A stretch of DNA of 64,000 bases from a bacterium (GTDB lineage Bacteria > Caldisericota > Caldisericia > Cryosericales > Cryosericaceae): assembly GCA_021373025.1 (NCBI GenBank), contig JAJFTL010000064.1:1-64000 (forward strand), in the 5' to 3' direction. The notes below the pieces were generated by a model. The model ran no database searches. It saw only the letters and a list, made by a program, of their open reading frames with translations, and was not told the DNA's origin. This document shows positions 1 to 64,000 of this stretch, piece after piece (within the stretch, counting starts at the first letter, position 1; each line of letters opens with the position of its first letter). Both the position numbers and the translations under genes were made by a program.

Positions 1-161
1 ACGTACTTGTTGTCATCTTCCTTGATGTCGGTGGCAGGCAGGCGTCCTGAACGGCCGGCTGCGCGCATCATGGCGTTCATCCGGAAGGGATACATGTTTA
101 CCCAGGTGTTCTCTGAGTCGCACTTGTGCATTCTAGTATTCATCATAAGATCTTCGTACAT
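1..161 (-). CDS. Hsp20 family small heat-shock protein, N-terminal part (runs off window)
   Basis: Partial gene read leftward from an ATG at 161-159, with AAAGGAG six bases upstream (168-174). The 53 visible residues begin MYEDLMMNTRMHKC and end RLPATDIKEDDNKY, the entry into an alpha-crystallin domain (typical PAVDIKE-D pattern). The family forms ATP-independent holdase oligomers in the cytoplasm. A CIRCE operator lies about 115 bases upstream, so HrcA control is likely. The alpha-crystallin core is outside the window, so the family call rests on the short N-terminal match and the regulatory context. Confidence 0.75.
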   Translation of the reverse strand, partial: MYEDLMMNTRMHKCDSENTWVNMYPFRMNAMMRAAGRSGRLPATDIKEDDNKY

Positions 162-267
162 GGTTTTCTCCTTTTTCCTTATCGTCGTCGTTCATCCGGC
201 ACGAGCCGGCCATAAGCCTCATGTGCAGTTGCCGATGTCCCTGGGGAGACATCTGGCACCACATAAA

Positions 268-295
268 GGTATACGTATTAGCACTCACATGACAA
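268..295 (-). promoter_or_regulatory. Sigma-70-like promoter of the Hsp20 gene
   Basis: On the minus strand TTGTCA (295-290) and TATACC (273-268) are separated by 16 bases. The -35 box lies inside the CIRCE spacer, so HrcA binding would block the polymerase. Confidence 0.6.
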
Positions 296-304
296 GACTG
301 CTAA
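278..304 (-). promoter_or_regulatory. CIRCE operator (HrcA site)
   Basis: TTAGCACTC-N9-GACTGCTAA matches the CIRCE consensus TTAGCACTC-N9-GAGTGCTAA with one mismatch in the right arm. It overlaps the proposed promoter of the Hsp20 gene. HrcA represses chaperone operons through this site at normal temperature. The site is symmetric; it is assigned to the minus strand because the Hsp20 gene lies on that side. Confidence 0.88.
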
Positions 305-413
305 TCTTGAATGAACGTCACGATTAGGGAGGGATCTGACGCCGTCGGAGGAATGAGCGAGGAACCTGTTAGGTGAGGCTGTTGGCCGGGAAGAAGAGAA
401 GAAGCGGTCGGCT

Positions 414-1133
414 TCAGCCTGCAGGGGACGGCTGAGCTGGATGCTTCCGAAGCAGCAGAATACAGTCGCGGACAAGGAGAGCACCGCCCGCGGCCATCGA
501 TCCGGCAATAAGCAGAGACGCGGCAGGGTCCGCCCAGCTGTGGCCGGCGGCGGCCAGTGCGACGCCCACGATGGCACCGGCGTAGCAGACCTCATCCTTG
601 AGGAGGGACAGCAGGCGCAGACGGATGGAGGAGCCCTCCCTGGCACTATGGACGACATCGATCACTGGCAAGCTGACCAGCAGCATACCGATTGACAGTA
701 CGGTGATGGCCAGGGCTGGGTTGACCGCTCGGAAGGCCCCACCACGAATCAGCACGGCAAGTGCGCGCCACAGGGTGCCCGCTGCTAGAAACAGGATGAT
801 GAATGTCACCGAGATCAATGCGATCACGTTACGCTTGCTGCCACGGCTCCATCTGAGATACATGTTGACGGGCTTCTGTGACCAGAGCAGTGCGAGAAGA
901 ACGACAGTCGCGACGAGTGCATTGGAGAGCGTTGCAAATGCCTGGGCGAGCAGAGCCAGCATGTGCGTCACGAAGTAACTGGTCAGCTGGACGGCAAAGA
1001 TGGCAATGTAGCCGACAAGAGCGAACGCGAGTCCCCGGCTCGCTCGCCGGATCTCCTGCATAATGTCCAGACCCAGCGTGGACCCTGGCGTCGTGATTGC
1101 TGTAGAGATCCGTTGGTCCTTCCTGTGTCGCAT
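414..1133 (-). CDS. CDF-fold integral membrane protein, metal ligands absent
   Basis: About 239 residues with five to six hydrophobic segments laid out as in cation diffusion facilitators. ALLAQAFATLSNAL sits where CDF proteins have the first DxxxD site in TM2. The later KDEVCYAGAIVGVAL and ADPAASLLIAG segments match the region of the HxxxD site. The ligand Asp/His residues are replaced (Q and N in TM2, no His in TM5), so metal transport is doubtful. I chose ATG 1133 because AGGAGG (1148-1143) is nine bases away; GTG 1142 and ATG 1139 are alternatives. No cytoplasmic C-terminal CDF domain is present. Confidence 0.6.
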   Translation of the reverse strand: MRHRKDQRISTAITTPGSTLGLDIMQEIRRASRGLAFALVGYIAIFAVQLTSYFVTHMLALLAQAFATLSNALVATVVLLALLWSQKPVNMYLRWSRGSKRNVIALISVTFIILFLAAGTLWRALAVLIRGGAFRAVNPALAITVLSIGMLLVSLPVIDVVHSAREGSSIRLRLLSLLKDEVCYAGAIVGVALAAAGHSWADPAASLLIAGSMAAGGALLVRDCILLLRKHPAQPSPAG

Positions 1134-1250
1134 GGTCATCACCTCCTGGAAGTTTTTGCTAATAATATGCTGCCACTGTGATGTGATATTTCAAGAGCGA
1201 GCGTACAAATCCAGCTCGTTTCTTCGCCGTGCCCTCTCCTGGTGACGCGG

Positions 1251-1320
1251 TGTAACAGAAACGGGACGGTTCCAAAAGTGTAACAGTGTTACAGTATTGG
1301 AACCGTCCCGAAATGTTACA
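1251..1320. repeat. Long palindromic element, copy 1
   Basis: The 378-base gap between the divergent genes at 1133 and 1521 is mostly featureless except for this element. A 14-bp perfect inverted repeat CGGGACGGTTCCAA (1262-1275) / TTGGAACCGTCCCG (1297-1310) encloses a 21-base core containing TGTAACAGTGTTACA. TGTAACA and TGTTACA form outer inverted ends. A second copy lies at 11203-11279. Confidence 0.85.
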
Positions 1321-1456
1321 GTGGTGGAACCCCCCGAGCCCTTTTGTCCCTCGCATCCTTTTGTCCAAGATGCGGGGTGTTCTTCAAGGCAAGGGGTCTT
1401 TCCCTGAGTATGCTAGTTCAAAACGAGAGGTCCATCGGTCTCGAAATGGTACACGG

Positions 1457-1485
1457 GTGACACGCAGTGTATCATGCAGTATACT
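1457..1485 (+). promoter_or_regulatory. Promoter of the DUF948-like gene
   Basis: GTGACA (1457-1462), a 17-base spacer and TATACT (1480-1485) give a near-consensus sigma-70 promoter about 36 bases before the start codon at 1521. Confidence 0.7.
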
Positions 1486-1520
1486 AATAAAGTAGCTGAT
1501 TGAGGCCGGGGAGGCAACAG

Positions 1521-1925
1521 ATGGATCCATTGTGGGTTCTTGTCATATTAGTCGGTGGTGTGTCGCTGGCAATCGCCGTCGGCTTAGTGGTGATGGCTGT
1601 CAAGGTGGCGAAGGCGGCTCGCGACATCGGCTCCAGAGTAGCTGAGGTGCAGGAACGGCTGACTGCCGCTGGCGTGCAGTTGGCCAGGGCGTCCGGATCC
1701 ATCCAGGCTGCGGAAGCTCAGGTCAACCAGTTTGCGGACAAGGCTTCTATCGCTTCCCACCGCGTAACAAAGGTTGTGGCCGTGGTGCCGGGCATTCTGC
1801 GCAAGGTTGAGGACATCAATATCAAAGCAGAGGCAACTGTGCGTGCCGTGGGTATCGTGACGGCCCGAACCATCTACAATGCCCGGAAGCGCTCGCATGC
1901 CTCCAAGGGAGTGATTCTGAAGTAG
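1521..1925 (+). CDS. DUF948-like membrane-anchored protein
   Basis: A 134-residue protein with one N-terminal transmembrane helix (MDPLWVLVILVGGVSLAIAV) followed by a long amphipathic helical region rich in Ala, Val and Glu. This is the layout of DUF948/YtxG-type general stress membrane proteins. ATG 1521 is preceded by GGGGAGG around 1507-1513; an upstream ATG at 1500 lacks a Shine-Dalgarno. The tail is basic (NARKRSHASKG). No catalytic motif is visible; the role is unknown, probably envelope or stress related. Confidence 0.6.
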   Translation: MDPLWVLVILVGGVSLAIAVGLVVMAVKVAKAARDIGSRVAEVQERLTAAGVQLARASGSIQAAEAQVNQFADKASIASHRVTKVVAVVPGILRKVEDINIKAEATVRAVGIVTARTIYNARKRSHASKGVILK

Positions 1926-2005
1926 CTCGCTGGCAGAACAGACGCTGTCACGAGGGCCGTTCTGCCTGGGCTATGAGCCAGGCAGATAGTTGCAGGAGGA
2001 TCCGG

Positions 2006-2035
2006 ATCTAGTACAATGACATCTAGTACAATGAC
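2006..2035 (+). repeat. 15-bp tandem duplication over the start codon
   Basis: ATCTAGTACAATGAC occurs twice head to tail (2006-2020 and 2021-2035). It duplicates the start codon of the diguanylate cyclase and the first codons in frame. Confidence 0.9.
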
Positions 2036-3521
2036 TTCAGCGATGAAGAACACGACATTGATCCAGACTGATGAACTGGAGCGAGTCCTGCTGGAAACGA
2101 CTCCACGGAAGGCCGTCCAGCGGGCGGTGGATGTTATTGCGCAGTCCATTCCGTCAGCCTCGGTGACAGTCATGGACGTTTGGCCAGGGCATTGTCTGCA
2201 CTTTGTCGCAGCCAACGGCATTTCGTGGAGCGTCCTGCACAAGGCCGAAGCGAACTTCAACCGGGCATTGCCGCACAATGTCGAGGAGATCATTCGCGGT
2301 CGTGAGATCTGCTTCATCGAGGACATCGGATCCTATCCGGACTGGCGGGGACCGGCCGGCGATCTGGTGAGCTACGTTGGTTTCCCCATTATCATCGACC
2401 GGCGCGTGGTCAGCATCATTAACGTTCAGACATCGCGCCGCCGACTGAAATCTGGCGATGTGGACGCCCTGCGTCCTCTCGTTCATCTCATCGGACTCAT
2501 CATTGCCCGCTACCTGAGGGAACAGCAGTCTGCGAAGCGGGAGAACTTCCTTGCCCTGTTGCATGAGACGACACTGGATGGCGTTCGCGCGACCAGCGCA
2601 ATTGACTATATGAATAGGGTCGTGAGCCGGATTGCGCGGCGCCTTGGATATCAGTATATCGCCCTGTTTTTGTACGAGGCAGAGACCGACTCGCTGGTCC
2701 TGCGCGCGCAGAAGGGGTATCCGAGCGAGTACGATGGGCTTGTCCATTCGGTGCATGACCGCGTCGGCGTCGCCGTGCGGGCGTTTCGTCTCCAGAACGT
2801 TGTGAATGTTGCTGATGCCCGTACCTGCACGTTCTACCTGCATGCTATACCCGACGGGCTCTCTGACCTGGCTCTTCCGCTGATGGCAGGGGGCAAGGCA
2901 ATCGGGGTTCTCAACCTCGAAAGTAGGAAGGCTGGGGCATTTTCTCGCGAGGATGTGCGTAACCTGATGCCATTGGCTGCCGGCATCGGGCTGATGCTGG
3001 GAAATATGCAGATCAAGCAGCTCCTGCGCCAGCAGGCACTGCTGGATGGTCTCACGGGCGCACACAACCGCCGGGCCATGGAGGAGATCATTGCCGGGGA
3101 ACTGGACCGGTCACGGCGACACGGTCATGACCTCTCCTTTGTCATGGCAGACATCGATGGATTCAAGTTTATCAATGACCGGCTGGGGCATGCCGAGGGT
3201 GACCGCGTCCTGGAGTCCCTTGTGATGGTCATGCAAAAGTCGCTGCGTTCGGCGGACAAGATCATCCGTTACGGCGGCGACGAGTTTCTGCTCGTCCTGC
3301 CGGAGACATCGCAGCGACAGACCGAACTGCTGTTGGAGCGGTTGCGTGTGAATGTCGAGAATCAGGTCGTGACAGCCCTGGGAGCAGTGCGCTGTTCGTT
3401 TGGCATTGCGTCCATGCGAGGCGATCCGGATGAAAGCGACCTGGTTGGGCTGGCCGATAAGCGGATGTACGAGGCAAAGGCCAGGTACGAAGCGCAGTTC
3501 GAGGAAGCAGCCAGCACGTGA
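2016..3521 (+). CDS. Diguanylate cyclase with two GAF domains
   Basis: A 501-residue cytoplasmic protein. A first GAF domain covers about residues 20-165, a second about 180-335, and a GGDEF domain about 340-495. The active-site motif YGGDEFLLVLP is at about 418-428. An RxxD inhibitory site (RSAD) stands exactly five residues before it, so product feedback is expected. Such enzymes make cyclic di-GMP from two GTP. No membrane segment or EAL domain is present, so the signal is probably a small cytosolic ligand or redox cue bound by a GAF. AGGAGG at 1994-1999 is unusually far (16 bases) from ATG 2016; ATG 2031 in a tandem duplicate is an alternative start. Confidence 0.92.
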   Translation: MTSSTMTSAMKNTTLIQTDELERVLLETTPRKAVQRAVDVIAQSIPSASVTVMDVWPGHCLHFVAANGISWSVLHKAEANFNRALPHNVEEIIRGREICFIEDIGSYPDWRGPAGDLVSYVGFPIIIDRRVVSIINVQTSRRRLKSGDVDALRPLVHLIGLIIARYLREQQSAKRENFLALLHETTLDGVRATSAIDYMNRVVSRIARRLGYQYIALFLYEAETDSLVLRAQKGYPSEYDGLVHSVHDRVGVAVRAFRLQNVVNVADARTCTFYLHAIPDGLSDLALPLMAGGKAIGVLNLESRKAGAFSREDVRNLMPLAAGIGLMLGNMQIKQLLRQQALLDGLTGAHNRRAMEEIIAGELDRSRRHGHDLSFVMADIDGFKFINDRLGHAEGDRVLESLVMVMQKSLRSADKIIRYGGDEFLLVLPETSQRQTELLLERLRVNVENQVVTALGAVRCSFGIASMRGDPDESDLVGLADKRMYEAKARYEAQFEEAAST

Positions 3522-3563
3522 CGAAGCGTGCCAGCTATCTGCCGGACGGGGAGAGGGGAGACC

Positions 3564-4127
3564 ATGGAGATCCTGCCGCATGTGATTGAAGCGACGCATG
3601 TCTTTCTTGCGCCTGAGCGGCGTGACAATGTTCCACTGTACTGGAAGTGGGCCAACGACCGCGAAGTAACGCGTCTGACAAAAGGCTATGGACGAGCACC
3701 CAGCCTGGAGGCGATGGAGGCGTCCTATGACAAGGCCGTTTCGCTGGACGACAGTCGCCAGTTTGGCGTCCATCTTATCTCGACGGGGGATCTGATCGGA
3801 CGGTGTGCGCTCAAGAATCTCAATCTCATCGCGGGCAGAGGCGAGGCCAGCATCCTGATTGGGGACGAAAAGTATCGTGGCCACGGATATGGCACAGAAG
3901 CAATGCGCCTTCTGTGTATCGTGGGGTTCGACATGCTGGAACTGCACACGATTTACCTTACGGTCCTCGCCTGCAACCCACGTGCGATCGCTTCGTATCG
4001 CAAGCTGGGCTTCAAAGATGCCGGATGCCTCCGGGAAGCAAGCGCCCGTGACGGCAAGCGCATTGATATCCTCTATATGGACCTGCTGCGCGAAGATCTG
4101 GTGCGAGACGCCGGGTCAGCAACCTGA
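3564..4127 (+). CDS. GNAT family N-acetyltransferase (RimJ/SpeG-like)
   Basis: A 187-residue acyl-CoA transferase. The acetyl-CoA binding region is EKYRGHGYGTEAMRLL (motif A, R-GxGxG/A pattern), followed by the NPRAIASYRKLGFKDAG motif B typical of Rim-type N-acetyltransferases. ATG 3564 follows GAGAGGGGAG; the frame is open further upstream but without a good ribosome site. It lies 42 bases after the cyclase gene on the same strand and may be co-transcribed. The substrate (ribosomal protein, polyamine or small amine) cannot be inferred. Confidence 0.85.
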   Translation: MEILPHVIEATHVFLAPERRDNVPLYWKWANDREVTRLTKGYGRAPSLEAMEASYDKAVSLDDSRQFGVHLISTGDLIGRCALKNLNLIAGRGEASILIGDEKYRGHGYGTEAMRLLCIVGFDMLELHTIYLTVLACNPRAIASYRKLGFKDAGCLREASARDGKRIDILYMDLLREDLVRDAGSAT

Positions 4128-4148
4128 CGCGGCCATTGCCGGCTGCTC

Positions 4149-5978
4149 CTAGAGCTCCTGTACGCGGCGGACGATGGCGCTGGCATCGATCTCTTCGTAG
4201 GCCAGCAGCTCGTCGGGCTTGCCGCTCATCGGCAGCTTTCGCACTGCCAGTGAGAACACGGGGGTTGCAACGTCGGAAAGTGCAGCAGCTACCGCTTCGC
4301 CAATGCCACCCTCTGCATAGTGGTCCTCGATGGTGATGATCGCTGCAGTCTCGGCCGCTGCCGTTCGCAGTGTCGCGATGTCGAGCGGCTTGATGCTGTA
4401 GAGGTCGATGACACGGGCGTTGATGCCCGATGCAGCCAGTGTTTCAGCTGCTTTGAGCGCTTCATGGAGGGTGATTCCCGCACCGACCAGCGTCACACGG
4501 TCGTCGTCGCTGCGGCTGAGGGTCCTGCTGCCACCGATGGTGAATGCGTCCCCTTCCTGATACAGGCGTGGCAGGGCTTCTCTGGTGGTGCGCATGTAAC
4601 AGATGCCATGGTGATCGGCCATCAGCCGAACCAGTGCTGCCGTCGAGACGTCATCAGCGGGATAGAGCACGACACTGTCCACCAGCGTACGGAACATGGC
4701 AATGTCCTCCAGGCCCATCTGCGATGGGCCGTCTGCGCCAATAGAGACACCGGCGTGCGATCCAGTGAATTTGATGTTGGCACGGTCCATAGCGTATTGT
4801 GCCATGCGAACCTGATCGAAGGCACGCGAAAGGAAGGCTGCAAACGTCGAGACGAAGGGGACCCTGCCCCGGGTGCTCAGGCCCAGCGCGACAGAGACCA
4901 TGTTCTGCTCAGCGATGTACATCTCGAAGAATCGCTCGGGATAGGCCCTGCCGAAGGTAGCTGCAAACGTGGAATTGCTGACCTCGGCGTCGAGCACGAC
5001 CATCTCCGGGTGTGATGGTGCGATGTCGACGAGGGCCCGCCCGTATGCCTCGCGCGTCGACAAGGCATTCGGGCTGGTCGCCTGGACTTGCGGCATGGGA
5101 GTCCAGCGCGCCGGCATCGTTTGGACCGGTGGCTCGATTGTCCCGAAGAGGTTCAGGTCGACTGGCCCCAGTTCTACCACTGCCCGATCGAACTGCTCCC
5201 TGCTCAGTGTCTTGCCATGCCACCCGTCCTGATTCTCGAGGAATGAGACGCCCTTGCCCTTGACTGTGCGGGCAATGAGGATGGTCGGACGACCACAGGC
5301 ATGGTCAATCTCTCTATAGGCTGCCTGAACCGCGTCAAGGTCGTGCCCGTCCTCCAGGACGATCGTGTGCCAGCCAAAGGCGGCAAAGCGTGCTTCATAG
5401 GCGTCCAGCTCCCAGTCCAGCATGGTTTCGCCGCGCTGGCCCAGTCGGTTGACGTCGAGGATGCCCACCAGGTTGTCCAGTTTATACTGCGATGCCAGTT
5501 CAGCGGCTTCCCAGACCGAGCCTTCGGCGACCTCGCTGTCGCCCATGAGAACGTAGGTGTTGTAGGGCAGCTTGTCGATGTACCGTGCATTCATGGCGAT
5601 GCCAACGCCAATGCCCAGCCCCTGGCCAAGCGACCCGGTTGCTGCTTCCGCATAGGGAAAGCGTGGTGTCGGATGTCCCTCGAGGGGCGAGCCCATCGCG
5701 CGATAGGTCATCAAGTCTTCCTGTGACAGGATCCCTGCTGCCTCATACAGGGCGTAGAACAGTGGTGAGGCATGCCCCTTGGAAAAGATGATGCGGTCGT
5801 TGCACGGGTCCTGCGGATGGTGCAGGTCAAATCGGAACGTACCGCCAAAGAAGAGGCCGGTGAGGAGATCAGTCGCCGACAGCGAGGACGTCGGATGCCC
5901 GGACCCGGCTTCCGTCGTCATCTGCAGGATGTCATACCGCACGCGGACTGCGAGTTTTGATAATGTCGACGTTTCCAT
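4149..5978 (-). CDS. tkt: Transketolase
   Basis: A 609-residue single-chain transketolase, a TPP enzyme moving two-carbon ketol units in the non-oxidative pentose phosphate pathway. The N-terminal TPP domain shows GHPTSSLSATDLL, GSLGQGLGIGVG and GDSEVAEGSVWEAAELA with the metal-binding NRLGQ. The pyrimidine domain carries EVSNSTFA and AEQNMVSVALGLS, and the C-terminal domain has EDHYAEGGIGEAV. ATG 5978 has GGGAGG seven bases upstream; the frame runs to 6014 without a better start. The length is slightly under the usual 650, as in archaeal-type and vertebrate-type fused enzymes. It converges with the GNAT gene, 21 bases apart. Confidence 0.95.
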   Translation of the reverse strand: METSTLSKLAVRVRYDILQMTTEAGSGHPTSSLSATDLLTGLFFGGTFRFDLHHPQDPCNDRIIFSKGHASPLFYALYEAAGILSQEDLMTYRAMGSPLEGHPTPRFPYAEAATGSLGQGLGIGVGIAMNARYIDKLPYNTYVLMGDSEVAEGSVWEAAELASQYKLDNLVGILDVNRLGQRGETMLDWELDAYEARFAAFGWHTIVLEDGHDLDAVQAAYREIDHACGRPTILIARTVKGKGVSFLENQDGWHGKTLSREQFDRAVVELGPVDLNLFGTIEPPVQTMPARWTPMPQVQATSPNALSTREAYGRALVDIAPSHPEMVVLDAEVSNSTFAATFGRAYPERFFEMYIAEQNMVSVALGLSTRGRVPFVSTFAAFLSRAFDQVRMAQYAMDRANIKFTGSHAGVSIGADGPSQMGLEDIAMFRTLVDSVVLYPADDVSTAALVRLMADHHGICYMRTTREALPRLYQEGDAFTIGGSRTLSRSDDDRVTLVGAGITLHEALKAAETLAASGINARVIDLYSIKPLDIATLRTAAAETAAIITIEDHYAEGGIGEAVAAALSDVATPVFSLAVRKLPMSGKPDELLAYEEIDASAIVRRVQEL

Positions 5979-6062
5979 GCATACCTCCCGATGGTGTCCT
6001 TTGCTGGTTGTCATGCTGCCTCTATTGTGCGCGGTCTGGCCACGAATGCAACATAATCCTTC

Positions 6063-8627
6063 CTATGTCAGAGCTTCTGGCTGCAGCTTCTTGAAGAGCT
6101 CGAACCAGAAGATGGTACTGATACCAACTGCTGCAGCAATGACCATGTCGATCGGGTGCTGGGCAGCCATCTTGAAGAGGCGTGCGGCGACGGGCACATA
6201 GAGTGTGATGGCAAGCAGGCTGATGGCTCCGACGATGACCCACCATACAGATTTGTTCGGAGTGCGCAGGGTATGCGCGATGCTGCGTGTCCAAGACCGG
6301 TTTGTCAGGATGAGCGCCACATTGGCAAAAATGAGCGTAGCAAAGGCCAGTCCCCGTGCATCGTTCTCGCTCAAGCCACGCCCGTAGAGAGCGACACCAA
6401 AAACGACCAGAACAGCGATCAGGATGCCAAGTCCCTGCAGAAGGCTCACCAGCACGACTCTCCGGCTGAAGGTAGGCTTTGCCGGGTCGCGGGGCGGCCG
6501 GTCCATGATATCGGCTTCCTCTGGCTCACCTTCGAACACGATAGAACAGGTGGGGTCGATGATGAGCTCCAGGAACACGATGTGTACGGGCTGCAGGATA
6601 AGGGGCCAACGCAGCAGGACGGGGATCAGGCACAGGCCTGCGATGGGGACGTGGACCGCCAGAATGTATGCCATGGCCTTGCGAATATTGTCGAAGATGC
6701 GACGGCCCATGCGCACGGCTGCAACGATGCTGTTGAAGTCGTCCTTGAGAAGGACCAAGGCGGCAGACTCGCGCGCCACGTCGGTCCCGCGCTCGCCCAT
6801 GGCGATGCCGATATGGGCGTTTTTGAGTGCTGGTGCATCATTGACGCCATCACCAGTCATGGCGACGATCTCACCGTTGGCCTTGAGTGCCTGGACGAGC
6901 AGGAGCTTCTGCTCCGGAACCATACGTGCAAAGACGCTGATATCACGGATCCTGCTGCTGATCTCGTCCTCGGTCATGGCTTCGAGCTCCGGACCTGTGA
7001 CGACGAGGTCGGGGTGCTGCAGGCCAATCTCGCGCGCGATGGACTGTGCCGTGCCAGGATAATCGCCCGTGATCATCACGACGCGAACGCCTGCACGCCG
7101 GCACTGGGCAATGGCCGATGGGACGGTCGGGCGGATGGGGTCGGCGAGGCCGATCAGACCAATGAATTCGAAGTCGAAATCATGTTGATTCTCGGGTAGG
7201 ACCGTGCCGTTGTAGATGGCTCTGGCGACCCCCAGCACGCGCAGGCCGTCTCCTGACATGTCGAGCACTTGCTTCATGATCAGTTCCCGCTCGGCTTCCG
7301 GCAGGTGGCAGAGGTCCAGGATGGCTTCCGGTGCCCCCTTGGCAGCTACCCGACCATCGCCGGAGTGCATCTGCCACGCCTGTGACAAGGCTAGAAGCTG
7401 ACGTGACAGCGGATACTCCCGCTCGAGCTCCCAATCGTCGTGCAGGTGCTCGGTGCCCTTCAGCGCGCTCTGTCCCATCTCGAGAATGGCCCGTTCCATG
7501 GGATCGAAGGGATCGGCTTCACAGGCGAGGACCGAGTACTCCACCAGTTCATGGAACGACTCAGGCAGGCTGCCAGGAAGCCCTGTCGCGGGAATGTCGA
7601 AGTACTCGCCGGCGGCCGCCAGCTTGCGGACGGTCATCCTGTTCATCGTCAGCGTGCCCGTTTTGTCGACGCAGAGCACAGTCGCTGACCCCAGCGTCTC
7701 GATAGCCGACATGCGGCGTGTCAGGACCTGATTCTGGGACATGCGCCATGCTCCCATCGCCATGAAGATGGTGAGGACAACTGGAAACTCTTCGGGCAAG
7801 AGGCCCATGGCCATGGCGAGTCCCGAGAGGACTCCGCGCTGCCAGGCCAGCAGGTTGTTGCCATTGGTCAGTGCAAAGACAATCGTTACGATAACCGACA
7901 TGGCTGCGCCGGCCAGCCCCATGTCACGAATGAGAGCGTTGATCTCCCGCTGAAGCGGAGGCTTCTCAGTCTCCACATTCTGTAGTGCCTTGCCGATCTT
8001 TCCGAGTTCGGTCCTGAGACCGGTAGCACGGACTTCGGCGATTCCTTGTCCGGAAACGACGAGGGTGGCAGAATACACGAAGGGCAGGTCGTCGCCGCCT
8101 GGACGAGCCATCTCCATGACTCCATCCCATTCCGCCTTGCGAACCGGGACAGACTCGCCCGTCAGGAGCGATTCGTCAACGTACAGATTGGTGCACGAAA
8201 GGATAACGGCATCGGCGGGGACGCGGTCTCCCTCGGACAGCATGAGAATGTCGCCCCGCACCACGTCGCGGCCTGCAATGCGGATCCATTCACCGTCACG
8301 CTTCACGAGGGCGCGCGGGCTGGACAGGTCCCGCAGGGCGTCCAGGGCATGTTCGGTCTTTGCCTCTTGATAGTAGGTGATACCGATGACGACGAAGACG
8401 AAGCCGAGCAGCATCATGGCCTCTTCGTGGTCGCCCAGGATCAGGTAGAGCGTACCACAGGCAAGCAGCAGGAGAAACATCGGCTCTTTGACGATCTCAA
8501 GCAGGATATGAATCCATCCCCGCTTGCTGGTGGAGGGCAGCTCGTTGAGTCCTTCATCGTTCAGGCGCTGTTTTGCTTCTGCGGTTGTCAAGCCCTGTAG
8601 CTGTCGTTCATTTGGTGCACTTGTCAT
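6063..8627 (-). CDS. Cation-transporting P-type ATPase, P2/P3-like, unassigned ion
   Basis: An 854-residue pump. It has an N-terminal cation ATPase domain, the actuator TGES loop (LLTGESVPV), phosphorylation motif DKTGTLTMNRM (Asp near residue 320), ITGDYPGTA and the hinge GDGVNDAPAL (about 594). About ten membrane helices are seen. The TM4 ion-site motif is PEEFPVV (near 276) instead of PEGLP of Ca2+ pumps, so the ion is uncertain. The C-terminal helices resemble the Ca2+/Na+ type. ATG 8627 is chosen because GGAGGT lies seven bases upstream; the frame is open to 8717. Confidence 0.9.
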   Translation of the reverse strand: MTSAPNERQLQGLTTAEAKQRLNDEGLNELPSTSKRGWIHILLEIVKEPMFLLLLACGTLYLILGDHEEAMMLLGFVFVVIGITYYQEAKTEHALDALRDLSSPRALVKRDGEWIRIAGRDVVRGDILMLSEGDRVPADAVILSCTNLYVDESLLTGESVPVRKAEWDGVMEMARPGGDDLPFVYSATLVVSGQGIAEVRATGLRTELGKIGKALQNVETEKPPLQREINALIRDMGLAGAAMSVIVTIVFALTNGNNLLAWQRGVLSGLAMAMGLLPEEFPVVLTIFMAMGAWRMSQNQVLTRRMSAIETLGSATVLCVDKTGTLTMNRMTVRKLAAAGEYFDIPATGLPGSLPESFHELVEYSVLACEADPFDPMERAILEMGQSALKGTEHLHDDWELEREYPLSRQLLALSQAWQMHSGDGRVAAKGAPEAILDLCHLPEAERELIMKQVLDMSGDGLRVLGVARAIYNGTVLPENQHDFDFEFIGLIGLADPIRPTVPSAIAQCRRAGVRVVMITGDYPGTAQSIAREIGLQHPDLVVTGPELEAMTEDEISSRIRDISVFARMVPEQKLLLVQALKANGEIVAMTGDGVNDAPALKNAHIGIAMGERGTDVARESAALVLLKDDFNSIVAAVRMGRRIFDNIRKAMAYILAVHVPIAGLCLIPVLLRWPLILQPVHIVFLELIIDPTCSIVFEGEPEEADIMDRPPRDPAKPTFSRRVVLVSLLQGLGILIAVLVVFGVALYGRGLSENDARGLAFATLIFANVALILTNRSWTRSIAHTLRTPNKSVWWVIVGAISLLAITLYVPVAARLFKMAAQHPIDMVIAAAVGISTIFWFELFKKLQPEALT

Positions 8628-9052
8628 GACAGAAACCTCCATACTAAGGGTTGTGGTGGGTTCCCGACCTTGATAAGCATTGACTCTGGCAAGCCCCGCT
8701 TCCATCTGCATGTACACAGTGTATAGGCAGGCGACCTGTCAGGAACGCCACCATGCTAAGGCCGAAGCGGTGTGACGTCAAGACACGGACAGTGCATGTG
8801 GTTCAGCTGGATGCATGCTCGCTCTGCAGGCGGCATCACCGGCAACTGTGAACGGAGGCAGCGGTTTCGCCGATCCGGCTGGCAGCGTATGACCTGTCGT
8901 CTTCGATGGCATGGCACAGTTCCGTGAATGGAAGGATGGAATGGGAAGACCGAGCCCGTCCGTCCTCGTAGTAGGGACGGCACACGGTATCATGGTAGAG
9001 GACCGATACCGCGCCGAGTTCTGACAGGACGTGAGGAGGGACGGACGCAACG

Positions 9053-9279
9053 ATGCCGAAGATACTGGTCAGCACCAATGCATGCAAAGGCAGCATTTCC
9101 ACGAGGGTTACCACCGACACCGTGGCTCTTGCCTTGGGAACGCGGGGCTGCGGGTCGACACGGTCTGCCCGGTCGACGGAGGTGACGGGACCCTCCATGT
9201 TGCAGCTACCCTGGGGACACGTGTTGAGTTCGTCCATACCCTGGCTCCACTGGTGCGCCTTGTGTGGCGCCTACCATGA
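9053..9279 (+). pseudogene. Glycerate kinase remnant (truncated, frameshifted)
   Basis: From ATG 9053, with GAGGAGGG upstream, the frame reads MPKILVSTNACKGSISTRV, matching the glycerate kinase start (KILVAPDAFKGSLSA pattern). About 90 bases later the match continues in another frame as GLRVDTVCPVDGGDGTLHV, the conserved P-ADGGDGT nucleotide site. It ends within 230 bases, where the family is about 370 residues long. A frameshift near 9145 and loss of the rest mark it as dead. The 8628-9052 stretch before it holds no gene I can recognise. Confidence 0.65.
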
Positions 9280-9303
9280 CACAAAGCTATTGTTCAGTAT
9301 ACT
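9276..9303 (+). promoter_or_regulatory. Promoter of the 26-aa ORF / 2TM gene
   Basis: ATGACA (9276-9281), a 16-base spacer and TATACT (9298-9303) lie 28 bases before ATG 9331. The -10 sits in a small palindrome CAGTATACTG. Confidence 0.65.
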
Positions 9304-9330
9304 GAAAACACGTGTGACCAGGAGGTAGCT

Positions 9331-9411
9331 ATGAAAACAGTTGGCAATACGCTTCCACTTGTTGAGCTGCAGGACCAGCATGGCAAGAGAGGGTGCGAGG
9401 TGATGGCATGA
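9331..9411 (+). CDS. 26-residue ORF overlapping the 2TM gene
   Basis: It has an excellent ribosome site (AGGAGGT, 9320-9326) and a good promoter. The peptide begins MKTVGNTLPLVELQDQHGKR and ends CEVMA; its stop overlaps the next start as ATGA. The N-terminal part resembles the opening of thioredoxin-fold/redoxin proteins (GNTLP-FELKDQHGK pattern), so it may be a truncated redoxin kept as a translational leader. A functional small protein is also possible. Confidence 0.45.
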   Translation: MKTVGNTLPLVELQDQHGKRGCEVMA

Positions 9412-9704
9412 CCGAACTGGAGGAATATCAGAAGGCAAAAGACCGCGTTCAGGAAGTGAAGGGCTTCTACGCGCACGCGACCATGTTTGTCCTGACGAAT
9501 GCGGCACTTGCTGTCCTCAATATGGCCACGCTCACAAAGAACGACGGCGTCATCTGGTTTATCTGGCCGCTGATTGGCTGGGGCATCGGACTTGCGGTCC
9601 ATGCTATCTCGGTATTCGGTATTGGCCCGTTCCTGGGCAAGGACTGGGAGGAGCGACACATTCAGCGTGAACTTGATCGCCGGCATAAAGAGTCACAAAA
9701 CTGA
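9408..9704 (+). CDS. 2TM domain protein
   Basis: A 98-residue protein with two hydrophobic helices (FYAHATMFVLTNAALAVLN and GVIWFIWPLIGWGIGLAVHA). The charged N-terminus (TELEEYQKAKDRVQEVKGF) and the histidines fit the 2TM domain family, also found fused to sensor kinases. ATG 9408 overlaps the stop of the 26-residue ORF, so translation is probably coupled. The function is unknown; the protein sits in the inner membrane. Confidence 0.75.
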   Translation: MTELEEYQKAKDRVQEVKGFYAHATMFVLTNAALAVLNMATLTKNDGVIWFIWPLIGWGIGLAVHAISVFGIGPFLGKDWEERHIQRELDRRHKESQN

Positions 9705-9754
9705 CCGCCTGTGAGAACTGTTCCCAAAGCTCCCTGGCCAAAAAGGAGACACCC

Positions 9755-11122
9755 GTGGAAGACAGACCTGCAACTGATGCGCAGATAGTCGCCATTCCAT
9801 CGCGCCGGCCACAGGGAATGACAGCGTTTACCATTGTCTGGTTCGGTCAGGTCGTATCCCTGGTCGGGACGGCGATGACCAGCTTTGCATTGACTCTGTG
9901 GGCGTACCGCACGACCGGCCTCGCGACAGCGTTGTCCATGGTCGCGTTCTTTGCGTTTGCCCCCATGCTCGTCATGAGTCCGATCGCGGGAGTCCTGGTG
10001 GATCGCTGGAACCGCAAGTGGACAATGGCGCTGTCGGATATGGCATCTGCCGTCGGGACGCTGATGATCCTGCTCCTGTTTGCCAGCGGACATCTGCATC
10101 TCTGGCACCTGTATGTGATCGGTGCGTTTACGGCGGTGTTTCAGAGCTTCCAGTGGCCTGCGTACAGCGCAGCCATCAGCATGATGGTGCCAAAAGTACA
10201 GTACCAGCGCGCCAGCGGCATGATTTCCATGGCAGAGAGCGCTTCGGGTGTTGCAGCGCCCATCCTGGCGAGTGCCCTCATCGGAGTGCTGGGCTTCGAG
10301 CGCCTGTGGGTCATCTTCGCCATCGACCTTGTGACATTCGTGATAGCACTGAGCACACTGGTGGCGGTCAGGATCCCGAACCCACCGAAGACGGTGCAGG
10401 AGAACGAAGAAAGCTTTCTCAGGCAGTCCACGTTTGGTTTCAGGTATATCTGGAGCCATCGCCCCCTGTTCAACCTGCAGATGATGTTCTTTTCATCCAA
10501 TCTCCTGGCAAGCCTCTGTGTCACGATCCTGCCGGCGCTGATCCTGGCCCGGACGGGCAACAATTCGACCATACTCGGGACGGTGCAATCTGCCTCTGCT
10601 ATCGGCGGGGTGGTCGGTGGCGCAGCGTTGACGGCATGGGGAGGACCCAAACGCAAGGTCGACGGCGTTCTTCTCGGCATGATCCTCACTTCCCTGTTCG
10701 GGACAGCTGTCCTGGGACTGGGCCGGTCGCTTCCAGTCTGGGCCGTCGGTGGATTCGCCTCCATGGCTTTTCTCCCTCTGTTGAATGGCAGCAATCAAGC
10801 TATCTGGCAGTCGAAAGTCCCTCCTTCGCTGCAGGGGCGCGTCTTCTCTGCCCGGCTCATCATCGCTCAGGTTGCGGCTCCCATCTCCATGCTCGCTTCG
10901 GGACCGCTTGCTGACAAGGTGTTCGGTCCTGCCATGCTGACTTCGGGCTCTCTGGCTCCCGTGTTTGGCTGGCTGACTGGGACAGGGGACGGTGCAGGGA
11001 TCTCTCTGATGTTTGTCCTGTTCGGACTAGCGGGAGTGGCGGCGGGTCTTGCTGGATATCTCATTCCAAGCGTTCGTAACGTCGAGCGGCTCATCCCGGA
11101 TCACGACGTACCGCCGGCGTAG
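9755..11122 (+). CDS. MFS transporter (MFS_3, enterobactin-exporter-like)
   Basis: A 455-residue protein with about 12 membrane helices. The loop 2-3 motif is DRWNRKWTMALSDM and the N-terminal helix FTIVWFGQVVSLVGTAMTSFAL is typical of the MFS_3 group, which contains macrolide and siderophore exporters. GTG 9755 is preceded by AAAGGAG. The cytoplasmic N-terminal tail is about 25 residues. The substrate is not predictable. It starts 50 bases after the 2TM gene and may be read from the same promoter. Confidence 0.88.
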   Translation: MEDRPATDAQIVAIPSRRPQGMTAFTIVWFGQVVSLVGTAMTSFALTLWAYRTTGLATALSMVAFFAFAPMLVMSPIAGVLVDRWNRKWTMALSDMASAVGTLMILLLFASGHLHLWHLYVIGAFTAVFQSFQWPAYSAAISMMVPKVQYQRASGMISMAESASGVAAPILASALIGVLGFERLWVIFAIDLVTFVIALSTLVAVRIPNPPKTVQENEESFLRQSTFGFRYIWSHRPLFNLQMMFFSSNLLASLCVTILPALILARTGNNSTILGTVQSASAIGGVVGGAALTAWGGPKRKVDGVLLGMILTSLFGTAVLGLGRSLPVWAVGGFASMAFLPLLNGSNQAIWQSKVPPSLQGRVFSARLIIAQVAAPISMLASGPLADKVFGPAMLTSGSLAPVFGWLTGTGDGAGISLMFVLFGLAGVAAGLAGYLIPSVRNVERLIPDHDVPPA

Positions 11123-11202
11123 GTGTCTTTCCCCGCGTTATTTCAGTGCCGGCAGGTCTCTGGTCCTTCCTGCTGCTTCTGGGGCCCGGCCTGTCGCCAG
11201 AG

Positions 11203-11279
11203 TGTAACAGTGTTACAGAACGGGACGGTTCCAATACTGTAACAGTGTTACACTTTTGGAACCGTCCCGAAATGTTACA
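11203..11279. repeat. Long palindromic element, copy 2
   Basis: It has the same 14-bp arms as copy 1 (11221-11234 and 11256-11269) and the same right flank AAATGTTACA. The 21-base core (11235-11255) equals the reverse complement of the copy 1 core apart from the central base. The left end carries an extra TGTAACAGTGTTACA. It lies between the MFS gene and the broken Rieske gene and could act as a terminator hairpin. Confidence 0.85.
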
Positions 11280-11332
11280 TTGATAGTGAATCCGGTATAA
11301 TGAGCCACATTTCGACGGTGCGAGGCCAGGCA

Positions 11333-12136
11333 ATGATTCGCAACCAGTGGTATCTCATTCTTGAATCACGCGGGGTTAAGCGGTGTCACAGTCACTGCGG
11401 CGTATGGAAGGGAGGCTCTGGTTTCTGCAACCTTCCAGGGTGAGGCTTTCGTCGTGCGCGAAGCGCACCGCTAGATTTACCTGTGGTGGGGCGAGGCGCG
11501 CGAGGAGTACCCTGAGGTGCCGTTCATCCCCGGTTGGACGATACCAGGCTGATCTACTGTACCTGGAGGGACCCATGGAACGCGTTCTACTCGCGAGCCA
11601 TCGAGAATCAGCTGGACGTCGTCCACCTGCCTTTTTTCCACTACAACACCATCGGCGCGGGAACAAGACGATCGTCAACGGCCCCCGCAGCAGAACTGGA
11701 TGGCAATGTCCTGCGGATGTGGGTGGACAATGAGAAGGACCACGGTCAGAAACCGTTGCGGTCAAACGAGCCACCGGTTCCACAGACCGAGTCGCGGCTG
11801 CCCTTCGTCTTTCCCGACCTGTGGCAGAACAATTTGGGGCCCAACGCACGCATTACAGCAGCCTTCGTCTGTGTGGATGAGGAGCACAGCATCCTGTATC
11901 TTCGCTTCTACCCCAATTTTGGCAGATTTCCCGGCATTCGCCAGCTGACTGACCTGCTGACAGGAGTGGCGGATATTACCATCGCGCACCAGGATCGCAG
12001 CGTCGTGCAAACGCGGCGGCCCTTTGTCGGCAGCCTGAACGGTGGAGAGAGACTGATCCAGGGAGATCTGCCCATTGTTCTCTGCGGGAGGCGCCGCGCC
12101 CAGTTCCAGAAGGAGGCCGAGGCTGTCAAGGTCTGA
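11333..12136 (+). pseudogene. Rieske-type aromatic ring-hydroxylating oxygenase, decayed
   Basis: ATG 11333 opens MIRNQWYLILESRGVKR, the usual N-terminus of these oxygenase alpha subunits, then stops at 11444. The Rieske [2Fe-2S] segment (CxH...CxxH) is deleted. A second piece around 11440-11560 reads EAFVVREAHR, a TAG stop, then IYLWWGEAREEYPEVPF. A third frame from 11534 gives the catalytic domain (TWRDPWNAFYSRAIENQLD, DVVHLPFFHYNTIG) to 12136 intact. The D-x2-H-x4-H iron site pattern is retained, but the cluster domain is gone and at least three lesions are present, so it cannot work as an oxygenase. Confidence 0.85.
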
Positions 12137-12150
12137 GCCGTTTCAACGGC

Positions 12151-12181
12151 AGTAGCCCCGGGAGAAGTCCCCGGGGCTACT
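12151..12181. terminator. Bidirectional hairpin terminator
   Basis: A perfect 12-bp stem AGTAGCCCCGGG / CCCGGGGCTACT with a seven-base loop lies between the converging Rieske remnant and the DUF2207 gene. No clear T-run follows on either side. Confidence 0.7.
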
Positions 12182-12211
12182 CGGTTCCTGGCATGATTGA
12201 AATGGATGGCT

Positions 12212-13972
12212 CTACCAGCCGCCGCCCCCACCGCCGCCGCCCCCACCGCCGCTGAATCCCCCTCCTCCTCCACCACCACCTCCTCCGAATCCGGATTTGC
12301 TGCCAGGCGGTACGGCCGAGGCGCTGATGGCATTGGTGAAGCCACTTCCGATTCGGGTCGCAAAAGCCGCAGGGTTCACAGGGTTCCAGTAGGCGCCATA
12401 GTACCAGATAGGCGTATATGGGCGACCCTCAGCCGCCATGCGGGCGAACACACTGGCAAACTGCTGTGACCAGCGTTGTTCAACACCCAGTGCCAGCGCA
12501 TAGGGAAGGAACTTCTCGAATATCTCGGGCGTTCGTTCAGGTGGATTGAGCAGGTTCATGCGGTCCTTCTCCGTGGTGGAGAGATACATCCGGAAGCCGG
12601 CAATCTGGCCCAGGAGCTTGCGCCCCTCGGGGGTGTAGGACTTGAGCGTGGAGCCGAAGACAGCGCTCATGATGGCAAGGACGATGATGACGACAGCGGG
12701 CGCGACAAACTGCATGGCCGTGCTGCTGGCAGCGACGAAGAACGTGACTACTACCGCCGCAACCGAGAGCAAGATTCCGGTCAGAAGATAGCCGGTGTTG
12801 CTGACGAAGGACCGTGGCTGGTAATGAGTCTCCAGCGAACGTTTGTTCGCGAGAATGGCCCGCTGGATCTTCTCGGCATTTGCTTGTTCAAAATCCACCT
12901 TTGCAGTTGCGCCAATCAGTGTCCTGGCAAGCGCAAGCTCGTCATCCGGCAGGACCGATTCTGGTGCTGTGTCGCGCTCGATCCAGTACTTGTTGCGCTC
13001 CTGGTGAATGGTGATGTACCGCTTGACGGCCATGTCGATTAACGCAGCGGTGAAGGCCTTGCTGTCATGGCCCATCCTTGTCAGGTAGCGGGCACCGCCG
13101 GGCGACACGCCGTCGGGTGGTGCAAAGAGAGGAATGATGGTGCCGCGATTGGGATCCTTGCCATGGTGATACCACGTGACCATGTAGTAGAGGAAGACCA
13201 GCAGGATGCCCAGGAAGCCCACAATGAGAGCGCTGTTGTCGCGCAGGAACCATTCCAGGCGCATGGCCGCAGTGGGGGTCTGAACAAACCCCTTGGGCCA
13301 GCCCACGACGATCGTGAGGCCTTCACCTGGGTTCAGGGTGGAAGTTGTGACGAACCTCGGCGTTCCATCGGCGGCCTGTGTCGTGGTGACATCACTAGCT
13401 GTGGAGCCTATTCCGCCTGTGTAGGCGGCAAGCCCTGTGATCCTCGCCGCAGCGCCAGGCGGGAGAGTCACGGTGGCGGATGCACGGTCAATCGGGAAGA
13501 CCCATCCGTTGCCCGTCACGTTCCAGTACAGCTCATCATGGTCCGCAAAGTAGCCTAGCTCGCGATCAACGCTGAATCTCAGGGTCCACGTGTGCACACC
13601 GGGGCTGATGAAGACATTGGGGTCACCGATCTTCACGCGCTTGCCATTGGACCAGTTTGATACGGTATACGGCTCGGTCTGACCGTCGCGCTGAACGCCC
13701 AGTACCTTAAAGTCGATCACCAGTCGTCCGCCAGTCTTGAGGTTAGAGTAGACGGTAGGAAAGTCGTAGTAGATGCCGTGCTGGATCTGAGCGCCGTTCA
13801 CCATGGCACTGATGGTGTTCTCTACTCGCATCGATCCGTCCTTGTTCACGGTGATCGCGCTATCAAAGCTGGTGATGCGCTCTTGTTCCCCCGCCAGTGC
13901 CAGTCCAGGCAGTGAGAAGATGAACGCCATCACCATCAGTGTTGCCAAGATCAGCAGCCCAGGCTTTCTCAT
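12212..13972 (-). CDS. DUF2207 membrane protein with glycine-rich tail
   Basis: A 586-residue protein. The signal peptide is [19 protein letters not shown]...ALA. A beta-rich extracytoplasmic DUF2207 domain follows ([31 protein letters not shown]), then a membrane helix near 265-285. A cytoplasmic region and two more helices (about 410-455) come next, and the end is a poly-Gly tail ([14 protein letters not shown]...GGW). This tail is typical of the family. ATG 13972 has GGAG seven bases upstream. It sits downstream of lemA, a common pairing; a shared envelope role is likely but unproven. Confidence 0.85.
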
Positions 13973-13989
13973 ACGTGCTCCTTTGGTTT

Positions 13990-14456
13990 CGTGTTCAGTA
14001 TACGACCGTCCGAGTTCCCATGTTCCCACCCTCCACCGCCACCTCCGCCTCTACTATTGCTCCCGCGGCCAAATCTCGAGCTGTACCCGGGGGCAACCGA
14101 CGCGGACATGACCGCTGAAGCGAGGCTGCTGAACGGCAACGACCTCAGTGACGAACAACTGGTGAACCGCCCCGAGGTGCTCACGAGCCAGGCAGGCTGA
14201 GGAATCGGTCCGCCCGACTGTTCGCTGGGTCAGTGGATGTCGTCGGAACATCACGGTACAGGCCGTGCTGGATGCTGATCCCGGCCGAGACACAGGTGAT
14301 GGTCTCCTGGACGGCGATGGTGCAATCAGTGTGGACCGTCACGACGCTATCAAATGACAGGATGTGCTCATCATCCGCAGCCTCGGCTCTGCCAGCCGGA
14401 ACCATGAGTGCGAAGGCTGCAACGATGACAACAACGATGCAGGCGAGTTTCTTCAC
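13990..14456 (-). pseudogene. Truncated second DUF2207 gene
   Basis: From GTG 14456 the frame gives a signal peptide (VKKLACIVVVIVAAFALMVP) and the DUF2207 opening (ILSFDSVVTVHTDCTIAVQE, SIQHGLYRDVPTTS), parallel to the neighbour's [20 protein letters not shown]. Homology is lost within about 70 residues. In another frame a Gly-rich end ([13 protein letters not shown]) survives near 14020-14050 and runs on without the usual stop after Trp. It is therefore an internally deleted paralogue lying between lemA and the full DUF2207 gene. Confidence 0.8.
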
Positions 14457-14484
14457 TGCTGACCCCTGGCGTGCAGCCCAACTG

Positions 14485-15045
14485 CTAGTTGTTGTCAAAT
14501 GAGACGTTGGGTGTCTCGCGCTCTTCGGCGCCATTCAGCTCGAAGAACTCTGCCTTCTTGAAGCCGAACATATTTGCGATAAAGACGGACGGGAACGTCT
14601 CGCACAGGATATTGAAATCGCGCACGGTGCCGTTGTAGTACCGGCGTGCCATCTGAATCTGGTCCTCGAGGTCAGCGAGCTTCGCCTGCAGGTCGAGGAA
14701 GTTTGTGTTGGATTTGAGCTCGGGGTATGCTTCGGCGACTGCGAAGAGGGACTTCAGTGTCGCGTTCAGCTGGTTCTCGGCCGCGGCCTTGTCGGCGACA
14801 CCGGTTGCATTCATCGCGCGCGACCGCATCTCGGTCACGTCGGTGAAGACCTTCTCCTCATGACCTGCAAATCCCTTGACCGTCTCGACCAGATTAGGTA
14901 TCAGATCATACCGGCGCTTCAGCTGAACGTCGATGCCCGACCACGCCTCGTCTTTGATCGTGCGCTTGCGGACGAGCTGGTTGTAGATGCTAATGAGCCA
15001 TATGGCCACGAGGACAATGACTCCCAGAGCGATAATCCAACCCAT
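14485..15045 (-). CDS. lemA: LemA family protein
   Basis: A 186-residue protein with an N-terminal signal-anchor helix (MGWIIALGVIVLVAIWLISIY) and the LemA four-helix bundle. Signature stretches are NQLVRKRTIKDEAWSGIDVQ, LKRRYDLIPNLVETVKGFA, RRYYNGTVRDFNI and FPSVFIANMFGFKKAEFFE. ATG 15045 follows GGGAGGA. It is the first gene of a LemA-DUF2207 cluster, widely conserved in bacteria. The biochemical role is unknown. Confidence 0.93.
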   Translation of the reverse strand: MGWIIALGVIVLVAIWLISIYNQLVRKRTIKDEAWSGIDVQLKRRYDLIPNLVETVKGFAGHEEKVFTDVTEMRSRAMNATGVADKAAAENQLNATLKSLFAVAEAYPELKSNTNFLDLQAKLADLEDQIQMARRYYNGTVRDFNILCETFPSVFIANMFGFKKAEFFELNGAEERETPNVSFDNN

Positions 15046-15104
15046 TGTGTTCCTCCCATCTATTGATAGTGGATTGCGATGTCACCCCACGCGGGGGCTT
15101 GTTC

Positions 15105-15133
15105 ATAGTGTAACAACATCTGGAGTATTGCAA
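15105..15133 (-). promoter_or_regulatory. Promoter of lemA
   Basis: On the minus strand TTGCAA (15133-15128), a 17-base spacer and CACTAT (15110-15105) lie about 60 bases before the lemA start. Confidence 0.5.
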
Positions 15134-15252
15134 AAGCCGGCTGTGCCATTTTGAGCCAAAAGAACCTCTTCTCGTGAACGAACATCCCAAGGAGTGTTCA
15201 CCCCTGTAGACGGCGGCACCTCTGTGCTGTGCGTCCAGTCAAAGTTGCTCGC

Positions 15253-15618
15253 CTAGGGGTCTTCCTCCGGGAAGTCGTCTGTGTCCTCGGGCATGTCCGC
15301 TGGCAGCTGGAAGGTTCCGTCTTCACCGCAGGGAAATGGAAGGGCCGCCACGACGGCCGACGTGTTCAGCGGACCATAGATGTGAGGATAGTAGAGACCG
15401 TCGGAGGGCTCCCAAAGGGTCTGTGCGTTCAGCAGCTTCTGACTGATGCACAGCAGGAGCAGGTCACGGCGACCGGCGTAGTGACTGTTTGCGACGTCGA
15501 CGATCTGTTCCAGTGCCGAACAGTGAATGAACCCGTCCGACTCGTAGCTGTCCGGGATGTAGTGCCCCGATGGCAAGGCTTTCTGCCAGATGTCTTCGCG
15601 TTCAATGCGGTAGATCAC
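15253..15618 (-). CDS. DUF952 family protein
   Basis: A 121-residue cytoplasmic protein. The start MIYRIEREDIWQKAL, GHYIPDSYESDGFIHCSALEQ and LLLLCISQKLLNAQTLWEPS with YYPHIYGPLN are the conserved blocks of DUF952. The fold is related to ADP-ribosyltransferase-like domains, but the catalytic role is unknown. The acidic tail (EDTDDFPEEDP) is extra. It is 31 bases downstream of the PNPOx-like gene on the same strand. Confidence 0.8.
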   Translation of the reverse strand: MIYRIEREDIWQKALPSGHYIPDSYESDGFIHCSALEQIVDVANSHYAGRRDLLLLCISQKLLNAQTLWEPSDGLYYPHIYGPLNTSAVVAALPFPCGEDGTFQLPADMPEDTDDFPEEDP

Positions 15619-15648
15619 GTGTTACTCCTTCCAGCCGAAGATGCGGCG

Positions 15649-16146
15649 TTATGGCCTTGGTGTCATTCCCTTCGCCTTGCACGTGAGCCAGTCAAATGAG
15701 ACTGCTATGACAGCTACACGCTCCAGCGTTTCCTGAGTGAATGTTTCTTCGGGGAAGCCGGCATGACAGTGGCGGGCGATGATATTCAGGTCTCGGCTCT
15801 TGGCCACGGGCTCGACCACAAACGAGGCAGTGCCGCTGCCGATGATGGTCACGTAGTTCTCGGTGCAGTCCTCGCCCGTTCTGCCGGTGATGCGCTGGAC
15901 GTCCTCTTCGATTTCGACACACACATGAGGATTGGCACGCAGGATGTCGATCTTCCTGCCCTGGGCCGCTGAGTGCAGCAGGAGATGCCCGCTGTCCCAT
16001 CCGCAGTTCATAGGGATGACGTAAGGCTCTCCGCCGTCCACCATGGCAACGTGGCACACTGTGGCACGTTGCAGGATATGTTCGATTGTCCCTTGATCGG
16101 TGACTTCGCACTCGCTCCTTCGCATTGGTCTCTCCTTTTCCGCCAT
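15649..16146 (-). CDS. Pyridoxamine 5'-phosphate oxidase-like flavoprotein (NimA type)
   Basis: A 165-residue FMN-binding split-barrel protein. MRRSECEVTDQGTIEHILQR, HVAMVDGGEPYVIPMNCGW and HSAAQGRKIDILRANPHVCVE are the hallmark blocks of the 5-nitroimidazole-resistance/PNPOx-like family. ATG 16146 has GGGAGGA upstream; the frame is open to 16209 without a ribosome site. It probably reduces a flavin-dependent substrate or binds haem or F420; the substrate is unknown. Confidence 0.85.
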   Translation of the reverse strand: MAEKERPMRRSECEVTDQGTIEHILQRATVCHVAMVDGGEPYVIPMNCGWDSGHLLLHSAAQGRKIDILRANPHVCVEIEEDVQRITGRTGEDCTENYVTIIGSGTASFVVEPVAKSRDLNIIARHCHAGFPEETFTQETLERVAVIAVSFDWLTCKAKGMTPRP

Positions 16147-16347
16147 GGTTCCTCCCTGTGTTGATATGATCGCCTGAGAACAGTATATGGAAAATTCCCG
16201 GGCCTCCATACGCTGTCGGCGGCAGCGGGTGTCTCATCAATGTGGCACAGCCTGTGACCCCTAGCAACGCGGGGTCTTGACAAAGAGCACAAGTGTATTA
16301 CAACAATAGTGCACCAGTACGCTACAGCAGTGCCAGGGAGGCGTTGT

Positions 16348-16710
16348 ATGGAGTTTGATGACAGGACTCCCATCTACACACAAATCATGGATTTGATCAG
16401 AAGGCAGATCGCCTCGGGCGAGCTGAAGGCAGGGCAGCAGCTGCCTTCGGTGCGTGACCTTGCCCAGCAGGTGCTGGTCAACCCGAACACGGTGCAGAAG
16501 GCCTACATTGAGCTGGAACGCGAGGGCTACGTCGCGACCCAGAGAGGCACGGGAACGTTCGTCTGCGGTGATGCCGGCAGCGTTGAGGAACTTCGGCGTC
16601 GGCTTGCAGGCGAAGCAGTGCACTCGTACGTCACACAAATGCGCTCGCTGGGATATGGCGGCGAGGAGATGGCTGCAATGGTCCTGGCTGCCGCAGGGGA
16701 GGAGCAATGA
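16348..16710 (+). CDS. GntR family regulator, YtrA subfamily
   Basis: A 120-residue protein with an N-terminal winged helix-turn-helix (MEFDDRTPIYTQIMDLIRRQ, LPSVRDLAQQVLVNPNTVQK, GYVATQRGTGTFV). The effector region is only about 45 residues, as in YtrA-type repressors that control adjacent ABC transporters. The stop overlaps the start of the ATPase gene (ATGA). Autorepression of the three-gene operon is expected. A TTGACA at 16277 may be its -35 box, but no well-spaced -10 follows. Confidence 0.9.
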   Translation: MEFDDRTPIYTQIMDLIRRQIASGELKAGQQLPSVRDLAQQVLVNPNTVQKAYIELEREGYVATQRGTGTFVCGDAGSVEELRRRLAGEAVHSYVTQMRSLGYGGEEMAAMVLAAAGEEQ

Positions 16711-17417
16711 GCACAGTTGTTCAGCTCAACGATCTTACAAAGCGTTACATCATGACGACGGCATTGTCCGATGTGACGCTGGACGTGTCCGAAGGCCACA
16801 TTGTTGGACTGCTGGGGCCTAACGGTAGTGGCAAGACCACCCTGATGAAGATCCTTGCAGCTCTCGTCTCGCCCACATCGGGCAGCGTTCTCATCGACGG
16901 TCTCGTCCCGGGCGTGGCAACCAGGGCTATTGTCTCGTTTCTGCCCGACGTCAATCACCTGGACCGCTGGATGACCGTCGCCGAAGCGGGAGACTTCTAC
17001 GCCGACTTCTATCGGGACTTTGATCGCAAGCGCTTCCAGGAGCTGCTAAACATCATGGGCCTGTCGATGCGGCAGAAGATTGGTTCGCTCTCGCGTGGCA
17101 TGGTGGAGAAAGCGAGACTTTGCCTGGTGTTTGGCCGCAGGGCTCGCCTGTACATTCTCGACGAGCCATTCGGTGGGTTGGATCCGCTTGCTCGCGGCCA
17201 GGTGCTCGAGGCGTTGGTGGCCAATTTCCGTACGGACTGCTCCATGATCCTCTCGACCCAGATGGTCTCTGACGTCGAGCGCTTCTTCGACGACGTCATC
17301 TTTCTTAACAAGGGTTGCGTGGTGCTTGCTGGTGTGGCCGAGAACCTGCGCACTGAGCGCGGCACATCCATCGAAGGCATCTACAGGGAGGTGTATGGCC
17401 ATGTGGAAGCTCGCTAG
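16707..17417 (+). CDS. ABC transporter ATP-binding protein (YtrB-like)
   Basis: A 236-residue nucleotide-binding domain. Walker A is GPNGSGKTT (about 34-42). The signature is LSRGMVEKARL, a variant of LSGGQ as in YtrB/EcsA-type exporters. Walker B is LYILDEPFGGLDP. The H-loop region reads ILSTQMVSDVERF, with Gln where His is usual, so ATP hydrolysis may be altered. It overlaps the regulator by four bases and the permease gene by 23. It is likely to be induced by cell-envelope-active compounds, as YtrABC operons often are. Confidence 0.88.
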   Translation: MSTVVQLNDLTKRYIMTTALSDVTLDVSEGHIVGLLGPNGSGKTTLMKILAALVSPTSGSVLIDGLVPGVATRAIVSFLPDVNHLDRWMTVAEAGDFYADFYRDFDRKRFQELLNIMGLSMRQKIGSLSRGMVEKARLCLVFGRRARLYILDEPFGGLDPLARGQVLEALVANFRTDCSMILSTQMVSDVERFFDDVIFLNKGCVVLAGVAENLRTERGTSIEGIYREVYGHVEAR

Positions 17418-18192
17418 ATACCAATTGAGGGGCCGCAGGCTTCTCTACACGGTCGGTCTTCTTATCATGGCAGCGTTGACACTGTTTGAGGCGACCGAGT
17501 TCATCGGCATGCGCCAGGACCCGGCGTATTCGGCGCCAGTCTCAATAGGAGTGCCAGCGACGATGGCAATCTGCTGGGTCATCTTCTACGGGGTTATGAC
17601 TATCATCAACATCGTGACATACACGCAGGACCTGTATGGCGACACCGGCTACCTCATCTTTGGCCTTCCACTGCGCGGAGCGGAGATCCTGGGCTCGCGG
17701 ATCATTGTCCTCATCATCGACACAATCATGACCCTACTTGGGGGCATGAGCAGCGTGATCCTGCTGGCGTGTCTTGCTCCCGGCCTCGGGGAACAAGTCC
17801 GTCCAGTGGTTGGTCGGTTCCTGCTGACGGGAGACTACTGGATCATGTGCCTTGGAGTATTGGCGGTAATTGTCAGCTTCATGTCCATCATGTTCTTCGG
17901 GGTGACCTTCGGCAAGAGCCTTGTGAATTCCAGGAAACACTTGGGCAGTGTCTTCTCGGCACTCGTCGTCATGACCGTGCTATGGCTGAGCCTCAAGGCT
18001 GGAATATGGCTTGAAACGACGTTTGCCGGCTGGGATCTCTACCTTGATCCTTGGCGCAATCTCCCCTCCATCATCGTTGACGGGAAAGGCCCTATTCAGT
18101 TCCCGTTCCTGGCCCCTCTCATGTTTGTTGGTCTTGGCGTGTTGGCCTTTGTGCTGACTGCCTGGCTTATGGATCGCAAGCTGAACCTGTAG
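17395..18192 (+). CDS. ABC transporter permease, ABC-2 like
   Basis: About 265 residues with six hydrophobic segments (VGLLIMAALTLFEAT, AICWVIFYGVMTIINIVTY, IIVLIIDTIMTLLGG, MCLGVLAVIVSFMSIMFF, LVVMTVLWLSLKAG, LMFVGLGVLAFVLTAWLM). ATG 17395 overlaps the ATPase gene; ATG 17401 has better spacing to GGGAGG. It is the third gene of the GntR-ABC operon. The substrate is unknown. Confidence 0.82.
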   Translation: MAMWKLARYQLRGRRLLYTVGLLIMAALTLFEATEFIGMRQDPAYSAPVSIGVPATMAICWVIFYGVMTIINIVTYTQDLYGDTGYLIFGLPLRGAEILGSRIIVLIIDTIMTLLGGMSSVILLACLAPGLGEQVRPVVGRFLLTGDYWIMCLGVLAVIVSFMSIMFFGVTFGKSLVNSRKHLGSVFSALVVMTVLWLSLKAGIWLETTFAGWDLYLDPWRNLPSIIVDGKGPIQFPFLAPLMFVGLGVLAFVLTAWLMDRKLNL

Positions 18193-18324
18193 AAAGACTC
18201 AGAGGGAGCCAGGCCCGCTCGCTGTCACAATCGGGTGATCTCATGCGGGCAGGAGTGATTTGTTCACAATAGCAAATGATGCTATGATAAAGATATGAGA
18301 CGCGCGATCATTTCGGAGAGCACG

Positions 18325-19197
18325 ATGTCCATACAGCCACGTACGAAGTCGATCACCGGTGCTCTTTCGCCAGCGGAGCGCTTGCCGCCGATGAATCTGG
18401 ACCCTATGACGCTGCGGCTGCCTGCCGAGGTCCTGGCGGTCACCGGTCCCATCGTGCACCGCCTCTCCCCGTACCGCGGCAAGTCCGGTCTTGTGATGCG
18501 CCTGCAAAACGCTGCCGGCCAGCTGTTTATGCTCAAGGTCTCCCGTGGGTCCTACCGCATGCAGGAGCTTGCTCTCGAGTACGAGGTGCTCGGCGTGCTG
18601 CATGAAACGGCTGTTTTGGTGCCGAAGCCGCTGGTTCATGTCCAGAACCGACCGCTGGGCTTCTTGCTCATGGAGAATGCTGCCGGCCGCTCTGCGACGG
18701 ACGTCTTGCGCGAGGCCAGTTCAAGAGACCAGCGCGACCGTATCGCCATGGCGATAGGCTCAATGCTGGCAACCATTCACCACTTGCCCGTTGGTCCGTT
18801 CAGTTGGCAGGGGTGCATCGATGGGCAGCTGCTTCGGGCGGAGCATCATCTTGAGGAGAGAGTCATGAGCCGGGCCGAGTTTCGGGCCAAGGGCATCGCG
18901 GGGGATCCCGTGAAGGAACTTGAGCGCCTGAAGGCGACGTGCCCTGCGCCCGGTACGGTCGCCATCATCCATGGCGACTTCCGGCCCAAGAACATTCTGC
19001 TGGATGGGGAGCGGATCACATCGCTTTTGGACTGGTCGCTTACTGACCTTGGCGATCCCTGGTATGATCTTGCAACGATGTTTGGCTACCTGGATGCCGA
19101 CGGGCAACAGGTGCTCCTCAACGCCTACGGGCTGAACGTCATCGACAGGGAACGCCTGGACTGGTTCCGCTCCCTCTCCGTGTTTCTGGCAGTCTAG
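18325..19197 (+). CDS. APH/choline-kinase-like phosphotransferase
   Basis: A 290-residue protein of the aminoglycoside phosphotransferase fold. The N-lobe has FMLKVSRGS, with the ATP lysine, and LALEYEVLGVL. The catalytic loop is IIHGDFRPKNILLDG (about 215-229) and the metal-binding Asp is in LLDWSLTDLGDPWYDLA. ATG 18325 is chosen because GGAGAG lies upstream; ATG 18295 in the same frame has no ribosome site. Homologues phosphorylate antibiotics, sugars or amino acids; there is no contextual hint of which. Confidence 0.85.
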   Translation: MSIQPRTKSITGALSPAERLPPMNLDPMTLRLPAEVLAVTGPIVHRLSPYRGKSGLVMRLQNAAGQLFMLKVSRGSYRMQELALEYEVLGVLHETAVLVPKPLVHVQNRPLGFLLMENAAGRSATDVLREASSRDQRDRIAMAIGSMLATIHHLPVGPFSWQGCIDGQLLRAEHHLEERVMSRAEFRAKGIAGDPVKELERLKATCPAPGTVAIIHGDFRPKNILLDGERITSLLDWSLTDLGDPWYDLATMFGYLDADGQQVLLNAYGLNVIDRERLDWFRSLSVFLAV

Positions 19198-19319
19198 GCC
19201 CTGCTTCGTCGCTGAAGCCCTGCGTCCGATCTCTGACGCTTTCGCAGCAGTGAAAGCTGCTGACCGCCAATGCAGTGAGACAACCACTGTATTGGTGCGT
19301 GCTTCACCGCAGGGGGAAC

Positions 19320-19550
19320 ATGACCCACGTGGGAGACACGGCGAAGAGGTCCGCAGTGCCCCTGTATGGCTATCGATGGGTTGTGCTGGCGCTCTTCATG
19401 GTCATTAACGTGACGACCAGAATGTAGTGGATCAGCTGTTCTGCGGTCACTGGACCTGCAGCGGCATGCTATGGCGTTCTGGGTGTCAAGATCGGCCTCC
19501 TCTACGATCTCACCGCTCTCTTGAGTGTCCCCGCTTATCATCTGCGCAGT
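19320..19550 (+). pseudogene. MFS transporter remnant
   Basis: From ATG 19320, with AGGGGGA upstream, the frame reads YGYRWVVLALFMVINVTTRM, then TAG at 19425, then WISCSAVTGPAAACYGVLGV and KIGLLYDLTALLSV. This follows the first and second helices of an MFS carrier (RWvvLalfm-iNvt-Q-lWis-aPvTgpAA-fYgV). Only about 75 of roughly 400 residues remain. Confidence 0.7.
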
Positions 19551-19596
19551 CATCACGATGTGCCTGAAGGCCCCGGATGCTGCGGAGGACTACTCC

Positions 19597-20068
19597 TCAT
19601 GACCGCACCTGACGGGCGTAGATCGTCGAGCCGGCCAGGAGGAAGACAGTTCCTGCTGTTGCCAGGATCAGCATTCTCGACGCGGTCCTTCTGGCGGTCG
19701 GCCAGCTGGACGATGTCAAGGACGGCGTCGAGACGTGATGCCAGAGTATCGGCGGGAACATCCTGCATGTGTGCGAAGAACACAAGGTTCTCGCGGCCAG
19801 AGAGGGTCGGGTACAGCGCAATGTCCTGGGGGGCGCCGATAACGCGGCGAACAGCCATTGGCTCTCTGAGGATGCTGTGCCCGTCGATGATGACGTCTCC
19901 CCCAGAGGGCACGACCAGGCCGCACATCATGGAGACGGTTGTGGTTTTGCCAGGCCCGTTTGGTCCAAGGAGGCCGAACGCCCCGCCTGCCGGAATACTG
20001 AAGTGCACACGGTCGACGGCGGTCAGCTTGTCAAAGCGTCTTGCGAGGTCCTTGACTTCTACCAGCAT
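19597..20068 (-). pseudogene. ABC ATPase fused by deletion to a permease C-terminus
   Basis: The frame from 20068 (MLVEVKDLARRFDKLTAVDR) is an ABC ATPase N-terminal half. Walker A reads GPNGPGKTT with Pro in place of Ala/Ser, and the Q-loop is IGAPQDIALYPTLSGRENL. It breaks off near 19690 before the signature and Walker B. Immediately after, in another frame, ILATAGTVFLLAGSTIYARQ fits the last helix of an ABC-2 permease. A deletion has therefore removed the second half of the ATPase and most of the permease. The original frame runs on as nonsense to 19553. Confidence 0.8.
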
Positions 20069-20136
20069 GGCGGTCTCCTGCTCATGGGTCGCAGTGACCG
20101 TGGTCCGGGTATGGTCGTGTCGGCGCCACTGGCCGG

Positions 20137-21030
20137 CTAGTGCTGCTCGACCTCGCGCTCGTAGACGAACACGTCCGGTTCGCCATGACGCCAGACGTTG
20201 AACTCGAGGCCAGTCACCGTTTGAAGGAGCGCTGTGGACCCCTCGTCTCCTGCTGGTATCATGGCCTGAATGGTCTTGATGCCGGGATACAGTGCGAGGG
20301 CATGCCGGACCAGGACGTCGAGATCTTCGGCCGGTCCATCTGCGAAGTCGATCGTGATTTCATGAGGCCCATGGTCCGGCCGGCAGACGACCAGCAGGCT
20401 GCGAAGCGAGCCGTTATCGGTACGGAGGCCGATGGCTCTGTCGAAGGGAGGCCATGCAACGACGCCGGGGCGTGACACCGGCCAGAACTTCCATCCCTGC
20501 GAGAGGAAGCCGCGGCTCCTGGCGATGAAAGGTGAACGCAGGATCCAGGCGCGCGCCTCATCGAACGATACGGGCGAAACCAGGGGCGACGGCTCTGCTG
20601 CAGCGCGAGCGGGACTATCCCGCCCTGCCTCTGCCAGGATGAAGGAGGCCTGCCGCTGAAATCCATGGTGCTCGACGATGTGAATGCTGGCATAGTTGTC
20701 GATATAGGTGGACAGCCCAATGCGTTGTGCCCCTTCGCGACCAGCCTTTTCGATGAAGTACGCGGTGAGGGCCTTGCCTGCACCATGACCCTGCTCTGCC
20801 GGGTCCGTGCGGATACCCTCAAGCCACACATAGCCAGGGGTCAAGGTATGCGTTCTCGCGAAGGCAATCACCGATCCATTCAGGTCAGCGACAGCAACCT
20901 CGGAGTCCCGCATAAGAAGCCATTCATCGATCACACGGGGGACGAAGTCGTCGCCCTCCCAGATGCGGGAGCTGATTGCAAGTATCTGCTCTCGGTCAGC
21001 AAGCCTAGCTGTGCGAATGATGACTCCCAT
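20137..21030 (-). CDS. GNAT family N-acetyltransferase with C-terminal extension
   Basis: A 297-residue protein. Residues 5-145 are a GNAT domain: IIRTARLADREQILAI, the acetyl-CoA loop RTDPAEQGHGAGKALT and NYASIHIVEHHGFQRQ. Residues 160-297 form a second region with RSLLVVCRPDHGPHEITIDF and VWRHGEPDVFVYEREV that resembles a degenerate second GNAT lobe. The acceptor is unknown. It stands alone between the ABC remnant and the AEC gene. Confidence 0.82.
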   Translation of the reverse strand: MGVIIRTARLADREQILAISSRIWEGDDFVPRVIDEWLLMRDSEVAVADLNGSVIAFARTHTLTPGYVWLEGIRTDPAEQGHGAGKALTAYFIEKAGREGAQRIGLSTYIDNYASIHIVEHHGFQRQASFILAEAGRDSPARAAAEPSPLVSPVSFDEARAWILRSPFIARSRGFLSQGWKFWPVSRPGVVAWPPFDRAIGLRTDNGSLRSLLVVCRPDHGPHEITIDFADGPAEDLDVLVRHALALYPGIKTIQAMIPAGDEGSTALLQTVTGLEFNVWRHGEPDVFVYEREVEQH

Positions 21031-21166
21031 GTCTTCCTCCCGCTATGCTCAAGTGACGGCACACCGTGCTGTCCAAGACAAGTATATGCCTGAGTGCAAG
21101 AGGCTGCAACATCTGGACTGGGTTCTATTAGGAGTGGCCTCCGCATGGCACATGGGAGCCGCTCAT

Positions 21167-22009
21167 CTAGAAGAACCGTGCCCAGAAGAGAATGGTCAGT
21201 GGGAACAGGAGCGTTGAGACGACGACATTCTGGGACAGCTTCTTTGCATCCAGACCAATCTCGGCACCATACACGACACCGATAACGAGGGACGGCATGG
21301 CACTCTGGAGGACGAAGGTACTGCGGATGTCGCCCGTCACGGGCAGGAGCAATGTCAGGGCTAGAGCCAGTGCTGGTACGAGTATGAGTTTGACAGCTGC
21401 CGGTATGAGCGAACTCCAGTGGAAGTCCAGTTCCACGTTCAGCCCCACAAACAGCATGGCAAGAGGCGATGTTGTATTGCCGACGAGCTGACATGCGTTG
21501 GTAAAGAAGAGTGGAAGGGCGACGCGCTTGAGGATAAGAGCGAGGATCATGGCGATGAGTGGGGGGTTGATGAAGCTTCGCAGGTTCTTGTGAATCCATG
21601 TGCTGAATATCATGAAGGACTGGGTCTGGTCATAGATGACGGCAAGCGGCAGTGCTCCCTGACCGAGCATTGCCTGGGTAACTGGATATCCCATGAACCC
21701 TGTGTTGCCAAGCAATCCGGAGAAGATTGTCTCGCGAAAGCGTATGGGGACAAGCCGAAACGTCACGTAGCCCAGCGCCTGGATGATGACCACCCCAGGA
21801 ATGATCCAGAGCACATTTGCGTCGATCGGGTTGCTGTACAGGCTGATGAAGATGAGTGTGGGCAGAGCGATGTTGAAGACCAGTTTGCGGATACTGACGA
21901 TATCCTGCGCGGAGAGCACGTGGAACCGACGAAGCAGGATGCCCACGATCACGAGGAGGATGAGCGTAAATACCGAATTCATTTCTGCAAGGCTGACTGT
22001 CTGTGTCAT
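21167..22009 (-). CDS. AEC family transporter (auxin efflux carrier fold)
   Basis: A 280-residue protein with ten predicted helices in two five-helix halves. LVFNIALPTLIFISL and the central GNTGFMGYPVTQAMLGQ and PPLIAMILALIL blocks are typical of bacterial AEC carriers, which export or import malonate, malate and other organic acids. It is slightly shorter than the usual 300-320. It lies 45 bases downstream of the DUF2817 gene on the same strand and may be part of the nitrilase-carrier-peptidase cluster. Confidence 0.88.
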   Translation of the reverse strand: MTQTVSLAEMNSVFTLILLVIVGILLRRFHVLSAQDIVSIRKLVFNIALPTLIFISLYSNPIDANVLWIIPGVVIIQALGYVTFRLVPIRFRETIFSGLLGNTGFMGYPVTQAMLGQGALPLAVIYDQTQSFMIFSTWIHKNLRSFINPPLIAMILALILKRVALPLFFTNACQLVGNTTSPLAMLFVGLNVELDFHWSSLIPAAVKLILVPALALALTLLLPVTGDIRSTFVLQSAMPSLVIGVVYGAEIGLDAKKLSQNVVVSTLLFPLTILFWARFF

Positions 22010-22053
22010 GAGACTAGCATCTTACTGTCAAACCGGCGGACTGTCCAGTCCTA

Positions 22054-23181
22054 TTACTCTCCGGTCAGACCCTGGTCATGCAGGATGCCGCGGAAGGCGC
22101 GCAGGGCATCTGCATGCGCCTGCTCTTGCCACGAGGGCTCCGATGGACAGAAGGATTCGCGCCAGAGCGTGCGGACCTCAGTAGCGACTGCTTCGCTTAC
22201 AGCGCCATGTTGGCGCAGGCGATTGGCTGCCACGGTTCGCCACAGGCTGTCGATCTGGGCGAGCAGAGAGTCACCCAGGCATCCGAACTCAAAGCAGGTT
22301 GCGTACATTGCGCCCGTCGGGGCACTTGTCTCGTGCATCCGATACATGTAGTCGATCATGTCGCCGTCGATGTGGTAGAACTCCTCCGATGTCGCGGCAA
22401 CAACATTTGGGTAGTGGATGCGTTGCGCCCACTCTCTGGAGCGGACGGGGTCCAGGCTAGAGTTGACGACGCTCATGCTGTCCCGTGGTCCATATCCCGT
22501 GTGAAGGTCTATGTGAACAAGGTGAGGTACTGCATTCAGACAGCTGTCGTACAGGCGTCGCATAACCTGGGTCTCTGGTTGCCATCCGGCGCCACCATAG
22601 TAGAGACCTTCCGGCTCATCATATTGTCCGGCCAGAAGAGCCTGACGCAGCATGCCGGACTTTCCCGTTACGGAAAGGCGTATCACTTGACTGGCGACGA
22701 GCAGGCGATTCCACCGCACGGAAGGCATGGGTCCCTGCGGCTGGAAGATGGGGCGCAGACAGCGGTAGCCATTGTTGGCCTGTGGCGGGGGGTCCCAGCT
22801 CGTGACAAAGTTGCGGTTCAGGTCGACGTTTGCCGCATTGGTACGCTCCCCATGGTTCATGCCCCATGGGTTGATGGCATGAACGAGACAGAGCGACGTC
22901 GTTGTTGGATCCAGCGTTGGAAGGATCTCCCGGATAACCAGCTCCATGATTGCGGAGCCAACGAACCCTTCGATGCCATGTTCGCCGGTAGTCACCAGCA
23001 ACAGGTGCTGCGCGCGTTCCGTTGCTGGAGCGTGCAGGATGTCAATGCTCAGGTCGTCCTTGTCTGCGGAGATGACGTGCGTCTCAATCCTGCTGGCAGG
23101 CCATCGGAGCACTATGCGATCACGGCTCGAGCGGAAGCGATCACGGGATGCACTGTAGCTCTGCGGGATCAGCGATGTCAT
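22054..23181 (-). CDS. DUF2817 family, M14 carboxypeptidase-like
   Basis: A 375-residue protein. TTGEHGIEGFVGSAIMELVI supplies the H-x2-E zinc ligands of M14 metallopeptidases. AINPWGMNHGERTNAANVDL and NRNF, with LVHIDLHTGYGPRD carrying the third His, follow the same fold. No signal peptide is seen, so it is cytosolic. ATG 23181 lies five bases after the carrier stop, without a clear Shine-Dalgarno, which suggests translational coupling. It probably deacylates or cleaves a peptide-like substrate imported by the adjacent carrier; that is inference. Confidence 0.78.
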   Translation of the reverse strand: MTSLIPQSYSASRDRFRSSRDRIVLRWPASRIETHVISADKDDLSIDILHAPATERAQHLLLVTTGEHGIEGFVGSAIMELVIREILPTLDPTTTSLCLVHAINPWGMNHGERTNAANVDLNRNFVTSWDPPPQANNGYRCLRPIFQPQGPMPSVRWNRLLVASQVIRLSVTGKSGMLRQALLAGQYDEPEGLYYGGAGWQPETQVMRRLYDSCLNAVPHLVHIDLHTGYGPRDSMSVVNSSLDPVRSREWAQRIHYPNVVAATSEEFYHIDGDMIDYMYRMHETSAPTGAMYATCFEFGCLGDSLLAQIDSLWRTVAANRLRQHGAVSEAVATEVRTLWRESFCPSEPSWQEQAHADALRAFRGILHDQGLTGE

Positions 23182-23185
23182 GGCA

Positions 23186-24628
23186 CTAAAAGGGGCCCAA
23201 GTGAATGGAAACGGCAAGCAGAAGAAAAGCAGCCGTTATCACCAGTGTGAGAAGCTGAATCAGAATCGTCCAGCGAAACCATCGGGGATAGGACACGCTG
23301 GTCAGGCCTAGTCCGATCAGCAGGACAGCGTTGGTCGGATACAGCAGGTTGCTGAAGCCATCACCGAAACAGAACGCCGTGACAGCGATCTGGCGTGTGA
23401 GTCCGACCAGGTCTGCTAGCGGTGCCAGCAATGGCATCATCAGGAACGCTTTGGCTGACGCGGATCCGATGAAGAAATTCATCCCGAGAACCATGGCATA
23501 GATCAGCAGGCTGGAAATTGACGGAGAGGTCCTCGCAATGCTGGTGGCCGCGCTGTGCAGGATGGTATCCATAATCCCAGCCTCGGCGACGATGTACTTG
23601 ACGCTCATGGCCATCAGGATCAGCAGAATGCCGGGAGCCATGCCAGCCAAACCGGAGGCAAACGTCCTGAGTGTGTTCCGGGATCCCAGTCCTGCCAGGA
23701 ATCCAGCGCCCAGCCCTGCTGCCACAAACACGAGAGCGATCATGGGCAGCGAATACGTCTGAAGCACAGGAATCAGGGGACCCAGCAGGATGATAGTCAG
23801 CATGGCTCCCAGACAAATGCCAAACCAGGTGACCGCACGGCGAGGGGTGACGGACGTAAGGATTGCAGACGACTGCTGATAATGCGCGCGGGCCGCCAGC
23901 TCCTCCGGCCAGAGTAGCGTCGAACGTGAGGCGTGCTCGATGCGGCGTGCGTGTAGCATCACGAATGACACCACAACGATGTACATGACTGCAAAGACGA
24001 TGAGACGGAACCATGCTCCCGAAAACAGAGGCAGCCCGGCGATGCGCTGAGCGACCCCAATGCTGAACGGATTGGCAACAGCTGCACTGAAGCCGAATCC
24101 AGTGGCGAGCAGGCTCATGCCAAGGCCAGTCAGTGAGTCCCAGCCCATGGACCAGGCCAGAGCAACGACGATAGGGATCAGTGGCACCATTTCCTCGAAT
24201 ATGCCAAGAAAGGCGCCCATGGCCATGAAGAAGAGGCAGACGACTGCGATCAGCAGATATCTGCGGGAACGGAATCGTGTCACAATGCCTGCGATGATTG
24301 TTCGAATGACCCCAGCTTGGTCCAGAATGGCAAAACTGCCGCCGACAAGCAGAATGAACAGGATAATTGTGATGACCATCGTAGCGTCGCTGCTGCCGAG
24401 AACCTCAATGGGAGCAGTGAACCAGCGCCAGATCGGGAGCGGGTGCGATGACGTCAACCTGAACGAGCCCGGGTCCAGGACTTCGCGCCCGTCCTGCATG
24501 CTGCGCTGGTACTCACCCGCAGGAACAATGCGCGTCAACACGCCCGCGACGATCATGAGGACCAGAAGGATGAGCGCCGCGGAGAGGAACGCGCGCCTGC
24601 CAATGCGAATGCCTGTCTGCTGCTGCAT
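23186..24628 (-). CDS. YfcC/DcuC-type carboxylate or peptide carrier
   Basis: A 480-residue protein with about 12 helices. The N-terminal block is VLTRIVPAGEYQR and the re-entrant region is GAFLGIFEEMVPLIPIVVAL with GFGFSAAVANPFSIGVAQRI, typical of the C4-dicarboxylate anaerobic carrier / YfcC family (PF03606). The second half repeats the pattern (NFFIGSASAKAFLMMPLLAP, FCFGDGFSNLLYPTNAVLL). It is the middle gene of a nitrilase-carrier-DUF2817 set. Related carriers move amino acids, dipeptides or short-chain acids. Confidence 0.88.
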   Translation of the reverse strand: MQQQTGIRIGRRAFLSAALILLVLMIVAGVLTRIVPAGEYQRSMQDGREVLDPGSFRLTSSHPLPIWRWFTAPIEVLGSSDATMVITIILFILLVGGSFAILDQAGVIRTIIAGIVTRFRSRRYLLIAVVCLFFMAMGAFLGIFEEMVPLIPIVVALAWSMGWDSLTGLGMSLLATGFGFSAAVANPFSIGVAQRIAGLPLFSGAWFRLIVFAVMYIVVVSFVMLHARRIEHASRSTLLWPEELAARAHYQQSSAILTSVTPRRAVTWFGICLGAMLTIILLGPLIPVLQTYSLPMIALVFVAAGLGAGFLAGLGSRNTLRTFASGLAGMAPGILLILMAMSVKYIVAEAGIMDTILHSAATSIARTSPSISSLLIYAMVLGMNFFIGSASAKAFLMMPLLAPLADLVGLTRQIAVTAFCFGDGFSNLLYPTNAVLLIGLGLTSVSYPRWFRWTILIQLLTLVITAAFLLLAVSIHLGPF

Positions 24629-24725
24629 GATGCCTCCTTATGTTGTTGTCCGATGACGGACCCCACTGCAGTGGGAGTTCACGTCACCTCAGCGCTGTCC
24701 CAGGTGCCAGTGCGGAATGTGTTGG

Positions 24726-25475
24726 CTAAACGGCGGCGACGATCATCCCGGGCATGCCCAGGTGGAGTGAGTGCGTGATGCGGCCGTTGGCATGCACGAC
24801 CATAGCCCCTCCGAACGAGCCTCCGTCGAAATCCTTCTCTCCTATCGAATTCGCCATCAGGGTCGTGACAGCCATCTTCTGAACACGCTCGACATAGATC
24901 TGGCGCTCTTCAGTCTCCCACCGTTTCTGGTCACACAGGCCGCTGTCAAAACAGCGGGCGAAAGGCATGAGGAGATAGGTGGGATGTTGTTCCCGCACTT
25001 GTTCCGCAACGGTGTCGTTGAACAGGTCGCCACAGATGGCGAACGCAAAGCGGCCGATGAGGGTGTCGACTGTGGGGCATTCCTTTCCCTCGTGGTATAC
25101 TCTCGGGTCGCCATCAGGGCTTCGCCACCCCGGATCGATGCGGCGGTACTTGAGGAGGATGTCTCCAGTTGGGCCCACCAGCACTGCAGTGTCAAACAAG
25201 GCAGCTCCGTCGCGCTCCAGGATACCGAATGCGATGTGGATGCGGCTGGATTTGGCGAGCTCGGCGAAATGAGTTGTCGCTGGACCAGGAACGGGTTCCC
25301 CCAGCATCAGGTCATGTCTGGGATCGTTGTTGAGGATCAGTCCAGTGGTCGCGGCTTCCGAGAACAGGACAAGGTGTGCACCTGCCTTTGCCGACTGTGT
25401 TATTGCAAGATCCATTTGTCCGATATTCTTTGCTGTGTCCGGTCCGACACGGTGTACTACCAGCGATGCATTCAT
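24726..25475 (-). CDS. Carbon-nitrogen hydrolase (nitrilase superfamily)
   Basis: A 249-residue protein with the catalytic triad visible: Glu in LVLFSEAATTG (about 40), Lys in LLKYRRIDPG (about 110) and Cys in FAICGDLFND (about 147). These enzymes hydrolyse amides or nitriles in the cytoplasm. The sequence after the Cys (PTYLLMPFARCFDSG) is not diagnostic of one subfamily. It is first in a minus-strand set with the carrier and the peptidase-like gene (98-base gap), suggesting uptake and breakdown of an amide-linked compound. Confidence 0.88.
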   Translation of the reverse strand: MNASLVVHRVGPDTAKNIGQMDLAITQSAKAGAHLVLFSEAATTGLILNNDPRHDLMLGEPVPGPATTHFAELAKSSRIHIAFGILERDGAALFDTAVLVGPTGDILLKYRRIDPGWRSPDGDPRVYHEGKECPTVDTLIGRFAFAICGDLFNDTVAEQVREQHPTYLLMPFARCFDSGLCDQKRWETEERQIYVERVQKMAVTTLMANSIGEKDFDGGSFGGAMVVHANGRITHSLHLGMPGMIVAAV

Positions 25476-25650
25476 AACTGGTCCTCCTTTTCAAGTTCAA
25501 CTCCTGCCCTGGCAGTTCCGGTGGAATGCTGCCGGCCTCGCTCCAAGCGCTGCTCCCGGGCACTCTAATCGTATCATACGTGAACGTCGTTTTTTTGCAA
25601 TGCTGCATTCGGACTGTCCGGTCTGTCCAGAATCACGGGCCAAACTCAGG

Positions 25651-25692
25651 ATTGTGAATCCCTTGGGGTCAGGCACCTTGGGGATTCACAAT
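25651..25692. repeat. 43-bp-family palindrome, copy A (divergent core)
   Basis: Arms ATTGTGAATCCC / GGGATTCACAAT match the other family members; the core differs (TTGGGGTCAGGCACCTT) from CTTGTACC-A-GGTACAAG. It lies at the 3' end of the endonuclease IV gene and supplies its TGA stop (25688-25686). The rest of the 25476-25650 gap shows no gene. Confidence 0.85.
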
Positions 25693-26546
25693 TCAGTGGG
25701 GGGAGGGGACGGGAGCAGCGAGCGGAGCAGCGCGAGGTTGCGTGCGAAGGCGGGATCTCCGCCAGGCGTCTCGAGGATGCCGGGGACGTTGGCGAAGTGC
25801 CGATCAGTCACAAAGAGGCGAAACGCTTCCAGGCCGATCTCTCCCTGTCCGATTTCTGCATGCCGGTCAACGGTTGAACTCAGCGCGCCCTTGGAATCGT
25901 TGAGGTGAAAGGCATGAACATTGTCCAGGCCAAGGACATCGTCCATCTTCTGGACAGTGGTGGCATATCCTTCAGCCGTACGGATGTCATAGCCTGCGCC
26001 GAAGATATGGCAAGTGTCGATGCAGAATCCGACGCGGTCTGGGAAGTGGCAGCGCTCGCGGATGGCTGCCAGTTCCTCGAACGTGCCACCCAGCACTGTG
26101 CCCGCACCCGTGGTGGTTTCAAGCAGGATGCTCGTGTGCTGCGTACGGGAGAGCCGGAAGATGTAGTCGAGGCTGCTCGCAGCAACATCGATTCCTTTTG
26201 CGCTTCCCTGGCCACGATGAGCCCCGGGGTGGACGACGAGCCATGGGATCCCCAGACGCTCCGTCTTGCCAAGGTCGGTGGCCATGCATTGCCGCGACTT
26301 GGCTAGTAAGTCTGGCTCAGCCGCCGAAAGATTGACCAGGTAGGCCGCATGAACTGTTCCCGGTGTCAGGCGATACTGTTGGACTTCCCGTTTAAAGCCG
26401 GTGATCTCATCCTTGGATAGTGGTGGCGCGTGCCACTGCAGCTGGTTCTTGGTGAAGATCTGAAACGTCTCGCACGTACAGGCGGATGCGCGCTGAGGTG
26501 CAAGTGCAACTCCTCCGGCGATGGAGACGTGTGCTCCCAGGATCAT
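25686..26546 (-). CDS. nfo: Endonuclease IV (deoxyribonuclease IV)
   Basis: A 286-residue AP endonuclease of the TIM-barrel family, cutting 5' to abasic sites with three zinc ions. MILGAHVSIAGGVALA, HAAYLVNLSA, LVVHPGAHRGQG, LLETTTGAGTVLGG, VGFCIDTCHIFGAGYDI, FHLNDSKGALSSTVDRHAEI and GILETPGGD contain the His, Glu and Asp ligands. The start overlaps the radical SAM stop by four bases (ATGA). The last codons read TEL-TGA inside repeat copy A, so the C-terminus may have been reset by the repeat. Confidence 0.95.
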   Translation of the reverse strand: MILGAHVSIAGGVALAPQRASACTCETFQIFTKNQLQWHAPPLSKDEITGFKREVQQYRLTPGTVHAAYLVNLSAAEPDLLAKSRQCMATDLGKTERLGIPWLVVHPGAHRGQGSAKGIDVAASSLDYIFRLSRTQHTSILLETTTGAGTVLGGTFEELAAIRERCHFPDRVGFCIDTCHIFGAGYDIRTAEGYATTVQKMDDVLGLDNVHAFHLNDSKGALSSTVDRHAEIGQGEIGLEAFRLFVTDRHFANVPGILETPGGDPAFARNLALLRSLLPSPPPTEL

Positions 26547-27493
26547 GAGCTTGAACCGTCTGGTTCGCGGACAAGGAAGAAGCGGTGTCCCGCATACTCC
26601 TCGATGATGAAGCGGGGATCGCTGCGCAGGGCGTCCAGGACCGGCAGGGGGTCGATCCCGGCACGTTCCAGCAGCAGCAGTGCCTGATCCTCGCGCATCG
26701 GGTGTCTCTTGCAGATCTCCGCGAGTGTCTCGACCGGATCTTCCCCCGCGCGGACGCTGAAGGCACCGAAGTCAAACCCAGAGGATGCTGCTCCACCCAG
26801 CGCCTCTTCCGCCTGTGCCAGTGCCTCAGGCGCGACAGGCTGGACAAAGCGTTCGGCGGGCGGTCGGATCGGCGTGTCGACGAAGAGGCGGTCGGGGCAC
26901 ACCTCCTGCAAGATGAGCCGCGTCTGCTCCAGGACTTCGGGTGTATCGTTGATACCCTTGACTAGCATCATTGCCACCCAGAGCTGCCCTCTGCGCTGCA
27001 TGCGGGCGAAGTCCATCAGTCCCTGCTTTGCACGCTCCAGTGTGATACCAGACAGCGGGCGGTTCACGCGGCGGAACAGTTCCTCGGTGGGAGCATTGAA
27101 CGAGGTGAGGACGACGTCCGCCAAGGCCAGTGCGTCACGAACTGAAGCATCAGACAGCAGTGCGCCATTGGTGATAACCGCAACGGGAATACTGGTGAGC
27201 TGCCGTACTCCCTGGATCAGCTCATCCAGGCCCAGGGAGAGGGTCGGTTCGCCATTGCCGACAATGGAGATGTGGTCAGGTGGCAGCGAGAGGTGCTGAA
27301 GCGCATCGTCCAGCTCTGCAAGCATGTCCTTTACAGCAAAGAACTGCCGCCGCCTGTTCGTCAGGTGGTCTGTGCGTCCCAGCATGCAGTAGATGCAGCT
27401 GAAATTGCAGGTCTTGTCTGGAATGGGGCTGATGCCGAGGCTCCTGCCCAGGCGCCGCGACGGGATGGGTCCATAGATGTAGCGATAGCTCAT
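26543..27493 (-). CDS. Radical SAM protein (COG0731-like)
   Basis: A 316-residue protein. The [4Fe-4S]/SAM motif is CNFSCIYC (CxxxCxxC), preceded by YGPIPSRRLGRSLGISPIP. ISIVGNGEPTLS is the SAM-binding GxGEP. The family is related to the wyosine-synthesis/Fe-S oxidoreductase COG0731 group. ATG 27493 has GGAGG nine bases upstream. The C-terminal region (about 235-316) looks like a small helical domain. It is the middle gene of a tight operon between a DNA glycosylase and endonuclease IV, so a role in nucleic acid repair or modification is suggested but unproven. Confidence 0.88.
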   Translation of the reverse strand: MSYRYIYGPIPSRRLGRSLGISPIPDKTCNFSCIYCMLGRTDHLTNRRRQFFAVKDMLAELDDALQHLSLPPDHISIVGNGEPTLSLGLDELIQGVRQLTSIPVAVITNGALLSDASVRDALALADVVLTSFNAPTEELFRRVNRPLSGITLERAKQGLMDFARMQRRGQLWVAMMLVKGINDTPEVLEQTRLILQEVCPDRLFVDTPIRPPAERFVQPVAPEALAQAEEALGGAASSGFDFGAFSVRAGEDPVETLAEICKRHPMREDQALLLLERAGIDPLPVLDALRSDPRFIIEEYAGHRFFLVREPDGSSS

Positions 27494-28182
27494 AGAGCAC
27501 GCCTCCTTGACGTGACTGCGCCATGGACTGGAGTCTTCAAGTTCGATGGACAATCCGCTCCCAGCGGGCAGCCAAGGCAGAGGGGCCGTGCCTGGCAGTG
27601 GTCTTTGGCCAGGTGTACCAGCAGTGCATGGAACTCATTAAACAGGCGCGCATCCTGTGGAAGCTGTCTGGTGAATGCCTGCTGCACTTGGTCACGGGCA
27701 GGTCTCTGCTGAAGCATTCCGAGTCTGGTTCCGATGCGCTGTGTATAGGCATCGACAACAAACACGGGTTTGCCGATCGCGTACAGCAGAATGCTGTCGG
27801 CCGTTTCCGGGCCGATGCCCCGCAGTGCCAGTAGTTCCTTTCTCAGCAGCGCTGTCTGCTCGTCTGCGAGACTGGAGAGGTCTCCGCCAGCCCGCTGGCG
27901 TATCCAGACCGCAAGGGTCCGGAGATATTCTGCCTTGACGTGATAGAAGCCGGCAGGACGAATGGATGCTTCCAGCTGTGCTGGAGAGAGGGCAAGGATG
28001 CCGTCCGCAGTCATGGCATGCCTGGCTTTGAGAGCCAGAATCGCCTTTTGAACGTTGCTCCAGGCAGTATTCTGCGTCAACACCGCTCCGACCGCGACCT
28101 CGAAGGGCGTGTCGCCGGGCCACCAGTCCTGGGGTCCGTACGCGGCAAGCAATATGTCGTAGAGTCTGGCTGGTGTGATCAT
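27490..28182 (-). CDS. HhH-GPD DNA glycosylase, endonuclease III-like with Fe-S cluster
   Basis: A 230-residue protein. The helix-hairpin-helix is LRGIGPETADSILLYA and the catalytic Asp lies in FVVDAYTQRI. The Fe-S loop is C-x5-C-x2-C-x5-C (CQARPLCLGCPLGADC, about 198-213). The position of the endonuclease III lysine (GRKTA) is Glu here (GPETA), so it should be a monofunctional glycosylase, as in MagIII/MIG relatives, and would need an AP endonuclease such as the operon partner Nfo. The stop overlaps the radical SAM start by four bases. Confidence 0.9.
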   Translation of the reverse strand: MITPARLYDILLAAYGPQDWWPGDTPFEVAVGAVLTQNTAWSNVQKAILALKARHAMTADGILALSPAQLEASIRPAGFYHVKAEYLRTLAVWIRQRAGGDLSSLADEQTALLRKELLALRGIGPETADSILLYAIGKPVFVVDAYTQRIGTRLGMLQQRPARDQVQQAFTRQLPQDARLFNEFHALLVHLAKDHCQARPLCLGCPLGADCPSNLKTPVHGAVTSRRRAL

Positions 28183-28323
28183 GTCCGCGTCACACAGCGT
28201 AGCAGGGCGCGGTATGGATGCAAGCCTTCAACGGTGGCATGAGCGTATTCAGGACGCCTGCGGCGCGCTTGTCGTGTACGGCATGTGTTGACAAGGCGGC
28301 CATGGGGGGTATCTTTTAGCGAC

Positions 28324-30093
28324 ATGGCTACTACGGAATCCAAACAAAAAGTGGGAGCATTGCGGCACATTGGCCCCATTATTCGCAAGTATTGGGCTCG
28401 CTACTTGGCAGGTATTCTCATTCTGGCTGCCGTCGACATCTCCCAGACAGTCATCCCGGGCATTGCTGCCAGGGTGATCGATGGCCTGTCATCGTTTACC
28501 GCCACGAAGCATACGCTGCTTCTCGCTCTCCTGCAGATCGGTGCCCTGATCACAGGGATTACCGTCGGGCGGTATTTCTGGCGCTACCTTATCTGGGGCA
28601 GTGCACGGTACATCGAGCAGGAAGTGCGTGCCGACCTGTTTTCAAAGTACCTTGACCTGTCCGCGGACTTCCATGATGTCCACAAGACGGGAGACCTCAT
28701 GGCTCTTGTGACCAACGATCTGGAGGCAGTGCGCCAGTCTCTCGGGGACGGCCTGCTGATGATTGCCGACTTCTTCATCATGACGACATTCACGCTGGTC
28801 GCGATGCTGCGCTTCAATCGAAGCCTCACCCTGCTGGCGCTGATTCCTCTTGCTCTCATCGCGCTGTTCGTGATGCGCGTGGGTCCCCTGGTCTTCAAGT
28901 TGTTCAAGAACGTGCAGGACGCTTTTGCCTCGCTCACTGACTACGTTGAAGAGGCGATGACCGGGATGCGTGTCATCAAAGTCTTCGCGCGCGAGAAGGA
29001 TGTCACTCGTGGACTAAGGGACAAGGCAGCAGGCTTGCAGCGGCGCAACATTCTGCTGATACGGCTTTGGGGTCTCACCGGTCCGCTGATTGACCTTCTT
29101 GGGTCCGTTTCGGTGCTGGTCCTGCTTTGGTATGGTGGTGTGTTGGTGACGCGGGGCTCGTTCACCATCGGAGGGCTGGTCGCATTCAACACCTACATTG
29201 GTATGCTCGCCTGGCCGATGGCTGCGCTGGGGCAAGCGATAAATCTGTTTCAACGCGGTCAGGCTTCACTGGCTCGCATCAATGATATCTTGGACCAGAA
29301 GCCCACGATCCAGGAGCTGCCCGATGCATGTGCTCTGAGGGAAGACATGCGTGGTGAGGTGGCCTTCGAGCATGTGACATTTGAGCGGGAAGGACACAGG
29401 ATCCTGGACGACGTCAGCTTTCATATTGCTCCTGGTGAGAGAGTCGGCATCATCGGGCCCGTCGGCTCGGGGAAGACAACGATCGTTTCACTGCTCACGC
29501 GGGCGTATGACCCGTCTGCAGGAAGAGTCCTCATCGATGGCGTCGACGTGCGGCGGTATAAGCTTGCCGACTTGCGGAGAGCGGTTGGTGTGGTCACCCA
29601 GGATGTGTTCCTGTTCTCGGATTCTCTCGAGGAGAACATCAACCTGACTGACTTGCCGGTGGGTGAGGAAGAAATCCACGAAGCGACCCGTCAGTCGGAT
29701 ATCTATGCCAACATTTCAGAGTTCCAGGAGGAGTTTGGCACAATCGTCGGTGAGCGCGGCGTTACGCTGTCCGGAGGTGAAAAGCAGCGCGTTACGATTG
29801 CGCGGGCGCTCCTCAAGAAGCCACGCATCCTGGTCCTCGATGATGCGCTGTCGGCCGTGGATGCTGATACAGAAAAACATATTCTGGACAACATTGCCGG
29901 TGTTCCGTCGCGACCGACGGGCATCGTCATCAGTAACCGCATCTCGGCACTGCGGCAGATGGACAGGATTCTGGTGCTGGATGCCGGACGCCTTGTCGAG
30001 GAAGGCACCCACAGCACTCTCCTGAGGAAGCACGGCTGGTACTGGCGGGTCTACCGAAGGCAACTGGTGGAACAGAAAGTGGAGGGCGAGTAA
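28324..30093 (+). CDS. ABC exporter subunit with degenerate ATP site (TmrA/TM287 type)
   Basis: A 589-residue half-transporter: six membrane helices (residues 1-320) then the nucleotide-binding domain. Walker A is GPVGSGKTT (about 378) and the signature is LSGGEKQR. Walker B is ILVLDDALSAVD with Asp in place of the catalytic Glu. The H-loop reads VISNRIS with Asn in place of His. This subunit therefore carries the inactive site of a heterodimer. ATG 28324 is the start closest to the conserved N-terminus; no strong Shine-Dalgarno is seen. The next gene overlaps it by one base (TAATG). Confidence 0.92.
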   Translation: MATTESKQKVGALRHIGPIIRKYWARYLAGILILAAVDISQTVIPGIAARVIDGLSSFTATKHTLLLALLQIGALITGITVGRYFWRYLIWGSARYIEQEVRADLFSKYLDLSADFHDVHKTGDLMALVTNDLEAVRQSLGDGLLMIADFFIMTTFTLVAMLRFNRSLTLLALIPLALIALFVMRVGPLVFKLFKNVQDAFASLTDYVEEAMTGMRVIKVFAREKDVTRGLRDKAAGLQRRNILLIRLWGLTGPLIDLLGSVSVLVLLWYGGVLVTRGSFTIGGLVAFNTYIGMLAWPMAALGQAINLFQRGQASLARINDILDQKPTIQELPDACALREDMRGEVAFEHVTFEREGHRILDDVSFHIAPGERVGIIGPVGSGKTTIVSLLTRAYDPSAGRVLIDGVDVRRYKLADLRRAVGVVTQDVFLFSDSLEENINLTDLPVGEEEIHEATRQSDIYANISEFQEEFGTIVGERGVTLSGGEKQRVTIARALLKKPRILVLDDALSAVDADTEKHILDNIAGVPSRPTGIVISNRISALRQMDRILVLDAGRLVEEGTHSTLLRKHGWYWRVYRRQLVEQKVEGE

Positions 30094-32222
30094 TGGCTGG
30101 CATCAACAACGAGGAAGTCCAGGAGCGGTCGTTCGACGCGACACTGATGGCCCGCCTGCTCCGGTTCGCACGGCCGTACTGGGCGCTGCTGCTGGTTTCA
30201 TTTGTGCTGATCTGCTTGCTGACGGCGAAGACGATCGCCTTGCCGCTCATCGTCGGCAGGGCTATTGATGACTACATCGACCCGACGACAACGCGGTTCG
30301 TGCGCGTCGATACACCAGAAGATGCAGCAAAAGCCAATGCGGTCGTTGCTGGCACCTACCGCTTCATGTTGAATGGAGCTTGGTACTACGACAAGATCGA
30401 ACTTGCCCGGGGGTTGCATCTGGCTGGCACAAGCGTCCGGACAACCGAGGTATCGCTGTACGTGGTGGCGCCGGTCAAGGCACGCCAGCTTGGCATCAGT
30501 CATCTTGACCTGTATGCGGACGCCGCACGGCCCTTTGTGTTCCGGGGACCACAGCCGGTGTTCGCCCCGGGAACCTATGTCATGGACGCGGCTTCGCTGT
30601 CGCGGTTCACCCCCAGTGAGCGGGCGTGGCTGCGTTCGGTCGACGTGGCTGGTATTCGTTCACTCTCCCTGCTGTTTCTGGCCATCATTCTTGTCGCATT
30701 CGCGGTAGGCTATATTAACCGTGTGGTGCTTGAGGTCGTCGGACAGCGTATTGTCTACGACATTCGGGTGAAGCTCTTTCAACATGTGGAACGCCTGCCC
30801 TTCAACTTTCTCGACCGCACGCCCTCGGGTCGCCTGACCACGCGCGTGACCAACGACATTGAGGCCCTTGCAGACATGTATAGCCAGGCTCTCATCAACA
30901 TCGTTCGCGATGGATTTCTGCTGGTGGGGGTCAGTGTCGTGATGTTTAACCTCAACAGTTTCCTGACATGGGTCCTGATGGCGGTGCTGGCCGGTGACAT
31001 CCTGCTGACGGCGATATTCAGGGTCTCCATACGCAATGCACATCGTAGGGCGCGCACATGCCTGGGCCGCATTAACTCGTTTATCGCCGAGCGCATCCAG
31101 GGCGTCCGTATCGTCCAGCTCTTTGCCATCGAGGACAAGGAAAAGAAGTCATTTCAGCGCATCAATCAAGAATACACCGCGGCACGCCTTCGCGTCATGC
31201 TGCTCAACGGTATTTTCCGTCCGCTCGTGTCGGCGCTTGCTACCCTCGCAACCGCTCTGGTGCTCTATTATGGGGGCGCAAACATCCTTGCGGGGGCGCT
31301 TTCATTCGGTACACTCGTCACGTTCATGTTCTACGTCCAGATCTTCTTCCAACCGGTGCAGGAGGTGGCAGAGCAGTTCGACACGCTCCAGTCAGCCATG
31401 GCCTCTGCCGAGAAGATCTTCCGGATCATGGACGAGCCGGAAGAAGTCTATACGCCGAGCGCATTTGACGGCAAGGTGCCTGAGTCCTTCGATATCGAGT
31501 TTCAAGGGGTCTACCTCAGCTATAACCAGGGCCAGGAGATTCTCAAGGGCATCTCCTTCAGAGTCGAGCAAGGAGGATCAATTGCGCTGGTGGGTCCAAC
31601 CGGTGCAGGCAAGACATCGATCACTGGACTGGTGCCGCGTTTGTATAACGTCGACAGCGGACGCGTTCTGCTGGGAGGCGTGGACGTTGCAACCCTGCCG
31701 GCCGAATTCCTGAGGCGGAACGTCGCATTTGTCATGCAGGATGTGTTCATTTTTAGCGGCAGCATTCTGGAGAACATTGCTCTGTTTGAAGAACATCCGG
31801 ATGAGGGGCGTGCGCAGGAGATCGTCGACTATCTGGGGATGGACTTTGTGGGCAGGCTGGACGGTGGATTACACTATCACCTGTACGAACGTGGCAACAA
31901 CCTGTCTGCTGGCCAGCGGCAGTTAATCTCGTTTGCCCGTGCGCTGTATTTCGATCCCAAGGTTCTGATTCTCGATGAGGCCACGTCGAACATAGATACA
32001 GAGTCCGAGGCGGTAATCCAGGGGGCGATCCGGAAGATTCTTGCGGGCCGCACTAGCATGATCGTAGCCCACCGCCTTTCCACGATACGGACCGTGGAAC
32101 GCATTCTTGTCGTGCAGCACGGGCGCATCATCGAATCTGGTACGCACGACGAGCTGCTGGCAAAGGGCGGCATCTACAAGAATCTGTATGAACTCCAGTC
32201 GTTGAGCGAGGGACAGGCGTAG
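30093..32222 (+). CDS. ABC exporter subunit with canonical ATP site and a large extracytoplasmic insert
   Basis: A 709-residue partner of the preceding gene. The NBD has Walker A GPTGAGKTS (about 500), signature LSAGQRQL, Walker B VLILDEATSNID and H-loop IVAHRLST, all canonical apart from the Ala in the signature. The membrane domain is unusual: between helix 1 and helix 2 (about residues 64-188) there is an insert of roughly 125 residues with alternating polar segments, predicted outside the cell. The insert could gate or sense substrate. The usual length without it is about 590. Confidence 0.92.
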   Translation: MAGINNEEVQERSFDATLMARLLRFARPYWALLLVSFVLICLLTAKTIALPLIVGRAIDDYIDPTTTRFVRVDTPEDAAKANAVVAGTYRFMLNGAWYYDKIELARGLHLAGTSVRTTEVSLYVVAPVKARQLGISHLDLYADAARPFVFRGPQPVFAPGTYVMDAASLSRFTPSERAWLRSVDVAGIRSLSLLFLAIILVAFAVGYINRVVLEVVGQRIVYDIRVKLFQHVERLPFNFLDRTPSGRLTTRVTNDIEALADMYSQALINIVRDGFLLVGVSVVMFNLNSFLTWVLMAVLAGDILLTAIFRVSIRNAHRRARTCLGRINSFIAERIQGVRIVQLFAIEDKEKKSFQRINQEYTAARLRVMLLNGIFRPLVSALATLATALVLYYGGANILAGALSFGTLVTFMFYVQIFFQPVQEVAEQFDTLQSAMASAEKIFRIMDEPEEVYTPSAFDGKVPESFDIEFQGVYLSYNQGQEILKGISFRVEQGGSIALVGPTGAGKTSITGLVPRLYNVDSGRVLLGGVDVATLPAEFLRRNVAFVMQDVFIFSGSILENIALFEEHPDEGRAQEIVDYLGMDFVGRLDGGLHYHLYERGNNLSAGQRQLISFARALYFDPKVLILDEATSNIDTESEAVIQGAIRKILAGRTSMIVAHRLSTIRTVERILVVQHGRIIESGTHDELLAKGGIYKNLYELQSLSEGQA

Positions 32223-32335
32223 CGCATACGCGACTGGGAAGCAGTAGTTGATCCCAGGGCTGTTGACAACGTCAGCCATGACGCTATAGATGGACTGAGC
32301 CGCACGTGAATGCAGCAAGGCGGGGGGAGTGTGCT

Positions 32336-34744
32336 GTGGAACTCAGGGGACGTGTTCTTCATGAGCGGTACAGGATCTACGAAGTGGCCGGAAGCGCAGG
32401 AATGGCTACTGTCTGTCTGGCTCGCGAGATCGCCACCTCCAATATCGTTGCCGTTCTGGTCCTGGAACCGCCGCTGACGCGGGACGCCGGCTCAGTACGG
32501 CGCTTTCTGCGGTCCGCGCAGCTGGGCGCAGGGTCCGGCCACCCATATGTGGCACCTGTCGAGGACTATGGCCAGGAACAGGACATCTGCTACATGGTGA
32601 CGGGGTTTGGCCCTCAGGGAGTTACGCTGGCCGAATTGGAGCACAGAAGTGGTGTCGTCCCACCAGCTCAGGCTGCGTGGATCAGTTCGTGCATTGCCTC
32701 TGCGCTTGAGGCGGCAGCCGCATTCGGTGGCATTCCATTCCATGGCGCGCTTTCCCCTGCCGGTATCATCATCACTGCCTCCGGTGACGCGCAGGTCACT
32801 GGTTTCGGTACTGCGCCTGCATCCGGAGCAATTGACCGTGCCCTGGGAGAGCAGGCTGCAGCGTATGCGGCCCCGGAGCAGCTGGACGGCCGTGGCGTCG
32901 ACATGCGTTCTGATCTGTACACACTTGGTGCGATCCTGTATGAGATGCTGACGGGACGAGTTCCCCTGGTCTCCGAGGTGCGCTCGTTTCTGACGTTCAG
33001 TGGCTCGGTCCAGACGGAGCGATTTCTGGAGAAAATTCCCGCTCAGCTGCGTCCGGTGATTTCTGGCTTGGTGAGATGGAACCCTGATGAGCGGTTTGCT
33101 GCCCCCGGAGATGTCCTGCAAGCTCTTGCAACCGCAGGCTTTCCACCGCCGCAGCGGCCAATGAGCGACGCTGTCGGACCGGGGAGGGAACATGGGCCGG
33201 TACTGGACGAGCTGGAGAGACCAGAGCGAGCTGCAGCACCCGTGCATATGGTTGGGATGGAGCAGCTGTACGCGCAGGAACAAAAGGGGACCGCTTCCCA
33301 GCCAGAGGAGACTGCACCCCTCACCGGGGGCGTTGGACGTGCGGAGATTCCGCTTCCAGAAGAGGGATTGACCTGGGAAGTCGCTGGTCCGACGGAGCAG
33401 GTGGTAACGACGCTTCTGGATGCTGTTTCCACTGCAGTACCTGGGTGGAGGAAGGCAAGACGCTGGATGGTGCCCCTGGCGGCCGGCATTGTTGTCGCAG
33501 CCGTTGTGGGCTACCTGGTCATCGCCAGGCCATTCAGCCATAGTTCCACAGGGCCTGGTGGAACGGCTACCAAGCCCTCTGGCAGTCAGACAGTGGACAT
33601 GGGCACACTGAATGTGACCTCTGTTCCTGCTGGGGCTCGGGTCCTGGTGGACGGCGTCGACACCGGCAAGGTCACCCCCGTCACGCTGTCAGCGATGGTT
33701 CCGGGAAGCCATGGCATCGCCCTGCAGCTGGCAGGATATGAGGAAGACCACCGGACCGTTGCGGTGTCGGCTGGCGCGACGTCCACCGTGCAGATGTCAC
33801 TGGCAAAGCGGCCGGATGCGACGGGTTCCTCCACCGTGCCCACGAAGCCGCCGGCGACCTCCGAACCCGTTCAGGCGGCGACCACACTGCGTGTGACATC
33901 ATCGCCTGCAGGGGCTGCCATCATCCTCGATGCCAGGGAGTCGGGCAGGCAGACGCCAGCCACGCTGACCGTGGCTGCTGGCAGCCATACGGTTGGACTG
34001 CGCCTGACAGGATATGACATGGTGACGCGAAGGGTCAACGTCATCAAGGGGAAGCAGACATTAGTGTCCATTCCTCTCAGCAAGGCCGCTCCTGTGGTTA
34101 TGGGATCGCTTCGCATCGAATCAGTACCGGCAGGGGCTGCCATCAGGATTGATGGCAAGACGGTGGCTGGACGAACTCCATTGACGACAGCCGTTACCCT
34201 GGGGCATCACGCAATTCAGGTGACGCTCTCGGGATATGAACCCTGGTCGCGTACAGGCGTGGACGTTGTCAAAGGCATTCAGACAGTCATCGTGGCGCGG
34301 CTTGCGCCGCTCCCGGTCGATCTAAGTTTCACGAGCAGGACAGGCGGATTTGGCTTCGTGTATCCATCGACATGGCAGGTGCTGGAGAAACCTGATACTA
34401 CGGAACCTTTTGTGCAGGTAGAAGCCCGCTCCCTGGAGGGGCCCTTCGTGCGGGTTCTGGTCATTCCCTTGAACGGAGCATCGCTGCAGACGTATCTGGC
34501 AGATCTCAGGAGCACCCTGCAGAACTCTTCAGGTCTCGTGATCACTGCGTCGGGGGTCAGGGTGGTGAATGGCATTGCCTATGAGCATCTTGTGACAGTG
34601 CGCGCCGGAAGTCAGACAGAGTACTGTCTATTACAGTCCGCCGGCAGCGTCTATCAGCTCGAGTGTACTGCCGGGATGGCTCTGCTGGCCTCCTCTGCCC
34701 GTGGCTTCCAGACGATCCTGGGTTCGTTCTTCACTGCTCCCTGA
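32336..34744 (+). CDS. Membrane pseudokinase with three PEGA domains and a PsbP-like end
   Basis: An 802-residue protein. Residues 1-270 have the Ser/Thr kinase fold (VLHERYRIYEVAGSAGMATV, GEQAAAYAAPEQLDGRGVDM, SDLYTLGAILYEMLTGRVP). The ATP lysine is Leu (VAVLVLEPP), the HRD Asp is missing (FHGALSPAGI) and DFG reads TGFG, so it is a pseudokinase. A linker and membrane helix (about 377-397) lead to three PEGA repeats (about 422-490, 515-580, 590-655) and a PsbP/DUF1795-like domain (660-802). GTG 32336 follows GGGGGGAG; GTG 32306 in frame is less likely. It probably relays or scaffolds envelope signals. Confidence 0.87.
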   Translation: MELRGRVLHERYRIYEVAGSAGMATVCLAREIATSNIVAVLVLEPPLTRDAGSVRRFLRSAQLGAGSGHPYVAPVEDYGQEQDICYMVTGFGPQGVTLAELEHRSGVVPPAQAAWISSCIASALEAAAAFGGIPFHGALSPAGIIITASGDAQVTGFGTAPASGAIDRALGEQAAAYAAPEQLDGRGVDMRSDLYTLGAILYEMLTGRVPLVSEVRSFLTFSGSVQTERFLEKIPAQLRPVISGLVRWNPDERFAAPGDVLQALATAGFPPPQRPMSDAVGPGREHGPVLDELERPERAAAPVHMVGMEQLYAQEQKGTASQPEETAPLTGGVGRAEIPLPEEGLTWEVAGPTEQVVTTLLDAVSTAVPGWRKARRWMVPLAAGIVVAAVVGYLVIARPFSHSSTGPGGTATKPSGSQTVDMGTLNVTSVPAGARVLVDGVDTGKVTPVTLSAMVPGSHGIALQLAGYEEDHRTVAVSAGATSTVQMSLAKRPDATGSSTVPTKPPATSEPVQAATTLRVTSSPAGAAIILDARESGRQTPATLTVAAGSHTVGLRLTGYDMVTRRVNVIKGKQTLVSIPLSKAAPVVMGSLRIESVPAGAAIRIDGKTVAGRTPLTTAVTLGHHAIQVTLSGYEPWSRTGVDVVKGIQTVIVARLAPLPVDLSFTSRTGGFGFVYPSTWQVLEKPDTTEPFVQVEARSLEGPFVRVLVIPLNGASLQTYLADLRSTLQNSSGLVITASGVRVVNGIAYEHLVTVRAGSQTEYCLLQSAGSVYQLECTAGMALLASSARGFQTILGSFFTAP

Positions 34745-34799
34745 CCGATACAGACGCAGGGCTTCGTGCCTGTGCGTGCGGGCACAGGAGGGCTGCGTG

Positions 34800-34828
34800 T
34801 TGTATTCTACGTCACCGCTGTCTATACT
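34800..34828 (+). promoter_or_regulatory. Promoter of the branched-polyamine synthase gene
   Basis: TTGTAT (34800-34805), a 17-base spacer and TATACT (34823-34828) precede ATG 34857, which has GGAGG as its ribosome site. A CCTGTGC/GCACAGG hairpin at 34769-34788 may terminate the preceding gene. Confidence 0.55.
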
Positions 34829-34856
34829 TTAGTGATTTCAATCTCTGGAGGTACGC

Positions 34857-35888
34857 ATGGACAGGACACAGACGAAGCTGCTACGGGCACTGATGAAACA
34901 ACCTCTCAGCTTCTGGCAACTGGTGGGCAAGCAGGACGATGCCATTCCCGGCTATCTCGATGCGCTGAAGAAGCTGAAGATCAAGGGGTACATCGAGGCA
35001 AAGGGCGACCTCATTGCCATCACGAAGGACGGTAGGGAATACGCCCGCGCTGGTGGCGTCGAGCGGGAAGAGTCGATGGTATGTCCGACGTGCGGTGCAA
35101 CGGGGGTCAAGCCCCATGGATGGCTGAAGGGCATCATGCCCCAATACGAGGCGCTGGCAAGGGGGCGTCCCGAGGTCACGGCGGAGTTCGACCAGGGTGT
35201 TGTGCCTCTTGAGAAGAACCTTGATCGTATCGCGTATATCTACGAGCGTGGAGACCTTGAGAACAGGAGCATCTTCATCCTGGGAGATGACGATATCCTC
35301 AGCATTGGGCTTGCCTTAACGGGCAAGTGCAAGAGAATTACGGTGGTCGAAATCGACAAGCGCATCAACAAATTCATCCGCAAGGTCATCAGAGAGCAAG
35401 GCTGGACGAATGTCGAGGTCTATGACTATGATGCACGTGATCCTGTGCCCGAGGAACTGAAGGGAAAGTTCGACGTTTTCATCACGGATCCCGTTGAGAC
35501 GGTCGAGGGGATGAAGCTGTTTTATTCACGATGCAGCGAGGCTCTCCGGGGCAAGGGCTGTTCGGGGTACTTTGGCGTGTCGCATTTTGAGTCTGGGCTG
35601 GCCAAGTGGATGGGAGTCGAGAAGAATCTGCTTCGCATGAACCTGGTCATTACGGACATCCTGCGAGACTTCAACGACTATCTGCTCACTGGCGACCGCA
35701 TCATCGAGAAGGGGTTCCGCATCGTCACCGAGTCGCCGTTTCCTCTCAAAGCCCCAGACTTCGCGTGGTATCACTCGTCGTTCTTCCGCGTTGAGGCGGT
35801 CAAGAAGCCTCGTCCACTGATCACCAAGGCCGTTGAATGGGCCCGCGAGCTGTATTTTGACGAGGACACGTTTGTAGCGCTGCCCTGA
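34857..35888 (+). CDS. bpsA: N4-bis(aminopropyl)spermidine synthase-like (BpsA family)
   Basis: A 343-residue protein. An N-terminal winged helix (LLRALMKQPLSFWQLVGKQ) is followed by a CPTCGATG knuckle. A Rossmann aminopropyltransferase domain then shows ILGDDDILSIGLALTG (about 140-155), VVEIDKRINKFI and the ITDPVETVEGMKLFYSRC motif of BpsA. Known members use decarboxylated SAM to make quaternary branched polyamines in thermophiles. No speE/speD is in the window. It is first in a likely operon with NUDIX and YifB genes (gaps of 17 and -26 bases). Confidence 0.85.
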   Translation: MDRTQTKLLRALMKQPLSFWQLVGKQDDAIPGYLDALKKLKIKGYIEAKGDLIAITKDGREYARAGGVEREESMVCPTCGATGVKPHGWLKGIMPQYEALARGRPEVTAEFDQGVVPLEKNLDRIAYIYERGDLENRSIFILGDDDILSIGLALTGKCKRITVVEIDKRINKFIRKVIREQGWTNVEVYDYDARDPVPEELKGKFDVFITDPVETVEGMKLFYSRCSEALRGKGCSGYFGVSHFESGLAKWMGVEKNLLRMNLVITDILRDFNDYLLTGDRIIEKGFRIVTESPFPLKAPDFAWYHSSFFRVEAVKKPRPLITKAVEWARELYFDEDTFVALP

Positions 35889-35905
35889 TGGCAGGTTGAT
35901 CAAAG

Positions 35906-36349
35906 GTGGCTCGCGGGAAGGGCGAGATCACGGAGATCACAGCTGGAGGTATTGTCTTCAACGGTGACAGGGTGCTCGTCCTCAAGAACTGGAAAGATGT
36001 ATGGGTCTTTCCCAAGGGGCATGTCGAACTCGGTGAAAGCCGGGAGGAGGCTGCCCTTCGTGAGGTATTTGAGGAATCCGGAGTTCATGCCCGCATCGTT
36101 GGCGCCGCGGGAATGTCATCTTTCCACTTCTACTCATACGTTGACAGGGCCATCCATAGGAAGATCGTCTACTGGTTCGAGATGGAGACTGCCGACACGG
36201 TCGTGACGGTCAACCGGGAGCTCAAGTCCGGGGCGTTTGTTCCGGCCGTGGAGGCCCTGAGCATGCTGAGCTTTTCCGATGATGTTGCAAATCTGAAGGC
36301 CATCCTGGAGCGGCGGGCAGGCGATGTACGCGACAGTAGCCAGCGTTAG
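35906..36349 (+). CDS. NUDIX hydrolase
   Basis: A 147-residue protein with a complete Nudix box, GHVELGESREEAALREVFEE followed by SGV (GX5EX7REUXEEXGU), which binds Mg2+ for pyrophosphohydrolysis. GGIVFNGDRVLVLKNW and WVFPKGH fit the Ap4A/diphosphoinositol-type clade. The start is GTG 35906 and the 3' end overlaps yifB by 26 bases, so the two are co-transcribed. The substrate could be Ap4A, a nucleotide or mRNA cap-like ends; it is not decidable here. Confidence 0.92.
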   Translation: MARGKGEITEITAGGIVFNGDRVLVLKNWKDVWVFPKGHVELGESREEAALREVFEESGVHARIVGAAGMSSFHFYSYVDRAIHRKIVYWFEMETADTVVTVNRELKSGAFVPAVEALSMLSFSDDVANLKAILERRAGDVRDSSQR

Positions 36350-37850
36350 CGTTGTCGGCCTCACGGCTCATCCTGTACAGGTTGAGGTTGACATCGCCGA
36401 GGGCCTTCCGATGTTCACGATCGTGGGCCTCCCCGATACGACCGTTCAGGAGTCGCGCGAGCGTGTCAAGAGTGCTATCCGCAACGCCGGCTTCCGCTTT
36501 CCGTCCCATCGTATCACGGTGAATCTGGCCCCGGCAGACCTTCGCAAGGAAGGCGCTTTCTTTGACCTTCCAGTGGCTATCGGGATTCTGAAGGCGTCTG
36601 GTCAAATGGACGCCTGTCTCGACGGATATGTGTTCCTTGGCGAGCTCTCGCTTGAGGGCACGCTGCGGGCGGTCCACGGCGTTCTTCCGGCCGTTGCTGG
36701 TCTGGCGGCTGTGGACGGGACTCACACGTACGTTGTGCCACGGCAGAATACTGGGGAGCTGGCTCTGCTCGAAGGGACGCGCCTCCTGCCATCAGCGGGT
36801 CTCAGTGATGTCGTACAGGCTATCATGGAGGGCCCAGTGATCCATGTCGTGCCCGCATACCGTCCGCCCGTGACACCAGTCGACTCGCCTCTGGATTTTG
36901 CTGACGTGAAGGGACAGGCCACTGCCAAGAGGGCCATGGAGATCGCCGCCGCCGGAGGGCACAACATCTTGCTGACAGGGTCGCCAGGCTCGGGGAAGAC
37001 CATGCTTGCGGAGCGCCTGCCTGGAATCATGCCGCCCATGACGCGCGAAGAGGTCCTTGAGGTCACGACCATTTACAGTGCGGCAGGACTGCTGACGGAT
37101 GGCGGGTTCATGGTGGAACAGCGGCCATTCCGGCATCCACATCACACCGCATCGAGTGTCGCCATTATCGGCGGAGGTGCTGTTGCACGTCCAGGCGAGA
37201 TCTCACTTGCCGACCGGGGCGTGCTGTTTATGGACGAGCTGCCCGAATTTCACAGGGACGTCCTCGAGGTCCTGCGGCAGCCACTGGAAAGTGGAACGGT
37301 GACGATTTCGCGCGTGCGTCAGACACTCACGTATCCTGCCCACTTTCTGCTGGTAGCCGCCATGAATCCCTGTCCGTGCGGCTGGTACGGGGACCCGACC
37401 CATGAGTGCACATGCTCTGTCTCTGAGGTGCGACGGTATCGCAGCCGTATCAGTGGGCCGCTTCTGGACCGTTTTGACATGGTTTTGTCCGTTCCGCGTC
37501 TTCAGGCATCGGAGCTTGGCGAGCTGCACCCCGGGGAGGCGTCGGCGGTCATCCGCGAGCGTGTCGTGGCTGCTCGTGAGCGCGCGCAGAGCGTGCTTGA
37601 GGGGAGCGGCCTTCATGCCAATGCAGACCTCTCCGGTCCCCAGGTTCGGGCGTTCGTTACACTCGACCATGATGCGCAGGCGTTTCTCGCCATGGCTGTT
37701 ACGCGGTTCAGCCTCAGCGGGCGCGGCTACGACAAAGTGCTGAAAGTTGCACGTACGATCGCTGATCTCGATGGTGCACAGCGCGTACGCGGGGAGCACA
37801 TCAGCGAGGCGCTGCAGTATAGATCTGCCAGCGCGGCCTGGGATGCCTGA
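36324..37850 (+). CDS. comM: YifB/ComM family Mg-chelatase-like AAA+ ATPase
   Basis: A 508-residue protein. The N-terminal Lon-like domain (MYATVASVSVVGLTAHPVQV, FTIVGLPDTTVQESRERVKS) is followed by AAA+ with Walker A LTGSPGSGKTMLAERL, Walker B GVLFMDELPEFHRDVL, and a C-terminal chelatase domain (MNPCPCGWYGDPTHECTC with cysteines, SGRGYDKVLKVARTIADLDG). ComM is a hexameric helicase for branch migration during natural transformation. No other competence gene is in the window. The start lies inside the NUDIX gene. Confidence 0.93.
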   Translation: MYATVASVSVVGLTAHPVQVEVDIAEGLPMFTIVGLPDTTVQESRERVKSAIRNAGFRFPSHRITVNLAPADLRKEGAFFDLPVAIGILKASGQMDACLDGYVFLGELSLEGTLRAVHGVLPAVAGLAAVDGTHTYVVPRQNTGELALLEGTRLLPSAGLSDVVQAIMEGPVIHVVPAYRPPVTPVDSPLDFADVKGQATAKRAMEIAAAGGHNILLTGSPGSGKTMLAERLPGIMPPMTREEVLEVTTIYSAAGLLTDGGFMVEQRPFRHPHHTASSVAIIGGGAVARPGEISLADRGVLFMDELPEFHRDVLEVLRQPLESGTVTISRVRQTLTYPAHFLLVAAMNPCPCGWYGDPTHECTCSVSEVRRYRSRISGPLLDRFDMVLSVPRLQASELGELHPGEASAVIRERVVAARERAQSVLEGSGLHANADLSGPQVRAFVTLDHDAQAFLAMAVTRFSLSGRGYDKVLKVARTIADLDGAQRVRGEHISEALQYRSASAAWDA

Positions 37851-37922
37851 TCCGGGAACCCGGAGACGACATTTTGCGTCCTAGAAGTACAGGCCCTGCC
37901 GGAAGGACCGTGCAGGGTCTGC

Positions 37923-37950
37923 TTGCCGAATGGGCATGCTCCACTATACT
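37923..37950 (+). promoter_or_regulatory. Promoter of the polysaccharide deacetylase gene
   Basis: TTGCCG (37923-37928), a 16-base spacer and TATACT (37945-37950) lie 25 bases before ATG 37975. Confidence 0.5.
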
Positions 37951-37974
37951 GCGACAAGAGGGGGTGCTGGCGAA

Positions 37975-39117
37975 ATGATCGGGAATGGGAAACTGCTGCA
38001 GCGGTTGACGGTTGTCCTGCTCGCGACTTGCTTCCTCGCACCACTGGTGTTGCCAGTGATGCCAGCTCAAGCAGCCGATACGACGTCATGGTTCCGTCTT
38101 GTGACGGTCGACACGAATCTCGATGTGTGGCTGAATGGCACGAAGCTGTCGATGCAGGCGAAGCGTTGCGGCGATACCGTTCTCGTCCCACTGAGCGTCC
38201 TCCATCAGGCGTGGGGTGTCACCTACGCGTTGTCAAACGTGTGTTCGGCCCTGAGTATAGGAGACTCCCACGCGGTGTGGCAGGGAAGATCGCCCATCTA
38301 CCGTCTGGGACAGCAGGAGTTTCCATGGGATGTCGCTCCGTTCATGGTGGGAGCCCAACTGTACATTCCCCTTCGGGAGTTGATGGAACCGATGGGAGCC
38401 TTCGTCGGAACAGCGAAGCCCTCCGGTGACCTCATTGTCGCCTATTCGACGCAGTGGCAGAAGCAGCCGTGGCTGCGCCAGGCACAGCTGGCCCAGCTGG
38501 AGAAGATAGACCAGATTCCCATGGGCGTGAAGAGCCTTGCTGGACGGGCAAAGGTCGTGGCATTCACGTTTGATGACAACTGGGACCCGGAGGCAACCGC
38601 CCGCATCGCTGAACTGTTTCACCAATACAACGGGCACTGCACGTTTTTTGTCGTCGGCACAATGGCGCGCGCTCATCCTGAGGTTATCCGGGAGATCGTT
38701 CGACTGGGGCACGACATTGGCAACCACACCCTGAGCCATCCCGCGGCGACGAAGATCACCGGCACCGACTTCGCCAAGCAGATACGGGCGTGCGAACAGG
38801 TGCTGAACGGGATCGGCGTGACCAGCCGGCCTTACTTCCGTTTCCCATACTTTGCCCAGGATAAGCACCTGATGAAGATTGTGACGGATCAGGGATTTGT
38901 AACGATTGGCTCGGCCTGGACAATCGAGGACACAGAACCAAACCGGTCGGTGGCGCACAGTGTCGCCACGATTCGACGTTTCATCAGTCCCGGCGTCATC
39001 TTCGTGGCGCACCCCAACAGCACGATGACCTACACTGTCATGAAGACGATTCTTCCGGAGCTGGCCGCCAGGGGCTACAGCTTTGTCTCAGTGAGTGAGC
39101 TCCTCAGCAGGCGCTGA
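37975..39117 (+). CDS. Secreted polysaccharide deacetylase with N-terminal stalk-type domain
   Basis: A 380-residue protein. The signal peptide ends at PAQA-ADTTS. Residues 40-150 resemble a copper-amine-oxidase N-terminal-like domain (NGTKLSMQAKRCGDTVLVPL, LYIPLRELMEPMG). NodB homology follows from about 190: TFDDNWDPE (motif 1, about 197), HTLSHP (motif 2, about 250, H-x3-H) and RFPYF (motif 3). This family deacetylates peptidoglycan, chitin or xylan outside the cell using a divalent metal. ATG 37975 is preceded by GGGGGTG; an upstream ATG in frame would bury the signal peptide. Confidence 0.9.
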   Translation: MIGNGKLLQRLTVVLLATCFLAPLVLPVMPAQAADTTSWFRLVTVDTNLDVWLNGTKLSMQAKRCGDTVLVPLSVLHQAWGVTYALSNVCSALSIGDSHAVWQGRSPIYRLGQQEFPWDVAPFMVGAQLYIPLRELMEPMGAFVGTAKPSGDLIVAYSTQWQKQPWLRQAQLAQLEKIDQIPMGVKSLAGRAKVVAFTFDDNWDPEATARIAELFHQYNGHCTFFVVGTMARAHPEVIREIVRLGHDIGNHTLSHPAATKITGTDFAKQIRACEQVLNGIGVTSRPYFRFPYFAQDKHLMKIVTDQGFVTIGSAWTIEDTEPNRSVAHSVATIRRFISPGVIFVAHPNSTMTYTVMKTILPELAARGYSFVSVSELLSRR

Positions 39118-39126
39118 GGAACGGGC

Positions 39127-39312
39127 TTAGTGCCCCATGTCCATATGGCGATCGCCCGGCTTCAGTGCCAGGTACTTCTCCGGGTCTTTCTCGAAGGCGT
39201 CCTTGCAGTGGTCTCCGCAGAAGTAGTAGGTGATGCCCTTGTACTCAAGCGTGGGCTTGCCTGTGCCCTCTTTCACAACCATGCCGCAGACTGGATCGAT
39301 GTGCTTTGTCAT
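39127..39312 (-). CDS. YHS domain protein
   Basis: A 61-residue protein. HIDPVCGMVVKEG and YFCGDHCKDAFEKDPEKYL form the YHS metal-binding fold with three Cys (CGM, CGDHC), plus His at the tail (RHMDMGH). It follows copA by four bases on the same strand and is presumably a copper/heavy-metal-binding partner of the pump. Confidence 0.92.
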   Translation of the reverse strand: MTKHIDPVCGMVVKEGTGKPTLEYKGITYYFCGDHCKDAFEKDPEKYLALKPGDRHMDMGH

Positions 39313-39316
39313 TGTT

Positions 39317-41554
39317 CTACCTCCTGTGTGATGATGTTCCCAGCGGTACCCTGTTTAGCCGCAGAGAGTTGGTGACAACGTTGATGCTGCTTGCCGCCAT
39401 CGCTATCTCGGCCAGAACGGGGTGCAGGAGCCCGAGGGCTGCGATCGGAATGGCGATGACGTTGTAGAAAAATGCCCAGAACAGATTCTGGCGAATCTTC
39501 GCAAAAGCCGCTCTCGACAGGCGGATGGCCCGAACGACTCCCTCCAGGTCTCCACTGACGAGCGTAATGTCGCCGGCCTCCATGGCAATGTCTGTGCCTG
39601 AGCCGATGGCGATACCCACATGTGCCTGCTTGAGAGCCGGAGCGTCGTTGATGCCATCGCCCACCATGGCAACAATATGCCCCTGCTGCTGGAGTGACCT
39701 GATGACTGCCAACTTGTCGGCGGGCAGGACCTGTGCGTGAACTTCGGTGATGCCAGCCTGCCTTGCGATGGTCTCTGCCGTGTGGGCGTTGTCCCCTGTG
39801 AGCATGACGGGCGTGATGCCCAGGTCCTTGAGAGATTGAATAGCAGCGGGTGTCGCCGGTTTGATTGTGTCTGCCACGGCGACGATCGCCAAGATGGTTG
39901 ACCCCCTTGCGAGAACAGAGACGGTTTTTCCCTCGCTTTCGAGACGCTCGAGTGCGGCCCTGGTTTCCTCCGCTGCAGCTTGCACGAGCTCGGGGCCCGG
40001 CTTGCCAGCGTAGTATAGGGCCCCCCTGATGGTGCCGGTGACACCCGTTCCCGGCAGGGCAGTGACCGCTTCTGCCTCGTACAGGGGCGCACCAGTGGCA
40101 CGGGCATACTGCACGATAGAAGTGGCGATTGGATGTTCAGAGCCTGCTTCCAGTGAAGCGAGAATGCCCAGGCTCGCAGGATCCCCTGCTACGTCGAGCA
40201 CGTCAGTCACGACGGGCTTGCCCACAGTGAGCGTGCCTGTCTTGTCGAAGACCACGGTATCGACGTCTTTCATCGTCTGGAGTGCGGCGCCCGTGCGGAT
40301 GAGGATGCCGTTGCGAGCCCCGAGGCCACTCGCGACCATGAGCGCTGTCGGGGTAGCAAGTCCCAGTGCACAGGGGCACGCAATGACGAGTGTTGCCACC
40401 GTTGAGAAAATGGCTTGTGAAAGAGGATTGAGCGCTGGGTTCACCCAGGGCAGGAACTGGTGTGCCCAGACTGCCAGCGCATGTGCGGTTCCCGGAAACA
40501 CCATCCATGTCGTGAACACCAGCGCGGCGATACCTAACACGACAGGGACGAATACCGATGTCACCTTGTCGGCAAGTGCCTGGATGGGGACTTTGGTCCC
40601 CTGAGCTTCTTCGACCAGGCGGACCATTTGCGAGAGGAACGTCTCACTGCCGACCCGTGTGGCTTCGACACGGATGAGCCCCGTCTGGTTCACTGTAGCG
40701 CCGATAACACTGTCGCCAACCGTTTTCTCCACCGGCATGGACTCCCCGGTCGCCATGGATTCGTCGATTGCCGTCGTCCCGAACGTGATGATGCCATCGG
40801 TCGGGATCTTCTCACCAGGTCGGACCACCATGATGTCGCCGGGGTCAACCTGCTCGATGGGCACCTCGACTTCCTGGTCGTCGACAATGATGTGTGCCGT
40901 GCGTGCGCCCAGCTCGATGAGAGCCCGGATTGCCCTGGATGCGCGTCCCTTTGCGGCTGCCTCCAGATAGGTGCCGATCAGATGAAAGCCCATGATCATG
41001 GAGCCGACCATGGCAAAGCTCTCCACCTGCATGCCTGCGACATTCATGATACCTGTCGCGAAGGAAGCTATCGTCCCCAGGGCGATCAGGATGTCCATGT
41101 TGAAGTTGCCATGAAACAATGCCACAAAGGCTGCCCGCAGCACGGGGTACCCGACGACGAAAATGACAGGGGCTGCGAGAACCAGTTCCACCCAGTGCGC
41201 TGCCTGCATCTGGTGCATCGTGAGGGGGATGAACCACATGGCCAGCATGAGCACGGTGCCGGGCAGGACAAATGCCCAGGCAGCAATCAACTGTCTCCGT
41301 GCGCGTTGCGCCTTGCGTTCGGCAGAGTCGGCCGTGTGTCCCAGCACCAGCCTGTATCCTGTTGCAGCAACGGCCGCCGCTGCTCCCTCCAGCGTCAGGA
41401 CATCGGGATCATAGACGAACGTGGCCTTCTCCGTATTGATGTTGACCGTGGCACTGCTGATGCCTGCAGTCTTGTTCAGGGTCTTCTCGACCGTCATGGC
41501 ACATGAGGCGCACGTCATGCCGCTGACGTCAACGGTGACCTTCTTGGTGCTCAT
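39317..41554 (-). CDS. copA: Copper-exporting P1B-type ATPase
   Basis: A 745-residue pump. One N-terminal HMA domain carries [12 protein letters not shown]. The transmembrane metal site is CPC ([14 protein letters not shown], about 392). [15 protein letters not shown] (Asp about 437), [10 protein letters not shown] with the P1B HP motif, and [10 protein letters not shown] are all present. Later helices ([25 protein letters not shown]) have the Y-N and M-x2-S-S residues of Cu(I) pumps. ATG 41554 follows GGGGGAG and lies one base after the csoR stop. The operon is csoR-copA-YHS, induced by copper through CsoR. Confidence 0.96.
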
Positions 41555-41555
41555 G

Positions 41556-41873
41556 CTACTTCTCCCCCACCAGATGGTCGATGACTGATTCCAGCTCCTT
41601 GAGCTTGTGATCGAAGTCACCGCTGGTCATGGACTCCTTGACGCAGGTCTCGAGATGTGTGCGCAGGATCTCGGCATCCGCCTTGCGCAAAATGGCGATA
41701 ACTGCCTGGAGCTGGTTGCTGATGTCGATGCAGTACCGGTTCTCGTCGATCATCTGTTCTATGCCGCTCAAGTGTCCCCTGGCTGTCCGGATCAGTGGTA
41801 GCGTGCGGGCATGCTTTGGCTCGTCATTCGCCATGGGAGTACTTGTCTTCGTATGCTGTGCCATATCGCTCAT
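41556..41873 (-). CDS. csoR: CsoR-type copper-sensing repressor
   Basis: A 105-residue all-helical DUF156 protein. The Cu(I) site Cys-His-Cys is visible: C in [10 protein letters not shown] and H and C in [29 protein letters not shown] is the DNA-binding helix region. An N-terminal tail of about 25 residues precedes the fold. It is first in the csoR-copA-YHS operon, directly downstream of a matching operator. Confidence 0.93.
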
Positions 41874-41883
41874 GCATCACCTC

Positions 41884-41907
41884 TACCCTCCCCCCATGGG
41901 GTGGGTA
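41884..41907. promoter_or_regulatory. CsoR operator
   Basis: A near-palindrome TACCC-N14-GGGTA with CCCATGGGG at its centre, the usual G/C-tract CsoR site. It sits just before csoR, between the promoter -10 and the start codon, so CsoR would block transcription. Confidence 0.75.
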
Positions 41908-41912
41908 CTATG

Positions 41913-41940
41913 AGTATGACGCCGTGCAAGAGTTTGTAAA
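41913..41940 (-). promoter_or_regulatory. Promoter of the csoR-copA operon
   Basis: On the minus strand TTTACA (41940-41935), a 16-base spacer and CATACT (41918-41913) lie immediately upstream of the CsoR operator. Confidence 0.55.
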
Positions 41941-42070
41941 GACAGGATACATTCTGCTGTTCACCGTGTCGTCACAACAACCGGAAGAGACTTGCGATAG
42001 GCAGGGAGGACCTCGGCTGGCATTGCACTCTGACTGTGCCAGGCAAGCCCCACGTTGAATACAACGTGTT

Positions 42071-42826
42071 TCACTGAGGCTGCTGTGCTCGCTGTGCCAG
42101 GAAGTTGGTGGTCGCCTGCACGACCAGGCGCCACTGCTCGGATGGCGGTATCACGGCTGCATGATCTCCCAATTGAGTCCCGTAGGAGCCGAACTGAGCA
42201 TGGTTGCCACCTTCGATGAACACATACATTGTGGTTTCCGGCAGCAAACTTCGTGCTGCCGTAATCTTTGCCGGTGTCGCCAGTCCATCGCGGCTTGCAC
42301 TGATGGACAGGACAGGAAGTGTGGAGCCGGAGAGATCATCTGTTTCGGCGGGATAGGATGCCCACAGCACGAGGCCCTTGATTTCTTCAGGGTGCAGGCG
42401 GACAAAGCGTGCTGCCATGGAGCCGCCCAGCGAATGGCCACCGATCGTCCAGGTCTGGATGTCCGGGTGGCTGTCGATCACGGCCTGGGCACGTTCTGGC
42501 GAAAGGACGGCGAGATGCAGCAGCATAGGCGTGATGATGACCGTCGTGCCCTGGGCGGCGATGCCTTGTGCGAGCGGAGCATAGGCGCGCGGATCGATGC
42601 GCGCTCCGGGATAGAGAATGAAGCCGACCCCGTTTCGGACGCCGGTCGGCTCGAACATCAGGCGTCCCGCTGCGTCGAGCGAGACCTTGACGCTGTCATT
42701 GCTCTTCATGGCGGCGTAGGCCTCTGCCGATGGCTTGGCGGGTGTATTGGCCCATGCCACGAATCCGCCGGCGGCCACAAGGACAATGACCAGCAGTGTA
42801 ATGAGGATCCGGCGGATGATTCGCAT
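42071..42826 (-). CDS. Alpha/beta hydrolase, membrane-anchored
   Basis: A 251-residue protein. A signal-anchor helix (ILITLLVIVLVAAGGFVAWA) precedes an alpha/beta hydrolase core with nucleophile elbow GGHSLGGSMA (Ser about 128), acid region SASRDGLATP and catalytic His in EGGNHAQFGSYG. GFILYPGARIDPRAYAPLAQ fits PF12695-type enzymes. The substrate is unknown; the active site probably faces outward. Stop and next start (KorB at 43683) are separated by few bases, so read-through from korAB is possible. Confidence 0.88.
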   Translation of the reverse strand: MRIIRRILITLLVIVLVAAGGFVAWANTPAKPSAEAYAAMKSNDSVKVSLDAAGRLMFEPTGVRNGVGFILYPGARIDPRAYAPLAQGIAAQGTTVIITPMLLHLAVLSPERAQAVIDSHPDIQTWTIGGHSLGGSMAARFVRLHPEEIKGLVLWASYPAETDDLSGSTLPVLSISASRDGLATPAKITAARSLLPETTMYVFIEGGNHAQFGSYGTQLGDHAAVIPPSEQWRLVVQATTNFLAQRAQQPQ

Positions 42827-42834
42827 GGCGTCTG

Positions 42835-43683
42835 CTAGCCCAGTTCGTTCAACAGCGGTTCACACCGTGTCATGTCAGTCGTCCAATTCTGCCACAGCGG
42901 CGGCTGGTCATGCAGTGCGGGGTGGAGATCGCCATAGGTCGGCCGCTCATGCACGTAAAGGATGCCGATGGGAATGTGGTCGTCCCACTCCAGCGCCTTC
43001 ACAAAGGCGGCTTCGCGGTTTGTCGGGTCATAGTCGTCAGGCAGCTTCTGAACGCGCTCCTTGTACCAGCCAAAGGTGTTGACCTTATTGAACGTTACGC
43101 ATTGCTGCAGCACGTCGACCAGTGCAAACCCGTGGTGGCGAATGGCCGCGCGCATCGTGGAAGCCATATGGTCGGGGTCACCTACGAAAGTCCGTGCCAC
43201 AAATGAGCAGTCCAGTGCTATGGCGGTCGCCAGCGGGCTGAACGGCTCCAGCATGACACCCAGCGTCTGGGCCACCGTTGTCGTACCCATGGCAGTCGTC
43301 GGCGACGCCTGTCCCTTGGTAAGACCATAGATCTGGTTGTCATGGACGATCAGCGTTATATCGACGTTGCGCCGCATGGCGGCAAGGAGGTGATTGCCTC
43401 CCTCGCCATAATTGCATCCGTCGCCCGAGTGGACCACGACCGTGAGGCTGCTGTTCGCGATCTTGGCTGCCTGGGCGGCAGGCAATGCTCGTCCGTGCAG
43501 GCCGTTCAGGACGTTGACGCCCTTGAGGTAGTGGGGCAACTTGGCTGCCTGGCCAATGCCGGACACGTACAGAAACTCATTGCGGGCAATCTCACTGCCC
43601 TCGATGACACGATTCACAGCGTCCAGAATCGCGAAGTTGCCACAGCCCGGGCACCAGGCAATGTCCATCCCATCTTTCCACAT
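42835..43683 (-). CDS. korB: 2-oxoacid:ferredoxin oxidoreductase, beta subunit
   Basis: A 282-residue TPP-binding subunit. WCPGCGNFAILDAVNRVI carries Fe-S and TPP contacts, HGRALPAAQAAKIANSSLTV is the conserved second block, and GDGCNYGEGGNHLLAAMRRN with DNQIYGLTKGQASPTT is the TPP/Mg signature. CVTFNKVNTFGWYKERVQKL fits the KorB/VorB branch (2-oxoglutarate or branched-chain 2-oxoacids). The enzyme decarboxylates a 2-oxoacid to acyl-CoA with ferredoxin reduction. No delta ferredoxin gene is adjacent. It starts one base after the alpha-gamma subunit. Confidence 0.9.
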   Translation of the reverse strand: MWKDGMDIAWCPGCGNFAILDAVNRVIEGSEIARNEFLYVSGIGQAAKLPHYLKGVNVLNGLHGRALPAAQAAKIANSSLTVVVHSGDGCNYGEGGNHLLAAMRRNVDITLIVHDNQIYGLTKGQASPTTAMGTTTVAQTLGVMLEPFSPLATAIALDCSFVARTFVGDPDHMASTMRAAIRHHGFALVDVLQQCVTFNKVNTFGWYKERVQKLPDDYDPTNREAAFVKALEWDDHIPIGILYVHERPTYGDLHPALHDQPPLWQNWTTDMTRCEPLLNELG

Positions 43684-43684
43684 A

Positions 43685-45367
43685 TCAGATCACCTCCAGC
43701 TTGTGCAGCCTGCCGGCAATATAGTCAACTGTCAGCGGCCGTCCATCAAAGCGCAGGACCGAGCGGTCGATGCGCCTGCCCGTTTCGCGCTCGATCAGCT
43801 GCGCAAACTGGGCGGTTGCGTTGCCCTCGACGGCGATGACCGTCCGGGCGCTTGCCATCTCGGCCAGCAGCCGTTCAGTCCGCAGGGGCCAGACTTCGTT
43901 GAAGTGTACCAGCCGAAGGTCGGCAGCATTGTCCAGCACCAGCTCCTCCAGCGCCCCGAAGCTCGAGCCCCATCCAACCAGCAGCGTGGAACCCTTTCCC
44001 AGGACCACCGGCTCTTCCATTTCCTCGAGCAGACTCCTCTGCTTGCTCAGGCGCTTGTCCACCATGCGCTGCCGGTTGTCGAGATCTTCCGAGAGATGAC
44101 CGGCCTCATCGTGTTCATCGCTGTCGATGATCACCGGCCAGGGAGTTTGAAGCGGAACGAGGCGTGGAGAGATCCCCGACGGTGTCAGCGCATGTCGCTG
44201 ATAGGGCTCCTGGTAGGTGCCAGGTTCTGCCAGATGGCGGTCAAGATGGACAGCGCCCAGGTTCCACCGTGGAAGAGTCACCAGCGTGTCCGCCAGCTGC
44301 TGGTCCGACAGGATGATGGCAGGAATCTGGTACTTCGATGACAGATCGTACGCCTTCAGTGTGAGCGTGAAGGCATCCTCCGCCGTGCGTGGCGCGTTGA
44401 CGTAGCGCACGAACTCGCCATGTCCCGCGTGCAGGACGAACCAGAGGTCTCCCTGTTCGGTGCGCGTTGGCAGTCCAGTGGCCGGTGCAGGGCGCTGGGC
44501 ATCTACAATGACGATGGGTGTCTCGGTCATGGCGGCGAGGGACAGGGCTTCAACCATCAGCGCAAACCCCCCTCCCGATGTCGAAACCATCTGGCGGACG
44601 CCTGCATAGCTGGCTCCCACTGCCATGTTGGCTGCCGCGATCTCGTCCTCCGCCTGCTCGACAACGATGCCATACTGCTGGGCGTGTGCTGCCAGGTAAT
44701 TCATGATGCCGGACCCCGGCGTCATGGGATAGCCTGAGTAGAACTTGACACCTGCTACAATCGCTGCCGCGCCCATCGCCTGGCTGGCGTTGGCAAGCAG
44801 CTGCCCTTTCAGCGTTCGCTGTGGCAGGGACCACGCCTTGATGACCTGCTGGGAATAGCCCTCTGCAAGGACGGGCAGATTCTTGTCCAGGATCTTGGCG
44901 GGCAGGACCTTGTGCGCCACAGCAACTGCCACGTCGAGGGGAATGCTGAGCATGTGGCACATGGCACCAAACAGGAAGACGTTTGCCGCCCGCGTATCAC
45001 CTGCCAGGGCAACCGCGCGCTCGCTCGCCGGCACGGGGATGACGCCGGGAAGATCGATGCCCGACTTGCCGTCGCACAGCACTCGTGTCGAGGGTCCGAT
45101 CTCCGCCTCGTGGCCATTGCCCGGACGGTGATAGGGCAGCACGGAGGAGGCGAGGGGAACGAACAGATCGATGTGCTGGCGCACGGCATGATGTGGTACA
45201 TCCGACGCCCGTATCGTCGTGGCATCCAGCCCTCCACGGACGCGGCTATGGTAGCTTTCCTCCTGGACGACATAGTAGCCCAGGTCGAACAGGACGCGTG
45301 CAGTCAGCGAGCCGATCGTCTTGACTCCCTGTCCTGCCTCGCCGCTGATTGTGATGGTGATGTCCAT
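43685..45367 (-). CDS. korA: 2-oxoacid:ferredoxin oxidoreductase, fused gamma-alpha subunit
   Basis: A 560-residue subunit. The N-terminal gamma domain (ITISGEAGQGVKTIGSLTAR, ESYHSRVRGGLDATTIRASD) is followed by the alpha domain (KFYSGYPMTPGSGIMNYLAA, EQAEDEIAAANMAVGASYAG, STSGGGFALMVEALSLAAMT, IVDAQRPAPATGLPTRTEQG). The gamma-alpha fusion is typical of KorA/VorA types in anaerobes. ATG 45367 has GGAG eight bases upstream. The CoA-binding gamma domain and TPP pyrimidine binding are intact. It forms an operon with korB. Confidence 0.92.
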   Translation of the reverse strand: MDITITISGEAGQGVKTIGSLTARVLFDLGYYVVQEESYHSRVRGGLDATTIRASDVPHHAVRQHIDLFVPLASSVLPYHRPGNGHEAEIGPSTRVLCDGKSGIDLPGVIPVPASERAVALAGDTRAANVFLFGAMCHMLSIPLDVAVAVAHKVLPAKILDKNLPVLAEGYSQQVIKAWSLPQRTLKGQLLANASQAMGAAAIVAGVKFYSGYPMTPGSGIMNYLAAHAQQYGIVVEQAEDEIAAANMAVGASYAGVRQMVSTSGGGFALMVEALSLAAMTETPIVIVDAQRPAPATGLPTRTEQGDLWFVLHAGHGEFVRYVNAPRTAEDAFTLTLKAYDLSSKYQIPAIILSDQQLADTLVTLPRWNLGAVHLDRHLAEPGTYQEPYQRHALTPSGISPRLVPLQTPWPVIIDSDEHDEAGHLSEDLDNRQRMVDKRLSKQRSLLEEMEEPVVLGKGSTLLVGWGSSFGALEELVLDNAADLRLVHFNEVWPLRTERLLAEMASARTVIAVEGNATAQFAQLIERETGRRIDRSVLRFDGRPLTVDYIAGRLHKLEVI

Positions 45368-45782
45368 GATAGCTCCTTTGACGTAACTAGTGACGTGTTT
45401 CCATGAGCGCAGTGTATCGCCACGAGATCGCGGCCGGCCTTTTGGACGCACGCAGCCGCTGCTCCAACATCACAAATGGTTGCGACGATAGTATCTCTTG
45501 ACATTTCCTCCAGATGTGGCACAACACACAGCGTTCCATGGCGCTTGGATCGAGATATCTGCCAGACATCAGTAATCTCGCCTCCTGTTTAACACTTCAT
45601 CTTCATCCCAAATTGACCGATCTCGCATTGTTGGGGAACTCGTACCGCGTGTCTTGAGAACCCCACACATCATTCAGCCAGATTGTTGGCTTCTGGTAGC
45701 CTCTCGTTTACCAGCCTGTAAACGGCTACAAACATCATTGCCCCGACGAAGTACTGAAAACCAGGAGATACAGCACAAGGGG
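45368..45782. other. Non-coding gap of about 415 bases
   Basis: No gene is supported here. Short frames near 45304-45569 share codon structure only with korA's 5' flank. A weak CGTTTAC/GTAAACG hairpin at 45705-45724 could terminate the orphan membrane gene. The right half is AT-rich like that gene. Confidence 0.5.
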
Positions 45783-46520
45783 CTAAGAAGATCCATATAA
45801 GCTCTGGATAGCGGACAGAAACGTAACTGTGCCACCGAGAAATTGCTGAGATTCGAGACTCCTCATCAGAGTTGGGGGAATTGAAACTGCGAAAACTGAA
45901 AGCCAGATAACGTACCTGAAGGCAACGATTCTCACGGAAGATTCTCCTCCATATCCTCTGCCCACAAGGAGTGAGATAATGCCTATCGACATGAAGGCAA
46001 CAATAGAAATTGGAGTGAACAAGTCCATCGAGAAATTCGTTGTCAATTCAAGTACTTTCAAATTGCTATATAAAGTCGCAGAATCAAATCGTTGCATGAT
46101 CGTCATATAGATAACATCCAGGAAAATGTGGGCTACGAAGAACACTGCGCCTGTCCTGAGCAGGAGCTTCCTGTGGCGAGTGTCGGGGTTGTTCACTGTC
46201 GGGACTATTCCCAAAAGATAGTACATGACTAAGAATACGAGAAAGAGCGCAATGGATTTCCGAAGGAACCACAGGACAATTTGTCCAAGAGTGAATTGAG
46301 TTGTTGAAGGATACGGGAAGTGGCTACTATATGCATGCGTAAACCATCCATAGTTTATGGTCTCCCGTAACCTCTCGCTATTTTCAAGACGAGCAAGGGT
46401 GAAGCCCACAAAACTTGTCAAAAGACCAAGAACGGGCACTGTGAATAGGGACAACATGAACCACCACCATGTGAGCCACTCACTGACCGATTCCTTGAAG
46501 ACTGTCCATACTCTCTTCAT
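45783..46520 (-). CDS. AT-rich orphan membrane protein
   Basis: I do not recognise this 245-residue protein. It has five or six hydrophobic segments (WWWFMLSLFTVPVLGLLTSF, ALFLVFLVMYYLLGIVPT, AVFFVAHIFLDVIYMTIM, ISIVAFMSIGIISLLVG, YVIWLSVFAVSIPPTL) and no catalytic motif. Base composition is clearly more AT-rich than the surroundings and codon choice is less GC-biased, as is the 45580-45782 stretch beyond it, suggesting recent acquisition. ATG 46520 lacks a strong Shine-Dalgarno; TTG 46535 in frame is an alternative. No partner gene suggests a role. Confidence 0.6.
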   Translation of the reverse strand: MKRVWTVFKESVSEWLTWWWFMLSLFTVPVLGLLTSFVGFTLARLENSERLRETINYGWFTHAYSSHFPYPSTTQFTLGQIVLWFLRKSIALFLVFLVMYYLLGIVPTVNNPDTRHRKLLLRTGAVFFVAHIFLDVIYMTIMQRFDSATLYSNLKVLELTTNFSMDLFTPISIVAFMSIGIISLLVGRGYGGESSVRIVAFRYVIWLSVFAVSIPPTLMRSLESQQFLGGTVTFLSAIQSLYGSS

Positions 46521-46563
46521 AGCTAACTCGCCCAAAACCTATGTCTATCCTCCATTGAGCGTT

Positions 46564-47571
46564 CTAGTGACGCAGTGCTTCGCGGGCCTTGTGCACCCAC
46601 GCATGGTCGGCGGCAAGCGCGCGACCGACGCCAACGAGATCGGCCGTTCCGCTCTCAATAATGTCTTCCGCAGTCTGCGGTCGTGTGATGCCGCCAGTGC
46701 AGATGACATGCGTGTGGACAGCTGCCGAGACGGCCTCGGCAAAGGGTCTGAAATAGGCCTCTCCCGAAACTCCCGGGGGGCGGCTTCCACACATGGCAGC
46801 CGACACGTCGATGATGGCAACACCTGCCTGGTCCAATGCCCGGGCGGCTTCGACGCCTTCGTCCAGCGTCAGGCCTCCCGGGTAGAGCTGAAACGTGGGC
46901 GGGTTGTCTGCAACGCCCAGTCTGACCATAAGGGGCAGGTCGCCATGAATGACCCCCTTGACCTCTTCGATCACCTCCAGCAGCAGGCGCCTGCGAGCCG
47001 CTGGCGTGCCTCCGTACACGTCCGTACGGTGATTTGTGAGCGGACTCAGGAACTCCCCCAGCAGGTAGCCGTGGGCGCAGTGCACCTCAACGAAGTCATA
47101 GCCTGCTTCCCGCACTCGTCCCGCTGCCGCTCCGAAGGCGCGGATCACCGAGGCGATGTCTCCTGTCGACATCTCCTCTGGCATCAGGTGCGAGACAGGG
47201 TTTTCGACCGCACTGGGAGCGAGGCACCGAGCGGGCATGCCTTCGCCGCGGTTCGAGCCTGCATGGCTGATCTGCGCGGCGCAGAGGGCACCCGCCGCAT
47301 GGATGGCAGCAGCAATGGCTGCATGGCCAGCGATGTGTGCATCCGTTGCGAGTGAGATCTGTTGCAGCGACGATCGCCCTTCGGGCGAGACGGCCGAGTG
47401 CTCGACGACGACAAGGGCAGCGCCAGTGGCAGCCAGTGAGCCGTACCGGGCAGCAGTCGCAGGACCTGGATTTCCCTCTGCGTCCGCCTGTTCCGTCGCC
47501 ATCGGCGGCACGACGATGCGATTGGCCAGGTGGAGCTCCGCAACGTCCAGTCCTGAGAACAGATCGTTCAT
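46564..47571 (-). CDS. NADH:flavin oxidoreductase / Old Yellow Enzyme family
   Basis: A 335-residue FMN TIM-barrel protein. NRIVVPPMATEQADAEG, the QISHAGSN loop, GYDFVEVHCAHGYLLGEFLS with SPLTNHRTDVYGG and CTGGITRPQTAEDIIESG are OYE-family motifs. HCAHGYL takes the place of the HGAHGYL loop, so the first active-site position is altered. It ends before any Fe-S or FAD domain, so it is the short (YqjM-like) form. ATG 47571 has GGAGG upstream; the upstream open frame is non-coding. It reduces enoate or enone-like substrates. Confidence 0.9.
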   Translation of the reverse strand: MNDLFSGLDVAELHLANRIVVPPMATEQADAEGNPGPATAARYGSLAATGAALVVVEHSAVSPEGRSSLQQISLATDAHIAGHAAIAAAIHAAGALCAAQISHAGSNRGEGMPARCLAPSAVENPVSHLMPEEMSTGDIASVIRAFGAAAGRVREAGYDFVEVHCAHGYLLGEFLSPLTNHRTDVYGGTPAARRRLLLEVIEEVKGVIHGDLPLMVRLGVADNPPTFQLYPGGLTLDEGVEAARALDQAGVAIIDVSAAMCGSRPPGVSGEAYFRPFAEAVSAAVHTHVICTGGITRPQTAEDIIESGTADLVGVGRALAADHAWVHKAREALRH

Positions 47572-47747
47572 GGTCATCCTCCAGTGTACATGAAAGGAAC
47601 AAAGCGTTCTAACGTCATTGTAGGACGTGTCTGCACCTTTGCAAGGACGAGCTTTCGACACCGTGATGGTGGCGGCACCGCGTGTTGAGACTATACTATA
47701 TGTATGTCAGATCCAACAGGGCACTGTGTCTCGAGAGGAGCATAACC

Positions 47748-49181
47748 ATGATAGAACGACGTGGACAAGCGTATCACCGCAGGTTTTCGCCACTGTATAC
47801 GGACTACTATGAATATTCCATGACGCAGGGCTACTACCTATCGGGCAAGGGACAGGAGCAGGCCGTGTTTGACATTTTCTACCGCGCGAATCCGTTCGGT
47901 GGAGGATATGCTATTGCCGCAGGCCTGCGCGATGCCATCGACTATGTGCTGGGCATGCGCTTTACTCCAGATGAGCTGAGCTACTTGAGTTCGCTCGGGT
48001 TCCGCGACGATTTCCTTCAGGTACTCGAAACGATGCGGTTTACAGGAGACATCACGGCAGTACCCGAAGGTGAGGTTGTGTTCCCGGGGGAGCCCATCAT
48101 CAGCGTCAAGGGACCCCTGATCGAGACGCAGCTGCTGGAGGCGCTCATCCTCAGCACCGTGAACTTTCAGACGCTGGTGGCAACGAAGGCACGCCGTCTC
48201 GTCTGTGCAGCGGATGGGAGAAGCATCACTGACTTTGGCCTCCGCCGCGCGCAGGGAGATGGGGGGATGGGTGCCAGCCGCGCCAGCTTCGTGGGTGGCG
48301 TTGCGATGACGTCCAATGTGCTGCTGGCCTTTGAAGAGAACGTGCCGGCAGGCGGCACTGTTGCCCACAGCTGGATTCAGAGCTTTGACTCCGAGGAGGA
48401 GGCCTTTCGCGTCTATGCAGGGATGCATCCGGATGACGCCGTTCTGCTGCTTGACACCTATGATACGCTGGGCCAGGGACTGCCCAATGCCATCACTATT
48501 GGCAAGGAGCTTGAGGCACAGGGGCACCATCTGCGTGGTGTGCGGCTCGACTCGGGAGACCTGGCGTACCTCAGCAAGAAGGTACGAAGGGCACTTGACG
48601 AAAACGGGCTAGGCCATGTGAAGATCTCGGTCAGCAACCAGCTTGATGAATATGTCATCGAGTCGCTGATAGATCAGGGCGCGCCCATTGACATGTTTGG
48701 CGTGGGCACGCGCCTGGTGACGGGATATAACGATGGCGCGCTGGATGGCGTCTACAAGATGGTCCAGCTCAGGGGACGGCCGATCATCAAGATTTCGGAG
48801 AATCCCGCCAAAATCAACGTTCCAGGTGAAAAGGAAGTGTATCGCTACTACGATGGGGGCGATGGGCTGTGGCTGCTGGACGGGCTGTGTCTTGCCGGAG
48901 GCGATGAAAATCCTGCTGTCCTGATGGACCCGGACTTTGACTACAAGAAGACCGACGTGGCGGGACTGCGCCGCGAGAACATTCGCAAGGAGATCGTTCG
49001 TGGGGGTGAACTGGTGTACTCTTTCCCGACCCTCCTTGAAACGGCGGCTTGGAGCGCACAGCGATTTGCTCTCCTCTACGGTGAGCACAAGCGTTTCACT
49101 AATCCTCACACCTACCACGTCGGGGTCAGCCGCGAGCTGTTCGACCTTCGCCGTAAGCTGATTGAGGAGAGATCGTCATGA
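47748..49181 (+). CDS. pncB: Nicotinate phosphoribosyltransferase
   Basis: A 477-residue enzyme of NAD salvage, making nicotinate mononucleotide from nicotinate and PRPP. LYTDYYEYSMTQGYY, FDIFYRANPFGGGYAIAAGL, DFGLRRAQGDGGMGASRASF, HSWIQSF, GVRLDSGDLAYLSKKVRRAL and DMFGVGTRLVTGYNDGALDG are the conserved blocks including the phosphate-binding SGD. ATG 47748 has GAGAGGAG upstream. The stop overlaps the start of pncA (ATGA). Confidence 0.95.
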   Translation: MIERRGQAYHRRFSPLYTDYYEYSMTQGYYLSGKGQEQAVFDIFYRANPFGGGYAIAAGLRDAIDYVLGMRFTPDELSYLSSLGFRDDFLQVLETMRFTGDITAVPEGEVVFPGEPIISVKGPLIETQLLEALILSTVNFQTLVATKARRLVCAADGRSITDFGLRRAQGDGGMGASRASFVGGVAMTSNVLLAFEENVPAGGTVAHSWIQSFDSEEEAFRVYAGMHPDDAVLLLDTYDTLGQGLPNAITIGKELEAQGHHLRGVRLDSGDLAYLSKKVRRALDENGLGHVKISVSNQLDEYVIESLIDQGAPIDMFGVGTRLVTGYNDGALDGVYKMVQLRGRPIIKISENPAKINVPGEKEVYRYYDGGDGLWLLDGLCLAGGDENPAVLMDPDFDYKKTDVAGLRRENIRKEIVRGGELVYSFPTLLETAAWSAQRFALLYGEHKRFTNPHTYHVGVSRELFDLRRKLIEERSS

Positions 49182-49726
49182 ACTATGGGAATTTCGGGTT
49201 GGACACGGCGCTGCTGGTCATCGATGTTCAGAATGACTTTTGCCCGGGCGGCGCTCTCGCTGTCGCTGGAGGCGATGACATCATCCCCACCATCAATGCC
49301 TGGATGCCCCGGTTTGCCACGGTGATTGCGTCGCGCGACTGGCATCCGGCGAATAGTGTGCATTTCAAAAAGTGGCCGCCGCACTGTATTGCCGGCACAA
49401 TCGGTGCACAGTTCCGGACAGGGCTCAATACGCGGCATATCCAGCTGGTCCTCGACAAAGGGACTGGCGACACTGATGACGGATACAGTGCATTCGAGGC
49501 GACCAACGTGGACCTTGAGGGCTGGCTTCGCCTGCGGAAGATCACCACCCTGTACGTGTGTGGTCTCGCAACCGACTACTGCGTGTTGCAGACCGTGTTG
49601 GACGCGCGCCGCCGTGGATTCAGCGTTGTGGTGCTGCGCGAAGGGGTAGCAGCTGTCGAGGCTGCTCCCGGTGATGGACAGCGTGCCTTGGACGCAATGG
49701 AAGCTGCAGGTGCACGCCTCCTGTAG
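49178..49726 (+). CDS. pncA: Nicotinamidase
   Basis: A 182-residue isochorismatase-fold amidase converting nicotinamide to nicotinate, the substrate of the preceding enzyme. The triad is Asp in LLVIDVQNDFCPGGAL, Lys in LDKGTGDTDDGYSAF and Cys in CGLATDYCVLQT. The metal site D-x-H-x-x-N-S-V-H-F (RDWHPANSVHF) is complete. It overlaps pncB by four bases, forming a two-gene salvage operon. Confidence 0.95.
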   Translation: MNYGNFGLDTALLVIDVQNDFCPGGALAVAGGDDIIPTINAWMPRFATVIASRDWHPANSVHFKKWPPHCIAGTIGAQFRTGLNTRHIQLVLDKGTGDTDDGYSAFEATNVDLEGWLRLRKITTLYVCGLATDYCVLQTVLDARRRGFSVVVLREGVAAVEAAPGDGQRALDAMEAAGARLL

Positions 49727-49806
49727 CAGAGCCACCGTTGTCGCGATATGCACCGAGTAGAACAGGGAACAGTTGGATGAGCTTATTCTCAGGGAATGAG
49801 GTGGAT

Positions 49807-52800
49807 GTGAAGGTGAAACAAACACGTCTGGCAAGCCGGTTGGTCGTCCTTCCTCTTGTGTTTGCCATGTTTCTGACGGCGGTGCCTGCAGGGGTTCTTG
49901 GAGTTCCACTGGGGACGAACCCTCCCGACACCTCTATCCGTGCGCGCCTGAAAGATGCTGCTCTCCGCCACAACATCCCGTCCGTGATTCTCATGGCCAT
50001 CGCATATCAGGAGTCTGGGTGGCGGCAGTTCGATGCGGGTGGAAACCCGATCATCGGCACGAATGCCACGTCGCAAGACGTGGGCATCATGCAGATCAAC
50101 ACGTCAGGGCGCAACGATGTGGACCGTCTCATGTCGGACATCGACTACAACATCGACATAGGCGCCAGGATTCTCGATGGCAAGTGGAAGGTAACGCCGG
50201 GGATCGGCGACGGTGACCGGAACGTGCTGGAAAACTGGTACTACGCCATCTGGGCCTACAATGGCTTTTCGTCAACCAACAACCCTAATACGGTGGGTGG
50301 GCGGCACTATCAGGACCGGGTTCTTGCTCTTATGGCCCGTCAGGTGCTGGGTAGCGACGGCCAGCCATTGTGGCAGCCCGTGAGCGTGACACTGCCGAAC
50401 CCGGCCATGATTGCCAATCCGCCCGCCTGGATCCCGACCCCCGAGCCTGTTCATTATGGCGATCTGTATGCAGGCTTCAACCGGGGAGACAACTTTCGCG
50501 TCCTCGAAAGCCCAGCTGGCGCAGTGCTCTCGACTGCTGGGGGGACCGCTGTCCGGTTCCTGCTCCAGAACGTAGGGACGACGACGTGGGACACTTCCTA
50601 TGTGCCGGTCCTTGCCGTTGGAGACCCTGTTATCACAAGTCTGCAGGGTCAGCCGTGTGCCCAGGCCATTCTCCCTGGGGCCAGTGTGCCAGTGACCTTC
50701 GCCCTGCCGCCTGCCCTTCCCGCGGGGGCTCTCAGCATGACCCTGTCCATGACCCGAAGCGGCGCGGTGTTTGGAGCAGGATGGCAGGCACAGGCAACCA
50801 TTGTGGACATTGCCGCAACGGCAGCCATGCCGGACAGTCTTGTCCAGGGTTCTTTGCTCGACGTTCCCATCCAGGTCTCCAGTACCCAGCCTTTGACCGT
50901 CACCCCGGGCTTTGAGCTTCGAGACATGCAGGGAACGCTAGTTGACAGCTCCTCCCTGGTCGCGAGGCGCTATGGCACGCCAGTCGGCATCGTACCAGTG
51001 ATGCTTCCGGGACAGCAGTCGGGCGACATACGCTATTTTGCCGGCGCAACGGCTGCCGGGTTGCTGCAGCCGGGGCAGTATCAGCTGACTGTCAACTTCA
51101 CTGCTGGCCTGTCGGCGCTGGAGGGCGTATCCGGCACGGTTCCCTTTGCGAGCATCACGCATCCTCTCCAGGTGCTGCCTGCTGGTCAGCCCGGATTGCT
51201 GATCGTGGACCCGGTACCCGTGGGGGCATCCGTGTCGGTGGATGGCAGTGTCCAGCCAGTTGTGACGCCGTGCGCGGTGCCGACCATCCCAGGCCTGCAC
51301 GTCATCCAGGTGACCGGCGCAAACATGCTGCCCGTTGCAGCGACCGTCGATACGTCGGCAGCCCCCGTAACACTGGTGGCGCCGACGCTGACCCCGGTGG
51401 CTGAGACTCCGGTGACCTTGACACCGTCGCCCGTCAATCTGGACTTTGGGGTACTCAAGGCAGGAGCGGGCGTGACGGGGCAGGTGACGCTTCAGGTGAG
51501 CGGGACAGCGGGGGCGCAAGGCGTCGTCTCGGCCTCGGCGAACTGGATACGGGTGAGCCCACTGACCTTTGACGGCAGCCAGGTCTTCACTGTGGGTGTC
51601 GATGGGCGCTGGCTGGACCCCAATGCAGCCAACACGGGAAAGATCACGTTCACCATGGGCAGCACGACCGTTGCTGTCCCTGTCAAGGCGGGCTTCGCGC
51701 CGATTCCGACCATCGGGTTTGTTCTCTCGCCCCAGAGCGTGCAGGTAGGCATGGGCGATGAATTTGAGTTGAACCTCACGGCCCGCAACCTCCAGCTGCT
51801 GTTTGATCATGTGGACCTCACCGTAGCCTGGGACCCTGCGCTTGTCTCATTCAAGGGCATTGCGGCGTCGTCTTCTCTGACAGCGCCGCCTGTAGCGCCG
51901 GGCGACCCTGGGATCCTTCGGATCCAGAGCGACGTTACAGGATTTGCCGACGGTCAGAGCATTCTGGCAGTACTGCGGTTCACAGCTCTTGGCCAGACGG
52001 AGAAGACAGGCATCAATCTGCGGGGCACCGTGACGTTGGGCGGCAGTCCCGTCCGTTCAACCATGGGCGGCTCCGCGGTTACCATCAATCAACACTTTGT
52101 TCTCCCAGGGATGCCCGACGGCTTCTCTGCAGCAGGAGAGCAGGGGCAGGTGCGTTTGAGCTGGCGGGCGTCTACCACGGGGACGTACCCGATCGCCCGG
52201 TATGACATCTATCGCAAGCAGGGTGCGTCCGACCTTGAAACAGCGGAGCTTGTCGGCGAGGCAGCACCCGATGCTACGCAGTTCCTGGACCGCGGACCCC
52301 TCGAGCGTGCCACCTACTACTACTGGGTCATGTGCGAGGACACGCGCGGCAATGTGAGCAATCCGGCCGGCCCTGTCAAGGTGCAGCCTATCATCAACAC
52401 CGACCCCGTCGCAAAGATTACCCTTGTCTTTAGCGTCAACAAGCCGTCCGTCGTCATGAACGGAGTGACCGTGCCCATGGACACGGCACCCGTCATCGAG
52501 AACGGACGAACCATCCTTCCAGTCCGCTATATCGCGACGCCGCTGGGGGCACAGGTGCTGTGGAGTCCCAAGGAACAAAAAGTCACCCTGGTGGGCAGCA
52601 AGAGGGTGGAGCTATGGATCGGCAAACCGACCGCAAGGGTCGACGGTGTCGATGTGCTGATCGATCCGGACAACCCGAAGGTGGCTCCGCGAATCGTGAG
52701 CGGCAGGACCATGCTGCCCCTCCGCTTCATCAGTGAGACGTTTGGTGCCAGCATCGTGTATGACCCCAAACTGCAGACGGTAACCGTCACCCTGGCCAAG

Positions 52801-52809
52801 GGAGCGTAA
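49807..52809 (+). CDS. Secreted multidomain protein: transglycosylase, PEGA-like, BACON-like, cohesin, FN3, CuAO-N
   Basis: A 1000-residue exported protein. The signal peptide (LVVLPLVFAMFLTAVPAG) starts at GTG 49807, after GAGGTGG. A lysozyme-fold SLT-like domain follows (AIAYQESGWRQFD, Glu about 67; TSQDVGIMQINTS; WAYNGFSS), then an Ig-like region (210-450). After these come a PEGA-like repeat (about 455-515), a BACON-like domain (540-635), a cohesin-type domain (637-755), fibronectin III (about 766-865) and a paired copper-amine-oxidase-N-like domain (875-1000). It probably binds and cuts peptidoglycan. The frame is open from 49738. Confidence 0.85.
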   Translation: MKVKQTRLASRLVVLPLVFAMFLTAVPAGVLGVPLGTNPPDTSIRARLKDAALRHNIPSVILMAIAYQESGWRQFDAGGNPIIGTNATSQDVGIMQINTSGRNDVDRLMSDIDYNIDIGARILDGKWKVTPGIGDGDRNVLENWYYAIWAYNGFSSTNNPNTVGGRHYQDRVLALMARQVLGSDGQPLWQPVSVTLPNPAMIANPPAWIPTPEPVHYGDLYAGFNRGDNFRVLESPAGAVLSTAGGTAVRFLLQNVGTTTWDTSYVPVLAVGDPVITSLQGQPCAQAILPGASVPVTFALPPALPAGALSMTLSMTRSGAVFGAGWQAQATIVDIAATAAMPDSLVQGSLLDVPIQVSSTQPLTVTPGFELRDMQGTLVDSSSLVARRYGTPVGIVPVMLPGQQSGDIRYFAGATAAGLLQPGQYQLTVNFTAGLSALEGVSGTVPFASITHPLQVLPAGQPGLLIVDPVPVGASVSVDGSVQPVVTPCAVPTIPGLHVIQVTGANMLPVAATVDTSAAPVTLVAPTLTPVAETPVTLTPSPVNLDFGVLKAGAGVTGQVTLQVSGTAGAQGVVSASANWIRVSPLTFDGSQVFTVGVDGRWLDPNAANTGKITFTMGSTTVAVPVKAGFAPIPTIGFVLSPQSVQVGMGDEFELNLTARNLQLLFDHVDLTVAWDPALVSFKGIAASSSLTAPPVAPGDPGILRIQSDVTGFADGQSILAVLRFTALGQTEKTGINLRGTVTLGGSPVRSTMGGSAVTINQHFVLPGMPDGFSAAGEQGQVRLSWRASTTGTYPIARYDIYRKQGASDLETAELVGEAAPDATQFLDRGPLERATYYYWVMCEDTRGNVSNPAGPVKVQPIINTDPVAKITLVFSVNKPSVVMNGVTVPMDTAPVIENGRTILPVRYIATPLGAQVLWSPKEQKVTLVGSKRVELWIGKPTARVDGVDVLIDPDNPKVAPRIVSGRTMLPLRFISETFGASIVYDPKLQTVTVTLAKGA

Positions 52810-52929
52810 GAGGCGCACATGGTCAGGTTCAAGGAACCTTCAGCGGGTATGCACACCTGCTGGCCCGCAGTGCCAGTTTCGTCGTGCTGATCTTGCGCTA
52901 CATGGTTCCACTGGTAAAGGCTGGATGAC

Positions 52930-53805
52930 ATGAGCCTGCAGTTCGAGGGAGTCACGCAGCACCTGTGGGTGGCAAAGTGTCGGAGATATGCCATGAACAC
53001 CGGCATCGTGCACGATGCAGGACATGCTGCGCTCATTGACCCTGCACTGCTTCCCGACGAGGTCGAGGAGATTGCTGCCTTCTGCGAGCAGAAGCATGTG
53101 CAGGTCGACACCGTCATCATCACCCACCACCACTGGGACCACGTCCTGGGTGCCGCACGGTTTCCTGGGGCGCACCTGCTGACGCACCAGGCGTATCTCG
53201 GGCAGATGGCGCTCGATCTGGAGCATACGTGGAGTGCAATCCGGCGCTTCTATGCGTCGGAGGGCGTTGCCGTTTCCGGCTCGTTCAGCCCACCCTTGCC
53301 CGACCTGACCTTCGACCGCATCACCGGGCTCATGGTCGGCGAGTTGCGCGTTCAGCTTTTTCATACGCCCGGCCATGCGCGCGATCATCTCTCAATCTAC
53401 GATGCCGAATCTGCGTTTCTCTGGGCAGGCGACCTTCTGAGCGATCTGGAGATCCCCTTCATCAGCTACCGCCTCGATGCCTTTGAGCGCACCCTTGCTA
53501 TGTTCGCCGCCATGGACATCCGTCTGTTGATTCCCGGCCATGGCAACAGCACCCGCGACCGCGCCGAGATCGCACGGCGCATCGCCGACGACCGCGCGTA
53601 CCTGTCCGAACTGCGCAGGCTGATCGAACCCGTTGTCCTCCGGGGCGGTTCGGTGCAGGATGCAACTGCTGCCTGTGCCGGCATGGTCGTCCGCAATGCC
53701 GCCGACAATGCCGAAGCGCACGCTATGAACGTCGAACAAGTCTTCCTCGAATGCGGTGGCTCTGCCCCTCCCAACGTTCTCCTTGGCTGGTCCCGCGAAT
53801 TGTGA
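52930..53805 (+). CDS. MBL-fold metallo-hydrolase
   Basis: A 291-residue protein of the metallo-beta-lactamase fold. The zinc motif is THHHWDHVLGAA (HxHxDH), with further ligands in HTPGHARDHLSIYD and IPGHGNSTRDRAE. The glyoxalase II-like topology includes a C-terminal helical part. The last codons read REL-TGA, contributed by the repeat at 53798-53840. Substrate uncertain; hydroxyacylglutathione-like thioesters or other esters are possible. Confidence 0.9.
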   Translation: MSLQFEGVTQHLWVAKCRRYAMNTGIVHDAGHAALIDPALLPDEVEEIAAFCEQKHVQVDTVIITHHHWDHVLGAARFPGAHLLTHQAYLGQMALDLEHTWSAIRRFYASEGVAVSGSFSPPLPDLTFDRITGLMVGELRVQLFHTPGHARDHLSIYDAESAFLWAGDLLSDLEIPFISYRLDAFERTLAMFAAMDIRLLIPGHGNSTRDRAEIARRIADDRAYLSELRRLIEPVVLRGGSVQDATAACAGMVVRNAADNAEAHAMNVEQVFLECGGSAPPNVLLGWSREL

Positions 53806-53840
53806 CTCCCCTTGTACCAGGTACAATGGCATTCATAATT
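53798..53840 (+). repeat. 43-bp palindrome, copy B (upstream of RAYT)
   Basis: It has ends AATTGTGACTCC and ATTCATAATT around the core CTTGTACC-A-GGTACAA. The right arm is degraded. It supplies the stop of the MBL gene and lies 32 bases before the transposase start. The central A marks its orientation relative to copy C. Confidence 0.88.
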
Positions 53841-53871
53841 GATCATCTAGCACATCAAGGAGGCTGGTGAA

Positions 53872-54513
53872 GTGGGTAGAACGCCGCGCATCGAATATGA
53901 GGGAGCCGTGTATCACGTGACCAACCGGGGCAACGGCCAGGAGATGATTTACCGGGAAGAAGCTGACTGGAAGGCTTTCCTGGGCATTATGAGCGACGTC
54001 GTGTCGGAGTTTGGGTGGAGGATCTACACGTACTGTTTGATGGGGAATCACTACCACTTGCTGGTGGAGACACCTCAACCGAACCTGTCTCTGGGAATGA
54101 GAGAACTGGACCTGCAGTATACCTTGCGGTACAACTGGAGATACGAGCATTCGGGTCACGTGTTCCAAGATCGCTACTGGTCGGGGCTTGTCCTCAACGA
54201 CAACTACCTGATCGACGCGGCGAGCTACCTGCTGCTCAACCCGCTTCGGGCCCAGCTGGTCCAATCTCCGGAGGAGTGGCGTTGGTCGAGCTGCGCGGCC
54301 ATGGCCGGACTTGTCCCGCCGCCCTCATGGCTCGACATGGATTGGCTGCCTGTCGATTTCCGTGGTGCGACGGGGGATCCAAATGGTCCATTCCTGTCCT
54401 ACGTCCGGGAGTGCATCAACAAGCCGCGTCCAGCAAACCTGGAGAAGCAACGCCATCGCATGCGCAGAAATGTGAAGACGCTTGTACCTGGTACAAGAGA
54501 GATACACAATTGA
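53872..54513 (+). CDS. REP-associated tyrosine transposase (RAYT, Y1_Tnp/HUH)
   Basis: A 213-residue protein of the IS200/IS605-like single-strand nuclease family. The N-terminal block is GRTPRIEYEGAVYHVTNRGN. The HUH motif is MGNHYHLLVETP (His-Tyr-His). The catalytic tyrosine lies in SYLLLNPLRAQLV. RAYTs process palindromic REP elements and are usually single-copy domesticated genes flanked by inverted REPs, as here (copies B and C). GTG 53872 is preceded by AAGGAGG. The last 14 codons (TLVPGTREIHN-TGA) are encoded by the downstream repeat. Confidence 0.92.
   Translation: MGRTPRIEYEGAVYHVTNRGNGQEMIYREEADWKAFLGIMSDVVSEFGWRIYTYCLMGNHYHLLVETPQPNLSLGMRELDLQYTLRYNWRYEHSGHVFQDRYWSGLVLNDNYLIDAASYLLLNPLRAQLVQSPEEWRWSSCAAMAGLVPPPSWLDMDWLPVDFRGATGDPNGPFLSYVRECINKPRPANLEKQRHRMRRNVKTLVPGTREIHN
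54469..54511 (-). repeat. 43-bp palindrome, copy C (downstream of RAYT, inverted)
   Basis: CTTGTACC-T-GGTACAAG with outer ends AATGTGAAGACG / GATACACAATT. The central T is the complement of copy B, so it is inverted relative to it. It encodes the RAYT C-terminus and its end overlaps the TTG start of uvrB. Confidence 0.88.
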
Positions 54514-56555
54514 GCATCTTCAAGCTGAAAGCGCCGTTTGAACCATCGGGAGACCAGCCGGAAGCCATCGAGAAGCTGATCGCCGGCATCAAGGCGGGTG
54601 ACCGGTTTCAGACGCTGGTCGGCGTCACGGGTTCCGGCAAGACGTTCACGATGGCGAACGTCATCAAGGAGTTCGACCGCCCGGTCCTGGTCCTGAGTCA
54701 CAACAAGACGCTTGCCGCGCAGTTGTACAGCGAGTTCAAGGCGTTCTTCCCCGAGAACGCGGTCGAGTATTTTGTCAGCTACTACGACTACTATCAGCCG
54801 GAGGCGTATGTGCCGACGATCGACCTGTACATCGCCAAGGATGCCGACATTAACCAGGACATCGCGCGCCTGCGGCACTCGACCATCCGGTCGCTGATGG
54901 AGCGCAGGGACGTGATCGTTGTCAGTTCGGTCAGCTGCATCTATGGCTGGGACTCGCCGGAGGAGTACCGGGAGGGCCTGCTGACGGTGACGCAGGGCGC
55001 GTCCATGAAGCGCGACGACATTGCCCGGGCGCTGATCGGCCTGCGCTACGAGCGGGCAGAGGACATCGGCAAGGGCGGCTCCTTCCGCGTGCGCGGGTCG
55101 ACTGTGGAGGTTATGCCCAAGGAGACGGAAACCGGCATCCGCATACGACTCTCTGTGGACGGGACGGTCGAGAAGATCCAGGAGTTCGATGCGGGTTCAC
55201 GCCAGGTGCTGAGGGAGTACAGGGAGTTCATCTTCTTCCCGGCCGCGCAGTTTGTGACCAGCCCGGAGCGTATCGAAAAGTACATCGCGCTGATTCAGAA
55301 GGACATGGAGGAACGCATCCAGTATTTCAAGGCGCAGAACAAATTCGTGGAGGCGCAGCGCATCGAAGAGCGCACGAAGAATGACATCGAGATGCTGCGC
55401 GAGGCCGGCTACTGCACGGGCATCGAAAACTACAGCCGCTACTTCAGCGGCCGTGATCCGGGTTCGCAGCCCTACACGCTGCTGAGCTTCCTGCCCAAGG
55501 ACTTCCTCCTGTTTGTGGACGAGTCGCACATCAGCGTCCCCCAAATCCGCGGAATGTTCAACGGGGACCGGCAGCGCAAACAAACGCTGATTGACTACGG
55601 CTTCCGCCTGCCGTCTGCGCTGGACAACCGGCCGCTCACGTTCGACGAGTTCATGCAGTACGTCACGCAGGCGATCTTCGTCAGTGCTACACCTTCGGAA
55701 TATGAATATCAAGTCTCCGGCCAGGTGGTCCAGCAGTTGCTGCGTCCGACGGGCCTCGTGGACCCACTGATCGAGGTGCGCCCCAGCAAGGATCAGGTCC
55801 CCAACCTCATGAGCGAGATTCGGCAGCGTGTCGAGAGGCAGGAGCGGGTGCTTGTGACGACGCTGACCAAAAAGAGTTCGGAGCTGCTGGCGGACTACCT
55901 TCAGCAGGAAGGCATCAAGGCGCAGTATCTGCACAGCGATCTGGACGCACTTGCCCGTGTGCACATCCTGCGCCAGCTGCGCTCCGGTGACATTGACGTC
56001 CTGGTGGGTGTCAACCTGCTGCGCGAAGGCCTGGACCTGCCAGAGGTCTCGCTGGTGGCGATTCTGGACGCGGACAAGGAAGGGTTCCTGCGCAGTGACA
56101 CGTCGCTGCTGCAGACCATGGGCAGGGCTGCCCGGAACGTGTCTGGTACGATCATCATGTACGCGGACGAAGTGACAGGCTCCATGAGTCGCGCGATGGC
56201 CGAATCACGCCGACGGCGTGAGTATCAGCTAGCCTATAATGAGCAGCACGGCATCACACCGCAGACGATCCACAAGGCGATCTCCGAGCTGATTGACCTG
56301 CCCTGGCGCCAGCCGGACGAGATCGAGAAGCTAGGAGGAGATCTGCTGGCGAAGATGTCTCCCACTGAGGTGCAGGCCCTGGTCATCCAGCTGAACGAAG
56401 AGATGCTGGAACATGCCCAGTCGCTGGAGTTCGAGGAAGCGGCGGCGCTGCGCGACAAGATTGCCCAGCTGCGCGCATTGCTTATCGGCGAGAAGCCGCC
56501 CAGAGCGCAAGCTCCAGGCCTCATGCCCCATATGGGCAGGCACAAGGGGCGCTGA
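54510..56555 (+). CDS. uvrB: Excinuclease ABC subunit B
   Basis: A 681-residue nucleotide excision repair helicase-like protein. From TTG 54510 it reads SIFKLKAPFEPSGDQPEAIE, matching the exact UvrB N-terminus (MSKFKLVSPFKPTGDQPEAI). Walker A is GVTGSGKT, the damage hairpin is YYDYYQPEAYVP, the helicase motifs include FVDESHISVPQ and GRAARNVSG, and a C-terminal UVR domain is present (MLEHAQSLEFEEAAALRDKI). The TTG overlaps the RAYT stop (TTGA). The frame is open further upstream only as a shadow of RAYT. AGAGAG lies about 12 bases upstream. Confidence 0.96.
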   Translation: MSIFKLKAPFEPSGDQPEAIEKLIAGIKAGDRFQTLVGVTGSGKTFTMANVIKEFDRPVLVLSHNKTLAAQLYSEFKAFFPENAVEYFVSYYDYYQPEAYVPTIDLYIAKDADINQDIARLRHSTIRSLMERRDVIVVSSVSCIYGWDSPEEYREGLLTVTQGASMKRDDIARALIGLRYERAEDIGKGGSFRVRGSTVEVMPKETETGIRIRLSVDGTVEKIQEFDAGSRQVLREYREFIFFPAAQFVTSPERIEKYIALIQKDMEERIQYFKAQNKFVEAQRIEERTKNDIEMLREAGYCTGIENYSRYFSGRDPGSQPYTLLSFLPKDFLLFVDESHISVPQIRGMFNGDRQRKQTLIDYGFRLPSALDNRPLTFDEFMQYVTQAIFVSATPSEYEYQVSGQVVQQLLRPTGLVDPLIEVRPSKDQVPNLMSEIRQRVERQERVLVTTLTKKSSELLADYLQQEGIKAQYLHSDLDALARVHILRQLRSGDIDVLVGVNLLREGLDLPEVSLVAILDADKEGFLRSDTSLLQTMGRAARNVSGTIIMYADEVTGSMSRAMAESRRRREYQLAYNEQHGITPQTIHKAISELIDLPWRQPDEIEKLGGDLLAKMSPTEVQALVIQLNEEMLEHAQSLEFEEAAALRDKIAQLRALLIGEKPPRAQAPGLMPHMGRHKGR

Positions 56556-56693
56556 GTGGTTGGGGAGCGATGCAGAGGCAGCTTGACAGTGACACGGCGG
56601 GTGCTAGCATGAACACCACAGGAACAGGGTGTCGACAATTGCTGGCAGGAGGCAACACAGCACCATGAACACGTTCAGACCTGAGGCAATGCC

Positions 56694-57419
56694 ATGATGG
56701 CGACTCGAGCGAGATCGCTCGCTACACTGGTCGTGGTCGTTGCCATTCTGCTGAGCAGTGCAGGGGTCGGGCGCGCCCAGACTACCGCATCGGGGGATGC
56801 CCGCATCCAGCAGCTGGTGGACCTGCATATTCTCAAGGGAGCTCCGGATGGCGACCTCCAGCTGGATCGGCAGATCAACGGTGGTGAGCTGGTGGTGCTG
56901 CTGGAACGCGTTCTACAGCAACCTCGCGTTGTGTCACCCACCCTCGGAACGCCTTCGGTGGGAACAGAGAGTCAGGGATGGATCCAAGCGTACGCCTGGG
57001 TACGAGCGATGTCGAGCCGCTTGCTGGACGCGCGCCGGCAGATTGGGCACGTCTGGTTCGATGTCAGGTACCGGATGGAAGAGCCGGCGCCCTGGGGCAT
57101 CGATTGCACCCACTGGATGTTCACGTCGTTGCGCAATGCCTACCTGGACGATGGGCTGATCGACCTTTCGTTCGATCCCATGAAGCGCATCGGTGGCAGC
57201 GATGGCATCGAGATGCTGCTGACGGCAGCCGGGTTTGGCGGTGAGGTCGACACCATGCAGGCTCGGATGGATGGAGCTCCGCGCGATGACACGCTGCGGA
57301 TCGTCTGCCGACAGCATGGGTTTGACAGTATCATGGACTATGCCGGCAAGCCGCTGACACGAAGAGAAGCAGCGCTCATGGTCTGGAGGCTGCTGGCCCT
57401 TCGAACCAGTGCAGATTGA
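56694..57419 (+). CDS. Secreted protein with SLH-like repeats
   Basis: A 241-residue protein. A signal peptide (SLATLVVVVAILLSSAGVGRAQ) is followed by an SLH-like repeat (IQQLVDLHILKGAPDGDLQLD, INGGELVVLLERVLQ). A central region has PWGIDCTHWMFTSLRNAYLD, and a second SLH-like end is DYAGKPLTRREAALMVWRLL. Two repeats bracket about 130 residues, so it may attach to S-layer-type cell-wall polymers. The middle part is not recognised. It begins 139 bases after uvrB. Confidence 0.7.
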   Translation: MMATRARSLATLVVVVAILLSSAGVGRAQTTASGDARIQQLVDLHILKGAPDGDLQLDRQINGGELVVLLERVLQQPRVVSPTLGTPSVGTESQGWIQAYAWVRAMSSRLLDARRQIGHVWFDVRYRMEEPAPWGIDCTHWMFTSLRNAYLDDGLIDLSFDPMKRIGGSDGIEMLLTAAGFGGEVDTMQARMDGAPRDDTLRIVCRQHGFDSIMDYAGKPLTRREAALMVWRLLALRTSAD

Positions 57420-57480
57420 AGCAGACAGCGGATTGGCGCAGAGCTGCGAGCTGCTGTAGTTGGCCGGAGGTGCCGTTCCG

Positions 57481-58767
57481 CTAGTCGGTCAGCTTTGGGA
57501 TTTCGGGCAGAGCGGCGGGGCCGGGGTGCTGCATCGCTGGATGATGCCGGAACGACACCACAAAAACGATGATGTAGGTGCCATAGACGGCAGCAGTCAG
57601 GATCATCGGCAGCGTGAATCCGGTCTTCTGGATCAGCCAGCCGCCCAGTGCAGTCGCGACAGCCCATGATCCTGTCCATGCCATCTGGAAGACATTGTGT
57701 GCCACCGAGCGCTTGTCAGGCGGCACAAGGTCCAGCGAGAACTTGTCCGTCACCGGTGTCGAACACATCATCAGGCCGGCGCGCATCCAGAACGCCACGG
57801 CTGCTATCGTGATGTTCTGCGTGAAGGCCATGATGACCAGGAACACCAGCGATCCACCTACCGTAAAGGCGATCATGCGCAGCAGGCCGGCCCGCCGCAC
57901 CAGCCATGGCGCCAGCAGGACACCGACAGTCAGGACCACGTTGCTCATCGCGAACAGGTTGCCGACGACCACCGTGCTGGCGTGGAAGCGGTCAGCGAAG
58001 TACAGGTTGAGGTAGGGGATACTGAGACCGGCCCCAAATCCGATGATGGCGTTGGCGACCGCATACCGGAACGCGAAGCGCTTCCAAGAGGGGGTGACGT
58101 CCGGCTCGCTCTGTCCAGCGGTCATAGGATCATCCACCCGCTGGCTGCCGATGGCCTGGTGTTCACGGACGCGCAGGAACACCGCTGTGCTGGCCAGAAT
58201 GAAGGCTGCACCCACGATTAGTGTCAGGCGGAGTCCCATGAGTGGCGGTGCTCCGAAGCGAGCGAACATGCGTGGCAGCAGCCCGCCCACGACGGATGCG
58301 ATGACGGACATCACCGTTCCCACCATAAAGGCAAGGCTAAACGCCGTCTGACGATCCTCCGGGTGGGTACTGCGCATCATCTCAGGGTTGTAGGCAGCCC
58401 CATACAGCATGTTGCTGGCCGAAACACCGATCTGCATGATGATGAGCACGACAGGAGCCAGGATACTGGCCTGCACGCCGCTGAACACAGCGATCAGCAG
58501 GGCAGAAACAGCCAGCGACTTCCTGCTGCCCAGGCGTGTGGCCAGCAGTCCAGCGGGAATGGCAAGCGCAAGCGATCCGATGGTCCCGAGGGAGTTCAAC
58601 CTGCCCAGAAAGGCCTCGCCCAGCCCGCCCTGCTTCAGGTACAAGTTGAAGAACGTCATAAAGATGCCGTTGCCCAGCCCCAGCAGCGCTGCGCCGACAA
58701 GCAGCAGCCGCATGTTGGTGCCCAGGTGGCGGATGACAGTCCAGTAGCGTCGCAGTTCGTGGTGCAT
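57481..58767 (-). CDS. MFS transporter
   Basis: A 428-residue protein with 12 hydrophobic helices. LLVGAALLGLGNGIFMTFFN is the first helix and LPRMFARFGAPPLMGLRL lies in the central loop. The second half includes VANAIIGFGAGLSIPYLNLY. It resembles the sugar/drug efflux MFS_1 group, but the substrate is not predictable. It is last in a run of transporter genes transcribed leftward, starting 12 bases after the EamA gene. Confidence 0.85.
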   Translation of the reverse strand: MHHELRRYWTVIRHLGTNMRLLLVGAALLGLGNGIFMTFFNLYLKQGGLGEAFLGRLNSLGTIGSLALAIPAGLLATRLGSRKSLAVSALLIAVFSGVQASILAPVVLIIMQIGVSASNMLYGAAYNPEMMRSTHPEDRQTAFSLAFMVGTVMSVIASVVGGLLPRMFARFGAPPLMGLRLTLIVGAAFILASTAVFLRVREHQAIGSQRVDDPMTAGQSEPDVTPSWKRFAFRYAVANAIIGFGAGLSIPYLNLYFADRFHASTVVVGNLFAMSNVVLTVGVLLAPWLVRRAGLLRMIAFTVGGSLVFLVIMAFTQNITIAAVAFWMRAGLMMCSTPVTDKFSLDLVPPDKRSVAHNVFQMAWTGSWAVATALGGWLIQKTGFTLPMILTAAVYGTYIIVFVVSFRHHPAMQHPGPAALPEIPKLTD

Positions 58768-58778
58768 CGTCTGCCTGC

Positions 58779-59633
58779 CTAGGAGACTGCGGAGGCAATG
58801 AACAGGAGGACACCGCCCACGAGGACGGCTGGTCCTATGTGTTCACCAATGAACAGCACGGCCAGGAGTGTTGCGAAGACCGGCTCAAGGGAGTAGATGA
58901 TGCTGGCCTGTGCGACGGTCACCTCATGCTGAAAGCGATTCTGCAGCAGCAGCGTGATGACGGTCGTGAAGATAGCAAGATACAGGAGCGATGGCCATGA
59001 GGCCGGGTTCACGACCAGCGTCTGCTTCGTTGCGACGGCATAAGCAAGGGAGCAGGCGGCCACGGCAAGCAGCTGGAAGAACGTGGTGGCATAGAAGGAC
59101 TCATGGTCCGAAAACAGGTGGATCATCAGCACCTGAACGCTAAAGGCCAGGGCGGACAGCAACGTCAGGAAATCTCCCGAGCCCATGCCGCCAACGCGCA
59201 GCGTGAACCCGAAGGAGATGATCCAGAGACCAGCGACTGCTGCCATCAGCGCAACGATGATCCTCCAGGAGCGCTTCTCGTGCAGGAAGATAAAGGACAG
59301 AACGGGGGCCACAACCACCGAGAGCCCGGTGATGAACGCACTCTTGCTGGCCGTCGTTCTTGTCAGTCCTGTGACCTGCAGCATGAAGCCCAGGTACTCC
59401 GGAACGCCGATGGCCAGCCCCTTGAGAAGGTTGAGCCACGTGAAGGCGATGCGCCGGCGGAACAGCACATAGACGACTGCCGCAGCGATGGCAAAGCGGA
59501 TGAGTACCAACAGGGCGGGCGAGATGCTTCGCAGGCTCTCCTTCATGACGGCAAATGTCGTCGACCACAGCAGGACAGCGAGCAGCAGGAGCAGCTCGGA
59601 ACGACGTTCCGACATGCCTGAACGCCCAGCCAT
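58779..59633 (-). CDS. EamA/DMT family transporter
   Basis: A 284-residue protein with ten helices in two EamA repeats. LLLLAVLLWSTTFAVMKESL opens the first and the second repeat contains TAVITLLLQ-type helix ends and SLEPVFATLLAVLFIGEHIG. This is the common drug/metabolite or amino acid exporter fold. The start ATG overlaps the stop of the preceding MFS gene by one base (TGATG), so they are translationally coupled. Confidence 0.88.
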   Translation of the reverse strand: MAGRSGMSERRSELLLLLAVLLWSTTFAVMKESLRSISPALLVLIRFAIAAAVVYVLFRRRIAFTWLNLLKGLAIGVPEYLGFMLQVTGLTRTTASKSAFITGLSVVVAPVLSFIFLHEKRSWRIIVALMAAVAGLWIISFGFTLRVGGMGSGDFLTLLSALAFSVQVLMIHLFSDHESFYATTFFQLLAVAACSLAYAVATKQTLVVNPASWPSLLYLAIFTTVITLLLQNRFQHEVTVAQASIIYSLEPVFATLLAVLFIGEHIGPAVLVGGVLLFIASAVS

Positions 59634-60793
59634 CAGGCGTTTTCAGCGGCCGGTCGGCGCAGGAACAGGGCGAGCACAGCCCCAAGGCATGTCAAGGCGC
59701 CCGCCATGGCAAAGCTTGCGAGGTAGCTTCCCGTCGCATCACGCACCATGCCGCCGATCGCGGGGCCAAACAGGACACCCACGTTCAGCAGGCCGGCCAG
59801 GACACCATACCCAAGGCCAGTTTCACGGTCATGCAACAGGTGCGGCGCCAGGGCGAAGACGGCAGCCGGCGCCAAGGCAAGGCTGAAGCTGATGCAGAGG
59901 AACAGGAGGATGACGTGCTGTGTGAACAGGCCCAGGAGCACCACGAAGAGCGCGAACACGAGGTCAGCCACGACGATGCCCCACCTCTGCCACTGCCGAT
60001 GCTCCAGCACATGACCCATGGAAGTCGACGCGACTACCGGGAAGACAATGAGCACGCTAGCCATCGTTCCTGCTGCCTGCGGCGACATACCCCGGCCGAC
60101 CAGCAGGTCATTGGCAAACGTCATCAGGACGAGCGCCCCGGCATTCCAGAACATCCACACCAGGCCCAACACCCACACCTGCAGATTGAGGCGCCGTAGT
60201 CCCCTGAACAGGGAGACAGGCTTCTCGTCGTGCTGTGGCGGATCCCGGTACCACCCTGCATAGGCAACAGCGACGATGCACGTGAAGGCAAGGCACGCCC
60301 AGACCGGTGCCTGCCAGCCGTGTGCTGCGGCCAGCGGAGCGAAGCCCAGTTGACTGATGAGGATGCTCACCGGAACTGCTGTATTCATCATTCCCATCGC
60401 TGCGCCTAAATACCTCGTGCCCATGAAGTTCTCGCTAATGATCTGCGCTCCCAGGATTGATAGCGTTGCGGAGCCGATGCCCATGGCAAGCCGGGCCAGC
60501 AGCAGACTGCCGTACGACGTGGAAAGCGCAAACCATGCCTCAGCAGCAATAAGGCATGCGAGTCCCAGCAGGCCGACGGTTCTGCCTCCCCAGCGGTCGG
60601 CCAGATAGCCCACGACTGGTGAAACGACGATGCCAAACAGCGCCAACGACGACATCAGCGTCCCTGCCTGTCCGGGCGAGATGTTGAGCGTCTGGCGCAT
60701 CACGGGGATGGTGGGCGGCAGAAACTGCAGCGCAATGCCAAACGCGATTGTCAGCCCGTATCCAGCGACCAGGTACCATAGTTTCCTATTCAT
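59633..60793 (-). CDS. MFS transporter (OFA/NreB-like)
   Basis: A 386-residue protein with 12 helices. The loop 2-3 motif is GYLADRWGGRTVGLLGL and the first helix is GYGLTIAFGIALQFLPPTIP. It resembles NarK/nitrate or oxalate:formate-type carriers. ATG 60793 is used because the upstream frame to 60847 only translates the palindrome (copy D). The stop is shared with the EamA start. Substrate unknown. Confidence 0.85.
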   Translation of the reverse strand: MNRKLWYLVAGYGLTIAFGIALQFLPPTIPVMRQTLNISPGQAGTLMSSLALFGIVVSPVVGYLADRWGGRTVGLLGLACLIAAEAWFALSTSYGSLLLARLAMGIGSATLSILGAQIISENFMGTRYLGAAMGMMNTAVPVSILISQLGFAPLAAAHGWQAPVWACLAFTCIVAVAYAGWYRDPPQHDEKPVSLFRGLRRLNLQVWVLGLVWMFWNAGALVLMTFANDLLVGRGMSPQAAGTMASVLIVFPVVASTSMGHVLEHRQWQRWGIVVADLVFALFVVLLGLFTQHVILLFLCISFSLALAPAAVFALAPHLLHDRETGLGYGVLAGLLNVGVLFGPAIGGMVRDATGSYLASFAMAGALTCLGAVLALFLRRPAAENA

Positions 60794-60818
60794 GCCACGT
60801 AAGCTGCTCCATTTCTTG

Positions 60819-60861
60819 AATTGTGAATCCTCTTGTACCAGGTACAAGAGGATTCACAATT
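60819..60861. repeat. 43-bp palindrome, copy D (perfect)
   Basis: A perfect 21-bp inverted repeat with one central A: AATTGTGAATCCTCTTGTAC... mirrored exactly. It is the best-preserved copy. It lies between the DUF364 stop (eight bases away) and the MFS start, the only copy not supplying a stop codon. Confidence 0.92.
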
Positions 60862-60869
60862 GTGGGTTG

Positions 60870-61619
60870 TCAGGGTTTCTGCATGGTGATGAAGTGGACA
60901 GCATGCTTGAATTCCTGCACGCCTCCACCTTCGCGGACGATCTCGGCCAGTTCCTCTGGGTCACGGGCAACTGAGCCGGAAAGTGCGTCGACGCCGTAGT
61001 CGAACAAGAGTGCCGAGAGAGGCGTGGAGGGCCCAATCAGCATGACCCAGGCACCTCTTGCGAGTTCGAGGAGCCGCGGCAGGCTCTTGTTGGCCAGCGC
61101 CGATCCTGTGATGGCAACGACGTCCATGCGCGGCAGCAGATACTCCTCTGCCTGTTGAGGAAGATCCCCGTCGCGCGGCTGCTGGTCGAAGACTGTCAAG
61201 GTTGCCGCCGCAGCACGCAGCTGCTCGGTAAATGGAAAGTGTCCGATGACGCCGACCGTCTTGCCAACTGCCTTCTTGAGCAGGAGGTCTTGCCCGTTGA
61301 CTTCCTCCGCGCCCGCAAAACGCTCAGTGATGTTGCATGCGGCACAGATGGCGGCGGCCCCAATCGCCGCTTCCCGGTTGTTCCACGAGAGCGACAGTTC
61401 GGCCAGTTCGACGACGGGCTTTCCCCTCAGATGAAAGAACGTGCCATCCCCCTGCGTCGAGGGTGACAGCTGGGAGAGGGAGAGCCCTGTGGCATGCTCT
61501 GTCTGGACCAGGGACCAGACCTGCCCCGCTATCACCTCCTGGGCCGGCTCATCGTCACACTGGGCAATCAGGTCACGGTACAAGGCGTCATAATCGAAGC
61601 GTGCTGAGTGGCGTCGCAT
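60870..61619 (-). CDS. DUF4213/DUF364 Rossmann-like protein
   Basis: A 249-residue cytoplasmic protein. The N-terminal DUF4213 part (LSWNNREAAIGAAAICAACN) precedes the DUF364 Rossmann part (VGKTVGVIGHFPFTEQL, VVAITGSALANKSLPRLLEL, VMLIGPSTPLSALLFDYGVD). Family members are linked to heavy-metal chelation or cofactor work but have no proven reaction. ATG 61619 has GGAGAAG upstream and follows the Ntn-hydrolase stop by two bases, so they form an operon. Confidence 0.85.
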   Translation of the reverse strand: MRRHSARFDYDALYRDLIAQCDDEPAQEVIAGQVWSLVQTEHATGLSLSQLSPSTQGDGTFFHLRGKPVVELAELSLSWNNREAAIGAAAICAACNITERFAGAEEVNGQDLLLKKAVGKTVGVIGHFPFTEQLRAAAATLTVFDQQPRDGDLPQQAEEYLLPRMDVVAITGSALANKSLPRLLELARGAWVMLIGPSTPLSALLFDYGVDALSGSVARDPEELAEIVREGGGVQEFKHAVHFITMQKP

Positions 61620-61621
61620 GG

Positions 61622-62593
61622 CTACTTCTCCAGGGGTGGCAGAGCTTCGAGGTCGACTTCGCCCGCCTTGGTCCGCAGGTGCTTGCGGTTGAGCCATGTG
61701 AACCCCTTGTCGAACGTGATGACTGCGATGTCGATGGGTCCGCCCACACCAGTCATGTCGCCTGGGTCCATGAGCACGCCATCGCTGAAGCGCTGGATGG
61801 CAGTGGTGGTCTCGATGGCCAGTTGGCAGAAGTCGACGGCGTCCTGCAGGGTCATCGTGCCCCACTGGATGCTGTATTCCACGCCACGCAGCTGCTGCTG
61901 CACAGCAGGCTCGCCGATCTTGGCTGCTGCCTCGCGGACGAGCGGGATGCCCTGAAGGCGCGGGTCGAATCCGAGGACGATACGCGTAACGACGTCCGTC
62001 TGCCCGATCCAGCCTGCACCGAATTCCTTGCCTTGCTTCCGGCTGTCGCGTGCCTGGTCGATGGCGCCGGGAATATAGATCATGTAGACTTCGCTGGTCT
62101 TGTCCTTGTTGTATCCTGCCAGAATGAACTGCAGCCCATCGGGAGCAGCGACTGCTTCCTGGACCTGACCCTGCTGGTTCTTGAAGTGGAACACGACGCG
62201 GGTCGGCTCTTCCTTGACGTCGAGGAGTTCCATGCCCTGGCGAGCCAAATCGGCCTTGATGCCCGCAGGGATGCTCTTCAGCTGGTCACGGTAGGGGACG
62301 CGGGCATCGAAGTATTGGGCGAGTTCCTTCGCAACCTCGCCTACCGACAGCTTGTCAACGGGGATCGTCTGGCGGAAGTCTTCGATGAATCCGCTGACAT
62401 TTTTCATCACACCCTGCTGCGGCAGAAAGGCAAGGCCTGCAATGACGAGACCCATGCGCGAGCCGATGCGGAAGACCTTTGAGGCCGAATCTGACCCGAT
62501 GCGGGCCATCCCCTTTTGGTTGCGGTACGTCTGACGGCTGTCTGCTGCCAGCACGATTCCTTCGGGAATAGTTACATTTATGCCAAGTGACAT
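61622..62593 (-). CDS. Proteasome beta-like Ntn hydrolase
   Basis: A 323-residue protein. The N-terminal half follows the proteasome/HslV fold: IPEGIVLAADSRQTYRN, then SDSASKVFRIGSRMGLVIAG with the G-x-A-G turn and the Lys of ASKVFRI. No propeptide is present. Residue 2 is Ser (MSLGIN), so after Met removal Ser could be the N-terminal nucleophile, as in Anbu-like proteins. The second half (FILAGYNKDKTSEVYMIYIP, FSDGVLMDPGDMTGVGGPID) extends beyond the usual 240 residues. It is the first gene of an operon with DUF364. Confidence 0.75.
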   Translation of the reverse strand: MSLGINVTIPEGIVLAADSRQTYRNQKGMARIGSDSASKVFRIGSRMGLVIAGLAFLPQQGVMKNVSGFIEDFRQTIPVDKLSVGEVAKELAQYFDARVPYRDQLKSIPAGIKADLARQGMELLDVKEEPTRVVFHFKNQQGQVQEAVAAPDGLQFILAGYNKDKTSEVYMIYIPGAIDQARDSRKQGKEFGAGWIGQTDVVTRIVLGFDPRLQGIPLVREAAAKIGEPAVQQQLRGVEYSIQWGTMTLQDAVDFCQLAIETTTAIQRFSDGVLMDPGDMTGVGGPIDIAVITFDKGFTWLNRKHLRTKAGEVDLEALPPLEK

Positions 62594-62610
62594 GCGTCAC
62601 CTCCCATGCG

Positions 62611-62629
62611 ATGCTATCTCTTATAGCAT
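62611..62629. promoter_or_regulatory. Palindrome upstream of the Ntn hydrolase gene
   Basis: ATGCTAT-N5-ATAGCAT is a perfect inverted repeat 18 bases before the start. It contains a TATAAG that could be the -10 box on the minus strand, so it may be an operator. Confidence 0.45.
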
Positions 62630-62718
62630 GAGCAGGTTTGACGCAAACGCAACTGTTTATTGTGGGTATCTCTGAATGCGTCGGGGACAGCCCGTGAGGC
62701 GATGGGTCTGCAGAGTCG

Positions 62719-63483
62719 CTACGGCGCTCCGGGAATGTTGATCCCGGGACCCATCATGCCACCCTGTCCCATCATTCCGCCTTGTCCCATCAGGTCATCC
62801 ATGCCCGTCACCGGGCGGATGCCCAGGGCAGTGATCGTCGACTTGCCACGGCGCCCCACAACGCGGACGATCGTTCCAACCGGGATGTCCGAACCAGCTG
62901 GGAAGTAGGTCTCCTCTGTGATGATGACCAGCCAGCGCTCCCCGGTCAGACTATCGACGACCCACTGCCTGGCTGTTCGGGACACGACGATGCCGATCAC
63001 GGCCCTATCATGCATGCCGCCAAAGGGATTCCCTCCATGCCGGAACAGCTCGCGGCCTGGGCCGGTATGGAAGGTCAGCCGCGTGAGATTTGTGGCGTAC
63101 GCTCCACCAGCCCCTGCTACAACGGCAACGATGAGTGCCAGCACCAGCCACCATCGGGCAACACGGTACAGACGGGCGGTACGGCGCAGGACGATAAACG
63201 ACAGGACGCCAAGGAGAACGACCAGGACGAGGAGCTGCCACGGAAAGTCGAACAAGCCGGGACGCCGCCACCTCGGACCCAGCCGGAGGTCGTACAGCGT
63301 GCCACTCTCGACGAGAATGTACACACTGCCTGCGAGTCCCAGTGCGGTCAGGGCAAAGAGAATCGCCACCGCCGAGTGCTTCAGTGCCCTCACGAGGCGG
63401 AACCACCACCCGGGGGTGGGCTCTAGATGCTGCTCCTCGATCTGTCCAAGGATTTTGTCTTTCAGGTTCTCGTCCATTGCCAT
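62719..63483 (-). CDS. Membrane protein downstream of ECF sigma factor (candidate anti-sigma partner)
   Basis: A 254-residue protein. The N-terminus (DENLKDKILGQIEEQHLEPT) is cytoplasmic and could bind sigma. Three hydrophobic segments follow (FALTALGLAGSVYILV, WQLLVLVVLLGVLSFIVL, LVLALIVAVVAGAGGAYA). An outside domain has VIGIVVSRTARQWVVDSLTG and AGSDIPVGTIVRVVGRRG, a DUF5666-like OB fold, and a Met/Gly-rich tail (GQGGMMGQGGMM). ATG 63477 has better spacing to AGAGAGG than ATG 63483. No CxxC anti-sigma zinc motif is present, so the role is inferred from position only. Confidence 0.65.
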   Translation of the reverse strand: MAMDENLKDKILGQIEEQHLEPTPGWWFRLVRALKHSAVAILFALTALGLAGSVYILVESGTLYDLRLGPRWRRPGLFDFPWQLLVLVVLLGVLSFIVLRRTARLYRVARWWLVLALIVAVVAGAGGAYATNLTRLTFHTGPGRELFRHGGNPFGGMHDRAVIGIVVSRTARQWVVDSLTGERWLVIITEETYFPAGSDIPVGTIVRVVGRRGKSTITALGIRPVTGMDDLMGQGGMMGQGGMMGPGINIPGAP

Positions 63484-63491
63484 CCTCTCTT

Positions 63492-63534
63492 AATTGTGAA
63501 GCCCCTTGTACCAGGTACTAAAGAAATTCACAAT
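63492..63534. repeat. 43-bp palindrome, copy E
   Basis: Ends AATTGTGAAGCC and AATTCACAAT around CTTGTACC-A-GGTACTAA. It sits between the sigma factor and the membrane protein gene. It supplies the TGA stop of the sigma gene (63530-63528) and lies nine bases before the next start. Confidence 0.88.
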
Positions 63535-64000
63535 GTGTGCGGTTCTGCAACAGGCGCCTCTCTTGAAGGCGTCTCCAGCTGCTTGCGCAGCTTGCTCTTG
63601 GCCCGGCTCACGGTGGGTCCCACGGAGTTGACCGCGACCATGAGAATATCCGCTATCTCGCTGTAGCTCTTGCCTTCGACCACCGACAGCAGGAGGACAT
63701 CCCTGCTGCGCTGGTCCAGCTGGCTGAGCGCGCGGCTGACCGACCCTTTGAGTTCCTCCTGCAGCGCTTCGGCCGGAACGTCGGTGTTGCCCGTCAGAAG
63801 TTCGACAGTCTCGCCGTCCAGCTCCAGTTCCGTCGGCACAGTTCCATGCCGCTTGCGCGACATGTTGACCGCCGTATTGTGAACAATGCGGTACACCCAC
63901 GCGCTGAAGGTCAGGTGCGGGTCAAATCCGGCGAGGTTGCGGTACACCTGCAGGAACGCCTGCTGGACGACATCCTCGGCTTCCTGCCGCCCGACAAGGC
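63528..64000 (-). CDS. ECF-type RNA polymerase sigma factor (5' end outside window)
   Basis: The frame remains open to the window edge. Region 2 reads LVGRQEAEDVVQQAFLQVYR followed by NLAGFDPHLTFSAWVYRIVH. Region 4 reads LSQLDQRSRDVLLLSVVEGK with the helix-turn-helix YSEIADILMVAVNSVGPTVSRAK. The linker (PTELELDGETVELLTGN) is typical. Ends REAPVAEPHTL with the stop supplied by copy E. It probably pairs with the membrane protein just downstream. Confidence 0.93.
   Translation of the reverse strand, partial: LVGRQEAEDVVQQAFLQVYRNLAGFDPHLTFSAWVYRIVHNTAVNMSRKRHGTVPTELELDGETVELLTGNTDVPAEALQEELKGSVSRALSQLDQRSRDVLLLSVVEGKSYSEIADILMVAVNSVGPTVSRAKSKLRKQLETPSREAPVAEPHTL

Follow-up and report, generated by a model that had tools for sequence, protein, structure and literature searches.

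A gene at positions 32336..34744 (+) of the window, the whole stretch of 64,000 nucleotides analysed here, raises the question of why a membrane protein would keep a kinase fold from which the catalytic residues have gone, and what such a protein could do. The window corresponds to contig C55 of a genome assembly (G000) that spans 1.6 Mb with a completeness of 97.9%. The gene forms an open frame of 802 codons from a GTG at 32336 to the stop codon at 34744. A second GTG is found upstream, at 32306. The start at 32336 is preceded by a GGGGGGAG stretch and its context (GTGGAACTMA) is kept in the orthologues checked. The window copy was studied together with orthologues from genomes G028, G030, G032 and G034, all belonging to one uncultured genus; two of them come from Lake Pavin MAGs (“Caldiserica bacterium”). 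The pseudokinase sample is thus small: five sequences of one genus, taken from MAG assemblies.

The domain architecture is well delimited. Pfam assigns residues 14-256 to Pkinase (E 7e-16; 58.8 bits versus a cut-off of 31.7) and phmmer matches the kinase domain to Mycobacterium tuberculosis PknB (1.4e-28). The AF2 model of this domain (pLDDT 82, pTM 0.84) has PknB as its top PDB match in Foldseek (1mru; 1e-17, TM 0.68-0.72); the underlying alignment of fetched loci included intact homologues, and the model supports the fold, not the details of the dead active site. Profile score and predicted structure together point to a protein kinase fold, positioned at residues about 12-256 (32369..33103, +). 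Hydropathy analysis gives one strong helix (peak 2.48 at residue 378), as it does in all orthologues, and the transmembrane (TM) segment was placed at residues about 375-400 (33458..33535, +). Owing to the Arg/Lys residues ahead of this helix, the kinase part is predicted to lie on the cytoplasmic side of the membrane and the PEGA/PsbP part on the outer side. Three Pfam PEGA stretches follow (6e-44), at residues 422-492 (33599..33811, +) and 516-583 (33881..34084, +), both positioned by motif, and at residues 590-657 (34103..34306, +), where the motif is joined by the AF2 model and by transthyretin-like Foldseek matches.

The C-terminal domain (residues 659-802; 34310..34741, +) matches PsbP_2 in the window protein below the curated cut-off (E 0.025; 15.0 bits versus 27). 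The homologous domain of a protein from genome G006 (see below) scores above it (6e-11, 43 bits). Modelling of residues 590-802 by AF2 (pLDDT 88) yields a transthyretin-like PEGA domain and then a PsbP fold, with PsbP structures as top Foldseek matches (1e-7), which argues for a PsbP-like structure of this end. Cysteines 764 and 777 (within 34619-34672) are invariant in the five pseudokinases and absent from the homologues of G006 and G017; they sit on neighbouring strands of the predicted fold, and a disulfide between them is possible. The initial annotation, made from the sequence alone, had described a membrane protein with PEGA repeats and a PsbP-like end whose frame and fold motifs are preserved over 802 residues, and had proposed structure prediction as a check. 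All of these points agree with the results, including the kinase and PsbP folds of the models.

Loss of the catalytic residues was assessed against PknB and 24 other kinase homologues fetched from the phylum, some of them partial. The VAIK site reads VAVL (32447..32464, +), Lys41 being replaced by Leu in all five sequences. In the catalytic loop (HGALSPAGI; 32741..32767, +) HRD has become HGA in every copy, with Ala in place of Asp; the loop Lys is replaced by Ser (Arg in two orthologues) and the Asn by Gly (Asp or Ser in two orthologues, Asp being the residue of G030). The DFG site reads GFG (32801..32809, +), or GCG in G034. The αC Glu is replaced by Ser in the window copy and in its orthologues. 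All six key residues (Lys, αC Glu, HRD Asp, loop Lys, Asn and DFG Asp) are therefore replaced in 5/5 sequences, whereas the 24 other homologues without exception keep all six at the positions covered. The phmmer alignment to PknB places VAVL on VAIK, HGALSPAG on HRDxKPxN and GFG on DFG with no shifts, and alignment with catalytically intact homologues confirms the placement of VAVL, HGA and GFG. The replacements of the VAIK Lys and of the DFG Asp given in the initial annotation were thus borne out, and nothing was found of the shifted catalytic residues that it had named as evidence against itself. The HRD Asp, which it called missing, is indeed lost, though by substitution, and its list, right as far as it went, omitted the αC Glu, the loop Lys and the Asn. 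The sole other D-[FY]-G motif of the domain (“EDYG”, residues 75-78) was considered as a displaced DFG and rejected, as it aligns with the β4 segment “VKDFG” of intact homologues.

The activation loop is shortened to 20 residues, compared with 21-24 in intact homologues, and the Thr of the GTPxY motif, found in 12/12 intact homologues, is Ala (A174). The loop length of L043, a false pattern match, is left out of this range. The HRD His, APE, αF Asp and αI Arg are retained in all five sequences and the DFG Phe in four. By sequence, the protein has none of the residues on which the known phosphotransfer mechanism depends. The window copy does not qualify as a catalytically competent Hanks-type Ser/Thr kinase, six residues being lost, and classes as a pseudokinase on sequence grounds: the canonical catalytic motifs have gone and their loss is conserved among orthologues.

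The same architecture exists with an intact kinase. Two of the homologues, from G006 (L043:3022-5442) and G017 (L042:2276-4882), genomes of another family in the same class, carry in the order of the window protein an intact kinase domain, a TM helix, three PEGA domains and a C-terminal domain homologous to its own; they differ from it by their catalytic residues and by their gene neighbourhood. Identity to the window protein is 33-34% in the kinase domain and 21-25% in the C-terminal segment, and when profiles of the C-terminal domain are compared between the five orthologues and G006/G017, the match is weak taken alone (36% probability, E 4e-4). A domain combination unique to the window protein, considered as an explanation, is rejected by these proteins: the search in related genomes that the initial annotation had suggested found the architecture, and its view of the C-terminal combination as unusual did not hold. 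A tree built from 27 kinase domains unites the five pseudokinases in one clade (100/100) within a kinase-PEGA group (95/96); the stem measures 2.5 substitutions per column and the tips 0.02-0.16. The placement of the clade inside that group is uncertain, and the composition of four of the five pseudokinase rows is flagged as unusual. With its kinase and TM segments, several PEGA domains and this clade membership, the window protein belongs to the kinase-PEGA receptor proteins of its class. The presence of the same architecture in G006/G017 makes the domain combination inherited and the catalytic loss new. The simplest reading of the sequences is loss of catalysis by a complete receptor kinase whose architecture was retained. 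PEGA repeats are also found elsewhere in the genus: G030 encodes a 1273-codon frame (L051:2271-6089) with an intact kinase, five PEGA domains and PQQ-type β-propeller matches, and G000 a 359-codon frame with several PEGA repeats (G000:C36:176638-177477, −), PEGA frames of similar size being present across the genus.

Does selection act on the dead domain? Rates were estimated by NG86 on the unsaturated close pairs G028-G032 and G030-G034, for which kinase-domain dN/dS is 0.14 and 0.165, respectively. In the close pairs it is 0.11-0.165 for the C-terminal domain; the linker has values of 0.37-0.75 and the neighbouring ABC subunit of 0.08-0.16. Deep pairs are near synonymous saturation and were used for identity only: in comparisons with G000 no segment is as conserved as the kinase domain (71-75% amino acid identity versus 51-62% for PEGA and C-terminal domains). 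Within the kinase segment 178 of 285 positions are invariant among the five pseudokinases, and 63 of these invariant residues are absent from all 12 intact homologues in the comparison. Four genomes have intact frames of about 800 codons, the orthologues being 57-60% identical to the window protein. The G034 orthologue is frameshifted near the TM region, which may reflect either an error of assembly or real decay. The sequence data show purifying selection on the dead kinase domain, supporting the proposal of the initial annotation that selection keeps a non-catalytic protein.

The gene lies in a conserved setting. The order ABC1-ABC2-gene-BpsA-Nudix-ComM is found in G000 and the orthologues as far as contigs reach, and in G031 the C-terminal end of the gene is kept at a contig edge. 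The product of the window BpsA gene (34857-35888) belongs to the BpsA_C family (Pfam 2e-73) of branched-chain polyamine synthases and has about 90% identity to its counterparts in relatives; the gene adjoins Nudix-like and ComM-like genes. Sequence comparison identified a putative promoter of the pseudokinase gene (TTGACA-N16-TATAGAT; 32263..32291, +), similar in G030, G028 and G032; a strict consensus promoter scan did not list this site. BpsA is preceded by another promoter-like sequence. The promoter-like sequences suggest that the pseudokinase gene stands alone. An operon with the ABC exporter or with BpsA finds no support, given these separate sequences and the persistence of the neighbours without the gene.

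The site is empty in G024, where about 110 bp separate ABC2 from BpsA and no gene intervenes. In G036 an eroded relic is found directly behind ABC2 (G036:C4 after 50477; L138 from 3616). Within 240 bp, four short stretches match the G028 gene region in collinear order (one the promoter, two the kinase domain and one the C-terminal domain), the best scoring 54.5 bits versus at most 30.1 in 200 shuffles. The BpsA locus of G036 is on a contig (C46; L082) other than that of ABC2, and upstream of BpsA an ORF resembling by eye an IS110-type transposase occupies the place where the ABC and pseudokinase genes stand elsewhere. In a tree of neighbouring genes G000 diverges earliest, G024, G026 and G036 being nested (moderate support); the gene was therefore ancestral in the sampled clade and lost later. 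The empty site and the shredded relic also mean that unneeded copies do decay. Absence from six further genomes of the genus says little, because BpsA and ComM matches are missing there too.

The remaining signalling repertoire was searched for kinases with the Pkinase model only, atypical kinases being outside its scope. With this model G000 has no match besides the window protein, and the pseudokinase is also the sole match in G028 (96% complete), G032 and G034. No FHA match was found in G000 or G028; G000 has one PP2C-type phosphatase match, because of which some Ser/Thr phosphorylation may occur there. G030 has two other kinase matches and one FHA match. Clusters with seven FHA matches and several kinase matches are present in G036 (C11 and C24) and absent from most of the genus.

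Known systems offer several points of comparison. PknB-type Hanks receptor kinases, PknB being the best sequence and fold match of the window kinase domain, share its fold and the order of cytoplasmic kinase, TM helix and extracytoplasmic repeats, but they carry PASTA repeats and catalytic residues where the window protein has PEGA/PsbP domains and no catalytic residues. GLW, ActPs and other bacterial pseudokinases (PMC12599244) have lost all three motifs, as has the window protein. These families occur in other taxa. By published features, GLW, ActPs2 and ActPs3 (PMC12599244) resemble it in the TM helix that follows the kinase domain, and GLW proteins also have Leu for the β3 Lys (PMC12599244). 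GLW proteins have GLW at the HRD position whereas the window clade has HGA in 5/5 sequences, which places it outside that group. For the ActPs1-3, CP1, DYD and DLHK pseudokinases the comparison covered partial features. EssB/YukC of type VII secretion (PMC12599244) is likewise a membrane pseudokinase with all motifs degraded; it has another ectodomain, and the identified neighbours of the window gene include no type VII genes. “PEGA” does not appear in the text of that review of bacterial pseudokinases (PMC12599244), and our search of the literature yielded no paper devoted to kinase-PEGA proteins, its two matches mentioning the terms in passing only.

We rather favour a single-pass membrane receptor pseudokinase, derived from a PknB-like kinase-TM-3 PEGA-PsbP ancestor, that signals through binding and conformation instead of phosphotransfer. 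The PEGA/PsbP part would contact an envelope component or ligand outside the membrane; this contact would shift the cytoplasmic pseudokinase domain to another conformation or dimer state, and the domain would act by binding a cytoplasmic partner as scaffold or allosteric switch, with no phosphorylation. We infer the receptor and sensor roles. Precedents are the EssB/YukC and MviN pseudokinase domains, which work through recruitment and dimerisation (PMC12599244). The neighbours name no partner, as the ABC exporter subunit and BpsA are also present in G024, which has no such gene. It is unlikely, if conceivable, that function resides in the ectodomain, as an envelope tether or structural sensor, with the pseudokinase as a folded cytoplasmic anchor or assembly platform devoid of signalling. 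Retention of the three PEGA domains, TM helix and PsbP fold in complete orthologues fits that idea, as does the C-terminal dN/dS, which in close pairs is no higher than the kinase-domain value; however, conservation peaks in the kinase domain in the deep G000 comparisons, and a mere anchor need not be constrained at so many positions invariant here and in no intact homologue.

Simple decay of a former kinase under relaxed selection is improbable. The loss in G024, the fragments in G036 and the frameshift of the G034 assembly would be expected from it, but not four full-length frames with a dN/dS of 0.14-0.17 in the dead domain, nor loss states that are identical or nearly so in all five sequences when the G036 relic shows what decay looks like. 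A further mode of action has been established for one membrane pseudokinase, MviN, which is phosphorylated from outside by an active Hanks kinase and read by an FHA protein, a pathway requiring PknB and FhaA (PMC12599244). The kinase and FHA matches of G030 would allow such a role there, but the second Hanks kinase and the FHA protein have no match in G000 or G028, both nearly complete, and no pathway of this type was found in G000. The window protein is thus probably not the phosphorylated partner of another Hanks-type kinase, and we regard that role as very improbable. Least credible of all is a catalytic activity of another kind, such as the AMPylation or glutamylation known from SelO and SidJ. 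Bacteria do have pseudokinases repurposed in this way (PMC12599244), but SidJ uses the ATP-binding Lys and metal-binding Asp, and SelO keeps the Lys and DYG (Table 1 of PMC12599244), while every sequence of the window clade has lost the Lys, the Glu, the Asn and both Asp, save for the Asp at the Asn position in G030.

Most bacterial pseudokinases still await a function. The receptor described here occurs in both states within one class, intact in another family and dead in this genus, and it is lost or shredded in sister species. Together these states provide a clean natural comparison of what a kinase fold does when catalysis is gone. In the genomes concerned, a second Hanks kinase appears to be ruled out as a source of phosphorylation. 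More tentatively, and with somewhat less confidence than even chances would warrant, the sole Hanks-type kinase-fold protein of such an organism may be a dead receptor: phosphorylation would have been abandoned and signalling left to pure protein binding, with neither partner kinase nor FHA reader.

Follow-up and report, generated by a model that had tools for sequence, protein, structure and literature searches.

The TIRYTs are RAYT homologues associated with GGGGWSAS inverted repeats, and in the TIRtrons some of the terminal inverted repeats (TIRs) are self-complementary and form moderately abundant families (Di Nocera 2013, PMC3733652). They are considered here together with the Y1 transposases of subclass 2.1, which corresponds to RAYT group 1 (PMC6006769). 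In the 'orthoswitch' of REPs, old repeats decay while new ones spread, and its mechanism, according to the paper that described it, can only be guessed (Nunvar 2013, PMC3686654). Here, we compared these systems with a locus of Candidatus Cryosericum (Caldisericota). The locus lies in a stretch of 64,000 nucleotides (the window) on contig C55 of G000, a 1.6-Mb assembly that is 97.9% complete, and the comparison set consisted of 15 genomes of the genus, G000 included. Copy counts derive from pattern and model searches of these genomes.

A transposase gene between an MBL-fold-like gene and uvrB

The locus and the five palindromes of the window are composed as follows:

52930 to 53805, + strand: MBL-fold-like hydrolase gene (ORF), upstream of the transposase gene, with its TGA stop inside the left arm of palindrome B
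53872 to 54513, + strand: putative RAYT/TIRYT-type HUH transposase gene, 213 aa, GTG start (from Pfam Y1_Tnp, REP_Tyr_transpos, 4er8 and the alignment)
54510 to 56555, + strand: uvrB (ORF), with a PF12344 match at G000:C55:56157-56282
25650 to 25693, + strand: palindrome A, with a GGGGTCAGGCACC centre and arms as in the others
53798 to 53840, + strand: palindrome B, left flank of the transposase gene, AATTGTGACTCCCCTTGTACC-A-GGTACAATGGCATTCATAATT (covariance model E = 4.8e-15)
54468 to 54511, - strand: palindrome C, on the right side of the gene and inverted with respect to B; codes for the C-terminal residues and the stop of the transposase
60819 to 60861, + strand: palindrome D, a perfect 43-nt palindrome (position cluster 11, shared with four other species)
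63492 to 63535, + strand: palindrome E (position cluster 10, shared with five other species)

The gene between palindromes B and C is an intact HUH transposase gene, as the initial annotation of this DNA had proposed. Its product matched Pfam Y1_Tnp (E = 1.6e-8) and the full length of the NCBIfam model REP_Tyr_transpos (E = 3e-19; 69.3 bits, below the curated cutoff of 80), and its sole sequence match in the PDB was E. coli TnpA-REP (4er8). The motifs of the RAYT superfamily (class 2 Y1) were found as HYH at residues 60-62 and the catalytic Tyr119 in Y-L-L-L-N-P, and both histidines and the tyrosine are invariant in the alignment. Palindrome C contains the probable TTG start of uvrB, which overlaps the stop of the transposase gene (TTGA).

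In sequence, the transposase appears closest to the TIRYTs, away from the RAYTs of GTAG REPs. As in the TIRYTs, the HUH/Y1 protein carries Y---NP, and its nearest relatives outside the genus (42-51% identity, spread over many phyla) are flanked by inverted GGGGTCAG repeats, found upstream in 51 and downstream in 41 of 87 loci, where about 2 would be expected on each side (2.2 upstream). It would thus resemble TIRYTs (PMC3733652) and Y1 subclass 2.1 (PMC6006769), except that it lacks the tail and that the motif is altered in the flanks of the window gene. Specifically, the protein has 213 aa against a median of 283 aa among the relatives, and the C-terminal HTH (HTH_23/28 or Bac_DnaA_C) is absent from it and present in the paralogues L042 and L052. 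GGGGWSAS was found in the flanks of the G013 orthologue and in the right flank of those of G005 and G011, not in the window's own flanks; many Cryosericum species have lost it, with GTACCAGG/GTGCCAGG in its place. Furthermore, unlike in TIRYTs, the Cryosericum TIR is a 43-nt palindrome, of which there are about 20 copies, most of them at positions that are conserved. RAYT-like genes in other families of the class likewise lie between palindromes of their own, which follow the same design and have GGTGCCWGGCACC centres.

The slot between the MBL-fold-like gene and uvrB holds a transposase orthologue in 8 of the 15 genus genomes (G000 included; 85-92% identity), and palindromes flank the gene on both sides at all eight loci. 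The named genomes with an orthologue are Candidatus Cryosericum hinesii, odellii and septentrionale. The upstream gene, whose 'MBL' label rests on an HHxxDH-type motif, has an orthologue at the same place in eight genus genomes (71-75% identity). In G005, only the start of uvrB is visible, at the contig end. The transposase showed a dN/dS (omega) of 0.07-0.16 across eight species and a dS within the range of its neighbours, the MBL-fold-like gene and uvrB, which indicates that the gene has been inherited vertically and kept under purifying selection. Horizontal acquisition of the gene was rejected on the same dS values, with the exception of one recent exchange between G005 and G011. At these two loci (L049/L051), the transposase coding sequences are 94-100% identical and the upstream genes 79-91%, and the comparison suggests that the gene and the right palindrome were recently exchanged at the same locus.

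The transposase does not look like an active mobile element, which would be expected at differing sites and in several near-identical copies: each genome has one orthologue at one locus. It shares the HUH/Y1 catalytic core with IS200/IS605 elements. Unlike these, the Cryosericum gene sits at a fixed locus, as a single orthologue per genome, under purifying selection with conserved synteny, and no TnpB was seen beside it. In G002, G003, G006, G008, G010, G012 and G014, we found no uvrB (PF12344), MBL-fold-like gene or transposase. All seven are MAGs that are less than 90% complete, and asnS is present in all of them.

Number, placement and age of the palindromes

All five palindromes reported for the window were found, with coordinates that agree to 1 nt or better with those of the initial annotation, and its description of B and C as mutually inverted copies with opposite central bases (A versus T) was borne out. 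It had also predicted a genome-wide family, and pattern searches allowing mismatches recovered about 20 copies in G000, not only the five. The core TTGTACCWGGTACAA with at most one mismatch occurs at 11 places (reversed control, 0), the arm AATTGTGAATCCC with at most two mismatches gave 27+22 matches (control, 2+1), and 20 whole copies were obtained when both outer arms were required. With Candidatus Cryosericum as the host, this is a REP-like system in a non-proteobacterial lineage, as had been suspected.

The palindromes are 43-45 nt long and are found mainly at gene 3' ends or between cistrons. They occur singly, except for the pair around the transposase gene. Palindrome D folds as ssDNA at -20 kcal/mol (z = -9.75), and palindrome E lies between a co-directional sigma-factor-like gene and its downstream partner. 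Palindrome E and the copy at the asnS-leuS junction (C57:53925) nearly fill their co-directional intergenic gaps, leaving only a few bases to the next Shine-Dalgarno-like sequence. Since they nearly fill these gaps, such palindromes may affect differential expression within operons. A known RNA family was rejected, with no Rfam match in the window, and so were intrinsic terminators, none of which was called at the flanking copies, where there is no T tract.

Like the GTAG-REP/RAYT systems of E. coli (TnpA-REP) and Pseudomonas, this system pairs a transposase gene that is present once and inherited vertically with inverted palindromes and with others dispersed at gene ends. Unlike them, the ends of the palindrome copies have no 5' GTAG/CGTC tetranucleotide, the copies are singlets rather than REPIN doublets, they number about 20 rather than hundreds, and their positions are conserved across species. 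An assignment to GTAG/CGTC REPs or REPINs was rejected because tag and doublets are missing. The RAYT/REP arrangement of the initial annotation stands for the RAYT-superfamily HUH/Y1 gene and its inverted palindromes, but not for a classical GTAG REP family.

Most palindromes are old sites and not recent insertions, because they occupy orthologous intergenic positions across species. By clustering of flanking proteins, 16 of the 18 dispersed copies of G000 have partners at orthologous positions (a few via one flank only), and the proteins flanking shared sites are mostly 50-90% identical between species. At the asnS-leuS junction, which was located without using the palindrome, 12 of 14 genomes carry it; the palindrome is decayed in G006, and the junction is rearranged in G009. 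One apparently G000-only copy (C51:32112) has the same sequence as C34:33218, and its site is occupied by an ordinary hairpin in other species. A second copy, C41:7810, is also apparently specific to G000.

The covariance model matched palindromes in 14 of the 15 genus genomes. Outside the genus, within the class, it gave only 0-2 copies per genome, which indicates that the arms are genus-specific. The initial annotation had tied the number of palindromes in relatives to the presence of the gene. Part of this was observed: a model built partly from gene-bearing genomes gave 0-19 matches in genomes without the gene versus 22-38 in those with it (Mann-Whitney p = 0.0003; both strands counted). 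The palindromes nevertheless persist in genomes without a detectable transposase. Dependence of the palindromes on the gene is only suggestive, because the seven gene-less genomes are all incomplete MAGs.

Two other RAYT subfamilies were observed. The second occurs across the genus (C51:1235 in G000, locus L110; L121-L129), has 30-34% identity to the window gene, and is flanked by DnaA-box-like TTATCCACAG; in most cases a hairpin of the GTCCCCGACAG type follows on the 3' side. The third (C36:269911 in G000, locus L042; L058, L059, L116-L118, L328, L331-L335) is flanked by GGGACGGTTCC/TGTAACA repeats, and in several species related repeats occupy the site of the G000 palindrome C41:7810. These other RAYTs were rejected as owners of the palindromes studied here, as none of the 26 genus loci tested (0/26) carries R1 palindromes.

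Position-specific arms and a genome-specific centre

The centres of all palindromes change together between species and the ends do not, which is unusual among bacterial repeats. The sample of palindromes was full for G000, and for the other genomes it comprised those among the matches listed. With the central A setting the orientation, the 11 central bases among the matches listed read GTACCAGGTAC in the majority of copies from G000, G001, G004, G005, G007 and G010. They read GGGTCAGGCAC throughout G013 and, with few exceptions, GTGTCAGGCAC in G009, and the majority forms are GTGCCAGGCAC for G012 and GTGTCAGRCAC for G011. Centres are mixed in G000, G001 and G011, and the copies flanking the gene in G001 and G011 do not have the majority centre of their genome. 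Within the 12-nt centre, the site of the TIRYT motif reads GGGGTCAG in some species and GGTGCCAGG or GTACCAGG in others.

Each position has passed on its own arms and flanks, and the 12-nt centre is genome-specific. Among the matches listed, agreement in the centre was 0.912 for pairs of copies at different positions of one genome, 0.836 for pairs at one position in different genomes and 0.839 for unrelated pairs (the background); the corresponding values were 0.890, 0.940 and 0.895 for the arms, and 0.28, 0.51 and 0.28 for the flanks. In the same sample (among the matches listed), a genome-specific excess was found only in columns -8 to +3, and a position-specific excess only at or below -11 and at or above +6. 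The probability of sharing a centre class, again among the matches listed, was 0.709 within a genome versus 0.358 within a position, a difference reached in 0 of 2000 permutations that preserve each position's make-up and do not model the species tree. The class statistic holds when genomes or close relatives are dropped, and the classes are scattered on the species tree, which argues against simple shared ancestry. G010 and G012, in which the gene was undetected, also have uniform centres (79 of 2000 permutations for this small sample).

Pairing of the inner stem exceeds that of shuffled sequences at k = 6-8 and 12, through different base pairs, so the hairpin has been kept. The four main centre classes can be arranged in a series whose neighbours differ by one or two bases, and coordinated point mutation under selection therefore fits the data as well as block replacement does. 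The stretch that evolves in concert falls on the GGGGTCAG motif of the transposase family, and this coincidence ties it to recognition by the transposase.

Possible origins of the concerted centre

Judging from sequence comparison, the system is somewhat likely to be a domesticated ssDNA transposase of the RAYT superfamily, of TIRYT type, together with its recognition hairpins, which would have been rewritten or co-selected in place. The transposase gene has a fixed place between the MBL-fold-like gene and uvrB and has stayed intact, and a terminal inverted repeat would have turned into the 43-45-nt self-complementary hairpin, with the TIRYT motif as its central 12 nt. About 20 single copies occupy narrow gaps at gene ends or between cistrons, and most have done so since before the genus diversified. 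Rare new copies were also observed, and the apparently G000-only copy identical to another speaks for slow mobility. We infer that the protein reads the centre of the hairpin in single-stranded form and that, when the recognised variant changes, all copies would follow in place. This could occur through transposase-catalysed replacement of the hairpin tip, or through selection for continued recognition.

Either route would be an in-place version of the orthoswitch of Pseudomonas REPs. As in the orthoswitch (PMC3686654), orthologous RAYTs at the same locus have different classes of flanking repeats in related strains; unlike in the orthoswitch, the same dispersed sites of Cryosericum carry the new class in place. 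The more specific proposal, that the transposase itself edits dispersed hairpins by cutting the tip as ssDNA and replacing about 12-15 nt from a donor hairpin, is tentative and rather doubtful.

Positions conserved throughout the genus, the sharp 12-nt concerted window and the persistence of palindromes where the transposase was not found would also fit the sites of an unrelated host protein (a regulator, or a nucleoid or chromosome-structuring protein). Its specificity would have drifted lineage by lineage, selection would have moved the sites, and the transposase would be incidental. We consider this unlikely: the concerted centre falls on the TIRYT motif, palindromes built in the same way also flank RAYT-like genes from other families in the class, and the sites lie mainly at gene 3' ends or between cistrons. 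That placement would suit hairpins acting as RNA, either as bidirectional terminators or as stabilisers of mRNA 3' ends and intercistronic regions, with tips that co-evolve via a shared RNA-binding factor or recombination. Stem pairing kept through different base pairs (k = 6-8 and k = 12) and the G000 copy that replaces an ordinary terminator-like hairpin point the same way. However, the flanking copies have no T tract and no terminator call, the window has no Rfam match, and the link to the TIRYT motif would be left unexplained, so an RNA function seems a poor prospect as the explanation.

Homologous recombination could homogenise the centres by gene conversion between copies, without the transposase. 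Gene conversion is a long-standing proposal for REPs, reportedly made by Higgins in 1988, and the recent exchange of the transposase gene between G005 and G011 would agree with it. But the tracts would measure about 12-15 nt in 43-nt repeats with only some 10 nt of conserved arm to either side, which is shorter than normal recombination tracts, and the right inner stem remains position-specific; we regard this account as improbable. Inverted flanking copies, dispersed copies and two apparently G000-only sites are consistent with the picture of the initial annotation, an ordinary and actively spreading REP family. Against it stand the low copy number, the singlets, the missing GTAG tag and the ancestral position of nearly all sites, and we give it very little probability. 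As the main account it was rejected because most copies occupy orthologous positions.

If the transposase does edit its hairpins, in-place editing would keep about 20 chromosomal sites identical to whichever sequence is recognised at the time, without insertion elsewhere. The system touches two open questions, namely how REP and TIR families change class with their transposase, and of what use domesticated RAYTs are to their hosts. Its orthologous sites can be traced across more than 10 species, and the arms provide an internal control for vertical descent. Thus, the switch becomes datable, the tract measurable, and the dependence on the gene testable.
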